DNA of 64,000 nucleotides from Nautilus pompilius (taxonomy: Eukaryota > Mollusca > Cephalopoda > Nautilida > Nautilidae), in assembly GCA_018389105.1 (NCBI GenBank), contig JACATO010001746.1, positions 1 through 64,000 on the forward strand, read 5' to 3'. The position numbers were made by a program, and so were the translations under genes. Positions 1 to 64,000 of the stretch are shown one piece after another. How positions within the stretch are numbered: the first letter of the stretch is position 1; every line of letters begins with the position of its first letter. Below the pieces are notes generated by a model. It saw nothing but the letters and a program-made list of their open reading frames with translations, had not been told where the DNA came from and made no database searches.

Positions 1-1640
1 GTGCACTTCTTTGGGAGAGCACCGGGGCGCCGTCTCGAAGCCAGTCCGTTTAACACGACACCGGAATCGTTCTCCCCCTGTCTCTACCGAACCCGTTGGC
101 CATTTCCCCCCCGACTAGTTTCATTATCTATTGCCAATTTGTTTCTACCCTTTGCACCTAATGAAGAAAAATCGAATCGTTTTACATCTATCGATCTGTC
201 TATTGCAATGAAAACTATCTCTCTCAGATCGCGTGTGGACGCTTCTCGCATCTCTCCCAAGAATCTATTTGAAGTTAGGGTTTTGTTTATCCCTGCCTTC
301 CGCTCTCCATCTCAAATACACATCTACGATTTGCGCTGCGCCGAACGTTATCTCCATAACCTATGTCTCCGTGTAAGGTTTTCCTTAATCCTGTATTTGA
401 TGTGCTGAAACTTCTGAGCGTGTGTGGGAACACCGCTCATCCATACTGCTTCTCTCTTCTATTTCTTTTCTTAAAAATGGGAATATTTCTTTGTAGCAGA
501 TATCGTGTGATTCGCACGAGGTAATGGTCGGAAACGAATTGACTTGCCGGGGGGGGCAGGGAAGAGGAAAGGAACAGGAGGATATTCCCGAAGTTGTGGC
601 ATTAAGAGATACCATCGGAAACCCCCGGTTCTTAGAGATGCTCAACCGAGCAACACCTGGTGGCCCTGGGCTTAGGTAAATGCTCCACCCCCCTCATCTT
701 GATGCCGGTGTATTTTCTCTTGCAAAATCGAGATGTAACTTCAGATTTTTAAAAAAAGGGGGACGAAACCGAAAAAAAAAAAAATTCCCAGAAAAACAAA
801 CAAAGAAGTTGGCTTCCAAAGATCGATAGTTCCACGGCGAGAATCCGTAACAGGAAGCGGTTTGGACGGAGCTGCGCGAAAGAGTCGATCGGTTCGAGAA
901 CGGGTCAGAAAGAACGCTCATCTGATGGTGGATTCCTGCTCCCTCGCAACCGATTCGCCCTTAGAACTTATCTTTCACGCCACCGCTTCAAGAGAGTTAA
1001 ATACAAGGTCATAAAATTCACTCCCATGTCGTCGTCCCCCTCCGAGCTCACGAAAGAAGCTGAAGACTACATTTACTCGGTATCCACTTAATGGCTTCAA
1101 TCCTTTCTATTTAATGCCAGGTAAGTACCGTATAAGAATGGGCTTTAGGTTTTGTGTGGTAGCCATTAGAGAGCGAGGCAAGAATGAGTTCCGGTGCGCT
1201 ATAATTACCACTGAAATATCAATCAAGTCCCCACAAAACGACGATATATAATAAACCGGATCTTCTCTGCTGCTGCTGCTGCTCTTTATTTAACATTCGT
1301 GCTTCATAACCTGTGGGCGAAATAGGCAAAACCCCTTTATTCTGTGGGGATCAGTTTCCTAAATCTGCGATCGGGATTAGAAATTAAAAAAAAAAACACA
1401 CATCCAAGAGCAGGAAACACAAAAAGAAATCGATGCAGTCGAGCTAGACTCGGTTAGTACCGTGTTCGATACGGAAACTCTTTGATCGAAGTTCAAAAAA
1501 AGACCCCAAATGATCGAAGTCGGCGAGCAGAGATCGGGGTCGATTCTCGCCCCCGTTTGTAACCGTTTTAGTTTTTTGAGGGGTGGAGCTGGGCCGGCGG
1601 TGCGAGACGAATGGAAGGAGTAGATTGGAGAACCGGATCG
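1..1640. other. Mostly unassigned
   Basis: No convincing exon. A short frame at 1026-1088 (SSSPSELTKEAEDYIYS) precedes a perfect donor CCAG|GTAAGTAC at 1119, possibly a 5' exon. A CTG run of six units is at 1269-1283. Confidence 0.5.
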
Positions 1641-1645
1641 CGTGA

Positions 1646-1696
1646 ATGCATCGTCGAGGGAAGCCTTCGGAAATCGTGACGCTAAACGGCGTCCAG
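1646..1696 (+). CDS. Candidate first coding exon beside a GA tract
   Basis: ATG directly preceded by an in-frame TGA, 17 codons (MHRRGKPSEIVTLNGVQ) and a donor CCAG|GTAACT. The upstream 80 bases are GC-rich. The phase (0 out) fits the 0-in exon at 19860 or the candidate at 16660, but the distance is large. Too short to be sure. Confidence 0.22.
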
Positions 1697-1706
1697 GTAA
1701 CTCTTC

Positions 1707-1708
1707 CC

Positions 1709-1758
<50 letters not shown>

Positions 1759-1834
1759 CTCGAGAGAAGAGAGAGAGGCCGAGAGGAGAGAGGAGAGAGA
1801 GAGGAGAGAGAGAGAGAGAGAGAGATGAGATGAG
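1707..1834. repeat. (GA)n microsatellite
   Basis: Nearly pure GAGAGA with GGAGAG interruptions. Long open frames on both strands here are repeat translation. Confidence 0.95.
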
Positions 1835-4060
1835 AGAGAGCTCGCCACATTTAACCACTGCCAGGGTTCCCCTCACCATGCAGCGCACGGCTGATGAACT
1901 CGCCAAACTTCTGACCCGGTGTCCCTGCCACCCTCGGTCTCAATTTCGCTTTTAATGGTTCAAAAGTCTCTGTGTATAAACGAGTTGATGTTGGGTGAAG
2001 TAGATCGCCAGGGCAGGAGCAATGCCTAGGCGAGTGAGGCATGATGCGATAGGTTCTGTTGTGGGGAAGGGAAAATGCCAAGATTAGAACTCAGAAATTC
2101 TTTCTTTATTCCGAAGTCCGCCGAGACGTTTCGGGCGATCGATCACTCCGATGTCTCACAGACTCTCTCTCCGAAAACCCAGAACAAGCAAAGCCAACGA
2201 ACTCAGTGTATAACCACAGGAAGTCAGATGAACACTGAACAAATGTTGAAAAGAGTGTGCAGTCAACCCATTCATTAAATCATCGAAGATTGGAGTCCCC
2301 CAACCACGGCTGCTCGACAAGCATTCGACGATCAAATAGTCGCTTCCCATCCGTCTGTCAGAAATGTAGAAGTGACTGGAGATCCCCTTACTCTTTTAAA
2401 GGCCTATAAAGGGGAATCGACGTTTGCCTTTTGAGGAAGAACCCATTCAATAGCTGGGAAATGTATGCATCCCATTCCCTTTGTGTTTGAATAAATGGTC
2501 ATTCTTCGGGTTCTAGAATGATGCATTTGTCTTCTATTTATACGTACTTTTAAAAATGTTTCTGGGAATTCCCTTTAGCCCAAACTTTCTGGTGAACGTG
2601 AGAAAAATAGGGGTTGTTCGGTAACTGTAGTAGAATATTTTATAATATTATTCTTAAAAGGCCAATATCGCCAAACCATCTCACACGTAACTTGGGTGAA
2701 CAAACACGGAAAGGGAATAAACAAACGCGTAATTTTACTCGACAAGATTCTGTATCTCCCTGGAAACGGCAAACCGCTTTCACGTAGAGACCGTAATTCT
2801 TCATCAGAGCTCAGCGGACAATGCAGATTTGAGTCATTGGCGATGTCGCTGCTTCGGCGCCACGCAGACAAATCACTCGTCTTACATCTCGTTATTCATT
2901 TATTTATCGAATGCGATAAATATCCAAGAACTTTAAACATTTGGACTCCGTGCGAATGTGAGACTGGAAAGAAAAAAAAGGGGGGGTTAGCCGGTGGATA
3001 CGCAGTTTATCTATCGGGCATATGAGATGTGCACGCGTTTCCTTGTAACGAAAAGTGGTAAAGACTAACCAACCGTTATTAGAGGGCGAGGTGGTGAAGG
3101 TAACGGGACTTTTCCAACTTATTTTAGACTTCTCAAAAATCGAAGAACCCAAAGAGTCGAATGGCGTTCGCCGCTCTGCCGTTCCTCTGTCTGGACGCAC
3201 CAGAAGACCGGGCTCTAACCGAAGTAGGGCTGGGGACGGTATTGTTACCGGGGATCACCATGACACCCGCATTAACGCACGAATGAGCGAGACTCGCAGA
3301 CTTCGCTTCTCGTCCCCGTCGTATCGCGAGGCGTCGGTACCTCTGTGGCGGCTTGTTTAGGGGTTTTCTCCAATGACCCTTTCCCCATCCCCCCCCCACA
3401 CAAAAGACCTTCTGTTTACCTTTTACGTCCAGCCACGCTGATTATTGATTTCTGCGACGCCCGACGATTCCAGAAGCGATGCCTTCCTGTTTTTTATTTA
3501 TTGGTCTACATTCTGACGAAATCCTACCGTCCTCTCGAAGAGGGGGTTGGGTGGGGCTGGAAAGAGAGAGACCCCCACGCTTCACCTATTAATCTTAAGC
3601 AGCGCGTGACTGACTCGCGACGATTATCCTGCCACTCGACACAGCCTCTGCGGCTCAGAACTCCAGAAATCGCCCCATATCTCCTTTTGCAAACTGACTT
3701 AAAAAAAGAAAAAGCAGCCATTCCTCCCCCCCTTTTTTTATTGGTTTCTTTGAGGGCCAACCCTGCCGATATATTCCAGATATCGGCTTCGCGCGATAAT
3801 TATTTTACGTCCAAACGACAAAAACCCGGTTAAAGCGAAACATTGTTTATTTCTGTTTCGTTCTTCTTTGCCGTTCCGCGGTCTGTACGCACCGGGCTGT
3901 TTGTGCAGCATCCCAACCGGAAAACGGACCGCAGATAAGCGAAAACATCCGGACGCCAAACCGGAAGTGGACTTGCGCATAATGAAGGTTGCTGGTCGTA
4001 TAATGGATTCTTATTGAAGTATAAATCATTGATACTATCGAACGCGTAAAATATTCTCTT
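1835..4060. other. Unassigned, with weak coding hints
   Basis: At 1877-1950 both strands read natural peptide (plus MQRTADELAKLLT; minus KFGEFISRALHG, with donor CATG|GTGAGG). 3161-3286 holds a 41-codon plus frame starting MAFAALPFLCLDAP. 3345-3833 is a long frame with C-run low complexity that I do not accept. Confidence 0.4.
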
Positions 4061-4067
4061 TAATCAG

Positions 4068-4182
4068 CGAGAGAGAGAGATGAATGGAGAGAGAGAGAGA
4101 TGGAGAGAGAGAGCGAGAGAGAGAGAGGAGAGAGGATGGAGAGAGAGAGGAGAGAGAGGAGAGAGAGAGAGAGAGAGAGAGA
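4068..4182. repeat. (GA)n microsatellite
   Basis: GAGAGA with ATGGAGAG interruptions. Confidence 0.95.
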
Positions 4183-4574
4183 TCTGTCTGTGTTTAAAGA
4201 AATCCGACATCTTGAATATTTCATCAGTTGGTATCTTGCCAAGTGGATAAGGCAAATTACTTTTTAACACATTTCCGTCCGATTCTCAGGGGACCGACTC
4301 GCCCAGGCGAAGGGGCGAGCAGACTTTCACTTTCCACACGAATGTGTGCAAATGAAGTTGATGGCAAGATGGCGGCTACGCGAGCCCCCTTCCAGAAGGG
4401 TGCAGAGAAAGACGTTTCGTTTACTCCCTTTCAACTTGTATAAATATATGTACATGAAGATGGAAAGATCTGGAAGTAATTACACCCTGATTTCTGAAAA
4501 GGCGTCTTCAAGGAAATAGGTAGATTTTTTTTTAATGCGTAAATAGGTCTGCTACAGAGGACTGAAGGTGCTCC

Positions 4575-4645
4575 AACACACACCCACACACACCCACACT
4601 CACACTCACCCACACTCACACCCACACTCACACCCACACACGCAC
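4575..4645. repeat. (CA)n-type repeat, CACACCCACACT units
   Basis: Imperfect 12-bp CACACCCACACT and CACTCACACC units. Confidence 0.9.
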
Positions 4646-6175
4646 ACATTTTTAGAACGAAAAAAAAACGCATCATCAGACGTAAATAACAGCAAGGAAG
4701 AGGAACGGGAACACCTTCAAAGGTAACCATGGCAATATCTTTGACATTTCTTAGTGTTTTTTTAATTTTCCTTTCGGTTGGGGAAATCACGGAAGCTGCT
4801 TGAGCTAAGATAAATCGCTTTACCACAAACAAAGGCAGGTGAGAGGGTTTGCGGTTTAGCATTATCTCTTACTTTTTAAAGTCGACTGTTACGCTTTATT
4901 TGATCAGTTTCGAACGAAAGGGTTAACCGATTTTTAAATGTGTTCCTTAAAATTCAGTTTTATTGTTTCTCCGTCGGTACCTGACTTGTCGAGGCACGGT
5001 GAGAGTCTCGAGTTTCCCATTAGGATCGTGTCCAGTTTTCTGAATATTTTGCACACCCACAGAACAAATTAATTTGGGGAATCTTATATGGCTGCGCACC
5101 TGGCCTGATGATGAGAGCGAGCTCGCCGACTGAAATGTTAAACGTTGTCTGTTGCTTCGGTTTTCGTTTCCACAAACCCCTAACCATTAGGTAAGCACAG
5201 CGACACTTAAGCAGTTTTACCAGATTAATCCCACAACCTTATTTATAAAAAAAAAGAAAATAGGGTAAGAAGATATCAGGATTTCATTAGACTTTTCGAG
5301 AATTAGCGAGAGGAGTACAGTGATGTCCGCATCCTCATCTTGCCTAATAACAGAGACAAGCGTGCCGCCCCTATGCAAAAAGGCCCGAATCTAAAACCGT
5401 TTGGCGGCTGGGGCAGCCTCGATCTCATATAGGGTTCTGAAGAGGAGGGTGCACAGCTGTTAAGAAAGAGCCCAACCAGTACGATTCATGGCAGCAACCT
5501 TCTCGTTGCGATGTCAGCTGAAAATATCGTTGATTTTCTTTTTAAAAAGCAAACCAGTAAATAATAAGTTATCCCTCAGACCAGCGAAAGGGTCGGACCA
5601 ACTGATCTTCCTTGGATTTGCGACTTCAAAGAGTTTAGCAGGTGAATTGGCTGGACAAAAGATGAAGGAAGTGAAAAATGGATTTCATGCTGTCTACCTA
5701 AAGATTCCATTTACTCTCTTAGCAGCTTTCCGTTATTAACCCTCCTCCCCTCTGCCACGGGCGAACATACAGGTGGCTTATTTTCTCATTGCACTAAATG
5801 CCATTTCGAAGTCCACGTGAAGGGGTCGGAAAATGTAATCAAAGGATGCAAATGTAAATTTTGATGGTCGGGCGATTTCGAATCCGGCAGATAACGGTCG
5901 GCACCGACAGGTGCTCTCTCAGAGTGAGCAGGCCCTTGCCGCTTAAAACCGGATCCCTACGGAGACCCCTTCTTGTCGCCAGTCTCTGCAGCCGCAGATG
6001 GCACGTGACGCCATTGGGCTGGTTTTGTTCGGTTCTCTTACTTTTTAAGCGACAAGTTGCATCGTTCTCAACCAAATAATATTCCTGAAAATCCAAGAGT
6101 TTCACAAGAGCGAACGCTGTCAAAAACTACCTCTCAAAATAACATCTTGTGGAACATTTTTCAATATATATTTAT

Positions 6176-6178
6176 ATA

Positions 6179-6211
<33 letters not shown>
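6176..6211. repeat. (TA)n microsatellite
   Basis: Alternating TA run. Further short TA runs are at 8391-8406, 49652-49666 and 58747-58767. Confidence 0.9.
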
Positions 6212-6929
6212 GCCAGGAATCGACTTTAATTCTAAACTATTAGATGCTGTAAAGTAGCGTGGTTCATAATAAGTAAATACTTTAGAAGATTAATTAATTT
6301 GTTTTTGAGAATTTTAAAATTTCTACGCCTGCAAATGTAAAACAGTGACCGTGAGTAGGCAGTGTGCTGAGTCATCGGCCCAGAAAACCAATCGATAGGC
6401 GGTTAATTGTCTGCCATTATTGTAAATTATCATCGTTCTGCCAGCTGTCGGGTAGAAAAATTCAGGGAAACACTCGACGAATTTCTAGCTTTTCCAAGAA
6501 AAAATACCATTTTTGGCCGCACATCTTAGTGCTAGAAGTAAATGAGCGTTTCGACAGAGCTCGAGATGAAAGAAAACTGCCATCGACATTTGAAAGAAGT
6601 AGGGATAGTTTCAGTATTACCACAACCTTACCAGCAGCAACTGAACCAATTAATTAACTTAACTACGTTTCAGATAACTTCATCTGCCATCATCGGTATT
6701 CTATTATTCTCTATAGTGCCATCGATCTGTTCAGCCTTACGGAGCGTCACCAAGACTCGAGCTCAAAAGCTCTGATCGAGTATTCACTTCTCAACCGATG
6801 CAGCATAAGTTCGAAGGAAAAAAAAATATATTCTAAGCACCTGTCTTTAGATCTTCGTCACGATGCTCAGGCTAGCTAATTAATTAAATAGGTAATTAAA
6901 ACCATGCAAGCAAACTGACATTCGGCATC

Positions 6930-7256
6930 ATGGAGCGTAAAAAGGTCTTCTCCAATAACATCTATCTCGTAGATTGGCTGCATCGGCTCGATTTATTCGG
7001 ATGGTGCAAGGTCTTGGCAACCTGTCACTACGTTCTCTCTGCATTAATACGACACATTGGAACAACCAGCTTCCTCGTGTCAGCACCGGGCCAAATACTC
7101 AATGTAGATCTTCTCTACTTGGAAGATGGCCGTGTCGCTCGCCATGTAGAATTACTCGCCAAAGATCAGAGAGAAGAAGCCATCAAGGAAACATCTGTTG
7201 GCAACGGAACGAAATCCAAAGGACATAAAAACTTTGTACGCAAGCAAAAGAGTTAG
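6930..7256 (+). CDS. 108-codon ORF, unrecognised
   Basis: ATG in a favourable context (CATCATGG) and 108 codons to TAG. The second half is polar and natural-looking (VDLLYLEDGRVARHVELLAK) with a Lys-rich C terminus (KSKGHKNFVRKQKS). A second frame is open over most of it. No splice sites, domain or family recognised; could be an old coding relic of a mobile element. Confidence 0.25.
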   Translation: MERKKVFSNNIYLVDWLHRLDLFGWCKVLATCHYVLSALIRHIGTTSFLVSAPGQILNVDLLYLEDGRVARHVELLAKDQREEAIKETSVGNGTKSKGHKNFVRKQKS

Positions 7257-10229
7257 AAATTCAAGGTAGCCGCACCTGTCCATTTTACCTGAGCTTGGAA
7301 AATCTAGTGCGTCTGGTTATAAATAATTTGTTGGTATTAACGCTTCGTGGTTGATTAGATTACCGATTATACAAGTGGTGGGCATATGAAGTACCACTAT
7401 CCCTGATCTATCTGATCTAAATCTCAGCATTTCTGTAATAGTTTGATTCTTTACTGTTAGAAAACGAATCAAATGGCGAGTCTCGGCATTACGGAGACTT
7501 CTTCTTCTCGTTAACTTAGTCATGTGTTATTAATTATTATTCCAGGTGAGCCGTAGTAATGGATATCCTGGTTATTAATATTTAAATAATTTTTAAAGTT
7601 AAACTTTACGAGCCAAGAGAAGGGAAAGTGACTGATCTTCCAGTCTGGCCGAACAAAAACCGTGCCAGTCATCTACCGCCTGCCGCCTGCGCTTTTATAA
7701 GCTAGTTTAACTACGTCGTAGACCTTTTCCTGCTAGTTAACAGGGGTACATTCAGGGCAACAATCTGAATTAATTCACCTCGCCTTACATATGCAATAAC
7801 GTGGAGACGAGACTTTCCCGGGTCATATTCTACAAATAGACATCTTAATGCTTGAAAAATTAATTTGGATAACTTGCGTCCTGACGATAAAATACCTCTA
7901 AGGTGACTATTTCGAAGATCCCTTTCCCGTATTTTCTGAGAAACTACAGAGGTAAATCGGCGCAAAGTTTAATTCCGTAAAACATAGCTGCCACATTTCC
8001 ATGGCCCATTCCTTTCTCGCTTAACAAAGCGCATGCGCATTAATCATACGATGATCCAGACAAAATCAAAACAACAAAAAAAACAGAGTCGGTGCACGCA
8101 CAAGTTTCCCTTCCAGGATACGTCTGGAAGGTTTCCACAACAAGTTCTCCCCACTCCTCCCCTGCGGGCTGCTGATGCCTGGAAGCGTGTTTATATACAA
8201 AAGGTTACCGATTTTCCTCCGCGCTATCTGGATTCTGCATCCTATCCGCTAGTGTGGCGTCCAGAGAGCTCTTCAGTCAGAAAGGGTAATAAAGTCAGTT
8301 TAGCTAAGACTTAGATAAAATAGACTAAATATCGTCTTCATCTGGAGAAGAGGTAGCTTAATTTGGAAAATCATATGTCGAATTGAGCGCTATATATATA
8401 TATATATACTTCAGCATCTGAGAGCCGTTCGAACATGGATGGGTCCTGCATAGATAAGGCAAACAATCCGCCTAACATCCCCAGCCGATGTGCGCTGCGG
8501 AGAGAAGAAGCAAACTGCGATTATTGCTAAAACGATCGGTACCGTGGGAACCGACTTTGCGTAAAGTTCTTGGAAATTAGTTTATTCACGCAAGAATAAT
8601 CCCCTGCGAGACTTTGTCTTTCTGACGTAGCCATGACGATATCGCATCTTCATCGGAAAAGCCGGATTTATTTTGAAAAGCACCAGCGAGACGAAATGGA
8701 TTCATCATCGTCAAAGGAGTGCCTCTAATGTCGAGAGTTTGTTCACCTTTAAACTATTCATAGAATATTAACAAGAACAGCAAACAACATTTGCCTTCTT
8801 TCAAATGCAAAAATCCGTCTTTAGTATAGTTTGCTTGTTAACTCGAGACCGGAAGGCGTAGTGGCCTATGTAGGTTTTTCTGGGAAGAGAAAAACCATTC
8901 TTTACAATGAAGAATTTAATCGCTAAGTTGTCGTATCAAAAAATAATAATACGTAATCCTGTATTTTTTTTTTTTATAATTTCTCGAAATAAATCCGTAC
9001 GCATAAATTATGTAAACTTAAAAGGTAAAGTTAATAATTGTTTTATTTTTTCTGTAAAGACCGCTGAAAATAGCGGAACAGTTTACTCAGTTAGAATACG
9101 AAACTACAACAGAGACCTCTGGTGGGGGGTGGGTGGGCGGAGTAAATGAGAAATAATGTTAAAAAATATCACTGTATTCAACTTTAAATTTATAACTTTC
9201 ATATTTCCCTTACAACGAATTTGCAAGGTAAATATTTCGAATGTCTTTAGCGTTTCATACCATATTTTTAAAAATATTTGGAGATTTTGTATAAAATTTA
9301 AAATTTGCCATTTAAAGTTTTTGTCTTTAGATTTTAATTCGTAAATATTAATTCTTGCGCAAGTCATATAATGCGATCCCGTAGTTGATATAGAAATACG
9401 TTTAATTGGATGCATAATTCAATTGTTCACTACCTTTTAGATTTTCAAAATGACTTCCCTACCGATAGGAGCTAAAGTGTGTGTGGAGCTAAGTCATCTT
9501 ATGCGTGCTCAGTATTGTTAAGATCAAGATACACTGTTCACCAGTCATTGTTCTCCGTTAAAAACTGAACTTTTCTTGAATGGGACATCAGGTGCAGACT
9601 ACTCGGCTGTAGAACGATTGTCCACACACCACGGATTTTGGTTCATAACCGCTTGCAGACTGCGAAATTCATATTCCTCGCACTCCACACCATGATGCTG
9701 CGGGCTTCAGATCTATGGCGTTCTCTGACGTGGCAAGCTACAAAACCGTTCATGTGCACGGCGGTGAATCAAGGCTCTGCCATCAGAAGATGACAACTGA
9801 ATTTTGACTCGTTTGAGAAAATAACACTTGTCTCCCACATTTCGTCCCTGGCCGCGGGGAGGGCTCTGTGGGTGTATAGGTGATTACCCGCACCAGTATA
9901 TTTTAGATTCCATAGTCGTCGACTGCAGCTGTCTGTGGGTCCTACTTCCGCGTCGTGACGCGGAGTTGGCCCCCGCGTCTGGCCCGGTCATCTTCGAGGC
10001 CAAACTACGACCCGTCTCTGCGAAAAGGTCGCTACCCAACAGATCCCTAATACGGTATACGTCTTTGTCCGCTCGCGCTCCATTCGTGGCGATACCTTAG
10101 TAAAGTTTTGTGGCGTCCTTCATCTAATGGCGACTATTCACACTTTGCGCACAAAAAAATACCACCTACGTTTTTACCACTCCGTCGCTGCTTCTTGTAC
10201 TTCAGAAATGCGATGAGATGAGATCTTGT

Positions 10230-10302
10230 AAAACCTCTCTCTCGCTCTCTCTCTGCATCTCTCTCTCTCTCTATCTCTCTCTTCCATCTCTCTCTCTCTG
10301 CA

Positions 10303-10334
<32 letters not shown>

Positions 10335-10595
10335 GAACTGACGTCATATCTCTCTCTCTTCTCTCTATAATGACGTCATCTCCTCTTCTCTCTCATCTCT
10401 CTCTCTCAGTCATTAAACATCCATCTCTCTCTCTCTCCATCTCTCTCTCTCTCATCTCTCTCTTTCAGTCATTAAACATCCATCTCTCTCTCTCTCTCTC
10501 TCTGAACTGATGTCATATCTCTCTCTCTTACTCTCTGTAATGACGTCATCTCTCTCTCTTCTCCATCTCCTCTCTCTCTCTCTCTCTTCTTCTGA
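10230..10595. repeat. CT-rich satellite with TGACGTCAT motifs
   Basis: (CT)n interrupted by units such as CTGAACTGACGTCATATC (10334) and CTGAACTGATGTCATATC (10502), 168 bases apart, and by TAATGACGTCATCTC and CATTAAACATCCATC repeats. Related in sequence to the arrays at 14.7, 18.0 and 28.4 kb. Confidence 0.8.
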
Positions 10596-12799
10596 AACGT
10601 TTCTTTTCTCTTTTCGAAATTCCTGAAGAAAAGGGAGGGGGAGGGGTAATCTTTTGAACGAATTTTGGACATCTGTCTCAAGCTTCAAAATCAGATAATT
10701 CTATGGCTTCTGTACTTCTCCGGAAGCTGGCGATTTGGCGACAGAACGGTTTCTAAACCGAAACCGTTTTCTCCGTCAGCTGCTACATCTTCTTTACGTC
10801 TCTTTTTTTTTGCCTATTTAACCAGAAGCTTTCCGCGGCGGCTCGGATGCTATTGGTCCTGTCAGGGCTGACAACACGATTGTGACGGGAGAAGGGGCAG
10901 ACAGAGGGGAGGGGGGGAGAGAAAATTCCGGGCAAAAACCCATTACGGAGCGGGTGATATTAATTTCGTCATTCTCTAAGTCCAAGAGAAACGGTTCCCA
11001 GCTGCCAGCAGAACGAACGGCCCAGATCGAATCGATCGACAAACCCGTCGCCGTCGCACTCCGTCCCCGCTGTCACCGCTACCAGAAAACATCAATGGGA
11101 ATCTAAATAGAACCGTGATCGGTTCACTGTGTTCGATCAGGACCGGACTCGCGTGCGGGAGGGGGGGGTTGCCCGTTCTGCGTCTTTTTATCTGTGTTTG
11201 GCAAATAAATCCCCTTTGTGTGCCCAACAAAAATCGATCTCGCGAAAGCAGGTGCTCGGAAACCGCTCTCCGCCATTTCCCTCATCAGTTGTTCTCGTCC
11301 GCGTCCGCACCGTCCCCCCAATCCATTTCCTGTCATTGCTAATCAGTGGCGTTCATTTGCGTGATGGATGCCTTCAGACACAACGCGATTCTGCTGATGG
11401 CAGGCAAACAGGATCTTTTTCTCCCTCCCACCTTTTTTTTTTGGTAATTATTCCAAAAATTGTTCAGCCCCTTATACGAATAAGAGATAATTAATTGGTG
11501 GTTGTTTACCTTCCGAAAAACGTCTGAAGCGTGTAATTTACCATATAATAAGGTCCCGGGGACATCCGATTTGTGTCTGCCGGATACTAGAGAATACATG
11601 AATAATTCTAATAAAAATGCAACCTTTTTAAAAAATATATCTTAATCCCCCCCTTGTTTTTTTTTTACATAGAACAGGGAAGTTTCAGGAATCGATACCA
11701 TTAATGTTCAGACACGCGGCGCGGACGTTGTACGTCGGTATAGATTTCGGCGCGCACATGTTCCCAACTACTACTTGGCTTTGGCTCTTCGTTACTGGCC
11801 GGGGCTGCGATTCCTTACAGCGGCAAAATGCAGCTTTGTTTCTTTTTAAAAAAATTAAATGACAGCAATTAAGGGGAAACGAAGTCCCGCAGAAAAATAG
11901 CTGCCTGACATTTTTTTCTTACGTCTATACCCCGACTCTACGGAAACGAGTTACGGCAAATCGCTTTGTTATTTATATCATCGGCGGGTGAGAAGCGGTT
12001 CGAACGGACTCGGTTGGCAAATCCCCGCAGTTTTCGAAGCACTTGTCCAGAGACGTTGTGGGTGTGGAGCTGTTTATGAACCCGTTGGCTGGATTCCTCC
12101 ATAGCGGTCGGCTCATGGAGAGCGGGGCCGGTCAGAGCGGTCAGCCAACAAATAACGGGAGAAGCCTGAATGATACGGACTTGTACTTTTCGCTGCCGCG
12201 AGACATAGGTTCGTGCACTTCGCTACAGTAAAGCACAATTAATGTCACCGACGTCTCGTCCTGCTGTCGAGAATGATATAATCAGAGTGGACAATAATCT
12301 ATAATAAGTCTTCGCGAAGTCAGCGGTGATGACTTAGAACTTGAAGCGATGAATGTAACTAGCGTGTACCGGAAATCTTTCAGTATTGCAAGATATCGTT
12401 TCGCAGGCTTCTCACTCCGTATTTTCGCTTTAATTTATGTTTTTGATATTTCAGCAAGAAAGAGAACGTGATTGGGACGGAAACACTACTCTCCCTTTAA
12501 GATGCAAACCTCGTGTAATCACGCGACTTTAACTTGTGACCACGGCAGCGCCGACTGGCGGCTGATGGCGCGTCGATCGGCCAACCAAAAGCTCATCGTC
12601 CAAGCCGCTGTTGTCGCGCTGCGGACCATCTACCGTGACTGTGCTGTCTGTGTCTGCGTGTAGCATAATTGATTTCCCTCAAATTGTATCTGAACATCTC
12701 TATAGGGGCGTATTTACTGCCGACACAAGGAGAATGCTCACGGCTTACTTATATCCAAGCGGTAGAGCCTATTCCAATGTTACTTTGTTCGCACCCTAG

Positions 12800-12932
12800 A
12801 ATGTGTTAGTGATGAACGCTGGCCCTTTTACCCGGGACTCAGTTCGGGGGGAATCTTTCCTCCAGCCCACCTCGAATACACAGAGGGACAGCGAATATCC
12901 GGGGAAATACCTTTCAAAAGAAGAGACGGCAG
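12800..12932 (+). CDS. Candidate internal exon, two frames open
   Basis: 133 nt with an excellent acceptor (TTACTTTGTTCGCACCCTAG) and donor (GGCAG|GTAAATC). Frame 0 reads NVLVMNAGPFTRDSVRGESF then LQPTSNTQRD and ends phase 1, with slightly more G/C-ending codons. The other frame reads CVSDERWPFYPGLSSGGIF. Neither is recognised. The position on the plus strand upstream of 19860 would allow the same gene. Confidence 0.3.
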
Positions 12933-13901
12933 GTAAATCGATAACTGGGCCAATTCTATTAAATCCGATCGTCGTCGCGGTGGACCTGTAGCATTAAAGT
13001 TTTTAAACGGTATTTACCTGCCCTGTCCTTTCGTTTGCTGTCATGGAAATGCCAAGTAAAGGGGGTGTTCAGGGGCCTTTGTGGCAAAGTGTGAATTAAA
13101 TGTATGTAGATACGACGTTTCACCACGTAAAACCCGTCTGCTGTTACTTAGAAACAATGACCGTGTGCTGAGCTACCAATTCAGCCGAGAAGAAACGTTC
13201 TGACTGCAAGCAAATTATCAGGAGTCTGACGAAATGTTGAGCTGTTGGCCAGGGTCCACCGAACCAGCTCGGAACAGTTCTAGTCGTTGATTTCTTGGCT
13301 ACAGGGAGACGGCAGACCGTGACGGGCTGCCTGTACCATCAACTCCCACACCCCCTCTTTCTCTTGCTGTAGGTCTTCCGGCTCTTCGCCAGCCTTTCAC
13401 GCGACCCAGCGCTGCTATCAGCGCCTCTAGCGAAATTACCCCCCAGTTTCCAGGGGCGTTAATAACGATGGTGTTGTGTACGTCTCGGCGCAGTTTCTCC
13501 GTTATTACCGCGAACCAGCCAGTTAATTTACGACCGATGACCCGGCTCAGCGCTTGTCAGCTCTGGTGTAGACGTGACGAATAACAACCTATTCGTAAAA
13601 TATTCATCATTTCCATCAGCCCGTCAAAGGCTGCAGCCCTTCAGTCTATTTATCGTCATCAGTGGCTAATACGGAAGCACGATTTGTAGTGGACTTCTAA
13701 ATCCGCCTTCAAAGTTTGTCTCTCCTCCTCCTTATCTCCGGTCTCTAGCCGTATATCTAACCGCTTTGACTAAGGGTTTGTCCTTCACTAAGTAACCATG
13801 GAAACGTTCTTCATAGTACTGTGAAATGTAAAACGCTAAATGGGGCAAGAGGGGTTTCCATCCCCGACTAACGGTAACTCACCTGTTTCTCGATGACTTA
13901 C

Positions 13902-13969
13902 CGCGGTGAGACACTTGTCCCGTTTGATGATGTCTGAAACCAAAGCCAGCACTTCTAGCCGTGTTTCTG
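13902..13969 (-). CDS. Candidate small minus-strand exon
   Basis: Donor GCG|GTAAGTC at 13902/13901, with a second GTGAGT donor further on near 13887. The upstream frame reads TRLEVLALVSDIIKRDK then CLTA. Acceptors TTTCAG (exon from 13933) or TTCCAG (from about 13969) are both usable and both give phase 1 in. No partner exon was identified. Confidence 0.22.
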
Positions 13970-14247
13970 GAAGACTTCTTTACAGATAATTCATCTTTAT
14001 AATAGTTTTAAAGATTTTATGCAAGATAGACAAGTGTCATTCATACAGTATTTAGTGAACACTAAAGAAAGGAATCATGGAAAGTATGTCGATTTAATGG
14101 ATCGACCACAATCCACACGTATGGGATCACGATGTTTTAGGGCCATACCATTGATCATCGTATTCTTTTTTTTTTTTAATAATAAAGCTTTCACTTATTT
14201 GTATAGCATGGTTTATTAGCTGGGTTTATCTCCAGTGTGTTTGCTGT

Positions 14248-14267
14248 TAGGGTTAGGGTTAGGGATA
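14248..14267. repeat. Short interstitial telomere-type repeat
   Basis: Three tandem TTAGGG units, then TTAGGGATAG decay. It is at the head of a stretch (14220-14500) open on both strands for 75-87 codons. Confidence 0.6.
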
Positions 14268-14696
14268 GTAGCAGGGCTAGAATTAGTGCAAAACGCTGCT
14301 GTCGGAGCGAGCAGCCATTTAAATTCACTCGGGTTTGTTAATTCACTGTCTTTTGGAAACTGTTTCACTATAACAGCCGGCGCCGCCCCAGGATGTGCAT
14401 TTAAACAGGGTGTAGATGTCGCAACAAGGAAAAACACCGCCAAAAAACGGGTCAGATTATTTTTTTATAATATTTTTCTAAAGACGGAAGTGGAATAGAA
14501 GCTAATTAAAGGTTTACAGGTAATTATTGCTGACTACAATAGCCGGAGTTAGAAACCAAATTAAATATCTGTCATATCGGCCGATGTTTTACTCAGGGTT
14601 TTAATTTAGATTCATAATGTTTCGATAAAAATTAAGCAAATTAAAAATATTTATTAAACCCAATTAGCATATATGTAACCTGAGTATTCCATGATA

Positions 14697-15455
14697 TGAG
14701 AGAGAGAGAGATATGAGGTCATTACAGAGAGAGATATGACGTCAGTACAGAGAGAGGGAGAGATGACGGATGTCAGTACAAAGAGAGAGAGAGATGACGG
14801 ATGTCAGTCCAGAGAGAAATATGACGTCAGTAATAGAGAGATGACAGATGTCAGTACAGAGAGATATGACGTCAGTACAGAGAGATATGACGTCGGTACA
14901 GAGAAAGAGAGATGACGGATGTCAGTACAGAGAGATATGACGTCAGTACAGAGAAAGAGAGATGACAGATGTCAGTAAGAGAGATATGACGTCATTACAG
15001 AGAAAGAGAGATAACAGATGTCAGTAAGAGAGATATGACGTCAGTACAGAGAAAGAGAGATGACGGATGTCAGTACAGAGAGATATGACTTCAGTACACA
15101 GAGAGATATGACGTCAGTACAGAGAAAGAGAGATGACAGATGTCAGTAAGAGAGATATGACATCAGTACAGAGAAAGAGAGATGACGGATGTCAGTACAG
15201 AGAGATATGACTTCAGTACACAGAGACATATGACGTCAGTACAGAGAAAGAGAGATGACAGATGTCAGTAAGAGAGATATGACGTCAGTACAGAGAAAGA
15301 GAGATGACTGATCTCAGTACAGAGAGATATGACGTCAGTACAGAGAAAGAGAGATGACGGATCTCAGTACAGAGAGATATGACGTCATTACAGAGAAAGA
15401 GAGATGACGGATGTCAATACAGAGAGATATGACGTCAGTACACATCGAGATATGC
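14697..15455. repeat. GA-rich satellite, about 50-bp unit with TGACGTCA
   Basis: Tandem units alternate ATATGACGTCAGTACAGAG and AAGAGAGATGACGGATGTCA. The landmark GAGAAAGAGAGATGAC recurs about every 49-50 bases, with occasional 71-base spacings. About fifteen units, moderately diverged (GTCA/TTCA/ATCA variants). Confidence 0.85.
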
Positions 15456-16659
15456 GAGAGCTTCACCGAATCCTCGCTTGGTGGTCCGTAACACGTTTTC
15501 TTTGCATAGAAGATCCATGCATTCTTGTCTTTCGTAATTACTATAATTGCTGAAATGTAAGATCAGCCATTACACGACTTTACTGATCGAGTTTCGGTGA
15601 AGAAATGAAGCTTTGTTTTTAGCCGTCTAACCTGTGCCCTAGCAGCTACGAACGTTTCCGCACGATTGCTCCCCTCGCCCCCCCCCACGGGACTCTTCGG
15701 TGTTGTTTTACGATAAGTTACGTGACTCTACCGCCTCGTCGTTGCAATGTAACGCAGGGTCAGGGGGATCGGGAAAGGAAGGGAGCGATCGAGGCGAAAG
15801 TACATACACGAGCGTACATCGGACGAAGGTGGGAGTCCAGCCCTGTTTCCTCTACTGACGATGCTTACTTGTCTCTTCTAAGTAACGGGGAAATGCGTTT
15901 CCCGCACAAGCATATTTGGCATGCCTAGAAGAGAGCAGTGGAAGACGTCTGGACAGCCGTAGGTTATCATGATTGATAGAGGGAGAGAATGCCTAAAACT
16001 GAATATACATACATATAAAACAATGTAGCAGCGTTTATTCCCGATGTGGATCAGAACACTTTTTGTTAATGCAGGTATTCTGAAGGGGAATTATTGATGT
16101 CTCGGAATTCTGCTTACCGGATCCCCCAATCAGTACAGACGAGCAGGTGCTTTTCTGTGAAGCATCAGCTCACAGCCTGCGTGTGGTGATCGGGGTTTTG
16201 TTAAGTGTCACTCTCCGCTGCGAGGATAGGCCGATACGTAGCTGGGCGGGCCATCCAAGCCTGAACGCTTCAAACGGTCAAGATCAGCTGTGTGCGTTCA
16301 ACCCATTAGTGAGTTATCATTTCTCTACAGTATCTATTATCCAGTACCCTCTGCGAAGTCATCTCTAGTATTGCTCTGATATCGTTATATCACATTCCTG
16401 TAGTCCCCGAACTGGGTGTTTTCTGTAGTAGGTCACGAGTCTATAGCTGGTCAATCGTCTCCGTAACTGCACCTGACTAATGGGGATTGATTGCTACCTT
16501 TACCCTAAATTTCGAAGAATATCACCGATTACAGGTAATTACTGAAACATTTAGGAATTCCTTTTTATTACTTGCTCCATGTTTATATACATGCCAGTAA
16601 ACTGAAATAAAAGGAAATTAGGCGATTCTTGACAATAGTTTCCCAAACACCTATTACAG

Positions 16660-16863
16660 GTGTCGCAGGAAGATTTAGAACTCCTCGGTTTCCTCATTGA
16701 TCCATTGCGCATTCCGGCCAGTTATCTTTTCAGCTCTGTATCAGATCTCCATCTACCTCTCTCAGCTTACACCACTGGTCCTTCCACCTCTCCTGCGAAA
16801 TTAGTTTACCTCCCTGCCGTCCGGGTCTCTACTTTTGCTTTACAAAATCGTTTTTTGAAATAG
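16660..16863 (+). CDS. Candidate terminal exon
   Basis: Acceptor CCAAACACCTATTACAG, then a single open frame (VSQEDLELLGFLIDPLRIPA, then SYLFSSVSDLHLPLSAY) to TAG at 16861. AATAAA follows within 12 bases of the stop, which is close for a poly(A) signal but possible. Phase 0 in. The leucine-rich peptide is plausible but unrecognised. Confidence 0.27.
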   Translation: MSQEDLELLGFLIDPLRIPASYLFSSVSDLHLPLSAYTTGPSTSPAKLVYLPAVRVSTFALQNRFLK

Positions 16864-16960
16864 TATGTTTGCGAATAAAAAGGGCATTTTTTCTATAGAG
16901 GTTTTGGAAATATTCAAACAATGGAAGGGGCTCCACCCTGTTTCTTTTCAATTTCCTCAG

Positions 16961-17019
16961 AACTTAGAAGAATATGAAGAGTTTAGGAGTACTACGTTTT
17001 CTTTGTTTAGTCTACTAAG
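16961..17019 (+). CDS. Candidate small exon
   Basis: 59 nt between a textbook acceptor (TTTCTTTTCAATTTCCTCAG) and donor CTAAG|GTAAGC. Only one frame is open: NLEEYEEFRSTTFSLFSLL, phase 0 in and 2 out. Third-position GC is low, unlike the clear gene, so a chance pair is possible. Confidence 0.22.
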
Positions 17020-17770
17020 GTAAGCGGATAGACGTTGCCTAGAATTGTTATCCTGGTGCGAAGTTAGTTGTCAACAAGTAAAAGTACCAAGGGATATAAT
17101 TATAGATAATCTAAATCGTCAACGAGAGAGGACTCTCGCAAGCATTTCTCGCTGTCCAGAATGATAGTTTGAAAAGCCAAACCAGGTTTTAAGATACATA
17201 TGTATATATTAATATTTATATTTCCTCCACGCCCGATTGGGAGATTTGTCTTACGTGAATAACGGAAATAGTTGATTCCTTTTGAAGGACAGAGTGTTTC
17301 TGCGCGTCGTCGTTTTCGATGTTGAGGGAAGAGTGGCGCCCTCTAGGCTCGCTAGAAATGAGAGCACCTCTTTTCAAGAAGGATGACGCTGCCCTGAGAA
17401 CGTGACTTATTCTAGGAACGTCGCCGGTTTAAAGCGATAGGAAGCGAGTAAAACAGAGAAATTGTCGGTTGTTCTTTCCTTTTTTTCATTTGTTTAACGT
17501 TTTTGAGAGAGTTTCACTTGAAATAAATAAAACTGAAACTGGCGGAAGTGAGTTCCCTCCCTTGAATCACCTCCTGTTTTTTTCTTCTTCACTAGATTTT
17601 TTTGAGGCCAGACTATCAGTGGCAGAGACAAAATTAGCCAATCATCCCGTTAAAATAGCATTCATCGCTTTAATATGATGCAGGCAGCCGGACATTTTAA
17701 TTAGGGCCACCGCAACTGATCTTGAACGGCGGCTTTGGGTCAGTCCAGGTTTTGGTTAAGTGCATACGTT

Positions 17771-17772
<2 letters not shown>

Positions 17773-17828
<56 letters not shown>
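17773..17828. repeat. (CT)n microsatellite
   Basis: Pure CT run of about 55 bases. Confidence 0.95.
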
Positions 17829-17829
<1 letters not shown>

Positions 17830-18039
17830 CCGCCTGCTCCGCAGTGTCAAACTGACGCGCTATTCCGTCTCATTCTCCGTGACCTGTTTATCGGATTAAA
17901 ACCCTTCCTTAAGTCATTTCAGCTCGAGTGCCATTCGCCTTTTGCTTCTTCTTCTTCTTCTTGTTCTTCAGCCCTTCTCCGGAGTTTCGAGATCCCTTTT
18001 CTACAGTGTCAAAAATAATGTTACATTTGACTCTGGAAC

Positions 18040-19012
18040 GTTGTCTCTCTCTCTGTAATGACGTCATTTCTCTCACTGTAATGACATCATTTCTCTCTCT
18101 AATGACGTCATTTCTCTCTCTGTGTAATGACGCCATTTCTCTCTCTCTGTGTAATGACGTCATTTCTCTCTCTGTAATGACGTCATTTCTCTCACTGTAA
18201 TGACATCATTTCTCTCTTTGTAATGACGTCATTTCTCTCTCTGTGTAATGACGCCATTTCTCTCTCTCTGTGTAATGACGTCATTTCTCTCTCTGTAATG
18301 ACGTCATTTCTCTCACTGTAATGACATCATTTCTCTCTTTGTAATGACGTCATTTCTCTCTCTGTGTAATGACGCCATTTCTCTCTCTCTGTGTAATGAC
18401 GTCATTTCTCTCTCTGTAATGACGTCATTTCTCTCACTGTAATGACGTCATTTCTCTCTCTGTGTAATGACGCCATTTCTCTCACTGTAATGACATCATT
18501 TCTCTCTCTGTGTAATGACGCCATTTCTCTCTCTCTGTGTAATTACGTCATTTCTCTCTGTAATGACGTCATTTCTCTCACTGTAATGACGTCATTTCTC
18601 TCTCTGTGTAATGACGCCATTTCTCTCTCTGTGTAATGACGTCATTTCTCTCTCTAATGACGTCATTTCTCTCTCTGTGTAATGATGTCATTTCTCTCAC
18701 TGTAATGACATCATTTCTCTCTTTGTAATGACGTCATTTCTCTCTCTGTGTAATGACGCCATTTCTCTCTCTCTGTGTAATGACGTCATTTCTCTCTCTG
18801 TAATGACGTCATTTCTCTCACTGTAATGACGTCATTTCTCTCTCTGTGTAATGACGCCATTTCTCTCTCTGTGTAATGACGTCATTTCTCTCTCTAATGA
18901 CGCCATTTCTCTCTCTGTAATGACGCCATTTCTCTCTGTAATGACGCCATTTCTCTCTCTAATGACGTCATTTCTCTCTCTCTGTAATGACGTCATTTTT
19001 CTCTTTGTGTGT
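18040..19012. repeat. CT-rich satellite, 21-23 bp unit with TGACGTCA and a 121-bp higher-order period
   Basis: Units like CTCTCTGTAATGACGTCATT repeat about 40 times, with variants TGACGCCA and TGACATCA. The order of variants repeats: CGTCATTTCTCTCACTG starts at 18181, 18302 and 18423, each 121 bases apart, showing amplification of a five-unit block. All open frames here are repeat translation. Confidence 0.9.
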
Positions 19013-19859
19013 GTGTGTGTGTCTAATTCATCTTATCAAAAGTTTGTTTGTTGCTCTTTCAAGGCCGAACCATAGCACCTAGACGCCCCAAATATTTGGT
19101 ATAGATGCTTCAGAATCCGGGCCGTTTTTCAGCTGCCGTCCGTAGGCCTAGCCACTTTCTCCGTGCTCGGTCGGGCACCTCACATATACAGTAAAACGTC
19201 TCTTATTTACACAGAATTAGCGTTTCCAACTATAGGGTCAACTAGAAGCAGAAAACGACCCCGGTAACTTCAGATGACGCCCCTGGGGTAAAAAATGGAA
19301 GAAAAATAAAGGTCTTTACTGGAGGACCCCATTCTTTCCTTTGTTTTTTTGTTGTTGCGTGAATGATGTCAAAGAAAGTGTTCAGAGAGGTGATTCTTGG
19401 AAACCCCGTCTATGTGACGAGCGATTTTTGCGGAAATAAAAAAAGAGATTTTAATAACTTACCTTTAATTTAGTTTAAAGAATTGGAAATTTTGAGAAAA
19501 CAAAGAAACTACTACCAAATGGAGTACTCTCCACAGGAAAACCACAAACAATAATTAGCAGATGTATTTATTGGTAAATGCTAATTCAATTTCAAATTAT
19601 TGTTAAAAGCAAAATTTTTTTTTTCAAATTACAAAGATATCAGATAAGAATAATTTTTTTCTATTCAAAATGTCAGGTGCTTGAGTTTTTTAAGGAAATA
19701 TTATCGATGTGTTGATTACTTATCCTTGTTTTGCGTGTGAGAGCTTGGAGAGGGTTAATTGGTTGATTTTCTGGCCTGGAGGTTATTAACTGTCTGGGAG
19801 AGAACAAGACGAGAAAGTAAAAAAGGTATGAACTGTTATTGCAGTTCAGCTGCTCTTAG

Positions 19860-20019
19860 GCAAACACAAGAAATCGAGTGTGGTTCGAGATCAAACAGCT
19901 CACCGGGTGGTGGACGGACAACCTTAAGAAGCCTGAGGAATCGTCGCCGAACGTCGAGAATTACCGCAGGCACGTCGTCGTCGACACAGGTTCCGAACTA
20001 ATCCCATTTTCTCAAACCG
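19860..20019 (+). CDS. Probable internal exon of a second gene
   Basis: 160 nt, phase 0 in, 1 out. The acceptor is good (CAGTTCAGCTGCTCTTAG) and the donor is consensus (AACCG|GTGAGTATC). An in-frame TAG sits exactly at the acceptor, so the open frame starts where splicing would place it. The peptide looks natural (VWFEIKQLTGWWTDNLKKPE, then RRHVVVDTGSELIPFSQT) with many G/C-ending codons. The VDTGS string resembles an aspartic-protease active site (D-T/S-G-S/T), so a retrotransposon protease fragment is an alternative. The frame, however, stops ten codons beyond the donor. The protein is unrecognised. Confidence 0.48.
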
Positions 20020-20602
20020 GTGAGTATCCACTCTTGTCGTTGCGCTGATATCAGGGTCACGGTTCACCGCCATCCGCCCGAATTGCTTGGAGTCTATCCC
20101 GGTAGACAGCCTGATACATTCGGTGAACTTCGTGCGATGTCCAAGGCATAACGAAGTCAGCGTAGCTGGTTGCTGACTGCTAGTACGTCTTGATTTGAAC
20201 ACATTAAGTACACCTGGGATGGCCTACAGCGCCCTCTTTGCCACCATAAGGCAGTAGAAGAGACCAGGATTTGTGACAGCGTCAGTAATTCCCGATTAAA
20301 CGCATAGATTAGGTCACGCTCGACGTAATCTGTACGTTTAATTAGGAATTACTGGTTGTAAATGTAACAGTTTACATCTCTGCACCAAATAGTCCGGTCT
20401 ACTCTGCTACAGATTCGTCAGCAGGCTTGCAGAAGCTCTGATGCAGGCGTAAGGCAACATCCCCGTGAGTTATACAGGCTCTGGACTCGCAGCAGCATCC
20501 CCGGTGTCGTATAGACGCTACCACCATCTAAAAACTCGGGACCATGGAGATGAACTGAGCTGCGATGAATTTTCAGCGTGATTCAAACTCCGTTTCCTCC
20601 AG

Positions 20603-20691
20603 CTCTTACGGGACTCTTTGCAGCATCATTTATATCACGGCCGACATTTTTGGATGCCTTCTTATTGAACTATATGAAAGCAGAACTCCTG
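20603..20691 (+). CDS. Candidate next exon after 19860-20019
   Basis: 89 nt: two bases completing an Ala codon (G|CT) and 29 codons, phase 0 out. Acceptor AACTCCGTTTCCTCCAG is strong; donor CTCCTG|GTAAAG is fair. It reads LTGLFAASFISRPTFLDAFL then LNYMKAELL, a hydrophobic helical segment. The phase fits the preceding exon across a 583-nt intron. A different frame just downstream (about 20709-20870) is also open (EEMARYFPPRHILDEDSNQF), so this neighbourhood may instead be a decayed coding relic. Confidence 0.33.
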
Positions 20692-21351
20692 GTAAAGTTT
20701 GAGCCTGATTGATACTTGTCAACTGTCCAAGACATTCGGCTTTGAGGAGATGGCTCGATATTTCCCTCCACGACACATACTTGATGAAGATTCCAACCAA
20801 TTCTACGGGACAAACGTTCTTTATGATGTTCTAAATCCACCCGTCCGCCTGAATTAGTTTTCCAAAATCAAGTCTTCAATAACCATTAACTCGACTTCCG
20901 GGAAGCGTCGTAAATCAGAACTCGTATCGCCACTACGATTAAGACTGTGTGATTACGGTAATCTATAACACTCATCGACGTTCATTCTCCGCTCTTCTGT
21001 GACTCTCTTTCCATTCTCCTTGTCATGTCCACGTCGATAAAAGAAGCTGACGGCGTCTAATTCAACCTGATTTAAAGAGAGAAAGCAAACACCCGCCCTG
21101 AGCAGCGGAAGACCAGGTCGACCGGCGTTAAGGTTCTCGGTAATCTGATTCCCCACTCGATCGGTTGCGAAGGGAGATAGAAAAATTCGCTCGTCAAGAC
21201 AGGTGATGCGGAACAGATCTATTGTTTCCGATGTAAAAGGGAGAAGAAAAAAAGAACTTTTCCCGTCACAAAAGACTGCGGGAGCCATTCGTTAATGTCC
21301 ACCAACTGTCGTTTCTTTGTCCTTAATTCTTTTGCAATCTTTTCTCGACAG

Positions 21352-21508
21352 GACCTATCTGCGGGAAATCCATTACTCTTTTGTAACGGTCTTTCTCTGC
21401 GCGCATGAATACAAACAAAAGCAAGAAAAGTCCCCGACTTGTCCCAAGGGCACTGTATTTGTGCTATCATCTTTGGTGACTCGCAGTGATCAATACGTCG
21501 CCGCATGA
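21352..21508 (+). CDS. Candidate terminal exon
   Basis: After a very strong acceptor (TTGCAATCTTTTCTCGACAG) the frame with one base in is open for 51 codons to TGA at 21506. It reads TYLREIHYSFVTVFLCAHEY, then KQKQEKSPTCPKGTVFVLSS. Third-position GC is only about half. Its phase (2 carried in) does not directly follow 20603-20691 (phase 0), so a further exon would be needed or the call is wrong. Confidence 0.22.
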
Positions 21509-21639
21509 TCAACAGACCAGTCTGATGTGATTGCTACTAATAATATCTGTAGATAACCATCTGTATCAGATATTCCCCGAACATTAAATATAAAGTAATG
21601 GAAATAGATGAGTAAACCTTGGTATATATAAGATGAAGA

Positions 21640-22440
21640 ATGGAATTGCATCTCATCTATAAAAATAAAATTCCTAGCTACTGAAGGCTACTCCATGTGG
21701 CAGATCGCAGCCTCCCTTCATGTTTCAGAAGGAGCAGTATGCAAAACTCTGAAGATGATACGAAAAACTGGTACAGTTGACAGGTGAGGAAGAGGAGGAA
21801 AGCGCAGAGGTGTTCTCTGCCGCTACTCGATAGACAGAGAGCGAGCAGAGATTTTACGAATGGTCTCGACGAAGCAGTGAGATATACATCACAGCGAAGT
21901 GATACCAATGAATGCGGAACTTCCTTTGTTAAGTTGGGCGGCAAGGCTTCAAAGGACAGCAAAAATGGAACAGTGGGATGGAACATTTGGCAATAATCGG
22001 CATTTTGTTGGAAGGTGGGACGGAGATGGGAGAAGATCTCGATAAAACTGAAGGTATGCTGACTGCTGATAGTTACAGACGCCATTCCATTTTACTAAGA
22101 AAGCATTTCAATGGTTGGGATTTTAACTTCCAACACGACAGCTGACACCCTCTCCCCCAAGCACACAGCCGGTGTAATGAAAACTATCTGGAACGTAAAG
22201 AGGCTGATGGACCACTCACAAGGATGCCGTGGCATGCATAAAGTCTTGATATGAACACCACTGGGGGGTTATAGGGGGGTGATATCGCTACTGAGAAAGT
22301 CAAGCAGGAATCAAACGGTTTGGATAAGTTGTGGAAAGTTATACAAGGTATTTAGAACAGCATTCCACATCATACATCATCGATATGCTGTATGGGAGCA
22401 AGAGAACCAGATGTCCTCTCTATATAACGCGAAGAGTGCA
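21640..22440 (+). mobile_element. Tc1-like DNA transposon relic
   Basis: Translation in shifting frames matches the Tc1 transposase plan. The N-terminal HTH reads EGYSMWQIAASLHVSEGAVC followed by KTLKMIRKTGTV and a GR-rich linker (21660-21810). The C-terminal part has FNFQHD, where intact elements have a Q-D-N core, then NYLERKEADGP and a MPWHA segment where S-P-D-L is usual (22110-22260). Several stops and frameshifts make it inactive. Terminal inverted repeats were not found. Confidence 0.72.
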
Positions 22441-25400
22441 CATACCAAATACTAACTAGTTCACTGTACAGCCGAGTCTCTCAGCTGCTATTACTCGTTA
22501 TTTGTCAATGTGTTCCCATAATTATTCCCGATACTGTATGTATGCTCCTCACAATAGATAAGCCGCAAGCGTTTTAAGCCCTGCGGTGTTTGTGTGGTAC
22601 GTTGCTCATAGGTTTTCGTACCTGGAATAAAAGAAACCTGCTTAACGACCTAAAATCTCAGTCACCGGAAGCCAAAATGGCTGTCCGAAATGAGCGAGCA
22701 GATCGGAAACGACACCCGTCGGAAATCCTCACGAACAAACTGACATTGGCGGAAAGGCTTTAATAACACGTGGACTTAGCTTTCATTGTAGGGTGTAAGG
22801 CCATTCCTCGATCGGGACATTTGATCAGGAACCTGCGAGCGAACTCAGCGGTCGCGAAGACGTCTTTCCAGGACGTCCCAGACCCAGCTCTGGAGATGGC
22901 GCCGACCGGATCGTGCGAGTGAGATGGTGGGGACCCAGAAGTGCAGCGTTGAAAACACGTTTACGGTACGGACGGCCGTTGTCATCCACGACAATGAAGT
23001 TATGCCCCTGTTGTCGGACCAGAGGGGCCGCTGCAAGCGCCAATCCTCTTTTTTCGCTGTCTGGCTCCTACTGGGGACATCAGCTCTTCAGCCCATTCCT
23101 TCAGATCCCCATCGTGCTGGTTGATGGTGCAGTGAGCAAACAATTCCCCAGCTTTTCTCCAGACTCAAGACCCTCTGTCGTTAATGCGCGGACAGAACGC
23201 AATCGTCGATGAAAAGAACATAGTAACAGCAGTCCGACCGCTGTACTTACACCTTTGTATTAGAAGGATGTAGAGCAGTGGAATTCTGATAGGCGCGGCA
23301 GATTCCTAAAGTCGGTTTCTCTTTGAAAGTTATTTTAAAGAGATTTTTTTCTGCCGAAAAACGGTTTATTTTGGCAAAGATGACAAGATAACAATCTTCT
23401 CGAGGGATGTGTAATCCGTCAGACCCTGAATGACATTTCTCCATGGACAGGCCAGGATTACCTGTTCTATCTAAAGATTTTAACAAAAAGCAGTGCCAGT
23501 CTACTTTAGTTATTCTTGTACCAATTACGACGAGACCACGGCATTTTGTGTTAAATCATGTCTGGCAATCTTAAACCGAATTTGGCCATTTCGTAGAGGA
23601 AATCACAGTTTCTAACACACATTCCAAGTATACACATCTTTTCCCGTCCTGAAAACGAAATCTCAGCTTTCTCCAGCGATCATAAAATAGACAAACGAGT
23701 CTTTTGTGGCTGGTCTACGGTGGGTTCTCAGTCTAGATAAATCAAACATTTCAGTTTTTAAATCAATCTTTATGGTAACGAACTGTCAACTGTACACGCT
23801 AGTTTACAATTACGGGAGACTTTCGGTAAAACGGTTGATAGCGCGCGAGAAGGGAGAGAGAGAGATGATGGAAGAGAGATAGAGAGGAAGAGAGATATGA
23901 ATGGAGAGATAGAGAGAAGAGAGAGAGAGGGAGAGAGAGAGAGATATGATGGAGAGAGAGATAGAGAGAGATAGAATGGAGAGAGAGATGGAGAAAGAGA
24001 GAGAAAATATGAATGGAGAGAGAGAGAGAGAGAGATGAATGGAGAGAGAGATGGAGAGAGAGATGGAGAAAGAGAGAGAAAGATATGGGAGAGAGAGAGA
24101 TGAATGGGAGAGAGATGAATAGAAGAGAGAGAGAGATGGGAGAGAGAGAGATGAATGGGGAGAGAGATGAATAGAGAAAGAGATGGAAGAAAGAGAGGAG
24201 AGATGAATGGGGAGCGAGAGAGAGAGATGGAGAGAGAGGGAGAGAGAGAGAGAGAGAGAGATGGAGAGAGAGAGAGAGCGATAGAGAGATGGAGAAAGAG
24301 AGAGAGAGAGGAAGAGAGAGAGAGAGATGGGAGAGAGCGAGAGAAGAGGGAGAGGAGAGCGATGATGGAGAGAGAGATAGAGAGCGAGAGATGAATGGAG
24401 GAGGAACAGATGATAGAGAAAAGCGATGGAGAAAGAGGGAGAGAGAGAGAGATTCTATCTTCTACGACAAACCATTAGATGACAGATGGGAACCTAACCG
24501 ATACTAGAATTGCGACGTCCACAAATGGATTTAACCAGCCTATAATTTAGAATGTTTGAGAAATTAGTAACGGATCATGTGCGAAAACGAACGCAAATCA
24601 CGTGAGAGAATGATTTGCGCGTGAGATGTCATGGTCGCTCAGTTCCGGAAGGTGTATCATTACATATCGTATGTGTGATTTCCTGTTTCTGTTACTTGTG
24701 TCAATATTGATGACAATCAGAATATAAACGTGTATGCATAATGTGCCGAAACGAAGAGTCTTGTATTACTTTTGTGAAAAGTATAAAATTGGAGTAACCA
24801 TTAAAATATTTCATATCTAGTATCTAATTTATTTATTAATGTATATAATTACTCTTAATGTGTTCGCCAAAATGAGTGCATTTAGACTTTAAAGCGAATT
24901 ACTGTTTGCTCGTTGCGCACAGTACATTGTTAGAATCCATCTTAACATGATAAAGCCAATTAAACCTCGCCTTGATATTCAGCGGATCTCTGCACTAACC
25001 ATGCTGTGATAATTTCTCGTGGAACCGCGACTACGGAGTAACAAAGCCGACAAATTCAACAAATGCACGCTTTGGTTGTTACTAAACAATGGTATTCTAT
25101 GATAAATCGGGAAGAGAACAGAAGACCGTTGGAATTAAACTCAAGGAAAGCGATCTTAGTCTGGATCGCGCTATAGTTTTGGCTGTCTTATTATACAGAG
25201 CCGCGCCAAAAGATCGCCCTTGAAACACGAGTGATTCGTCTTTTGGCAGGTGCGAGCGCTCAAGACCCGCATAGGATAAAAATCAGAACACAGAACCAGT
25301 ACTCAGACGGGTCTGACCGACCCTTGGCATGGCCGTAATCGGACTCTGCGTGATAACATGGTTCCATTTTTGCCAATGTTTACTCGCGTTCCTCCCCCCC

Positions 25401-28400
25401 CGATTTTCTACGGGCGGAAGTGACGTGTCAAAACAGGTTCAATTCAGGGCTCGCAGGTGCCCAGGGGAAGAACCAGCAGCCCCTTCTGTCACTTTTACAG
25501 GGTGAGGAGTTTCAGAGTCTTGAAGCAAATGTCTTCAACTGTAAAACCCCTCGTTGATGAAGATGACTAATGGAAGAATGGATGTGTGGACAAAAGGGGT
25601 TTAGGCGATGGTCGGCGAACTCTGGGGTCAGTCGGCTAAGCGTCCAACACCATCCACTAAAATCTCTGCGACCAGCTGAGGCCGCAATCACGAAATAGTC
25701 GAGTGACCCTTCTCCGCCCAAAGTTCGTCCATTCGATGTGAACTGACGAAACGGAAGAGAGAACAGACGCCCCCAAGATAATTTCCTGGGTCGGATTAAA
25801 TCTGCACCTTACCCTGGTACCCTTAAGCTTAGGTTTTGGCCAAGGCACCCGTTTACTGTAGCCGAACGCCAACTCTACAGGGCATCGCCAAAATTTTTAC
25901 CGGCTACATCGTTTCATGGCACGGCCGTTTGTATCTCGTGATCGAAGCCCTGCGCGAAACAGGTCATCATTCCATTATTTTGAAGAAATACTGTTTCATT
26001 CTGACGCGATCGGCTTAAATCCCAAATTCATGGCCGCCAGCAGTTTGAATCCGGCCACCATTTCATCGAGAAACGAAAGATGGCTGGGCTAATATTTCTC
26101 GACATTGCATCAAGGACGCAGACAGACCGACAGACAGCAGTCAGCTGCGAGTCACTTCCCTGAGCTCGAGACCGAGGCTTGGCGAACTGCTAGAGGGCGG
26201 ACCTCACTGGACCGCAGACGGGGCTAGATTTCCTCTTGTCTCGTCGTACAACAGATCCTCCTCCGCCGATCAGCTCGCCCCCACCCGACACATCCCGGGA
26301 GCTGAAAGTAAACATCACCGAACCGAAACACTTCCGAGTTTGTATTTTTGTAAATCGCTAATAAATCCGAGAGCTGAAATAAATCTCGAATTCCGAGTCC
26401 CGGTTGACAAGATGGCCGAGCCAGAGGCGTAACGAAACTCGATGGTATCTGCGGAATTAAAAATACTGATCTTTAATGGCTACTGAGAAACCGCAAATCC
26501 TTCCTTTTGATGGATTAACGCGACTTTATTATCGAAAGACAGTGAACACCGCGTAGATACGTTGGTATTCCGGCTCCGTTAGTCAGGGTGGTCGAGGCAC
26601 AGTTGAGACGCTTCCTGCTGAGATTCGGGCTCGGGCTGCCAGCTTAGCAGTCTGTGCGCCAACGTAAACAGCCGCCTTTACACTTCTTCGACTCGAGACA
26701 TCATCCCACCGCATCATCTGTATTCGAAACACAAGGCTTTCTGTTCGGGTTTGGTTGCTTCAAGTCAGACCATCTTTGTGCATAGCAAATGGCGCAAGGA
26801 CCCTGCATAATAATTAACGATGGAGGGGGGAAATGGATGTTCCGCACCGCTCTGCTCCGACGTACACTGCTTCTTGGTTGTCTCATTGCTATGGTTACGG
26901 GCCGGAGATTTATTTATTGTTGACTTTTTCATCAAAAAGCTGAATTTCGTGAATTCCAGTTCTAGCGGAGAAATTCTTAGCCTCGTTTACCCGGTTATCC
27001 GCCCCTGGTCGGCTGTGGAAGCCAATACGATCAGTCGAGCATCCGTCCCCATCGAGTTAATTAAGTAGACCCTTTCTCGAAGGTAGCTGGTATTTTAAAA
27101 AATTCTTACAGCACAACCGATCCGCCAGGTTTTGGGCATTTCCTTAGAACTTAATGGAGGACGAGCCCTTTTTTTTGTCGGCCCCTGCTCGTTCCCGCGT
27201 GAGGAGAAATCCGACCGGGTCACGAAAAACCAGGCGACAGTTTTTAAAAAGAGACAGAAATATTTCTAAAACGGTTAAATATTTATTTACTAAACGATCA
27301 ACACAAACCCCCTCTTCGCGTAACACAGCCTTCGTAAAGGAAACGTGGGAATTAACAAAAAAAAATTCCTTGTGGTGGACGTGGACAAATAGCAGGACCG
27401 AATCGGAAAGCGAGAGGGGATTCTGACATGAAGGACCTAGGCATAAATGAATTAACGGTGATCGGTAGTGGATACGTGGCTCCCTCCTCCGACATCAATA
27501 CACGAGTCACATTGCAAGCTTTTTCTAACCCTGTCCACGAGAGCAGTGAGGAATAATGCCCATCGTCTTATAAGAGAAAGGTGCAGTTCTTGGAGGATGG
27601 TAGAGGGGGGTTAACAGGTCTTCCTAGAGCAGCCCAAGAATTCTAAACAGGTAAACGTGCCGGAAAACGATACAGATAATGTCACTGGCCGATTACAGGT
27701 GCCCCGTGTAGACGAGCGTCATCGTCCATTAATATAAACTCAATTTCCAACTCCACGTGCGTATGGTCTGCCACAGAGATCCAGAATCTGCTGAACGAGT
27801 ACCACTGCCCATTTGTACCGTTACCCTATAAAATAACTCACATGGACACAAGCTTGGTTCGTTCATGTCTTTATACCAAAGAAACTTTACGTTTCTACGA
27901 GAATTCATTTACATATTCCCCTGATTAAAGCCGTGTTAGATGAATAGAAATTTCTGGTGGACATTTGGTGAATAAAACTATAATCGTTATGCAAATATAT
28001 CTGTTTTTTTTTTTTAAAAAAAATTATTATTGGTTAACTTTTGAAAACCAGTGTATTTATTGTTAAGGTCAAATCTTCTCAAGGGTTAGCATTAAAAATG
28101 TGTCCCGTGTCAAGCCATTTTTTTTGTCTGCCAAAGTCTACTCAACCCTGCTGCTTAGACAGAAACTCCCAGCGTTAGTCAGACCCGACGGAGGAATCTC
28201 ATAGCCTTCAGATTTCGAGTCAGATTGCTGGAATCTGGAACCCTGGAAAGTTGACAGCGAGAAAAAAAAACAACTTTGTCACCTGATAAGATAACGGGAA
28301 GAATCTTTGGCATGATTCATCCACAGAGGCGGGTGCGGGGGGAGGCGGCGATGATCCATTCATCAGGTATGGAAGTTTTCCTGCCATCTGATCTTTTGCC

Positions 28401-28414
28401 AAACGTCCTCCTCT
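22441..28414. other. Mostly unassigned
   Basis: Apart from the GA block, no gene is supported. 26592-26660 has a GC-ending plus frame (RVVEAQLRRFLLRFGLGLPA) after a fair acceptor, and 26838-26921 has a signal-peptide-like frame (FRTALLRRTLLLGCLIAM). Both are too short to call. Confidence 0.45.
23858..24453. repeat. (GA)n-rich block with GAGATGAATGG units
   Basis: About 600 bases of GAGAGA interrupted by ATGAATGG, GATGGAGAG and GATAGAG. Irregular; open frames over it are artefacts. Confidence 0.95.
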
Positions 28415-28599
28415 CTCTCTCTCTCTCTCTCTCTCTGTACCGACCTCCTGACGTCATTATTATCTCTCTATGTACCAACGTCATCTCTCTCCCTCTCTCC
28501 ATCTCTCTCTTCATCTCTCTCTCTCTCTCTCTCTCTCTGTACCGACGTCCTGACGTCATATATATCTCTCTATGTACCAACGTCATCTCTCTCCCTCTC

Positions 28600-28646
<47 letters not shown>

Positions 28647-28934
28647 CCGACGTCCTGACGTCATATATATCTCTCTATGTACCAACGTCATCTCTCTCCC
28701 TCTCTCCATCTCTCTCTCATCTCTCTTCTCTCTCTCTTCTCTCTCTCTCTCTCTCTTGTTACCGACGTCCTGACGTCATATATCTCTCTATGTACCAACG
28801 TCATCTCTCCCCCTCTCCATCTCTCTCTTATCTCTCTCTCTCTCTCTGTACCGACGTCTGACGTCATATATATCTCTATGTACCAACGTCAACTTCTCGT
28901 CTCTCTCTTCTCTCTCCATCTCTCTTCCCTCTCG

Positions 28935-28985
<51 letters not shown>

Positions 28986-28995
28986 CTCTCTCTTA
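28415..28995. repeat. CT-rich satellite, about 104-bp unit with two ACGTC motifs
   Basis: Units contain GTACCGACGTCCTGACGTCA, then ATATATCTCTCTATGTACC, AACGTCATC and (CT)n. Copies start near 28437, 28537, 28643, 28758 and 28848. Open frames over it are artefacts. Confidence 0.85.
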
Positions 28996-29378
28996 GAAAT
29001 ATGGCAAAAAGAGACCTTGTTATTACCTACCTCTGCTGTAAAAAAAAAAATCACCACAAAAGACCGCCTTCAAAAGATGTCAGCCTTGCATAGCCTATAA
29101 CCGTATTTATTTAACAATATGAAAAAGTAATTAAGGAGATACGTGGAACCTTCGACTACATTTATTTAAGTATTTTAAAATTGTTTTGTTTTTGTTTTTT
29201 TATAAACAGTAGAATAGTTAACTCAAAGCAGAAACAATGTGAAAACAAGTGTAGTGGCACCTGTAAGGTCAGTATTCGGTAATATAGAAAATACAGCTTA
29301 ATTTGGTGTTACGTCACTTCCGACTCGCCGGAAGGGCTCAATTTGGAGACCCCTCCCCTCAGCACGGCTTCTTCTCAC

Positions 29379-29427
29379 CAGTCATTCACGTGGTTTACTT
29401 CCGGGTACTTCATTTCTATCTCTACCT
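29379..29427 (-). CDS. Candidate small minus-strand exon
   Basis: 49 nt with acceptor GGGATTTCCATTTTTAG and donor GACTG|GTGAGA. The frame with two bases in reads VEIEMKYPEVNHVND, two bases out. It lies 3' of the stop of the GPI-type gene, so it would belong to another transcript. A plus-strand ORF (29434-29673) starts at its edge. Confidence 0.2.
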
Positions 29428-30086
29428 CTAAAAATGGAAATCCCTAACAGGGATTTTCCTGCTAAAACCGGAAGTGCCGGGCACCTTGTGGTGCAAGACA
29501 ACTGGCAACGAGTTCTAGCGGACACCCGCGGCACAACGCTCTTTTTTGCCGGGGTATTCTCCCTTGAAGCCGATGGGGTACGGCCCACCAGCCTTCTTTC
29601 TTACTCTCTCGGTAGACCGGCACAGAACATCCCCAGGGAGACCAGCCAACGTCCCCCCCCCGTTGTTTGTTAGCCGCCTTCCCTTACTATTAACCCTGAG
29701 CCGACCTCACTAGGCTGGACACTACTGACGTTCTCTTCAGCAGTCAGAACCGATCTGAGGGACAACATATTTAGTAAGAGATGCTTTTATTTGTTTACTT
29801 CTTGCCGAACATTTAACTTCAGCTCTCTCTCTCTCTTTTTTAAGATATCTTTTCTCTTTCCTATTATTATTTTCGATTAAGAGCAACAACGACATCGATC
29901 TAAAAGCAGCATCTCGTGCCTGGCAAATTATCGTTTTGAAAAGCCGAGATGGAGTCTGACATTTCATTTAATAAACAAACAACTCCCCTCCCTGGCCACG
30001 AGCTTGGATAAGGAAAAAGCTTAATTCCTCAAATGCATTCTGCTTGTTAATTTTTTCTCCCACCGATTTGACCTGTTTGCAGCCAG

Positions 30087-30167
30087 TCTCTCTCTCTCTC
30101 CTCTCTCTCTGTCTCTCTCCCTCCCTCTCTCTGTCTCCATCTCTCTCTCTCCCCTCTCTTCTCTCTC

Positions 30168-30200
<33 letters not shown>

Positions 30201-30232
30201 TCTCTCTTCTCTCTCTCTCCTCTCTGTTTTTA
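30087..30232. repeat. (CT)n microsatellite
   Basis: CTCTCT with TCC and TGT interruptions. Confidence 0.95.
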
Positions 30233-31547
30233 TCTGTCTAATATTTCAGCATCTTTCTAGACAAGGCGGTAACCGCACAGGAAAGCATCCCTGAAAACGA
30301 AATATCTGATCAATATTACTTTCCTTCCAGACAGGACTTTAATTGTTGTTTCTTTGTCCCTTTCTTATTTTACTCTTCCTTTTCCGAATCTCTGATTAAA
30401 GATGAAACTTCTCGATGGAGTAGTCGCGTGCATTCCGCACCAGAGAAGATGAAGCGGACTACGAATGGACGATAATGTCTGAGGTCACGGAAACCGCGTC
30501 AATGGGCTTATTAATGGTCACACAATAACATATGACAGTTTAATCAAAAGTTAGCAACACGCAAACGCGTCCACAGTATATAACGCTGGAGAAATACCCT
30601 CCCGAATAGCTTTTTGATTTTCCTTATCGATCAAAAAAACTTATTTTTTTTTTTTTTTTGTAAAATGAAAGTAATTATTTCGAATTTCCTGATCCCCGAT
30701 CTGCTCTCTCAGGTATAGCTCCTGTTCTCCGGCCAGCTTCCTCTGTGTGGACTTACTCCAGCCGTTCAAGCTTCTTTCTCACATCTAAAAATAATGAGTT
30801 CTAGCCTCCCTTGCCGAAGTCGAAAATGTCAGGTTCCTCGTGGCGCTCTCTAGCGGATAACCGGGGCAGTTCAGAGGACTGGTGTGCGGAACTACACAAA
30901 CCGGGGAACTGATGTCATGGTATTTGACGCCGTGAAGGTAACATCCACCCCACATTCAGCGCTCTACACGCTGACTGTTTTCTGGACTTCTTTAAAAGTG
31001 AAAATAATCGTGAGTTTCGATTTTAGTGGAATAGACGATAATCCCCGATTACTTGGGGACTTTTATAACATAATATAAAACGAGAAAAGGAGAATCAATA
31101 ACGATTTGTTATTTTTAGATCCGCTTTATCTTTAACGAATTTATGCACCCAGTTTGTTATTCTCCATGCCGTTGTTTTGTCGCAGGTTTATATCCGATCG
31201 TTACGGACCCAAATAATCTGAACCTTCCCCAAAACAGCCACCAGATACCAGTTTAGACGAGCAAAGCTAAGCCTTTTCCAAAACCTGCCACCATCTTTCA
31301 AGATGGCGTGCATGGTTTCATTCGAGATGGGAGCCTCACCGAGACATTAAAAACTGGCCGACCGGAAATAGATCCCTTTATAATTTGTAGACTTGCTGCC
31401 GACGCCCAACACCCAGAGTTTTACGGTCTGGTCGCTGGGTGGTTACTCTCGTACCGCGATCTAACCAGAATTAATCAGAGAAGTTGGGGGGGACCCCGTC
31501 TGTCGCCGTTTCAGTCAGGTTAAGGTAAAGTCGGGTCTGTCAGTGAG

Positions 31548-31871
31548 CTAAAGAGTTGGTCCCCAAACGTTGTACTGGCGCGAGGAAAGACCCGTAACGA
31601 CTCGCCGTAGGGGGAACAATCGGGATTTGTGTCGCGAATCGTCCTTCAATGGGTAATTATTAATATTAGTTGTGGTCGTTGCTATATCGCTGAGACAAAC
31701 TCCGAAGACGTTCTTTCCGGCGTTTCTGAGCTTGAAGCGCGGCGGAGTTACTTCCCTTCCGTCGTTAAACAAGCCGGCAAACATTTTAGGTCCGCACGGA
31801 AGACCGACATATGACGAAGTAATTATTCGCTGGTCTTTGCTGGACGGCAGCCCTGTGTCATGTATCAACAT
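31548..31871 (-). CDS. 107-codon ORF in a stretch open on both strands
   Basis: Minus frame of 107 codons (GLPCGPKMFAGLFNDGREVT). The same bases are open on the plus strand in two frames (31629-31814 and 31672-31899, the latter with GPHGRPTYDEVIIRWSLLDG). At most one is real, and I cannot choose. The region has average GC, so triple openness is a little unusual. Confidence 0.18.
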   Translation of the reverse strand: MLIHDTGLPSSKDQRIITSSYVGLPCGPKMFAGLFNDGREVTPPRFKLRNAGKNVFGVCLSDIATTTTNINNYPLKDDSRHKSRLFPLRRVVTGLSSRQYNVWGPTL

Positions 31872-32717
31872 CGGAAAATTGGGAGAAGATGAAAATTAAG
31901 GTCCCAGGTAATAAGGCTGCTGAAGTGAGTTTAACCGATGAGGAGCGTGGCTGTCGCAGCTGTTAAGAAACGCAAACTCACAAGGCAAAAATGGGTTTAT
32001 TTTTTTTTGTAAATAAAGCGAATTAATTCCAAAACTTTGACTTTATTTTCTATCGAACTCTGTGGTGCAGGCAAAGAGCGCATTCAGCTCGAGTTTCGAT
32101 CGGAACGCGAGGAGGAAGGGACACTTATCATCGACCGGAAAATAGCGCAATCTGCTGTAGGGGAGTCGGCGCGGCCTGTTAACTTAAGGGGTAGAGTTCC
32201 TCCATAGAGACTGAGGCCGTCTACCTATCAGAGGTGTAGCGAAAACTGTAGCCATCCGGATAACTAAGCTATTGACGCTTCGTGCATTTTAAAATCTTTT
32301 CTATCTATCGCGAAACTCTGGTACACGATTGATAATCATTGATGACGAATGTTTTCTGTTTTCAATAATAATTTTAAAAAAATCATGCTTTTCGTCAGAA
32401 TTTCATTGATTTCCAACAGTTTGGGTTCGAAGATTTTTACTCAGTAATCTTACCGCTGATATTATTATGACAAAAGATATTCCGGAATCCTCTTTGATTT
32501 TCTCCAAAATTTCCTTCCCGCAGAACTTCTAATTGCCGAGTTTTCCTCAAATGCCGTTAATTAAATTGTTTCCAGATTTTTTAAAGCACTTCCTACATAG
32601 CTTTTCCGCAGGTGTACTTTGGAAATCAAAGGTAACTCGGCCTTGACCACAGTTGCGCCCTCTACCGGCTGGTTCTATGCCCTGACTTCGCACAACAAAG
32701 AACAGATTTACTGAAGC

Positions 32718-32941
32718 TTTGTGTGTTTGTGTGGTGTGTGGTGTGTGTGTGTGTGTGCTGTGTGTGTGTGTGTGCGTGTGTGGTATGTGTGTGTGGTGTG
32801 AGGTGTGTGCGTGTGTGGTGTGTGTGTGGTGTGTTGAGGTGTGTGCGTGTGTGTGTGTGTGTGCGCTTGTGTGTGTGTGTGTATGGTGTGTGTGAGTGTG
32901 TTGTATGTGTGTGTGTTGTGAGGTGTGTGTGTGTGGTGTGT
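32718..32941. repeat. (GT)n microsatellite
   Basis: GTGTGT with GGTGTG and GCGTGTG interruptions, just 3' of the GPI-type gene. Confidence 0.95.
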
Positions 32942-33087
32942 ACTTTTTAAATTTAAAAATGAGTGATTCGAGGTTTTTACACTTTCAAATTTAATTTGCA
33001 TAAAAATTATTGAACAATAAAAGGTAAGTCAACGTATTTAAGAAGGAAGTAAAATACGGTACAGAAAACCAGAACCCCCCCATTTAA

Positions 33088-33292
33088 TTACTGAAAAAAG
33101 TGGAGAATAATTACAAATGTGGCGAGAATGGAAGCCAGGGTAGTTGAGCCGGAGCTGCCGTCGTAGTGGGCGTCAGCCTGACACTCTCTCTTTCTCAAAG
33201 TGTACAGCGCATCTTTAACGAAGACGGCGAATTCGGACCCGCCCGCTTGTCCGGCGGTCTCTGAGGAACATTCGATGGCTTTGTTTAAGATT
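33088..33292 (-). CDS. Exon 5, terminal exon of the GPI-type gene (domain 2, second half and GPI tail)
   Basis: 205 nt: one base completing Pro170 (CC|A), 67 codons, stop TAA at 33090-33088. The acceptor is excellent (TTTTATCTTTACTCGCAG). It encodes Cys178 and Cys207 (RKRECQADAHYD), a small-residue stretch GSSGSTT that can hold the omega site, and a C-terminal hydrophobic run (LASILATFVIIL) ending right at the stop. That arrangement is typical of a GPI attachment signal. An ATTAAA hexamer lies at 33088-33083, overlapping the stop; a better poly(A) signal was not found close by, so the 3' end is open. Confidence 0.83.
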
Positions 33293-34512
33293 CTGCGAGT
33301 AAAGATAAAAGGATTTCCTGGCTTAACTTTAACATGCGAGACAACAGAAAAGGGCAGGGGACAAAAGGTTGGGGGGGATTAAAATCAACCGAAAGGAGGT
33401 TTTATGTACATAATTCTTTACGTAATGTGGCGGCCCAGCTGCTTCCTTGACGTCTAGTCTTTGTACAGAGGTTGGATTTATGCTGGTTCTCTGGCGTGGC
33501 GTTGATGGGAACAACATTACACTGGATAAATCCCCTCATCAGAGAGACGAGTGTAATTGACTTCGAGGACGGAGAAACTGAGTTTGTTCGGCGTTGTAAG
33601 CCATCCAAAGACAGTTGATGTCTCGCCGCCAAATGAAGCAACCCTCGAGCGGGTGATAGAATTATGAACTGATTAAATCGGACACGGTCGGCTGGTGGGG
33701 AAGGCATATCCTCCCTTTGTCAGCCTTCTAGGTGAATCTCAGCGGCCGGACGAACGCCACACACACACAACCGGCGATGACAAACAAACCAAGTCCGGCC
33801 ACATAATGAGATCTACAGGCGAGATGGTGCTGCAGGCACTCAGCCGCCGGGGTTCTATAACTCCTCAACGCTCCACACATCCCTTTGTCCGGTGGGAGTT
33901 GCCAAACCCGAACGTTGGCGAATGATTTTGCGAATCCCCTTTCTTCCCCCCCACTTCCTTCGCAGAACAAGAAAAGTAGAAAGAAAGAAAGTAGAGAGTC
34001 GGTCTTGTCGTCCTTAATCCGAATCCCGACTAACTTTTCCTGTCACCGACATTATTTAATAATATGTACAATGTTGGAAGTATTAATAGTCCCAATATGA
34101 TGCTGAGCTTTGATACAAAATTCATTCAACATCGAACCCGCGACCTTCTTTCTCTCAAGTCATTCTTCCATTTCGACCTAGTTACTGCGTCACGGGCCTA
34201 AACAGTTAAAAACAAATAATGGTATTTATTATTATTAGACAATTCGGAATTAGGTAAATTTTAAAAAGTGACATTGGACGACTTACACAGAAGTAAAACA
34301 GAGTAACAAACAAAAGTGTGATGGTCGGGATAAGTGAACTCTGAGCTGCTTTCTTATTAAATTTCTTTACTTTAAATACTCATCAAAGTCTGGGAATTTA
34401 CTTATAAAACTTCATGGAGAGACAATCTTCAAGTCGGAAACCAGAGAAATGTTTCCCAACGAACGTTTTCGTACAAACTCAGAGAGAGCGAGAGAGAGAG
34501 AGAGAGAGAGAG

Positions 34513-34551
<39 letters not shown>

Positions 34552-37500
34552 GGGGAGGAGAGAGAGAGATTGGAGAGATGGAGAGAGAGAGAGATGGAGA
34601 GAGAGAGAGAGGTGTTTTGGAGGAGAATGTAACTATGTATATTTACGACTTGGATGTTAAGTGGAGAATAATAATGTGCGAAGACATCCATTTTATTTTC
34701 AGTGCCTAAGTAAATCGATTTCATTACGTGTTTGGAAACAGCAGGCGAAAATCATTTCTTTGTTGCAGTTACGGGCGTATTCTTCGTGATCTGAAGAAGT
34801 CAGCTGCTGTTGACTACAAAAGACCTGGTATCTCAAAAGCTTATTTCTCTGTTTACGGTTTCCCCATTGAACTCATGAGATAGCTCGACAAAAAATACCA
34901 AAGAATTTCAATCTATTGCGCGACTTTATTTGCATTTTCCGCAAAAAACAGCTGACAAACTGTAATAAAAGGGCATAAATTTATTATGGAAGGGCGGTGT
35001 ATTCCAGCCAGAAAGAAATGGAACTATAGGAGTTCGGTAGCCTGTAATGGTCGCACGTGTTATCTATCTACGTTCTACGTGTCGGCATGAAGGACAAAGT
35101 TGCGCTGAGGTGAAGCTGGAACTTTCCAGAACCAGCCGTAAGGCCGGAAGTTGGTGGCGCTGAGTACGATATTCGTTGTTATTAAATATCCCACAATCCA
35201 ACGGAAGAAAAAAACTCGGTCAAAACCGTCGTCACTCACAAATTTCAATGGCGGCTCCACGTCGGTCGTCCTCACCGCCGCCGTATAAAGAGCGATGTCC
35301 GAACCACGAAGGCGACGTATTGCACTTCTCCTGCTTCCATAAGTAACCGCCAGGGAACCACGCACGTGTTACGCTTCTTTGATCATCTACAAACCAGCAA
35401 TGACTTTTTCTCCCGCTTAACTAATTAAGCACTCACATAACGGATATTCGTCTTTACCCCGCCTTTAGTGTGATCACGGGATATTGACTAACTTGACATA
35501 AAACACCGTAAGTTCCTTATGAAATTGGTATATTTTAGATATACGGAGAATATTTGCGTTGGAAATTCTCCAGCGTATCAGATTACCAACAATCTCAATC
35601 CTGGAAGGTAACACCTCTGTAAAAATGCACCAGTAATTAATGATGATTTATATATACCATTTTCGGAATTCAAATGGGTAAAAATATATATGCTAATGAG
35701 CCTGGGGAACAACATGGGATAATTGTATTGGACAAAATAATTGACTGCTGGGCGAGAGCACTTGTAAACCTCTTGAGCGCACGGAGGTGCGTTAGTTTGT
35801 CGACACTAGCTATTGGCGTGTGCGGGCTTCCTCAGCGCCTGGCGATGTCATGTCGGAAAACCTACATCAACAGCCAACCCCACGGGAAATCATGTTCCAG
35901 GTGTGGGAGAAAACCCGTGCCGCCAGTTGTTAGTGAAGAGGCGAAACGAGGCAACATCGACCTGGATTCGAACCAGAGCTTCTCGCCAGTCGTGGCGTGG
36001 CCAGCCATTCGTGTTTGGTCACCGACTCGCTGGCTTTACCAATACGTAAGCTAACAGTGGTGACTCTAATACATAGAGTTTGGGAAAGTTTAAGGTTGAA
36101 AACAGAGTACTATACTCACGGACACGTCTTGGTGGAATGCTCCACGTCGGGCCTATTGGTCGAAATGCTGCTGCCGCTGTTGTTGTTCTTGGAGACCGCC
36201 AGGGCGTCTTGAAAACACAAGGAAAGGTCCTTTATTACGTTGCTGCGGCTCACCAGAGAAGCCACTCCGTTCATAACCACTGGGTCCAAATATAAAATGA
36301 AAAGTGATGATCAGGCAGGGCAGACGACAATACGCAGGACATTGGCAAAAAAGGAGGGAATCGCCTCAAAGAAGCAAAATCAGATGGACCTAACACCTGA
36401 CGATGACTACTGCTCGTAGTTATTCCGACACCAACCGGGGTGTCGTGGCGACCTGGAATGCGTCCCCCCCCTCTTTGGTAAGAGCCCGGATGTCTCCCTC
36501 CCACTCCGGCCCAGCGCTTACTCTCGGACTTAATTGGTTCTGCGAGCTAAAGATAATTTTATCTGGCGGAGTTAACCTCTTCATGTTATTCCCTCATTAC
36601 TGTTAATTGGAACTTTTTGTGTAGCCCCCCTTTCCTCCCCTTGATACATCGCTTCAACTCGTTTTCTTACTCTGATGGTCAGACATTATTATCATTAATA
36701 TTCTCTATGCCCCGTCCGTTCACACGGGCCAGTCGATCTGTCCCATTCATTGCATCATAGAGCAGCTGACTGTTTCGCCGAGATAGATGCCGCGGCCTTT
36801 CTGGACGCAGGATTGACACTGCTCCCTAGCGGACAACCGCGGCATTACGTTGCCCTCCCCCCACCAGGGTTGTCTCCCCTGTAGACATCGGTGCTCGACG
36901 ACGACAGCAGTCATCAAGCTTGCTGTGAGCTTTGAATCGGTATGACGCTCTACGCCTATTAGAAGTCAATTACAGAATGAATTGTACTACATTTTACCTA
37001 AGTAATGACAGAAACTCCAAGATAAAGCAGTCATGAATAAATCAAAACGAAGCTCTTTAATATTGATTACTAAAATCTGCACTTATCACTTTTCTCAAAT
37101 CGTCTGTGTTTACATACCCTGATGAGATTTTCAACACAAATGAGTATAGTATTTTCCCCAGGTCAACCCGTATCTTGTAGAATATTTATTCCGTATTCCT
37201 TTGAAATTTATTTGGTAGCCTTACGATCCTTTGTGTCTGTGCAGCACTTATATGTTTACCAGTTAATACCTATGTCAGAATTTCGCTTATCTTCTGTCGT
37301 ATACCCCTGTGTCCTACGAACAATGTTTCACCAAATTAAAAGAGTACTTTACGTCAGCAACACCGGTCTGCTACACCCGGCGCTCAAAAGTTGTTGAATT
37401 ACAGCGCTGATCCAATTTCCAAATAATTGTCGATGTTAAAAAAAAGAAGTTAAAAAAAATATATTAAAAAAAAAACTACTTCTTTTCCGCACAATAAAGA

Positions 37501-40500
37501 ACTTGTAAATGTAGGAAATCACCGTTATTTGAAATACTCGATCGAGACGGCCAGGAACAAAACATCGACAGCGACCTTAAACAGAATTATTACGGAGAGT
37601 TGTGATGTATTTCCGGTTTTTCAGAAAAAGAACCGATTCATATTTGCCTCTACTTTATACTTCTGATGTCATTTCCCGGTTCAGAGAGTTCGGTGTGAGA
37701 TGTTTGAGTCCATCAGAGAGATGTCGGAGTATAGGCGGTTTGGAGTTCAGGATAAATTCCTGCGTTTGGGTATCTTACCCTGGCGGTTGCTGCACGCCGT
37801 TTTGTAGACTTCAGAGATGTTCTTCGTGCTAATCCCCATCCTGTTCACCATTTTCTGTACAACCACACAGTTCTCTATCACATTCACCTCGCACGCCGAA
37901 ACACTGTCTATTTTTCTGCAAGGAAAGAAGACAAACCTTCACAAGACATCGGATCCAATGTGGACACAGCAAGACACGAGTAATCAGTCCATCCGTCCTT
38001 ACAGCTAAGGTAAGTAAGTGTGTCTGTCGCGGTCAGGAAACTGTCCCGTGATTGGACGATTCTGATCGTTTCTGCTGAACCTAACAGAGGAATTTATCAC
38101 CGTATCTAGAAAATTTAACGTTGCATAAAAATATTAAGTTAATTTTGTTTCCGAGGATCCTATTATTCAGTGAATTTAAACAACAAGGATGCATTGTGTA
38201 ACACGTGACCGGGGTAATCTGGAATTACAAAATTCATATTATTATTAGTCAATATTGCCTAAACAGTAACCTAACTGAACAAATCTTAAACCCTAACAGC
38301 CAGCAGTACATATATCATAAAACCTTAATGTTGCTGCGCGTGAACACAACCTCGTTCTTCTTCATCTTGTTTATGCTGCAAAAACCTGCAGTTGCTGAAG
38401 CAAATCGTGGATGTTACAATGGTGACACTACCTACATTTCAAAGGTTCCTAGGAGGAGAGGGAACGTGGCCATATCGCTGGCGCACACCGACGTCTACAA
38501 AAGGGCGTAAGAAGGAAGTTAGGAAACGTTCTCAATTATACGACTCTTGGGGCCCCAGCGATTCCGATTTCCTGCAGAACGATCCCTGGCGGAACTTTCT
38601 ATTCTTGGGTGTGGGATAAAACCGGAATGTTTCGGTGAAACCATATGAGACTTTCTGTGGCGGAAAAAGAAGACGCGAATTTTGGTCCTTTGACCATAAA
38701 AGTCTAGCAGGTTAACCACTGCACCACCACGCCTCGTTATAGCCTAATTTGCTGGCACTGCATGGACGGTTCAGTGGTGGGTAGACGTCCATCTTAAGTT
38801 ATACACGCTTCTGCTTTAAATAAAGAACTCGTATGTGCTAGAATTAGATCGGCACAGATTCTTGGGAATCCCTCGGTATTTTGAGCCGGAGATGTTCACA
38901 CGTGCTGGAGAACACAAGATGTTCCTGGTTTTTGTTTATCGGTGTTGGAGAAAAGATCTAATAAGAGCAACTTCGGTTAAATTCTCCCGTAGGCATCTGA
39001 AGATGAACCACATACATCGTTTCTGAAGCCTGGCGTTAGCTGTGCCCTTCGAGCCGCCGGTCTTGGTGTGAACCAGTTTTAAAACCACAATAAAACCCAA
39101 GTATTCCCAGAGATAATAAATGGCGCCTGCTGGTACCGCTCTCCCGAGACTGACAAGACAAACGTCGTCCATTATGCTCATCCCTAACCAACGACGCATC
39201 CCGATACTTCATCGCAGACGCTTGAGTCTTGCATAAGCCAGGGCGACTTCCCCGCCTCCCTCTAATAACCATGCTGAACTAAGCTAAGCTTAGGCTTGTC
39301 GGACGTTAACCCTCTCGGATTTTTCAGTTTTGTGGAAAAGATTTTGAATAAAAACAAACAAAAATCCGCTTCCGATATCGGAGGAACGGTTTCTGTGCCG
39401 TGGTAACTAGTGGTCACGTGATCTCCTTTCACCCATCAGTCTTCGTGACACATGAACAAGTCTTAGCCTCATCAGATCTTAGAATTTAAGGTGGGGGCAA
39501 ATTAGCTTTATATCTAAGATCATCCCACCCCTCCCCGATGTTATCTTTCCAAAGGCAGGCCATAGTGACGAGCTCCACGTGTCTGAAAACGTTGTTGCGT
39601 GTGTAAAAGATGCTTCAGCTTCCCGTTACTTTTAAATAACTTGATGTCGTGAAATACTATTGCACATGCATCAGATTTATTGACGTCATTGCTTCCGAGT
39701 TGAGACAGGAAATAACAGGACACAACAGGAAACAACAAGACACGGAGAAAGCTTCAGCCTTCTAACCAAGCGTGCGGACAGAATTCTAAAAAAGAAAACA
39801 CAGAAATTGGCTACAATTAATGGCTATTCTCCCAGCTTCCTGGTTGGCTTTCTATTCTGTTATTTTATTTTTTGGTTTTACTTTTCTACTGATAGCCTAG
39901 AAAACTTATGGTTTTAAATCAATCAGAATCATGGAATTATCGACGCCTTTAAATTCTGATACAAGGCAAAAGCCTTTATTCTTCACCGATAATTTCTGTC
40001 TTAATCTGACATCTACAATTAAAAGTAAATTTCATGTGGCATCGACTAAAACGTTAAACGACTTGTAATGTAAAAAAGCATTTGCACCTATATGAGCATA
40101 ACCCTTACATAACACACAGATACATATAGACACACACACACACAACACAGACACACACAGATACACAGATACTCACACAGAGATACACATACACAGAAAT
40201 ACACAGATACTTACACACACAGACAGACACTTACACAGGGATACACAGATGCAAGATGCTTACACACACGCGCGCGCAGACACACATACATCCACACACA
40301 CAGAGATACACAGATACTTACAGACATACACAGACATTTACACACAAAACTTTGGCGTTACACTAAGCAGGAAAGTTTTCGATACTTTGGTCCTTTGTCT
40401 AGCTATCTCCATTCTATCATTTTAGCTCTGCCTGGATAAAATGTACACTACTTATTTAGTAAAATTAAAAGTTTAAACTTATAAATATGTAAATACTCGT

Positions 40501-43221
40501 CATTTAAACCAAGATAGATGTGTAATATAATTTGCCTCGTTTCCCCATATCAGACATAATTATGGTATTAACAATAAAAAAATCCAGCAAGCTGAAAGGT
40601 GGGTATTTTGATGCAAGCATTCCATTTACACGTACGATGTTTCCAACAATCATACCTTAATTTACAGGTCTTGTCTTTCAAATAAACTCGCTGCTTGCTG
40701 TTCTTTAACGGGTTCCGGTCCAGCATTCGTAGGACGCTCGAGACACTGAGCCTAACAGAAAGTGATCAGTCACCATCTATCAGCTTACCTGGGCCCCCCT
40801 CTTCATGTACGAACACTCAAGCCATAGTCACCCGGCCCCATTTCTGTTGTCTAGATTAAAAACCAATGATACCGATCATTTTATTCATCTCTCCTCTGGC
40901 GCTCGCTCCTAGCAGGAAAATTCTCATTTTCAGTTCGTTTTGAAATTATATTTCTCGGCAAAATTTGTTATATTTTGTCATTTTCCTTTCGTATTCCTCT
41001 TATTTTCTGTCTTCTCGCCGGACAGTCAACTAGATTTTAAAAAGCCGTTTTATCTCCTTTGACCATGCTAACAGATTTAATGTTTGTTATACCTGTAATC
41101 TGAAAGAGTACAGCCGCGTCTCGACTTACGTAACTCTACGTAAGTCGGGAGCGGCTGTACTGACTTCTGTTCCATATGTCACAGCGCTATCCAGCCAGTC
41201 ATTGGCTGGTGGCATGCTGATTCTTTTTAGTTTCCTCAGTTTTTTTGGTGAGAATTAGAAATGGGCTGTTTCATCTTCTCTAAAAGTTTATCACGGGCGT
41301 CTGATATATTTTTCTTCTGTTAATGCTGAGCTTGCAGCTGCGGCTGTCAGTGCGTATCGATCAGATCGATTAATCCAGAATCACTCTGCTTGCTTTCTTT
41401 GAACATTTTAAAGGTATTCGCGCGAAAGAACTTTTGCATAACTGACCTTTAAAAGAATTTTCCATTGAGAAAGACTTCCGAATGTGTTGTTTATCCTTAA
41501 AATAGCGTTTCTAACGAATTAAGCTATTTATAACCAGACATTAGTGCTCTTCGTTCAGAAATACGAACAGTGCGTGATAAAAGGTTTGTGCTATTTCCAG
41601 GAAGTAGATAATTAGCTCTGGCATTTCCAATGTAGAGTTTACTAATAATCTTGAGTTTCAGCGACCTGGACAGATGCCCCTGTGCAGCGGGCTAAGTCAA
41701 TGATTAATATCTTGGCAGCTTGTCTGTTATGTGTTCAAAACACAGCTTAGGTCTTCTGTACTATCGAGAAAAAAAAAATCGAACGCTTATAGCTGTTTAG
41801 CATCTTCCACGAAACTTAAGCCCCCTTTTTTCGAGAGTATTCCCTCGAGATTCTTAGAAGGATATCTGACGTCACTTATAGACGGACCGCTTACTTGCAG
41901 ATTTCTTCGTAGAAGCTGTCACTCTGTAGGGCGCGTAACAGGGTGCTGGCATTGAACAGGTTTATCCGGGCCTCGGGCAGGGAGCTGTAGCACCTCATCA
42001 TCTCGTCCTGGACCGTGTTCTTGCACGGGACGGTGCTGCTGCGGACGAGCGCTGAAATTAAACGAAATACAAAAGGCCCAAGCTAGTTTCAGTCTTAAAA
42101 CTCCCGTCACGAGTCGAAGAGGGTTAATCCGCTTCCCTCCCCCAACTTCTTCGCTCGATCTCTGCGAAGTTCTGCTTCCAAGCGAGATCCCGAGCCTTCG
42201 CAGGTTCCCGGTGGCGCTGTCAACCGAAGAAACTTAACTCTTTTACCTTACGATCGATCGAGGATTTATTCTACACGGACTCTGCGTCATCAGTGACCAA
42301 CTGACCAAACATAAAAAGGCTGATTAAATTATTGCATAGGATAGCAGTCTAACAATCCGCAAAAATTCTAGGTACATCATCTTTAAAAGATATTGTAACA
42401 TATATATCGTATACGAAAGCTTCTAATGATTTAAACCTGATCACCGTATGTCTTCCGCATAAAACCGCTCTTTAAGAGGCTTGTATCGACTACACTTTAC
42501 TGTACATGGCATTTTATATATCACATTGTATGCGTTAAAATACCTTTTTTTATAATTATTTAAATTAAATATCACTTTCAATTTAAAGGTATTTTCATTG
42601 TTCACTTTTAAATATTGCTTACCGTTTTGTAAGTATTATTCACGTTTGCTTGACCTACGAACCATAGTAAGTGGATAGCCTCATCTTTAATATCCTCTGC
42701 ATTTAAATCGCTTTGAAAAAAAAAAGAAAAGAAAAATGGCTAAACATTTAACGAAGTAAGATTGCTGATTCTAACGGTTCCAGGGCGGTGCAACTGGCGC
42801 CATCCATCACCGAGCCAGTGTTTACCATAAGCGACCATCTCGCAGATTCAGCGCCTGACAAAGAACCCGCGGAGCTGAGCCATCTCGCTTCGCGCTGGAT
42901 CCTGTAGATAGTTAAAAACAAAAAAGAAAAGGAAGATTGGAAGATTCGAAAAATGTCGCTTTTCCGCGATCGATACAAATGTATTCATATATCTATAAAT
43001 AAATAATCTTAAGTTTTCCTCGTGGTCGAAATGCAAAAAAAAAACAAACGTGTAGTTCCAATTAGGTTGTGTCGAATTCGATAATCTTTGTGCTGATAAC
43101 TGAGAAGTTTGCGGGTTATCTATAAACAGAACATTTCGTGTTTGCCCAGCATTCTGGGGTATTAGGTAGGAATCAGAGATTAATGTTTTTATCTCCCAGC
43201 CATTTTCCCTGCGTGGGTATG

Positions 43222-43260
<39 letters not shown>

Positions 43261-46200
43261 ACACGCGCGCGCGCACACGATGAGGACCGGACCTTGTGAA
43301 ATATTTACACTTGGAATACTTTGCTTAATCGGCAGGCAATCATATTTAAAGCAGAACAGACGCGTTTTTTTTTTCCTTTGTAGATAAAGGACCTTTATTT
43401 AAGTTCTGAGAGCTTCCTGCCCTTCTTCACCCTTTGGTATCCTGTCGATGATGCGGTTGTCAAAACAAAGGACGTAGTTATAATGTTATTTGACTGCTGT
43501 GCTAGTAAATGTATGCTTGCTTAATTACTGGCCAAAGTAATCACTATTTGGAATGATGTGACGCCTATATTTCTTTCTTTTTTAAATTATTAATGAGAGG
43601 TAATGGTGGATGTAGTATAGTCAGGTGTCTTTCCAATTATTTGAACTGAGCAAATTTAACATACAGAAGAGCTAGTTCGTTGTAGACGAAGATTCGGCGT
43701 CGGTTTGTTTTCGGCGCCCTGCTTTGTCTCGTTTGTATCGGATCGATCCGCGGAAGGTTTTTCCGGATACTGAAGTTTCCTTTTTTGTAATATGGCACTG
43801 CCTCATTGCCAGTCCAAACGAGTGCAAGTCAGAAGACTACTTCCTCTCATAGATGAAATTCCATACAATTGAAATCGGTCGTCAGAGGAATACACAAAGC
43901 AATAATCAATTAGTTGATTATTCTAATGGAAGACTAGACGTCCACGACGCCATCCAAATTCGCGGCGACTGTCCCGGTACACGTTCTCTTGAATGAATGA
44001 TAACCCCTGACCTCAGAACGGAAAACGAAAACTGTTAGAGCCGAGGGATCTCAACGAGTACAGAGGTGACTCGTTAGAGCTGGGTCCTCTCCGGAAGATG
44101 GCGGTTTATAATGTAATTGTTTTTTTTTTTTTTTTTTCTTTTCTCTTTGTTAAATCGTTACAAGTTAAAAACCTGTGCCGGTGGCTGCCCACATCGCAGC
44201 TCTTTCCTGTCATCAGATTCTAATGATGTGCGTCAGCAAAACCTCGTTCTCCTCTCGGCGCCATCGCCACGAGAGCTTGCAGCGGGCCGCCATTACAGAC
44301 GCCTCGAACAAACACGGCAACTCTACCGCAACAACTGGTTTTACCCCGACTTCTGGCCGAGACGGTGAGCGTCGCAGGCTTTTCTAATGAGCACTTTCTG
44401 ACATAATTCCCGTCGTGTAACACGTCCGGGCTCTGTGGGCGACATCGCGTGGGTACTCTACACGCCCACCTCTCCCACCGGGAATTCAAAGCTGTTGACC
44501 CCCAGCCATCGTTGGCAAAAGTCCACGCTAGACGGCCGGTCCACGAGCAGGGTCTCCACTTTTAACGTTAGGAAAATAAGCAAATTTTACCTTATATATA
44601 TATTTCTCAGAAATTAACTCGCTTGTAAAATCCCCCGAAGGTTACTACATTTGCTTTTTCTCGATCTTTTTTTACATAAAACACTGAGTCAAAATAAATT
44701 TATGGAAAAAGGAAAGTTATAGGATTTATTCACTAAATAATATACTAATTCATGGATAAGCGATATGGAACGATAAGGAACTTTTCCAACTTATCGCATG
44801 GAGAGTTCCTGAAGAAGTTAATTATAGAGAAACTTAGCAAAAATCTTATTCTCAAACTTAATAACTGCTATTATTTTAACACTGGCCGATTATTATACAG
44901 GTAAAGTCAACGTCACTTAAATGCGATCTTTATTTTAAACCCTCCCCCTTTTTAAAGAAGATTACAGCCGCAAACTGTTTTATAAATTTAGCATCTCGGC
45001 GCGCGCCATCTTGGAATTCTTCACGTTCGAGTTAGGAGACCACGAGCGAGTTGTCGACCTTTGCTTCTAGTGAAAACAGAAGCTTTGGACGTCCCTGGAA
45101 ACGTGACCCCTGCAGGTTCCTTCGGTTATCGGAATAACTGTCACGCCGGGGCCAAACTCCGAATCAGCGAAATCTTATGAATTCCGGTTGTCAGCTGGTG
45201 AGACAAACAATTTTCAGACCAACAGCGGCTTACTGATATGACCAGAAAACGGGTGCCAAGCATCTGCGGTGCAAGGAGGGTGGTAGGAGAGTTGGAAGAC
45301 ACGCAGCGCGCGACCAACACGAGAAGCAGATTAATTCGATTACCTTCCCCTCGTTACAGAGCAGATCTGTCTTATATCGCGCACAGCTGTCGATGCCGAT
45401 GTAGAAAGCTCTGAATACGGGTTTTGTAGACGGGGGGGGGCTTGTTACCATAATTGCAATACAGCGAGACTTTTGTAATATGCGAGAGCATTAAAGACAG
45501 AAGTGTCACCGCCAACTAAGCTTCATAATCGCATTTGTTTCCTCGCATTAGCCTGATTGTTATTGCAGTCTCGGCGATTTCCCATCATCGTACCGCGAAC
45601 CTCCGCCTCTGAGGGCTCAACTAGAATTTCTCTGTTGCCTTTTCCTCCTTCGTTCATCACAATCGCTGCTTTAGCGCGGGCTGGAAAGATACTTCTCCCC
45701 TTTGAAGAAATATATATAGTAAATCCGTGAGTGGTTTCTGTCTGACTGAGGTAGAAGATAGAAACAAAAGCGAAAGAAATAGGGCCGACAAAATATTAGA
45801 GGCGAGGTTTAGTTAAGTCGGCTGCGGTTGGGTGAGCGCCGGCCACACGTGACCACCAACCAGCCTGGCCTTTCAGCCTCTCGACGACAAGGTCACGTGA
45901 CGGGGCGGGTTCGTGTAACGGCTGAAACTAGCATGGCCGCCAGCTAGAAGGTGAAGGGAGCCTTGGCCAATCCCGACAATTATTATTATTAGCAAATTGT
46001 AGAGTTTGTCGCAGTGAAAAGGCGGAAGCTCGCCTGTCGTTCTCTTCCCGCTGCTGGGCTGCGGTCAGTTCACCGTCACGGACGAGGGAAGCCGCCGAAT
46101 TCGCACTCTGAATCAAATGGCGGACGCCATCGTCGTCTGCTGCTACTCCAAAGGCCTCGTTCTTTGATGCCACATGCGGTACCTACGTCAAAAGCCAATT

Positions 46201-46523
46201 TATAAAGCGAAGCGCCAAAAATAATAACAGAAAATGTAATATACCCCACCCCTTTTTTCAGTGCGTAAATAGTTTGTTGATAACATGATCAGCCTCTGGA
46301 CGCAGCGACTGAGACTGAGAAATCGGTTTCCCGAGAAGCGGGAATTACGCAAATATTACTTAGTTTCCGCTGTAGCGGGGACCTCTACACAAGCTATGAG
46401 TTCTGGCAAAGGAGCAAGGGTTTCTCCAAAGGGGACCAGTAAATAATTGCCATTCCTGAAGATGAAGGAATTTGGCTTCCTTCCTGACGGTATTTTCCCC
46501 CTAACTTTAAAAAATGCGAGGAA

Positions 46524-46622
<99 letters not shown>

Positions 46623-49600
46623 ATGGTGAGACAGAGAGGACAGAGAGATGGAGAGATGGTGAGACAGAGATGGAGACAGAGATGGAGAGATGGTGAGACA
46701 GAGATGGAGACAGAGATGGAGAGCGAGCGAGAGAGAGAGATGGAGAGAGATGGTGAGACAGAGATGGAGACAGAGATGGAGAGCGAGAGAGAGAGAGATG
46801 GAGAGATGGTGAGACAGAGATGGAGACAGGATGGAGAGCGAGAGAGAGAGAGAGAGAGAGATGGAGAGAGATGGAGAGAGAGACTTTGCCTATTTTTTCC
46901 ATGTCTCACTAGCTGCGTGATTAAGTTCGGTTCAAACCTCAGATGAACTTTACCTTTATCAGTAAATATCACGCAAAAACGAACTTTAATCTATCGACTC
47001 AGTAAATTCAGATTTTTCCTGGTCTGGTGCACCGTGACAGAACGGTTTCTTTAAGCAACATGGCCGCCAGATCCCCGGGGGCTGATATTTTGACATAATT
47101 GTCGGCTGGCCGGGTTATTCAGACATTTTTTTTTCCTATAATAAACGAAGCGGCTTTTATTCCGTCGGATTGACTGACGTTCGTCAAATTGGGGGGGTTT
47201 CCGCATTACGAATCCGACATATTACGGCGAGGGAACTTGATTAGTTTCTAAAATGGCGTCAACCAGCCGACGTCGATGATGGATGAGACTTTCGACCATC
47301 GCGCAGATAATTAACACCGTTCGCCCGTGATGCCTCGGACCAATATCCTCAGGCAGAGATACGCGGCATATCACCGTCTCCGTTGACACACTGGGATCGT
47401 GTTGATGTCGGCTTGTGTGGCTTTATCCCCGCCGGTACCAACAGCCCTCTGACTTAGGACTGATTTAGGAGGGGCTTTGATCGGCTCTCGCACCGGAGCA
47501 GAATTCACTGAATCTCCATCCAGACACGTGCTCGTTACCCGTTACGGGAAAGCTTGGGGCCGAAATTTGCATTATCTGGGTGTTTTGTTGTTGTTTTTAA
47601 AATTTAATTTGCATTTTGAGCAAAAAGTTCTACACTGAAAGCCAGACGTTTATAAATTTCTCCCGTCGGTTTCTCTTGTGATGCAAATAGAGGATCCCTA
47701 CGAACTAACGGGCCTCCATACCACCCTCGCCAAGTTAGGGTTCTCTTCGGTTACTTCCTCCCTTTGCATTGTCTTGGTCGTGGAAACAACGTTCTACAAC
47801 CCAGTCATAAGTTAACAAAGGGATTTCGCTGAGGGGGGGGCGAGACACAACACGTCAGGCATAGCGGGGAGAAACATTCCCATGATAAACTGTGTCGCAC
47901 AACCTTATTTCTCGCTATTAGAGCAGTTGAAATATTTAATGCCCATCATATGATGACAATTGCACACGTGAATTGTCTAAAGCAGAATTGCTCCTGTTGT
48001 CGTATCCTGCTTTTAAGGGTTCTTTTTCCTTTCTTAAAATGTAAAGAAGCTTCAACTTAGGCAGAACTGCTTACATTTAAAATCTATTTCTACTGATATA
48101 AGTACATGACAGCTTAACAGATAAACATTCTGTTCGTAACCATAACCAATCTTATCATTATATGCATTTAACATATTCTTCCGAGGAAAGACACTTACGA
48201 CAGAAAACGCATATTTAATTTTTGCTGTGAAGTACTGAACTTTCACTTCGAAAACCAAGTGTATGGCTATCGGCGATGAGTCTCGATGCATACTTCCTCT
48301 GTTATGAACTTCTGATAACAATTCTTCTATTTATTAAAATTACGCGCAGGTAGTGCATTTATCATTCATAATTTTTAACTGTAAATTTGAGTATAATATT
48401 TAAAAAAAAAATTTTTTTTTTTTTAAAGAAGGCGCAGTCTCGTATCGACGATAATGGCGATTCACCGGTACGGATGTGCGGTTCGGGTTGGATTGGGATA
48501 CATAATCCATATCCGCTCTAGAACAACATGGTGGCCCCACGAGAACTACTTCAGGCCTGACCAGTCAAAGCTGTAACAAACCGATCAGCAAAGCGCTTAT
48601 GAACCGACGTAGGGTGATTACACAGCAATTCTCCTCTCTCTGACTGTATGAGAAAACCAGAAAACCGGAAGTCGTAAAACCGGAAGTCGTAAAACCGGAA
48701 CTAGTCGCTCGAGGTGGGTTGTGTTATCGATATCGATCGGTGTTCTCTTTTCCAGCCAATAATTTTTTTTTTTTTTTTTATAAAAGTCTATTTGCTTGGA
48801 GAATTTATTTAGTAATTTGTGATTCTTAAAAAAAATAAAAAAAGAAGTAATATCGAATGAAGGTTTCCAATTGCATTAAGAAGGCGAACACAAATGGTAT
48901 GTATCAAGCTAGAAATAACAATGTTAGAGTTTTATATGCTGAGCTAAGAGGCAGTGGACTATCACTGCTCAGCTTCTTGTGAACATTAGATGTTAAAAAA
49001 CCCATCCATTATTGCAGTTAGTGATGTACTGGCGAGTGCCAGTCAAAGTATATTGTGGCTAATGCTAACGGATTAGGTCCTTGCAAAGACAACAAAGAAT
49101 TAAATCCCTTTAAAAACGGTTCATCTTTGAGCGTTACTTTCCTATTTATTGCTCTTCGAATACACCTACAAGATAATGAAAATAGATGAAAATGTTGGTC
49201 TCCTGCTGGGGATTCAGCAGACCGACAGTGCTGTAACAGACAAGTCTTTGTAATACTCCAGTGAAGAGTTCGTTATGATCACTGGTGCAGAGAAACAGGA
49301 ACCGGTGATCTTCAGGATGTACGAAGTTGTATCGCCAAGAACTAACATCTTTCTACCTGTATTTTGGAGTGTACAGCACTGCAGTCTTAGACTGTGCCAA
49401 GCCAAACTAAACCGACAGTTACTCCGACCGTAAACATAGCATTTAATTGACAGATTCGACAGTAATCGTTCGCTGCCATTTTTCAAAAGAAGAAAACAGA
49501 AAGAGATGGGGGATATAAAAGTTAGAATTATCGCTTTAATCTTAGCACAGAGCATCAACAAGCACGGATATATCGATTGACCAAAGATAACGTCTGTAGA

Positions 49601-50062
49601 GACCTGGCTCTTTCGATATATAATTCTGATCTGATTTTATTTGTAGCATCAATATATATATATATAGAGAGTATATTTAATAATGGTGGATCCTCAAACG
49701 TCGAAGAAGGGTTATTGGAGTAAATTAACAGTATGCTGCTGATAGGTGTCAGAACAATAAGTATTCTTCAGAATTTGATAAGAGTGAATGTGAATCTGAA
49801 ATTCTCTTGCGCGTCGGTATATTGGAGCCGGGAGAACGGCCAGCAGTCGCCGGCGACGTAAGCTTTTAGGAAACCACGGCTGCAGAAGGGAATTTTTACC
49901 GATTCTTAGCTGAGCCGTGGTTGCGTCCTTACACCCCCCCCAAAAAGGTGACGAGGAGTCGTCGGCGAGTTAAAGAGAGAAAGAAGAAGAGAGTAGGGCT
50001 GACTTACCTAGGAGTAAGGCCGGGAAGAGGCTGGATGTGGACTGAAGCAGAGGATCGATCAT
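33088..50062 (-). CDS. Five-exon gene: secreted, probably GPI-anchored two-domain cysteine protein (237 aa)
   Basis: Join of 50062-50008, 42051-41895, 37915-37779, 36279-36120 and 33292-33088, minus strand; introns about 7.96, 3.98, 1.50 and 2.83 kb. All junctions are GT-AG and the phases (1, 2, 1, 2) chain without a stop. The product starts with a signal peptide (residues 1 to about 24, core LFPALLLALV). It then has domain 1 (Cys 28, 39, 70, 79, 87, 112), domain 2 (Cys 138, 169, 178, 207) and a Ser/Gly linker followed by a hydrophobic C-terminal tail (about 222-236), as in GPI precursors. N-glycosylation sequons lie at 52, 103 and 149. Third-position GC is very high in exons 2 and 4. It should be an extracellular membrane-tethered protein, possibly an adhesion or receptor-like molecule. 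Cysteine spacing loosely recalls small secreted DUF19-like families, but I do not recognise it. Seen: frame, sites, motifs. Inferred: GPI anchoring and location. Confidence 0.85.
34095..34195 (-). mobile_element. tRNA-derived SINE head (degenerate)
   Basis: On the minus strand: GTGACGCAGTAACTAGGTCG (A-box region), a 30-odd base spacer, then GGTCGCGGGTTCGATG (B box GGTTCGATnnn). Spacing is as in tRNAs, but the cloverleaf is not intact. It lies in intron 4. Confidence 0.45.
34480..34612. repeat. (GA)n microsatellite in intron 4
   Basis: GAGAGA with GGGGGAGGAG and GATGGAGAG interruptions. Confidence 0.95.
35248..35346 (+). CDS. Short ORF with a B-box-like zinc motif, ETS site upstream
   Basis: ATG at 35248 (ATGGCGGC, YY1-like context) and 32 codons to TAA. 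Residues 16-31 (ERCPNHEGDVLHFSCF) follow the start of a TRIM-type B-box (C-x2-H then C). A weak donor (CATAA|GTAACC) could join it to a further exon. CCGGAAGT at 35144 is an ETS site about 100 bases upstream. It lies in intron 4 of the GPI-type gene. The minus strand is also open here. Confidence 0.25.
   Translation: MAAPRRSSSPPPYKERCPNHEGDVLHFSCFHK
35810..36060 (-). mobile_element. tRNA-derived SINE-like element
   Basis: Minus strand: TTGGTAAAGCCAGCGAGTCG near 36045-36020, then a perfect B box GGTTCGAATCC at 35966-35956, followed by a non-tRNA body to about 35810. The open frames of 126 and 78 codons on the plus strand here are explained by this element. It sits just inside intron 4, 60 bases from the exon 4 donor. 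Confidence 0.5.
36120..36279 (-). CDS. Exon 4 of the GPI-type gene (domain 2, first half)
   Basis: 160 nt: two bases completing Val117 (G|TG), 52 codons, then CC of the next codon. Acceptor TTTGGACCCAG|TG; donor TGTCC|GTGAGTATAG. It encodes the start of the second domain with Cys138 (DLSLCFQDALAVSK), an Asn/Ser-rich loop with a sequon at Asn149 (NNS), and Cys169 (HSTKTC). Phases at both ends equal those of exon 2, and the Cys138 to Cys169 spacing is the same as Cys39 to Cys70. The second half is almost entirely G/C-ending codons. Confidence 0.85.
37779..37915 (-). CDS. Exon 3 of the GPI-type gene (domain 1, second half)
   Basis: 137 nt: one base completing Lys71 (AA|A), 45 codons, one base out. 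The acceptor CTTCTTTCCTTGCAG and the donor CCAGG|GTAAGA are both strong. It encodes Cys79, Cys87 and Cys112 with a helical-looking middle (QKMVNRMGI) and a sequon at Asn103 (KNIS). I found it by looking for an exon with one base in and one base out, as exons 2 and 4 required. The plus-strand ORF at 37817-38008 that mimics a signal peptide is its antisense shadow. Confidence 0.85.
38328..38510 (+). CDS. Small ORF with signal peptide and dibasic sites
   Basis: 60 codons. A clear signal-peptide pattern (RVNTTSFFFILFMLQ) ends in AVA-EA, a good signal peptidase site. The mature part has one Cys, a tribasic PRRRG and a terminal KRA, like a small prepropeptide. It lies in intron 2 of the GPI-type gene on the other strand and next to a SINE-like piece, so it may be a chance ORF. 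Confidence 0.2.
   Translation: MLLRVNTTSFFFILFMLQKPAVAEANRGCYNGDTTYISKVPRRRGNVAISLAHTDVYKRA
38560..38740 (-). mobile_element. tRNA-derived SINE
   Basis: Minus strand begins GGCGTGGTGGTGCAGTGG at about 38737, with a textbook A box TGGTGCAGTGG and GTTAACCTGC. A degenerate B box follows about 40 bases later, and a body extends to about 38560. Inside intron 2 of the GPI-type gene. Confidence 0.55.
40116..40346. repeat. (CA)n-type repeat in intron 2
   Basis: CACACA mixed with GATACACAGATACTTACAC units. Confidence 0.9.
41107..41161. repeat. Foldback element (imperfect 25-bp inverted repeat)
   Basis: AGTACAGCCGCGTCTCGACT and its near-complement AGTCGGGAGCGGCTGTACT flank a short TACGTAACTCTACGTA centre. 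The arms pair except around the TCT/CCC positions. Such hairpins are often MITE ends or whole tiny MITEs; flanking target duplication is not obvious. Confidence 0.6.
41660..41757 (+). mobile_element. tRNA-like SINE head (degenerate)
   Basis: CAGCGGGCTAAGTCAATGAT, then ATCTTGGCAGC and a B-box-like GTGTTCAAAACAC with normal tRNA spacing. It resembles the 5' part of a tRNA-derived SINE; arms do not fold into a functional tRNA. Confidence 0.33.
41895..42051 (-). CDS. Exon 2 of the GPI-type gene (domain 1, first half)
   Basis: 157 nt: two bases completing the split Ala19 codon, 51 codons, then AA of the next codon. The acceptor has a clean pyrimidine tract (TTTCGTTTAATTTCAG|CG) and the donor is TGCAA|GTAAGC. 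About 44 of 51 codons end in G or C, the strongest coding bias in the window. It encodes the end of the signal peptide, Cys28, the stretch DEMMRCYSSLPEAR with Cys39, a sequon at Asn52 (FNAS) and ends at Cys70 (FYEEIC). The overlapping minus frame that is also open reads Arg/Pro/Gln-rich peptide and lacks this codon bias. Confidence 0.87.
43222..43276. repeat. (CA)n then (CG)n microsatellite in intron 1
   Basis: About 19 CA units followed by CGCGCGCG. Confidence 0.95.
44091..44106 (+). promoter_or_regulatory. ETS plus YY1-type composite motif
   Basis: TCCGGAAGATGGCGGT combines an ETS core (CCGGAAG) overlapping an almost exact YY1 consensus (AAGATGGCGG). In animals this composite sits near transcription or translation starts of many promoters. 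It lies about 110 bases upstream of the candidate exon at 44217. Function is inferred from the motif only. Confidence 0.35.
44217..44364 (+). CDS. Candidate exon in intron 1 of the GPI-type gene, opposite strand
   Basis: 148 nt with an excellent acceptor (CTCTTTCCTGTCATCAG) and donor (GAGACG|GTGAGC). In frame 1 (phase 0 in, 1 out) about two thirds of codons end in G or C, and the peptide is Ser/Arg/Thr-rich (KTSFSSRRHRHESLQ). Two ATGs at 44223 and 44226 would allow it to be a first coding exon, which fits the ETS/YY1-type motif 120 bases upstream. Frame 2 is also open (RELAAGRHYRRLEQ). Frame 1 continues in phase into 50555-50621. No homology recognised. Confidence 0.38.
45344..45410 (-). CDS. 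Candidate small cysteine-containing exon in intron 1 of the GPI-type gene
   Basis: 67 nt between CTACAAAACCCGTATTCAG, preceded by a C-rich tract, and the donor GGGAAG|GTAATC. With one base in, it reads AFYIGIDSCARYKTDLLC then NEGK, phase 0 out. The Cys-x8-Cys motif faintly recalls the Cys79 region of the surrounding gene, but the phases do not allow it as a cassette exon between exons 1 and 2. A second frame is also open. Confidence 0.28.
45845..45955. promoter_or_regulatory. Promoter-like cluster: two CACGTGAC E-boxes, GC box, YY1-like site
   Basis: Within about 110 bases are CACACGTGACC, GGTCACGTGACG (a near-palindromic USF/TFE-type E-box), GGGGCGGG (a GC box) and AGCATGGCCGCC (YY1-like). 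The stretch is CpG-rich compared with its neighbours and lies inside intron 1 of the GPI-type gene. It could drive a nested or alternative transcript. No transcription start can be placed. Confidence 0.35.
45928..46182 (-). CDS. Candidate exon or ORF in intron 1 of the GPI-type gene
   Basis: Open minus-strand frame after an acceptor-like GGCTTTTGACGTAG|GTA, running to TAG at 45928. A donor-like GTGACG|GTGAAC at 46074/46073 could end it after 109 nt (36 codons plus one). The peptide looks natural (SKNEAFGVAADDDGVRHL, then ANSAASLVRDGELTAAQQR) and its codons are G/C-ending more often than not. It has no ATG in frame, so it would need an upstream exon. Its phase (0 in) does not fit insertion between exons 1 and 2 of the surrounding gene. 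Unrecognised. Confidence 0.32.
   Translation of the reverse strand, partial: VPHVASKNEAFGVAADDDGVRHLIQSANSAASLVRDGELTAAQQREENDRRASAFSLRQTLQFANNNNCRDWPRLPSPSSWRPC
46528..46882. repeat. (TA)n joined to (GA)n with GAGATGGAGAC units
   Basis: A TA run of about 26 bases, then GA repeats with ATGGAGAGATGGTGAGACAG units. In intron 1. Confidence 0.95.
48664..48702 (+). promoter_or_regulatory. Three tandem ETS sites at 15-bp spacing
   Basis: ACCGGAAGT at 48664, ACCGGAAGT at 48679 and ACCGGAACT at 48694, within a tandem AAAACCGGAAGTCGT repeat. TATCGATATCGAT (48725-48737) and CCAAT (48755) follow, and AACATGGTGGCC (YY1-like) lies 140 bases upstream. Promoter-like, inside intron 1. Confidence 0.4.
50008..50062 (-). 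CDS. Exon 1 of the GPI-type gene (start codon, signal peptide start)
   Basis: Coding part of the first exon, 18 codons plus one base. ATG is at 50062-50060, the first in-frame ATG after a TAG at 50113-50111. The donor reads CTCCTAG|GTAAGTC at 50008/50007, a near-perfect consensus. The encoded end (SLFPALLL) is the first half of a signal-peptide hydrophobic core, and the core continues into exon 2 (ALV) across the phase-1 junction. The 5' UTR must lie between 50063 and the CT tract that begins near 50130. Confidence 0.8.
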
Positions 50063-50371
50063 CTCTTTGGCTGGCGGGTCTACACGGTCGGTCCCGCGTC
50101 TACGTGTGTACTACGGCTGGCGCGCGCGCGAGAGAGAGAGATGGAGAGAGAGAGAGAGAGAGAGAGATGGGGAGAGAGAGAGAGAGAGAGAGATGGAGAG
50201 ATTGGGAGAGAGAGATGGAGAGAGAGAGAGAGAAGAGATGAGAGGGAGAGAGAAAGAGAAGATTGGAGCGGAAAATTCGATTGGACCAATAGAAGGGCAG
50301 CTGGAGACGTGACGGGGCTGGACAGGGAGGGAGCGGGAAATGGGCGAAGTCTGTCGAGTGCAGGGGTAAGT
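50008..50371. promoter_or_regulatory. Candidate bidirectional promoter
   Basis: Between two outward-facing consensus donors (minus GTAAGT starting at 50007, plus GTAAGT at 50366) lie about 360 bases. They hold a GA/CT tract (50130-50260), an inverted CCAAT (ATTGG at 50262), a CCAAT palindrome ATTGGACCAAT at 50280-50290, and a GC-richer stretch with ACGTGACG. The minus gene clearly starts here. The plus transcript is inferred only from the donor. No TATA box was seen. Confidence 0.4.
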
Positions 50372-50554
50372 CACGAGCAGGGGTCCCGCACCGTTTGGCC
50401 GAGCTAAAGGCGGGGGCCGGGTCTGGCTCGGGGCTCGGACCAAATTCCGCGGTCCCGTTTACGGTGCCCCCCCCTTATATGCGGAAAGACCGTTTGTGCA
50501 AGCGACAAAAATTCTAATTTTTGCATTTATTCCTTTCTTACTTGCTCCACACAG

Positions 50555-50621
50555 GAAATCCCGAAACTTCTTTTCAGGACTCCCTACGGTACATACTGCG
50601 CCCAGTTATTCGGCGTCACAG
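50555..50621 (+). CDS. Candidate internal exon, unknown protein
   Basis: 67 nt between a strong acceptor (CTTACTTGCTCCACACAG) and a perfect donor (ACAG|GTAAGTAT). All three frames are open, so the frame is not fixed by itself. With one base carried in from an upstream exon it reads ...TSFQDSLRYILRPVIRRH and joins in frame to the candidate at 51183. It could belong to a plus-strand transcript from the promoter at 50.3 kb or from further upstream (44217-44364). A chance splice pair is possible at this length. Confidence 0.3.
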
Positions 50622-51182
50622 GTAAGTATATGCCTGAGGTCCAATTTATCGGCAAGTACACCGGCCGAATTGTATCCACTCACTCAGTTGTCCCCCGATT
50701 TCCATATCGTTTCCGATCTCTCGAAGGTTCCGTGCTCTGCTCAGAGGAGGAAATTACTATTCTAAAGTTCCCATCACCAGATGCTTTGTTTCCGGTGTCT
50801 GATTCGCGACATCTCAGATACTTCACGACCGGACTCACCGTAAGCGACCAGACGGTGTAATCTAACTCTGTTAGAGCCTAAATTGTTTTCCATGACAAAA
50901 CACAGAGAGCTGCCTGTCCAATATGATTGTCCGTGCAGCCATCTGCAGAACGACTGGCGTCGTACCCAGCCTCCAATGGGAGCGTCTGCTTCTTTATTGA
51001 CTACTATTTCAAGCACTGACCTCTCGGGACCAGGTTCACGGTGTTATTGAAACTGCAGATCGATAGAACCCTGACAGTTGTCAGTGCTGCGCGCCTATGA
51101 CCAGGGCGATGTTCTTCTACCACAGTAGGTTCTGCTGTACTGTATTCGGGGCCATCTTTACGTTGTTCCCGTTCTTCGTTAG

Positions 51183-51498
51183 CGAGGAAGAGTCTCTACT
51201 CGTGTTGCCTCACACAAATGAACAGATTAGCGACGAAGATGAGGTAGCAGTAAGTCTGCGCCGCCCCCCTAAGCGCATCTCTCTGTCTTCTGGCTGGTCT
51301 AGAATGACTGACAGCGCCCTCTCCGCAACACGTCTTTCCCAGCGTTCAACTCGAATAAGGAGAAATGTCAGCGATGTCGCCACCGGTCCGGCTTTAGCGA
51401 TCCTCTCGAGATCGAGGCTGGGCGGGCGTCTGTCTACCTTCGCTTCGCTCGGGTGGCTGCTGGCGCCGTCCAAGATGACCGACGCCTCGGTCGAGTAA
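51183..51498 (+). CDS. Candidate terminal (or internal) exon, acidic then Ser/Arg-rich tail
   Basis: Acceptor GTTCCCGTTCTTCGTTAG at 51182, then open to TAA at 51496-51498. The peptide begins EEESLLVLPHTNEQISDEDE and becomes Ser/Arg-rich, like a cytoplasmic tail. A donor-like GCA|GTAAGT at 51249/51250 would instead make a 67-nt internal exon; both versions keep the frame. It is phase-compatible with 50555-50621. The same DNA is open on the minus strand (51578-51210) and in a second plus frame, because the stretch is GC-rich, so coding is not proven. Confidence 0.3.
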
Positions 51499-51864
51499 AC
51501 GTCGCTGACAGAGCGATGGACGCCCACTACGACGTTTCCAAGCTGATCAGGGCCGCTACAGGAAACTGTGGGGGTCACTTCTTTAGTGGGGAAGGAGAGA
51601 AGGGACTACGGTCGCTGATGCGCAAGACACCGGCCAGACCGTGGCGCCACCTTCATTCCAGGTGCTGACCGACAGCAAGAGCACCGCCCCCGAACCGGAC
51701 ACGGTGCCGATATTTCGATTGAAGGTGCCACCGAATGGCAAAAGATGAGTGGGATTCTCCGTCAAAGACTCGGTCGACTGAGCTGCTCAAGGTAGAAAGG
51801 ACGTGTATCGTTGAAGTCATCTACGAGAAGGAGATGTACAAATCGTTGCTGGTTACAGTCCACC

Positions 51865-51868
<4 letters not shown>

Positions 51869-51922
<54 letters not shown>
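51869..51922. repeat. (CT)n microsatellite
   Basis: Pure CT run. A (GT)n run follows at 52338-52392. Confidence 0.95.
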
Positions 51923-51925
<3 letters not shown>

Positions 51926-52081
51926 CTGCGTTTTGAATTCATAAATACCAACATGGCCGAAGGTATCTTTCGTGGAAAGATGATGCTAATATCAGTGAAG
52001 ATATGAGACAGAACACTTACAAATTCTTCAATTGGTGCTCGCCTTCGTCACCGAATTTTGGCTCAGCTTCCGTGAAAACAG

Positions 52082-52270
52082 ATGCCCGCTTTTCCGGAAA
52101 ACGGTGCCAGTTACCCGAATTCCAATAAGCGAGATCCAAAACACGCAAAAACGATCCTTATGTTCCCAACACCGACAACATCTGTGAAAGAAATCAAAGC
52201 ATTTCCAGGGAAGGTGTACCGCTGTGTGAAGTTGTCGCCGAGTTCTTTCACTTACGCAAACCGCTGAATT
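52082..52270 (+). mobile_element. Possible Ty3/gypsy reverse transcriptase fragment
   Basis: The frame reads RDPKHAKTILMFPTPTTSVK followed by EIKAFPGKVYRCVK. This parallels the gypsy thumb region (D-P-x-K, x-F-P-x-P, K-E-x-R-x-F-L-G, Y-Y-R-R-F). Only about 45 residues are recognisable and the element is not intact. LTRs were not seen. An open minus frame over the same bases is taken as a shadow. Confidence 0.42.
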
Positions 52271-53571
52271 TGATCTTCAGAGCCGCGAGAACGTTAAATG
52301 ACATTGGTCAGGAAACATTCCACACGCTGAAGAAGATGGCGTGTGTGTGTGCGTGTGCGTGTGCGTGTGTGTGTGCGTGTGTGTGTGTGTGATATCGTCC
52401 CTCTCTTTGTAAGCAAAGACAACTAACTCACTACTTGTTGCAGCCTCACACAAACGAAGATAAATGAAAAGAATCAGCACTACATGTTTTGGGTTGTCAT
52501 TTATGGGATGGACATATGATAGTGTTTCAATTACGTTCCTTTTTGATCATCTAGCAGAGCCGGACATAATGCCATCGATGCCCAATATTGGGGAAAATAC
52601 TTTAGCATAGTCAGAATCAGTTTAGTTTTGTTAAGAATATATTCTGATCGACGGCTGTACGTAAAGTCGTCCCCCCAACCATTGTTTAAAATTCGCCAGA
52701 TTCGACGACTGGCTGCACATACATCGAATCGAACACTTCATCAACCCTCTTTTGTCGACAGGGGATATGAACTGGTACGGGTTTGACTCTATAGCGAAGA
52801 TTGAGGACCGTTAAATAAGTGAATGAGTGCAGGATAATATCTATATTGAGTCAAGCAAGGCGTCGTGCTTCATCCGCAACTGCTGAAATGGGTTTCGGTC
52901 AAGTCGCGGTACCATCACAGATCATTACACACCGATCCCTTACTTACAGCGTAAAGAAGCACTGGTGACGCTTCGACAGCTGATGGCACAGAAATATTTC
53001 ATCCACTTATCATTTTTATAAATGATGCTGCCATATTTTTTCTTTCTTTTTCACACGCACACAAAATTGCTCATGATAACCATGGCATCTCAAATGCAAT
53101 TAGATACTTCAAAGACTATTCTGAACTAGTAATTTCATTTATATCCAGAAAATATGACATTTCACTCTCCCCCCCCCCACATTATTCTTGATTTTGTTAG
53201 CGATTTTTTTTATAGGCATCCACTTTAATTTGCTTTGACAGTTATCCGATGTAGTTACCGCTTTAAATGTGCTTCCAACTTTCTCTTTAATTGTATTTTT
53301 TTTTTTTATTATTTAATGCGAAAGCGAAATCTTGTCACGCCAAATGTTTCAAATTATCAACATAAGTTAGCAGGAATAAAACTGATCATAAAAAAAAATT
53401 TTTTTTTCTTTTCCATTAGCCCTTTTTTTGTTTTTGCAGACATTTGTCATTAAGTAATTAAAGGTGATGTAATAAATACCTTTTAGTTCCTTTACGATAA
53501 CGAAGACACACACACATGTTAATTACGTTGCGAATTCGTGGTAGCGATTTCAGAATACTGGAATTTTGTCA

Positions 53572-54015
53572 CTAATTCCAAAAGCGCAGCAGGGATTGAA
53601 TTAAAATTCTTCCGATGAGCTGATGGAGATTCTGAAGAATGAGGTGTAACGCCAGCGGTTTAGATGCAAAACTTGCAATACAAGATACTATTTTAAAATA
53701 AATAAGTTCACGAACACCGCCTAATTCGTCTAGGCTTCTGTTCCCTCCAGTGTGACTTAACCTACCAAGACCTGATGATGGCGCTACTGTGACTGCCAAT
53801 AAGTTGTTCCAATTCAGATTTTGCGTAGATTTAGTTACCGCTTCAAACAGAAATGGTAATGTATTTCGTGTCCTCATCTTACTTAAATCATCAGCATACG
53901 TTTTATTTGTGACGAACTTTACATCTGCGCTATATTTTGGTTTATATCTAAATTGCCCGTCATACCAACAGAAAACCCAAGTTCTAATTATTGTGCATCT
54001 CCAGATGGTCGACAC
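53572..54015 (-). CDS. 147-codon ORF, unrecognised
   Basis: The longest frame free of simple repeats apart from one at 3345-3833. It reads non-repetitive peptide (KPKYSADVKFVTNKTYADDL, then GLGRLSHTGGNRSLDELGGV) with a hydrophobic C-terminal third. No catalytic motif or family seen. The AT-rich surroundings make chance openness less likely than in GC-rich parts. Possibly part of a mobile element. Confidence 0.25.
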   Translation of the reverse strand: MSTIWRCTIIRTWVFCWYDGQFRYKPKYSADVKFVTNKTYADDLSKMRTRNTLPFLFEAVTKSTQNLNWNNLLAVTVAPSSGLGRLSHTGGNRSLDELGGVRELIYFKIVSCIASFASKPLALHLILQNLHQLIGRILIQSLLRFWN

Positions 54016-56589
54016 AGGGAACTGTATCAGTCAGTGTGAGTTTTAATTGCAGCATCTGATGCAGAAAGCATCGCAGCTAAATTTGTAGCTTTTTGGTATT
54101 ATTTAGATGGATACTTTACGTCCATCATTAAATATGCAGTGTCGCCACCATAACTTATTTATCATATCATGCATATAAAACTCATAACTATTCTGCGCTA
54201 TAGCAGATGCTTAATATTTAATTTTTACTGTATCTTTATTTAGCGCCGCCAAAAATTCTAGGTAGAAATCCAGATCTGTTTTTGAATATTAATTTTAGAT
54301 GCCTTTTTTTTCTCTAAAGAAGGAAATGCTGTTTTTAAGCTTTGTATTTTGACTTGTACTGCGCTCTCTCATTTCTGTCTGTCAGCCCTATCTTCCCCGT
54401 GACAAGTTGGATTTTCATGCACGAGTCAAAAAAGTACCAGCTCTGACTCCATCATTTGAATTCTGTCCATTACTTCCGTCAAAAGCCGGAAACTTATTTA
54501 AATTAATAACGTGACTACTGCCCGAATCCCAGTGCATTTAGTCGTCTCTGTACATTTGCTAGTCCTGTCGTAATGATCAGCGAGTTAGTTGAATTTGTAC
54601 ACTTTGCGCGCAAGACCCTGAGGTCTCTCATCGAAGTACACAAACCTAGCAGTCGTCGTCGTCGTCGCCCCGCCCCGCTCCCATCACTGCTTGAAATTCT
54701 CCATCTTTCACTGTCAGCTGTTCTTCCCTTGCTGGGAATCGCTCTGCGAGTCGTCGTCTCAGATGGTCAGAGTACAGATGATTAGCAATGCCTCGCTCGT
54801 TCAGAAGACGTCGTCAACCGACGGCTGACTGGTCGGGTACGCGGTGGACACTAGCATCAGATGGTAAGGTAACAGCAGTCGCGCCGACAGGTGGGAAGGG
54901 CGATGATTCCAGCACGGAAGGTCAGTTAGAACAGCCGAATCCGTGGACAGATAGCGCTTATCATCGAAGGGAGGTAACTCACCTTTAGTGAGACCCGCTT
55001 CTGTCGATATTATCTTTCATAATGTTAGACTGCGATCTTCTATATTAATTCCATAGCATTAAAGCGACATCTCCACGTGGTCTTTACCATAGCCAGATTT
55101 ATTCATTTACCTATAAAAAAATCTGTTTTTTTTTTCCAAAACCGTTTATAGTTGTCATCCTCTGGAGAGAAGTGAGACTGGAGATGTCAATAATGTACAA
55201 CGGGACTCTGTTTATTATAAATGGTATGTAGCAATTTTTAATGGTAGGTTCACACCCGAATTGATTTTCCATCGTCCTGTTTTGGTGAAACGGTAACCGG
55301 TCGGTGTTCGAGATGAGTTTTCCTACAGCTGGCGGATAGTCTGCGACTCTTTAGGGTATTCTCTGCCTACATTTTATATATTAGACCCATTGGTGAATCC
55401 AGTTTTATATTTATGATAATACTTTTGTAATGCTCTGAATCCTGTTCTTCTACCCACCTCAATCACCCGTTGGGAGCAGCTGGCACAGCCCAACTGCAGA
55501 GATTATTCGCTCCTAAGTAAATAATGTAAGAATTCTATTTAGTCGGGCCATAATTTATATCTGAAACTTTACTCTTGATCATCTAATTCTATAACATCTC
55601 CAGGGCGAGATCTGATACTGTTTTCTCGTCAGATACATCTGTGTTAGATACTCCGAGAGCTTCTATATCATCTCCAGAGATATTTACGTAGAGACTGTTA
55701 AATGTTGCATGTCTACGCTATTCCAGGGAGATTCCGCCTCTTGTGCCTTCTTGTATCAGACTAACGCTTCATCATATGGCAAGAAGTGCAATTCTATTTT
55801 ATTTATTTTAAAACAAGAATTCCAGTAAAGAACTGGCATGGATCTGATCTACGATGTTTCGATACTCAAATTCTAAAGCTTTCAATTACATCCGTCAAAA
55901 GTTAGGACATCAGATTTAAGATAATCGCATTATGCTTACTCTCCTCCTTATGTTTGAAGTACTTCTTTATAATACTTTAAATCAAACCCCTTTTTTTATA
56001 CCTAATTCATTATAAAAACTTTTTTCTTTTAAAATTCAATAGTAGTTGCATCATACTTACTAAAATTTCCAGTAAAAGCGTTTGGAGAGACACCTTTTCT
56101 CCTACAAGTTTCATCAGTTTTAGCATAAATAGTTTTGGTTTTCAGATTTGTCACTAACTCGTTCCTATAACTCTAAAAGAATCGAAACATTTAAATTTTC
56201 TACATTTGGTTATTACTTCATCATCTGTTGTCTCTTTTTTCAACAAGTTCTTTAAATAAAAATGAAATATACTCTTTGGATTTTTGCGGTGTAACAGAGA
56301 CAGCGAACTTCTTTAACCAGCTCTATAAGGAAGATGCGAACATGAAATATAATGGTTCTGTGGTTGGGTTATTTAAAGTTTAAATTACACTCATTGTATC
56401 TCAGGCCGGTAATTATCAGGTCGTTACTCGGTTTTTATATTAAGTTAATTTAGGGTTCGTGTTTTGCAAGCTTGTGAAGGTTTATGTAGACAAGTTATAG
56501 ATCGTTTTGTAGCGTGAACTTTGGCGTAGATTATGCAAAAACTATCTTTTTAAAAACCATTAACTGGATATTTGTTTCAGGGTTCTGAG
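54016..56589. other. Mostly AT-rich unassigned DNA
   Basis: A GC-richer patch at 54640-54990 has a (CGT)n run and a good donor (GATG|GTAAGG at 54864), but no clean exon. The rest shows nothing I can name. Confidence 0.5.
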
Positions 56590-57335
56590 TGAAGAATGGA
56601 TAGAAAAGTTTTCGTGTCATTTTGCTTCACGAGTTCAAACCGGGCCACAAAGGGATCGAGGCGACTCGTGACGTCAAGCGACCACGGGGCGAGGACACAG
56701 CGAATGGGCGCACAGTACAACGATGGTTTGCAAAGTTTCCATCAGGAGATGTGAGCCTCGAGGATAAGGAAGGTAGCGGACGTCCTTCCTGCTGTGATGA
56801 CGACCGTCTGAAAGCTTCAGTTGAAGCCGATCCAAGGAAAACAGTGGGAGAAATTGCTGGAGAGCTTGGTGAAGCACTGCAACTGTTTCCCGGCATCTTG
56901 AGGCAATCGGCCAGGTGTTGGGTGCCTCACGAGTTGACTGAACAACAACGAAACCGTCGACTGGAGATCTGCTCTTCGCTTGTCATAATAAGAAAACCTG
57001 GCGAAACCATCACAGCTGAAAGGTGCTGTCGTGAATTAAACGTCGTTCATCAGTAACTCTCCCTCGGTGAATCGAAGAGGCCGGATCCTGCTCCACGACA
57101 ATGCTCGTCCTCGTGTTGCAAAAGGGACTCTTCAGAAACCGAACAGGATGAGGTACCAAGTTCTCCCTCACCCGGCCCATTCACCAGACCTTTCTCCCAC
57201 AGACTACCACCTTTTCAAACACCTCGGCTCAGCTTCCTCCGTATAAAATCCTTCTCCAACCAAGCAACAATGGAAACTTCCTTCCAACAGTCTATCGACT
57301 CCAGAAATGCAGGGTTTTTATTTTTTAAAAATGGT
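56590..57335 (+). mobile_element. Internally deleted mariner transposon relic
   Basis: The frame from 56622 reads the mariner N terminus: LHEFKPGHKGIEATRDVK, then GRTVQRWFAKFPSGDVSLED with GSGRPS. It runs through PHELTEQQRNRRLEICSSL and jumps straight to PGETITAE, so about 70-80 residues with the first catalytic Asp (C-D-E-K-W) are missing. After a frameshift the second and third Asp regions remain (LLHDNARP, about 57090; SPDLSPTDYHLFKHL, about 57175). The short upstream MDRKVFVSF at 56595 is out of frame by an indel. Dead copy. Confidence 0.88.
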
Positions 57336-57373
57336 GTAAATTCGCTTGTAACTTATCGGCTGAAATAAATCTC

Positions 57374-60300
57374 AACAAGGATACGACCGGCAACCGCGCG
57401 GACGATTAATTCCCCGACTCGTATCTTTGTAGCCGTTCCGATCTTAAATCGCCTCCCTCTGAAATCTCATACCCTAAATGGTCTCTGCGAGGTAACATAA
57501 CTGCAGGTCCTCCCCAGCTACGTCCCACCCCCCCAGTGGAGGATTGATCGCATCGTTCATCTCGTGAAGAATTCGTCCTCGACAATACGCGACGTGGCAT
57601 TAACGAGGACGTCTGTAGATGTATCTCTGAGACATGAACGCTGTTGGGGGGCAACGAATGGTCCCTACAGAGTGTAGTATGCAGACAGCTGACAATCGCT
57701 TTGACACCATTCCCAAAGTTTAAATGGGGGGGGGAAAGCGCGTATTTAGCCGAAACAGAGGTGTCCGATTTTTCGATGTTAACCCTTTTAAATTATTATT
57801 ACTAGTCGTGGGATTTGAAAATTCTGAAAGGAGGTGATATTTCACAAATTCTAATTGGGTTTGGCAATCGTGGGAGGGAAGGAGCCTGCTCTTCATCTTC
57901 TTCTTCTTCTTTCACCGACAAAGGGAAACCGAGAGGAAATCCATGACTTTCTGATGAATTAATCAGATCTCCAGAACAGGGAAAACAACAACACTTGTAC
58001 AAACAACCCGAAGTCCCCCTCAGATGTCTTAGTCATTCCGAACAGGGCTCTCGTTCGTCCCCGATCGAGCAAAACGATCCGGTGAAAACGCTGCGAGTAT
58101 ATTTCCGATTTTGCGCTAATCGCCCACGCCCTCGGCTGAGATGCAGCCAGCCTCGCATTTGTATCGATTCACGCGGCTGGCGAACTCTCGCCGTTACCCA
58201 GCTCTACCCCCCGCCTCCTCCCAACCCCCGGGAGGCCCCCGTCGTTTATTACCAAGCTGTTCGCCCCCCCCCGGCGCCATCCGTTGTCAGCAGAACCAGT
58301 TTTACCTGTCCTTCCCAGAGTCTCGCATGCATCTTCTTCCGGGACCTGAATCCTCCCTAACCCTGCCGGATTCAGTCCGGCTCAAATCAAGTTAGATAAC
58401 CGCTTCCCCAATAAACATTTTGGTAAAAATCTGGGCGCTCGCAGAAAGGCGCCCCGCTCCCTTAAAGGTCGGGTTAGGGTTACGTACGCTGCACTGTGTC
58501 GAAGACCGGATGGGGGTTGGGATAGTTTCCTCACTTTCCACGCCATTTTGCAGAGTTTATAGTTCCGTTATTCGCGTGCCACCGCCTGGCGGGTTCCCCA
58601 TCGCCCAGCTTTGCTTTCTAATATAGTCGTTAATTAGCAAAAAAAAAAAAACAGAAAAAAAATAGCAAAGGGAGAGAACTCCGCTTTCCGTTTGTTCCCG
58701 TCTGAATTTAAAGGCTGATGTGCAAACTAAGTAATTTGAGTTAAAACATATATATATATATATATATAAAAAAGAAACGGATAGGAAATCGCTAGAGCAG
58801 ACCCATCAGTCGGGGTTCTCTTGGGACGCCAGTTTGAACGCTTTAAGAATAATGTAACACCGAGCGAGCTGGTGGGGCACCCGTCAGCACAGAGATATCA
58901 CGAAGTCCGCTCTCAATCTAATTAGTGATCAATTGGCGCGCAGCTCGTTAGATTTCCCAGGGGGACATCACTCTTGTTGTTACTTTTCTTTGTTGTTGTT
59001 GTTTAGGTTCTTTCAGCTGAAACCTTCCGCTGAAGTCTATGGAGGGGCCGTAAAAGCAGATTTTGTTGGGAATGAATTAGTAAAATGGCAGAGCATCCAG
59101 GCAGTCGACAGCTCCCCTCTTCCTCTCTCGGCCACAGGAAATGGATTTCAGATGTAAACGGTGATTCGATGAAGGGAAAGCAGGAGGAGCCAGATGAATC
59201 CGGTTAACTCGATAGCAATAACCGCGATTGCTACTAACTGTCATGTAAGTCCCGCCCGCTCTGAGTCGCTTGTCTCTTCCGGGCACTGTCCGGAAATGAC
59301 CGCATCAGAGCCCCGGGATGGCCCACCTGAACTTATAGGCTGAAATAAATCCTGCCGCTGCAACAGACCTGACCTCGTCAGACGTTGGGTGGCCACGAAG
59401 CCTAAAGACTGGGGGAAAGACAATCCCCCCCAAAGTGATCCATAGATTATCGGGACTTATTTGACAGGAAGTCGCAGAAGGCGTCAGTTGACCACAGGGT
59501 ACTTTATAATAGTACAGGGGTTCAGACAGACGCTTGGTGTCACGTTAGACTGTAAATTGGTTTATAATTGGCTCCTCCCTGCCAACCCCAATTCGTGAGC
59601 CTATAAAGACCCGCGAGGTCCTTCGTGGTCAGCTAATCGACGGGTCAGGTTTTATCCGCGTTTGTTCCTGAAACAAAGCATCTGGGACTGCATCTTCTGG
59701 GCAGCAGGGTCTGCTGGAGAAATCCCTGGACCGGCCCTAAATAGAAGGTAGGGAAAGACAGAGGTAAGGAACGTTCTGCTATCAAAGCTGATACAAGACT
59801 CCCCTTCCACCATAATATAATATCAGCCTGAGAACCTCGTAGGCCTAGTTTCTTATGACCCCTTCACTCCTTTCCTACACTCTGCTCGGACAAAGGGGAG
59901 GTGCCTAGGAGCCCTCGGGCCCCATTAAAAGCATGACTGCATGCATCGATAAGTAGACCCGCCATTAGCTGCTTACACAATTCATTAGTAATACATTTTC
60001 CACACACAAAACAAAAGTCGCCATAAATGTGAAAATAGCACGAGAGAGAACGGAGCTGTAGCTTCACCGACTGCATCGACTCCTAATTATCAGGGACGAT
60101 AATCGAATGTCGTAGTCAAACGTATCACTGTAGCAGCGGTAGACAATAACAACAACACCTAGAAATATACCTGAGTCGTCGTCGTCGTCTTCTCGATCAC
60201 CTCTCCCTCAACTCGAAACATCGTCTACTGTCGGCATCTCTCAGCATTCCCACTGTACCGGGTGTTTTTTTTGTTGCTTGCAAACACCGATGACAGGTGC

Positions 60301-61030
60301 GAGATCTATACCGTACGTCAGAATTCTCTCTCGCTGGTCGCAGAAATCCATTTGCATATTGTCACGCTTGAGTGCGCGAGCCTGGCCGATCTACGACCAT
60401 GGTAAAAGTGTGTACACGTCTTTTTTCGGTTCAACTATCCTTCCTTTATTTCTTCGGAAAGCGAATATTTAAATATCTATAATTAATTTTAAATTTCAGG
60501 CACAAGCTGTCTACACTAAGTCGTGGTTGACACTTTATCGAGAATCGAGAAATAAATGTCTATATAGAATCATTATAAATTGTATCCTGTCGTTTATATG
60601 TCAATAGAAACATTTATTCGAGAGTAGTGTATATCCCCACAGCATATTAATTAATGCTACAGTCGTTTCTTTCCGGGGTCCCCTAATTGGCTGAGGTAGC
60701 TGGATGCGCTTTCCTCAAATCTCAGATCTTATACATGGATTTATTATTACTATTATTACTATTATTACTATTATTACTATTAGTATCATTATCATCAGTT
60801 TTGTTTTTAGAAAAAAAAAATTGTCTTTACAATCACTTGACTTTTAAAAAAACCAAGATCTTTTTAATGATTTTATTTTAGAAGCAATCTAAGCTATTAA
60901 ATTGAATTCGTGATCTCCCTAGTCCTGTCTGCGGGACCCCCAATCTATTTAAAGGAGACCACGTGCGAGAGGAAAAGGTCTGCATAAATCAGGTTAACAG
61001 GGGACACGAGCTGTACATCTGCCAAAACGG
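57374..61030. other. Unassigned, with a CpG-richer stretch
   Basis: 57900-58630 is GC-rich and open in several frames at once, like a CpG island or repeat, without splice structure. The remainder shows only a TA run, an A-rich run and the (ATT)n repeat. Confidence 0.45.
60737..60795. repeat. (ATT)n-type microsatellite
   Basis: ATTATTACT units repeated about six times. Confidence 0.9.
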
Positions 61031-61041
61031 CGGGATAGGGT

Positions 61042-61214
61042 ATCGAGTAGCTGTCTGGTTTACTTGACTCGAGACTATTTATCCACCGAGGAGTTGTCAG
61101 GGGTGATCGGTATCGATTCGGGGGGGAGGGAATCGAGTAGCTGGTTTACTTGACTCGAGACTATTTATCCACCGAGGAGTTGTCAGGGGTGATCGGCATC
61201 GATTCGGGGGGGGG
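61042..61214. repeat. Tandem duplication, 90-bp period
   Basis: ATCGAGTAGCTG begins at 61042 and again at 61132. The copies match for about 80 bases, apart from a 4-base TGTC indel, one T/C change and the length of a G run. Confidence 0.95.
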
Positions 61215-61318
61215 ATCTCGTTGGCCTTATCAACCGTGGCACTTTCCAGCTATCCGTTAAGGCGGAGTCTTCTCACGACCGTAGAACTCCGGCAACTATT
61301 TACTGTCCGTCTCTGCGC

Positions 61319-61597
61319 ATGAATACCAATGAAACCCTCTTTTCTTATTCGTACCCTTCCTTACGCGATATCAACGGCAAGAAGCCAATTAGAGATGAGA
61401 GCATCGTCGAGAGAATCACCCTCCAAAAGAGGGAGGGAGAGCTGCCTGCTGTACCACTCTCGTGGTTAATGTCTCTTCAGGCCATTGCCCTTGAAGCCCG
61501 GATCATTTGGACCCGGAACATGAGCCGGACAGAGGTTGGGCGGGACAAGTTCGGCTTGACACCGGAAACACGGCCGAGACGTACGCCACCTGGATAG
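61319..61597 (+). CDS. 92-codon ORF, unrecognised
   Basis: ATG to TAG, natural composition (SLRDINGKKPIRDESIVERI, then LSWLMSLQAIALEARIIWTR) and a basic, proline-rich end. Many codons end in G or C, as in the clear gene. An internal acceptor-like TGTCTCTTCAG|GC occurs at about 61480. It could be a single-exon gene, a first exon or chance. Confidence 0.3.
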   Translation: MNTNETLFSYSYPSLRDINGKKPIRDESIVERITLQKREGELPAVPLSWLMSLQAIALEARIIWTRNMSRTEVGRDKFGLTPETRPRRTPPG

Positions 61598-64000
61598 ATA
61601 GACAGCCGGACCCATCACATCCGAGACGAGCCCGTCCACCCCTACATATACGACATGTAATTTTGATAGAACTGTTTTTCATTTAAGGTATCCCCCCCTA
61701 ATTTTAGTGAGACAGGTGCCTCGTTAGTGAACCTTTCAAGTCCAAATTTCCCTTTGTTATTTTCCACCAGGTGCGGTGGTTTTAAGTGATTTTCCGGGGC
61801 CGCTACGACTTGCGTTAGCGCAGTTCAGAACAGAATCGGAATCAGAGGCGGACATCGCGCCACATGGAGCCGTGACGGGACTGATAAACTCTACTGCCGT
61901 ATCCGAATGCTGCATCGCGAAGTTATGAATGCATTAAATGTAAATCTGTGGACCTTCGATAAATTTTGGCCTCCGACTTCTTCCTGAAATGTTGGCTTCT
62001 TTGTTTTCGGTGAGCAAATGCCGCTGCGCCGATGTGGACGATAATATTCTCAATAAGCCGGATGCTATTGAATTATTTAGCGCCAGCTGTGGTTAACGAA
62101 GAGGGGGAAAGGGCAGTGCACAAAATGCCAGACTACCATATTGGTTAAGAAGAGAAGGGGTAAAGAAGTCATCTCGGAATCCAGGCTGCGAGACCTTAGG
62201 GCGGAATACCGAAGATCAGCTGGCTAACAGGAAAACCCCATCGAAGACCACATTTGTCTCACATTGTAATTCCGATTTCACCTTTCTCTCTTTACTCTAT
62301 CTTTTAAAAAAAAAAAACAGACTGTTACATGCGACTGTGCTTAGTTTTTGCTGTTTTTTTAATTAGTTTTTAAATCTCTTTTTTGTTGTTGTTGTTGGTT
62401 ACATTAAGTGAACTGTGACGACGCGAAGGAATCACGTGACGAGGCCCCCTGTCGGCGGCCTCGGTAGAACTACGAAGGCATTTCTATCGTAGAGTCACGT
62501 GCGAAAGGATAAGCCGGCACAACATATATGCGATGTGACGGTTAAGAGTTGTCCCGTTGTGTTTCTTTTTTAAGAAGAACTAAGCCATTTTAAAAAAGAA
62601 AATTAGAGTTTTTCTCTTAAAATAGTAAAGTTTAAAGTTTGGGCACGAAAGCTGTAAATAATGGTCATCTATTCCCAGAGTCGCGCTGCTGGGTGGGTGG
62701 CTGGCATCCGTTTGAATCACATGAAGAAGATTAACGTCGGTGTGTAGATCGAAGTTACCGATTCTCAATCCAAATACGGAGTTTATTTATGCGGAAATAG
62801 CTTCCTGATTTCTCGTATTAAAATTAGAATATCCATAAATATCTAACCAACAGAAATGTGTTATAACGATTCCGAACCTATAGAATTTGACCGCGTGCAG
62901 TCAGTCCCCCTGACGTTTATACAATTAGTATATGTCTCGACAAATGGAGTTCCGTACACAAAAACCCGATTACCATTTGTAAATACCACTAATTATATAA
63001 GTCGTCTTTATTTGTTCTTTTGGTTGTGTTAGGAAAAGAACAAAAACAACTTACGTGGTATTTTCATGACATTTGCCATCTTTAATGTTTAATATCGTGT
63101 AAATGTCTACGTTTATTGATTTTCAAAGCAATCAACGAAGAGCAGACAGAGCTGGCTTTCCATGTGGCCTGTTCTGTAAACGCTACAGTTACACGACATA
63201 CAAAGAAGCTTTCCTCGGGTCCTAATAGACTTTAAATCTTCCACCGATCGAGATAAGGATGAAAAGCCACGTCCAGCCCACTGCAGATCAATGAACTCAG
63301 CCTAATAGCTATTAGTTAACTTCCTTTCGTATGTTTAATGTTGCTGGGGGGGGAAGTTAGACAGACTGAGCAAGACACCTCGTCCGAGCGTATACCGTTT
63401 AAACTTCATCAATAATGACATACCGGTTACTTCGAACACCGCGCCACGGAATTCCTATCGAACGCCAGCAGAGGAGCCTGGACTTAGGCTGATTCGTTAC
63501 AAGCCGCCGTGACGTATCTTCCGGTTCCGCGTTGACGTCAAAGGGTCAAAGGTTCGCTAGTCGGCTTTTGCGGTAGACCAATGCAAGGATGGAAATAGAC
63601 GTTTGGATGCTATTTCTCAGCCTTTGACCAAAGCTGTTGACCCCCCCGGTTTTAATTCCAGCCCGAAGCCTCGGTTAAAAAGAAAAATGTATTCAGTGCG
63701 GAATAGAAAGAACCGCTGAATTCTATGGGTCAGGCCCTTTCCTCATCAGTGCTGACGTACAAACGAGGCTCGACCTTTCCCATGTTTACTGAATGGAAAT
63801 TAATTTTCCTGTCTGGTTGGTAAATCATTGTCTACACGCTACACCATTCAATCTTTCTACGCGCAGACGAAGTGATAATCAGAAAAAAGACAATGGGCGA
63901 TCGAACTCGTGAGTCAGACAGCCTTGTAATGGAGTCTTTCCTTGTCTAAACAAGCTTCCTCCGAACGGTGTCAATGTGATCCGACGAAGGGTCGAAACGA
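61598..64000. other. Unassigned to the window end
   Basis: No exon supported. Holds the motif cluster at 63505 and, at the very end, a repeat-like CCGACGAAGGGTCGAAAC. Confidence 0.5.
63505..63558. promoter_or_regulatory. Cluster of ETS, CRE-like and nuclear-receptor DR1 motifs
   Basis: CTTCCGGT (ETS on the minus strand), GTTGACGTCAA (CRE-like) and GGGTCAAAGGTTC (direct repeat with one-base spacing) occur within about 50 bases of CpG-richer DNA. Motif evidence only. Confidence 0.3.

Follow-up and report, generated by a model that had tools for sequence, protein, structure and literature searches.

The window, by which we mean the whole 64-kb stretch of DNA analyzed here, very probably contains a real gene for a small surface-tethered protein. 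The explanation that we regard as likely, taken as a whole, is a real nuclear gene encoding a secreted cell-surface protein, with two repeats that are each encoded by a two-exon unit. The product, probably a small surface protein, is recognized by none of the curated profiles used here. The history of the gene can be read as one in which a unit of two exons was duplicated. A disulfide between C28 and C87 is predicted. On the present evidence the gene finding is solid yet modest.

Gene model and splice sites

The first-pass annotation had proposed a gene of five exons on the minus strand, with 237 residues. This model, whose exons join to 714 nt, was borne out. The 237 codons and the stop codon are read through the joined exons without an internal stop or a frameshift, the phases are 1-2-1-2 and all introns are GT-AG. 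Exon 1 (50062-50008, 55 nt) carries the start codon ATG and the larger part of the core of the predicted signal peptide, and ends in phase 1 at a donor that reads TAG followed by GTAAGT. Exon 2 (42051-41895, 157 nt, phase 1 to 2) encodes the end of the signal peptide and the first half of repeat 1 (C28, C39 and C70), while the second half of this repeat (C79, C87 and C112) is found in exon 3 (37915-37779, 137 nt, phase 2 to 1). Exon 4 (36279-36120, 160 nt, phase 1 to 2) encodes the first half of repeat 2 (C138 and C169). Exon 5 (33292-33088, 205 nt with the stop) contains the second half of repeat 2 (C178 and C207) and an anchor-like tail. All five exons lie on the minus strand. The donors, in exon order, are GTAAGT, GTAAGC, GTAAGA and GTGAGT, and all acceptors are AG. 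A possible poly(A) signal, ATTAAA (32990..32995, minus strand), is present 92 nt past the stop and was recognized by hexamer match only. The tRNA and Rfam scans of the 64-kb window found nothing.

Phases alone are little selective, as 226 combinations of an exon 3 with an exon 4 fit both frame and total length. Splice sites were scored with a generic splice matrix and ranked against all GT or AG on the strand. By this measure the sites of exons 1, 2, 3 and 5 are within the best 1.6%, and those of exon 4 are weak (acceptor within the best 12.9%, donor within the best 13.4%). For exon 3 the better-looking acceptor is 37915, the only one covered by the matrix scoring. The 22 kb upstream of exon 2 offer two candidates for exon 1, of which the one in the model is the better. 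As a control, the plus strand was searched over its 64 kb and yielded five candidates; every one of them had a weaker donor and a lower hydropathy.

A diverged paralogue in the same genome

The spliced window protein was used as query against its own genome (727,640,739 bases in 2558 contigs). Eight matches were found: the five exons of the gene itself, two on contig C2404 and one on contig C295. The two matches on C2404 are on one strand and in the correct order, corresponding to exon 3 (E 4.6e-5, 40% identity) and exon 2 (E 0.0195, 38% identity). The search of the 2558 contigs gave no match to exon 1 elsewhere. Reading the C295 match (E 0.17) in three frames revealed stops and no exon-like frame, and it was discarded. 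When tblastn was run on 17,038 bases of C2404, exon 3 (4.5e-10), exon 2 (3.5e-6) and exon 5 (E 0.002) were matched, and exon 4 of the paralogue was located by a scan for frames with matching phases. The paralogue thus comprises exon 2 (C2404 20063-19898, from the whole-genome search and tblastn), exon 3 (17463-17327, 137 nt, equal in length to exon 3 of the window gene), exon 4 (16723-16573, from the phase scan) and exon 5 (14112-13884, from tblastn). Order, strand and phases are as in the window gene, and the sites are GT-AG. C2404 ends 1975 bases upstream of paralogue exon 2, and within these bases there are two candidates for exon 1, neither of them convincing.

The window protein and the paralogue share 32% identity. 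Identity is 70/216 codons in frame, against 42/209 and 47/209 out of frame. The pair has a dN of 0.68 and a dS of 2.97, a dS that is near saturation and, for exon 5, not estimable. Together, the dN/dS and the frame comparison show constraint since duplication on the pair, as distinct from constraint on each copy today. Among 3000 shuffles for each exon, 0, 0, 1 and 0 scored as high as exons 2, 3, 4 and 5, respectively. Since exon 4 of the paralogue had been picked with its cysteine in view, all 121 x 78 = 9438 phase-matched exon pairs were also compared. The highest alignment score (45) was that of the window exon in the model paired with the donor chosen for the paralogue; on the acceptor side, four paralogue sites were tied. 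In the corresponding test for exon 3 the proposed pair is on top, tied with the alternative window acceptor 37936 and with other paralogue donors. The decisive evidence for the gene is this diverged paralogue, which keeps exons 2 to 5. The family has at least two genes in this genome.

Tandem repeats and the ends of the protein

The window protein has cysteines at positions 28, 39, 70, 79, 87 and 112, and at 138, 169, 178 and 207. Repeat 1 is formed by exons 2 and 3 and repeat 2 by exons 4 and 5, with an intron at the same codon and in the same phase in both. Counted from the codon split in phase 2, the cysteines are at -43, -32, -1, +8, +16 and +41 in repeat 1 and at -32, -1, +8 and +37 in repeat 2. 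Three offsets are common to both halves; when the cysteines in exons 4 and 5 were placed at random 200000 times, 61 placements did as well. As the cysteine offsets, the intron position and the intron phase recur in both halves, the body of the protein is best read as a tandem duplication of a two-exon unit, the simplest origin of which would be a duplication inside the gene. Residue similarity between the halves of the window protein is not above that of shuffles, 1668/2000 of which had a global score as high and 1490/2000 a local score as high. The duplication is therefore old, or the second copy diverged fast. The two domains and the cysteine content described by the first-pass annotation hold up, and the paralogue supports four of its five exons. 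That annotation was silent on the domains being copies of one unit with matching introns.

The paralogue has 12 cysteines, six in each repeat, and with it the pattern of the repeat is C-x10-13-C-x27-31-C-x8-C-x7-8-C-x19-24-C. In the alignment of the four repeats of the two genes, C2, C3, C4 and C6 are invariant, and C5 of paralogue repeat 2 is shifted by one position. Three repeats have both C1 and C5, and repeat 2 of the window gene has neither. This joint loss suggests that C1 and C5, which are C28 and C87 in window repeat 1, form a disulfide.

With the four repeats taken together, the hydrophobic moment is highest at 100 degrees (z 4.74, reached by 0 of 500 shuffles), and from 140 to 180 degrees it falls under the average of the shuffles. 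This pooled signal comes mainly from the paralogue repeats, whose moments at 100 degrees are 0.43 and 0.38. In the window protein, the moment of repeat 1 is flat (0.35 at 80 and 0.32 at 100 degrees) and that of repeat 2 peaks at 60 degrees. The repeats are probably helical domains, and since it is the paralogue repeats that carry the signal, the helices of the window protein are inferred through homology.

Both ends of the protein had been predicted to be hydrophobic, with a signal peptide across the junction of exons 1 and 2 and a tail running up to the stop, and both are present. The hydrophobic run LFPALLLALV spans the junction and forms the core of the first 21 residues, with no basic residue ahead of it. 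A cut after S23 would presumably fit the usual small-residue rule for signal cleavage. At the other end, residues L222 to Q237 are hydrophobic up to the stop (33091..33138, minus strand), with a hydropathy of 2.19 for residues 221-235. They are preceded by residues 214-219 (DGSSGS, 33145..33162, minus strand), a likely GPI attachment region by a sequence rule. The layout of a GPI signal is thus present, judged by eye and by hydropathy only: a signal peptide, small residues and a hydrophobic C-terminus. The window protein is probably GPI-anchored. The C-terminus of the paralogue is a leucine-rich run followed by QRGYL, which is less typical of a GPI signal, and this protein may possibly end in a short transmembrane segment. 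N-glycosylation motifs are found in the window protein at N52, N103 and N149.

In the explanation that we prefer, a two-exon unit that starts in phase 1 and is interrupted by a phase-2 intron directly behind its third cysteine would have been duplicated within the gene. Each repeat would form a helical bundle stabilized by at most three disulfides, with C1-C5 among them, and this pair would have been lost as one from repeat 2 of the window gene. The signal peptide would direct the protein to the secretory pathway, where a GPI anchor may replace the tail in the region of residues 214-219.

Relation to known families, rival readings and possible function

No name could be given to the family in the first-pass annotation, and our searches agree: no Pfam model reached its cut-off on the window protein, its pieces, the paralogue or the repeats. 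The curated cut-offs are 25.7 bits for DUF1397 (PF07165), 23.2 bits for DUF19 (PF01579) and 27 bits for neuritin (PF15056). Several matches were found below cut-off. DUF1397 matched the whole window protein in two stretches over residues 19-88 (E 0.0029, 17.5 bits) and repeat 1 of the paralogue (E 0.011, 15.5 bits). DUF19 matched the paralogue (E 0.032, 14.5 bits) and its repeat 2 (E 0.04), and the neuritin model NRN1 matched the paralogue (E 0.061, 13.9 bits). The window protein had no Pfam match to DUF19 or neuritin, and its repeats and pieces, given alone to Pfam, had none at all. SIL1 also matched the paralogue below cut-off (E 0.019), probably by chance. That three of the four weakly matching families are secreted is suggestive, each match being marginal and drawn from five Pfam scans of variants, one of them of an artificial join. 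Because every match is marginal, the gene is filed under none of DUF1397, DUF19, neuritin and SIL1.

Other libraries were also searched. In the protein database, the window protein, the paralogue and the four-repeat alignment gave 1132, 120 and 109 candidates, respectively, none with E <= 10; the animal content of this database is uncertain, and the missing relatives are weak evidence of novelty. Searches of the PDB by sequence gave chance-level matches only (a flavodoxin at E about 1, none, and a designed protein at E 0.45), and NCBIfam, a prokaryote library, gave no match. In the own genome, PF07165, PF15056 and PF00021 found nothing, and PF01579 found only two unrelated places (E 2.2 and 3.0), outside both genes. 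The PF15056 result carries little weight, since the domain is divided between exons. For PF07165, PF01579 and PF00021 the control genomes were likewise empty.

Two rival readings question the gene itself. A chance assembly of unrelated open stretches would fit the many exon 3/exon 4 pairs that satisfy frame and length, but it is refuted for exons 2 to 5 by the paralogue, and we consider it extremely improbable. The window copy might instead be a decaying gene, given the weak splice sites of exon 4 and the lack of C1 and C5 in repeat 2. The uninterrupted 237 codons speak against decay. Moreover, C1 and C5 are likely partners, and their absence would fit a single disulfide whose loss was tolerated. 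We find decay improbable.

The other rivals accept the gene and place it in a known family. The one with most in its favor makes it a divergent member of DUF1397 or DUF19, that is, a secreted cysteine protein of body fluids whose tail would be a later addition. DUF1397 is the insect 27 kDa haemolymph glycoprotein family. The weak profile matches support this reading, and DUF19 members resemble the window protein in being small secreted proteins (PMC3534327). However, all scores are below the curated cut-offs, the window repeats alone match neither family, and the window protein has an anchor-like tail and a tandem repeat. The empty genome for PF07165 and the unrelated places for PF01579 also count against it, although the controls are empty too. 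Membership of these families is possible, and we lean against it. A tandem member of the neuritin family, with two neuritin-like domains on one GPI anchor, is unlikely. Neuritin/CPG15 is described in a passage of PMC12715718 as GPI-anchored, with a signal peptide and also a releasable form. Its cysteine spacing is similar, and in an hhalign comparison of the repeat with a stretch of neuritin four cysteines of that stretch were in register with those of the repeat. That comparison was not significant (P 0.18, probability 0.3%), NRN1 is absent from the Pfam matches of the window protein, and neuritin has a single domain in a protein of 142 residues, compared with two domains in the 237 residues here. 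The empty PF15056 search adds little. A three-finger protein of the Ly6/uPAR type (PF00021), the most common kind of small cysteine protein with a GPI anchor, would also be small, cysteine-rich and anchored by a similar tail, with two domains. Ly6/uPAR proteins are GPI-anchored and may be tandem, with a three-finger beta fold. Their cysteine spacing differs from the one found here. No Ly6/uPAR match was found in the window protein, its pieces, the paralogue or the repeats. Taken over all four repeats, the periodicity is that of helices and drops under the random level between 140 and 180 degrees, mainly through the paralogue, the window repeats being flat or peaking at 60 degrees. This type was rejected as very improbable; the empty search of the own genome adds little, as the controls were equally empty.

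If the secreted, anchored protein with two repeats is taken as the basis, its most likely action, proposed tentatively and by analogy, would be that of a tethered ligand or co-receptor, possibly one that can be released, as with neuritin. A more speculative view, which we think rather doubtful, is that of an unnamed family of tandem six-cysteine helical anchored modules, the same module underlying DUF1397, DUF19 and neuritin, which would then form a single superfamily of proteins found on animal cell surfaces and in body fluids. Were these links confirmed by a comparison of folds, secreted invertebrate families about which little is understood would be tied to a neurotrophic factor of vertebrates. 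In the library searched, no paper used the terms tried for a neuritin family or domain, and none mentioned neuritin and DUF19 together. PMC5448750 gave neuritin expression only, and PMC10448888 and PMC7911839 were prefix matches, to DUF1943 and DUF1986, and were discarded. The next likeliest role, again by analogy, would be body-fluid or immune recognition, as may hold for some DUF19 genes. In Caenorhabditis elegans, PMC3534327 counts 51 DUF19 genes, 42 of them with a signal peptide and 14 raised upon infection. A DUF19 protein is listed for the oyster in PMC10058639.

Paralogue and 5' end of the gene

The paralogue of the five-exon gene lies on the minus strand of contig C2404 in the N. pompilius assembly (20063-13884; loci L009 and L010) and has 12 cysteines. 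Its CTT-like run is the coding sequence of the leucine-rich tail. In the window, a GA/TC microsatellite (50130-50259) is found directly upstream of exon 1, occupying the expected place of the promoter or 5' leader.

Repeats and a mariner-type open frame

Three tandem arrays of short units (10487-10563, 14703-15454 and 18046-19008) carry TGACGTCA-like palindromes flanked by TC or GA runs, the largest having a 121-base period and a score of 1435. There are also 1.8 copies of an 86-base unit (61055-61212, 98% match). A 150-residue open frame (56604-57053, plus strand) matches HTH_48 (E 1.1e-10), a domain of Mos1-type mariner transposases, and is read as a relic or fragment.
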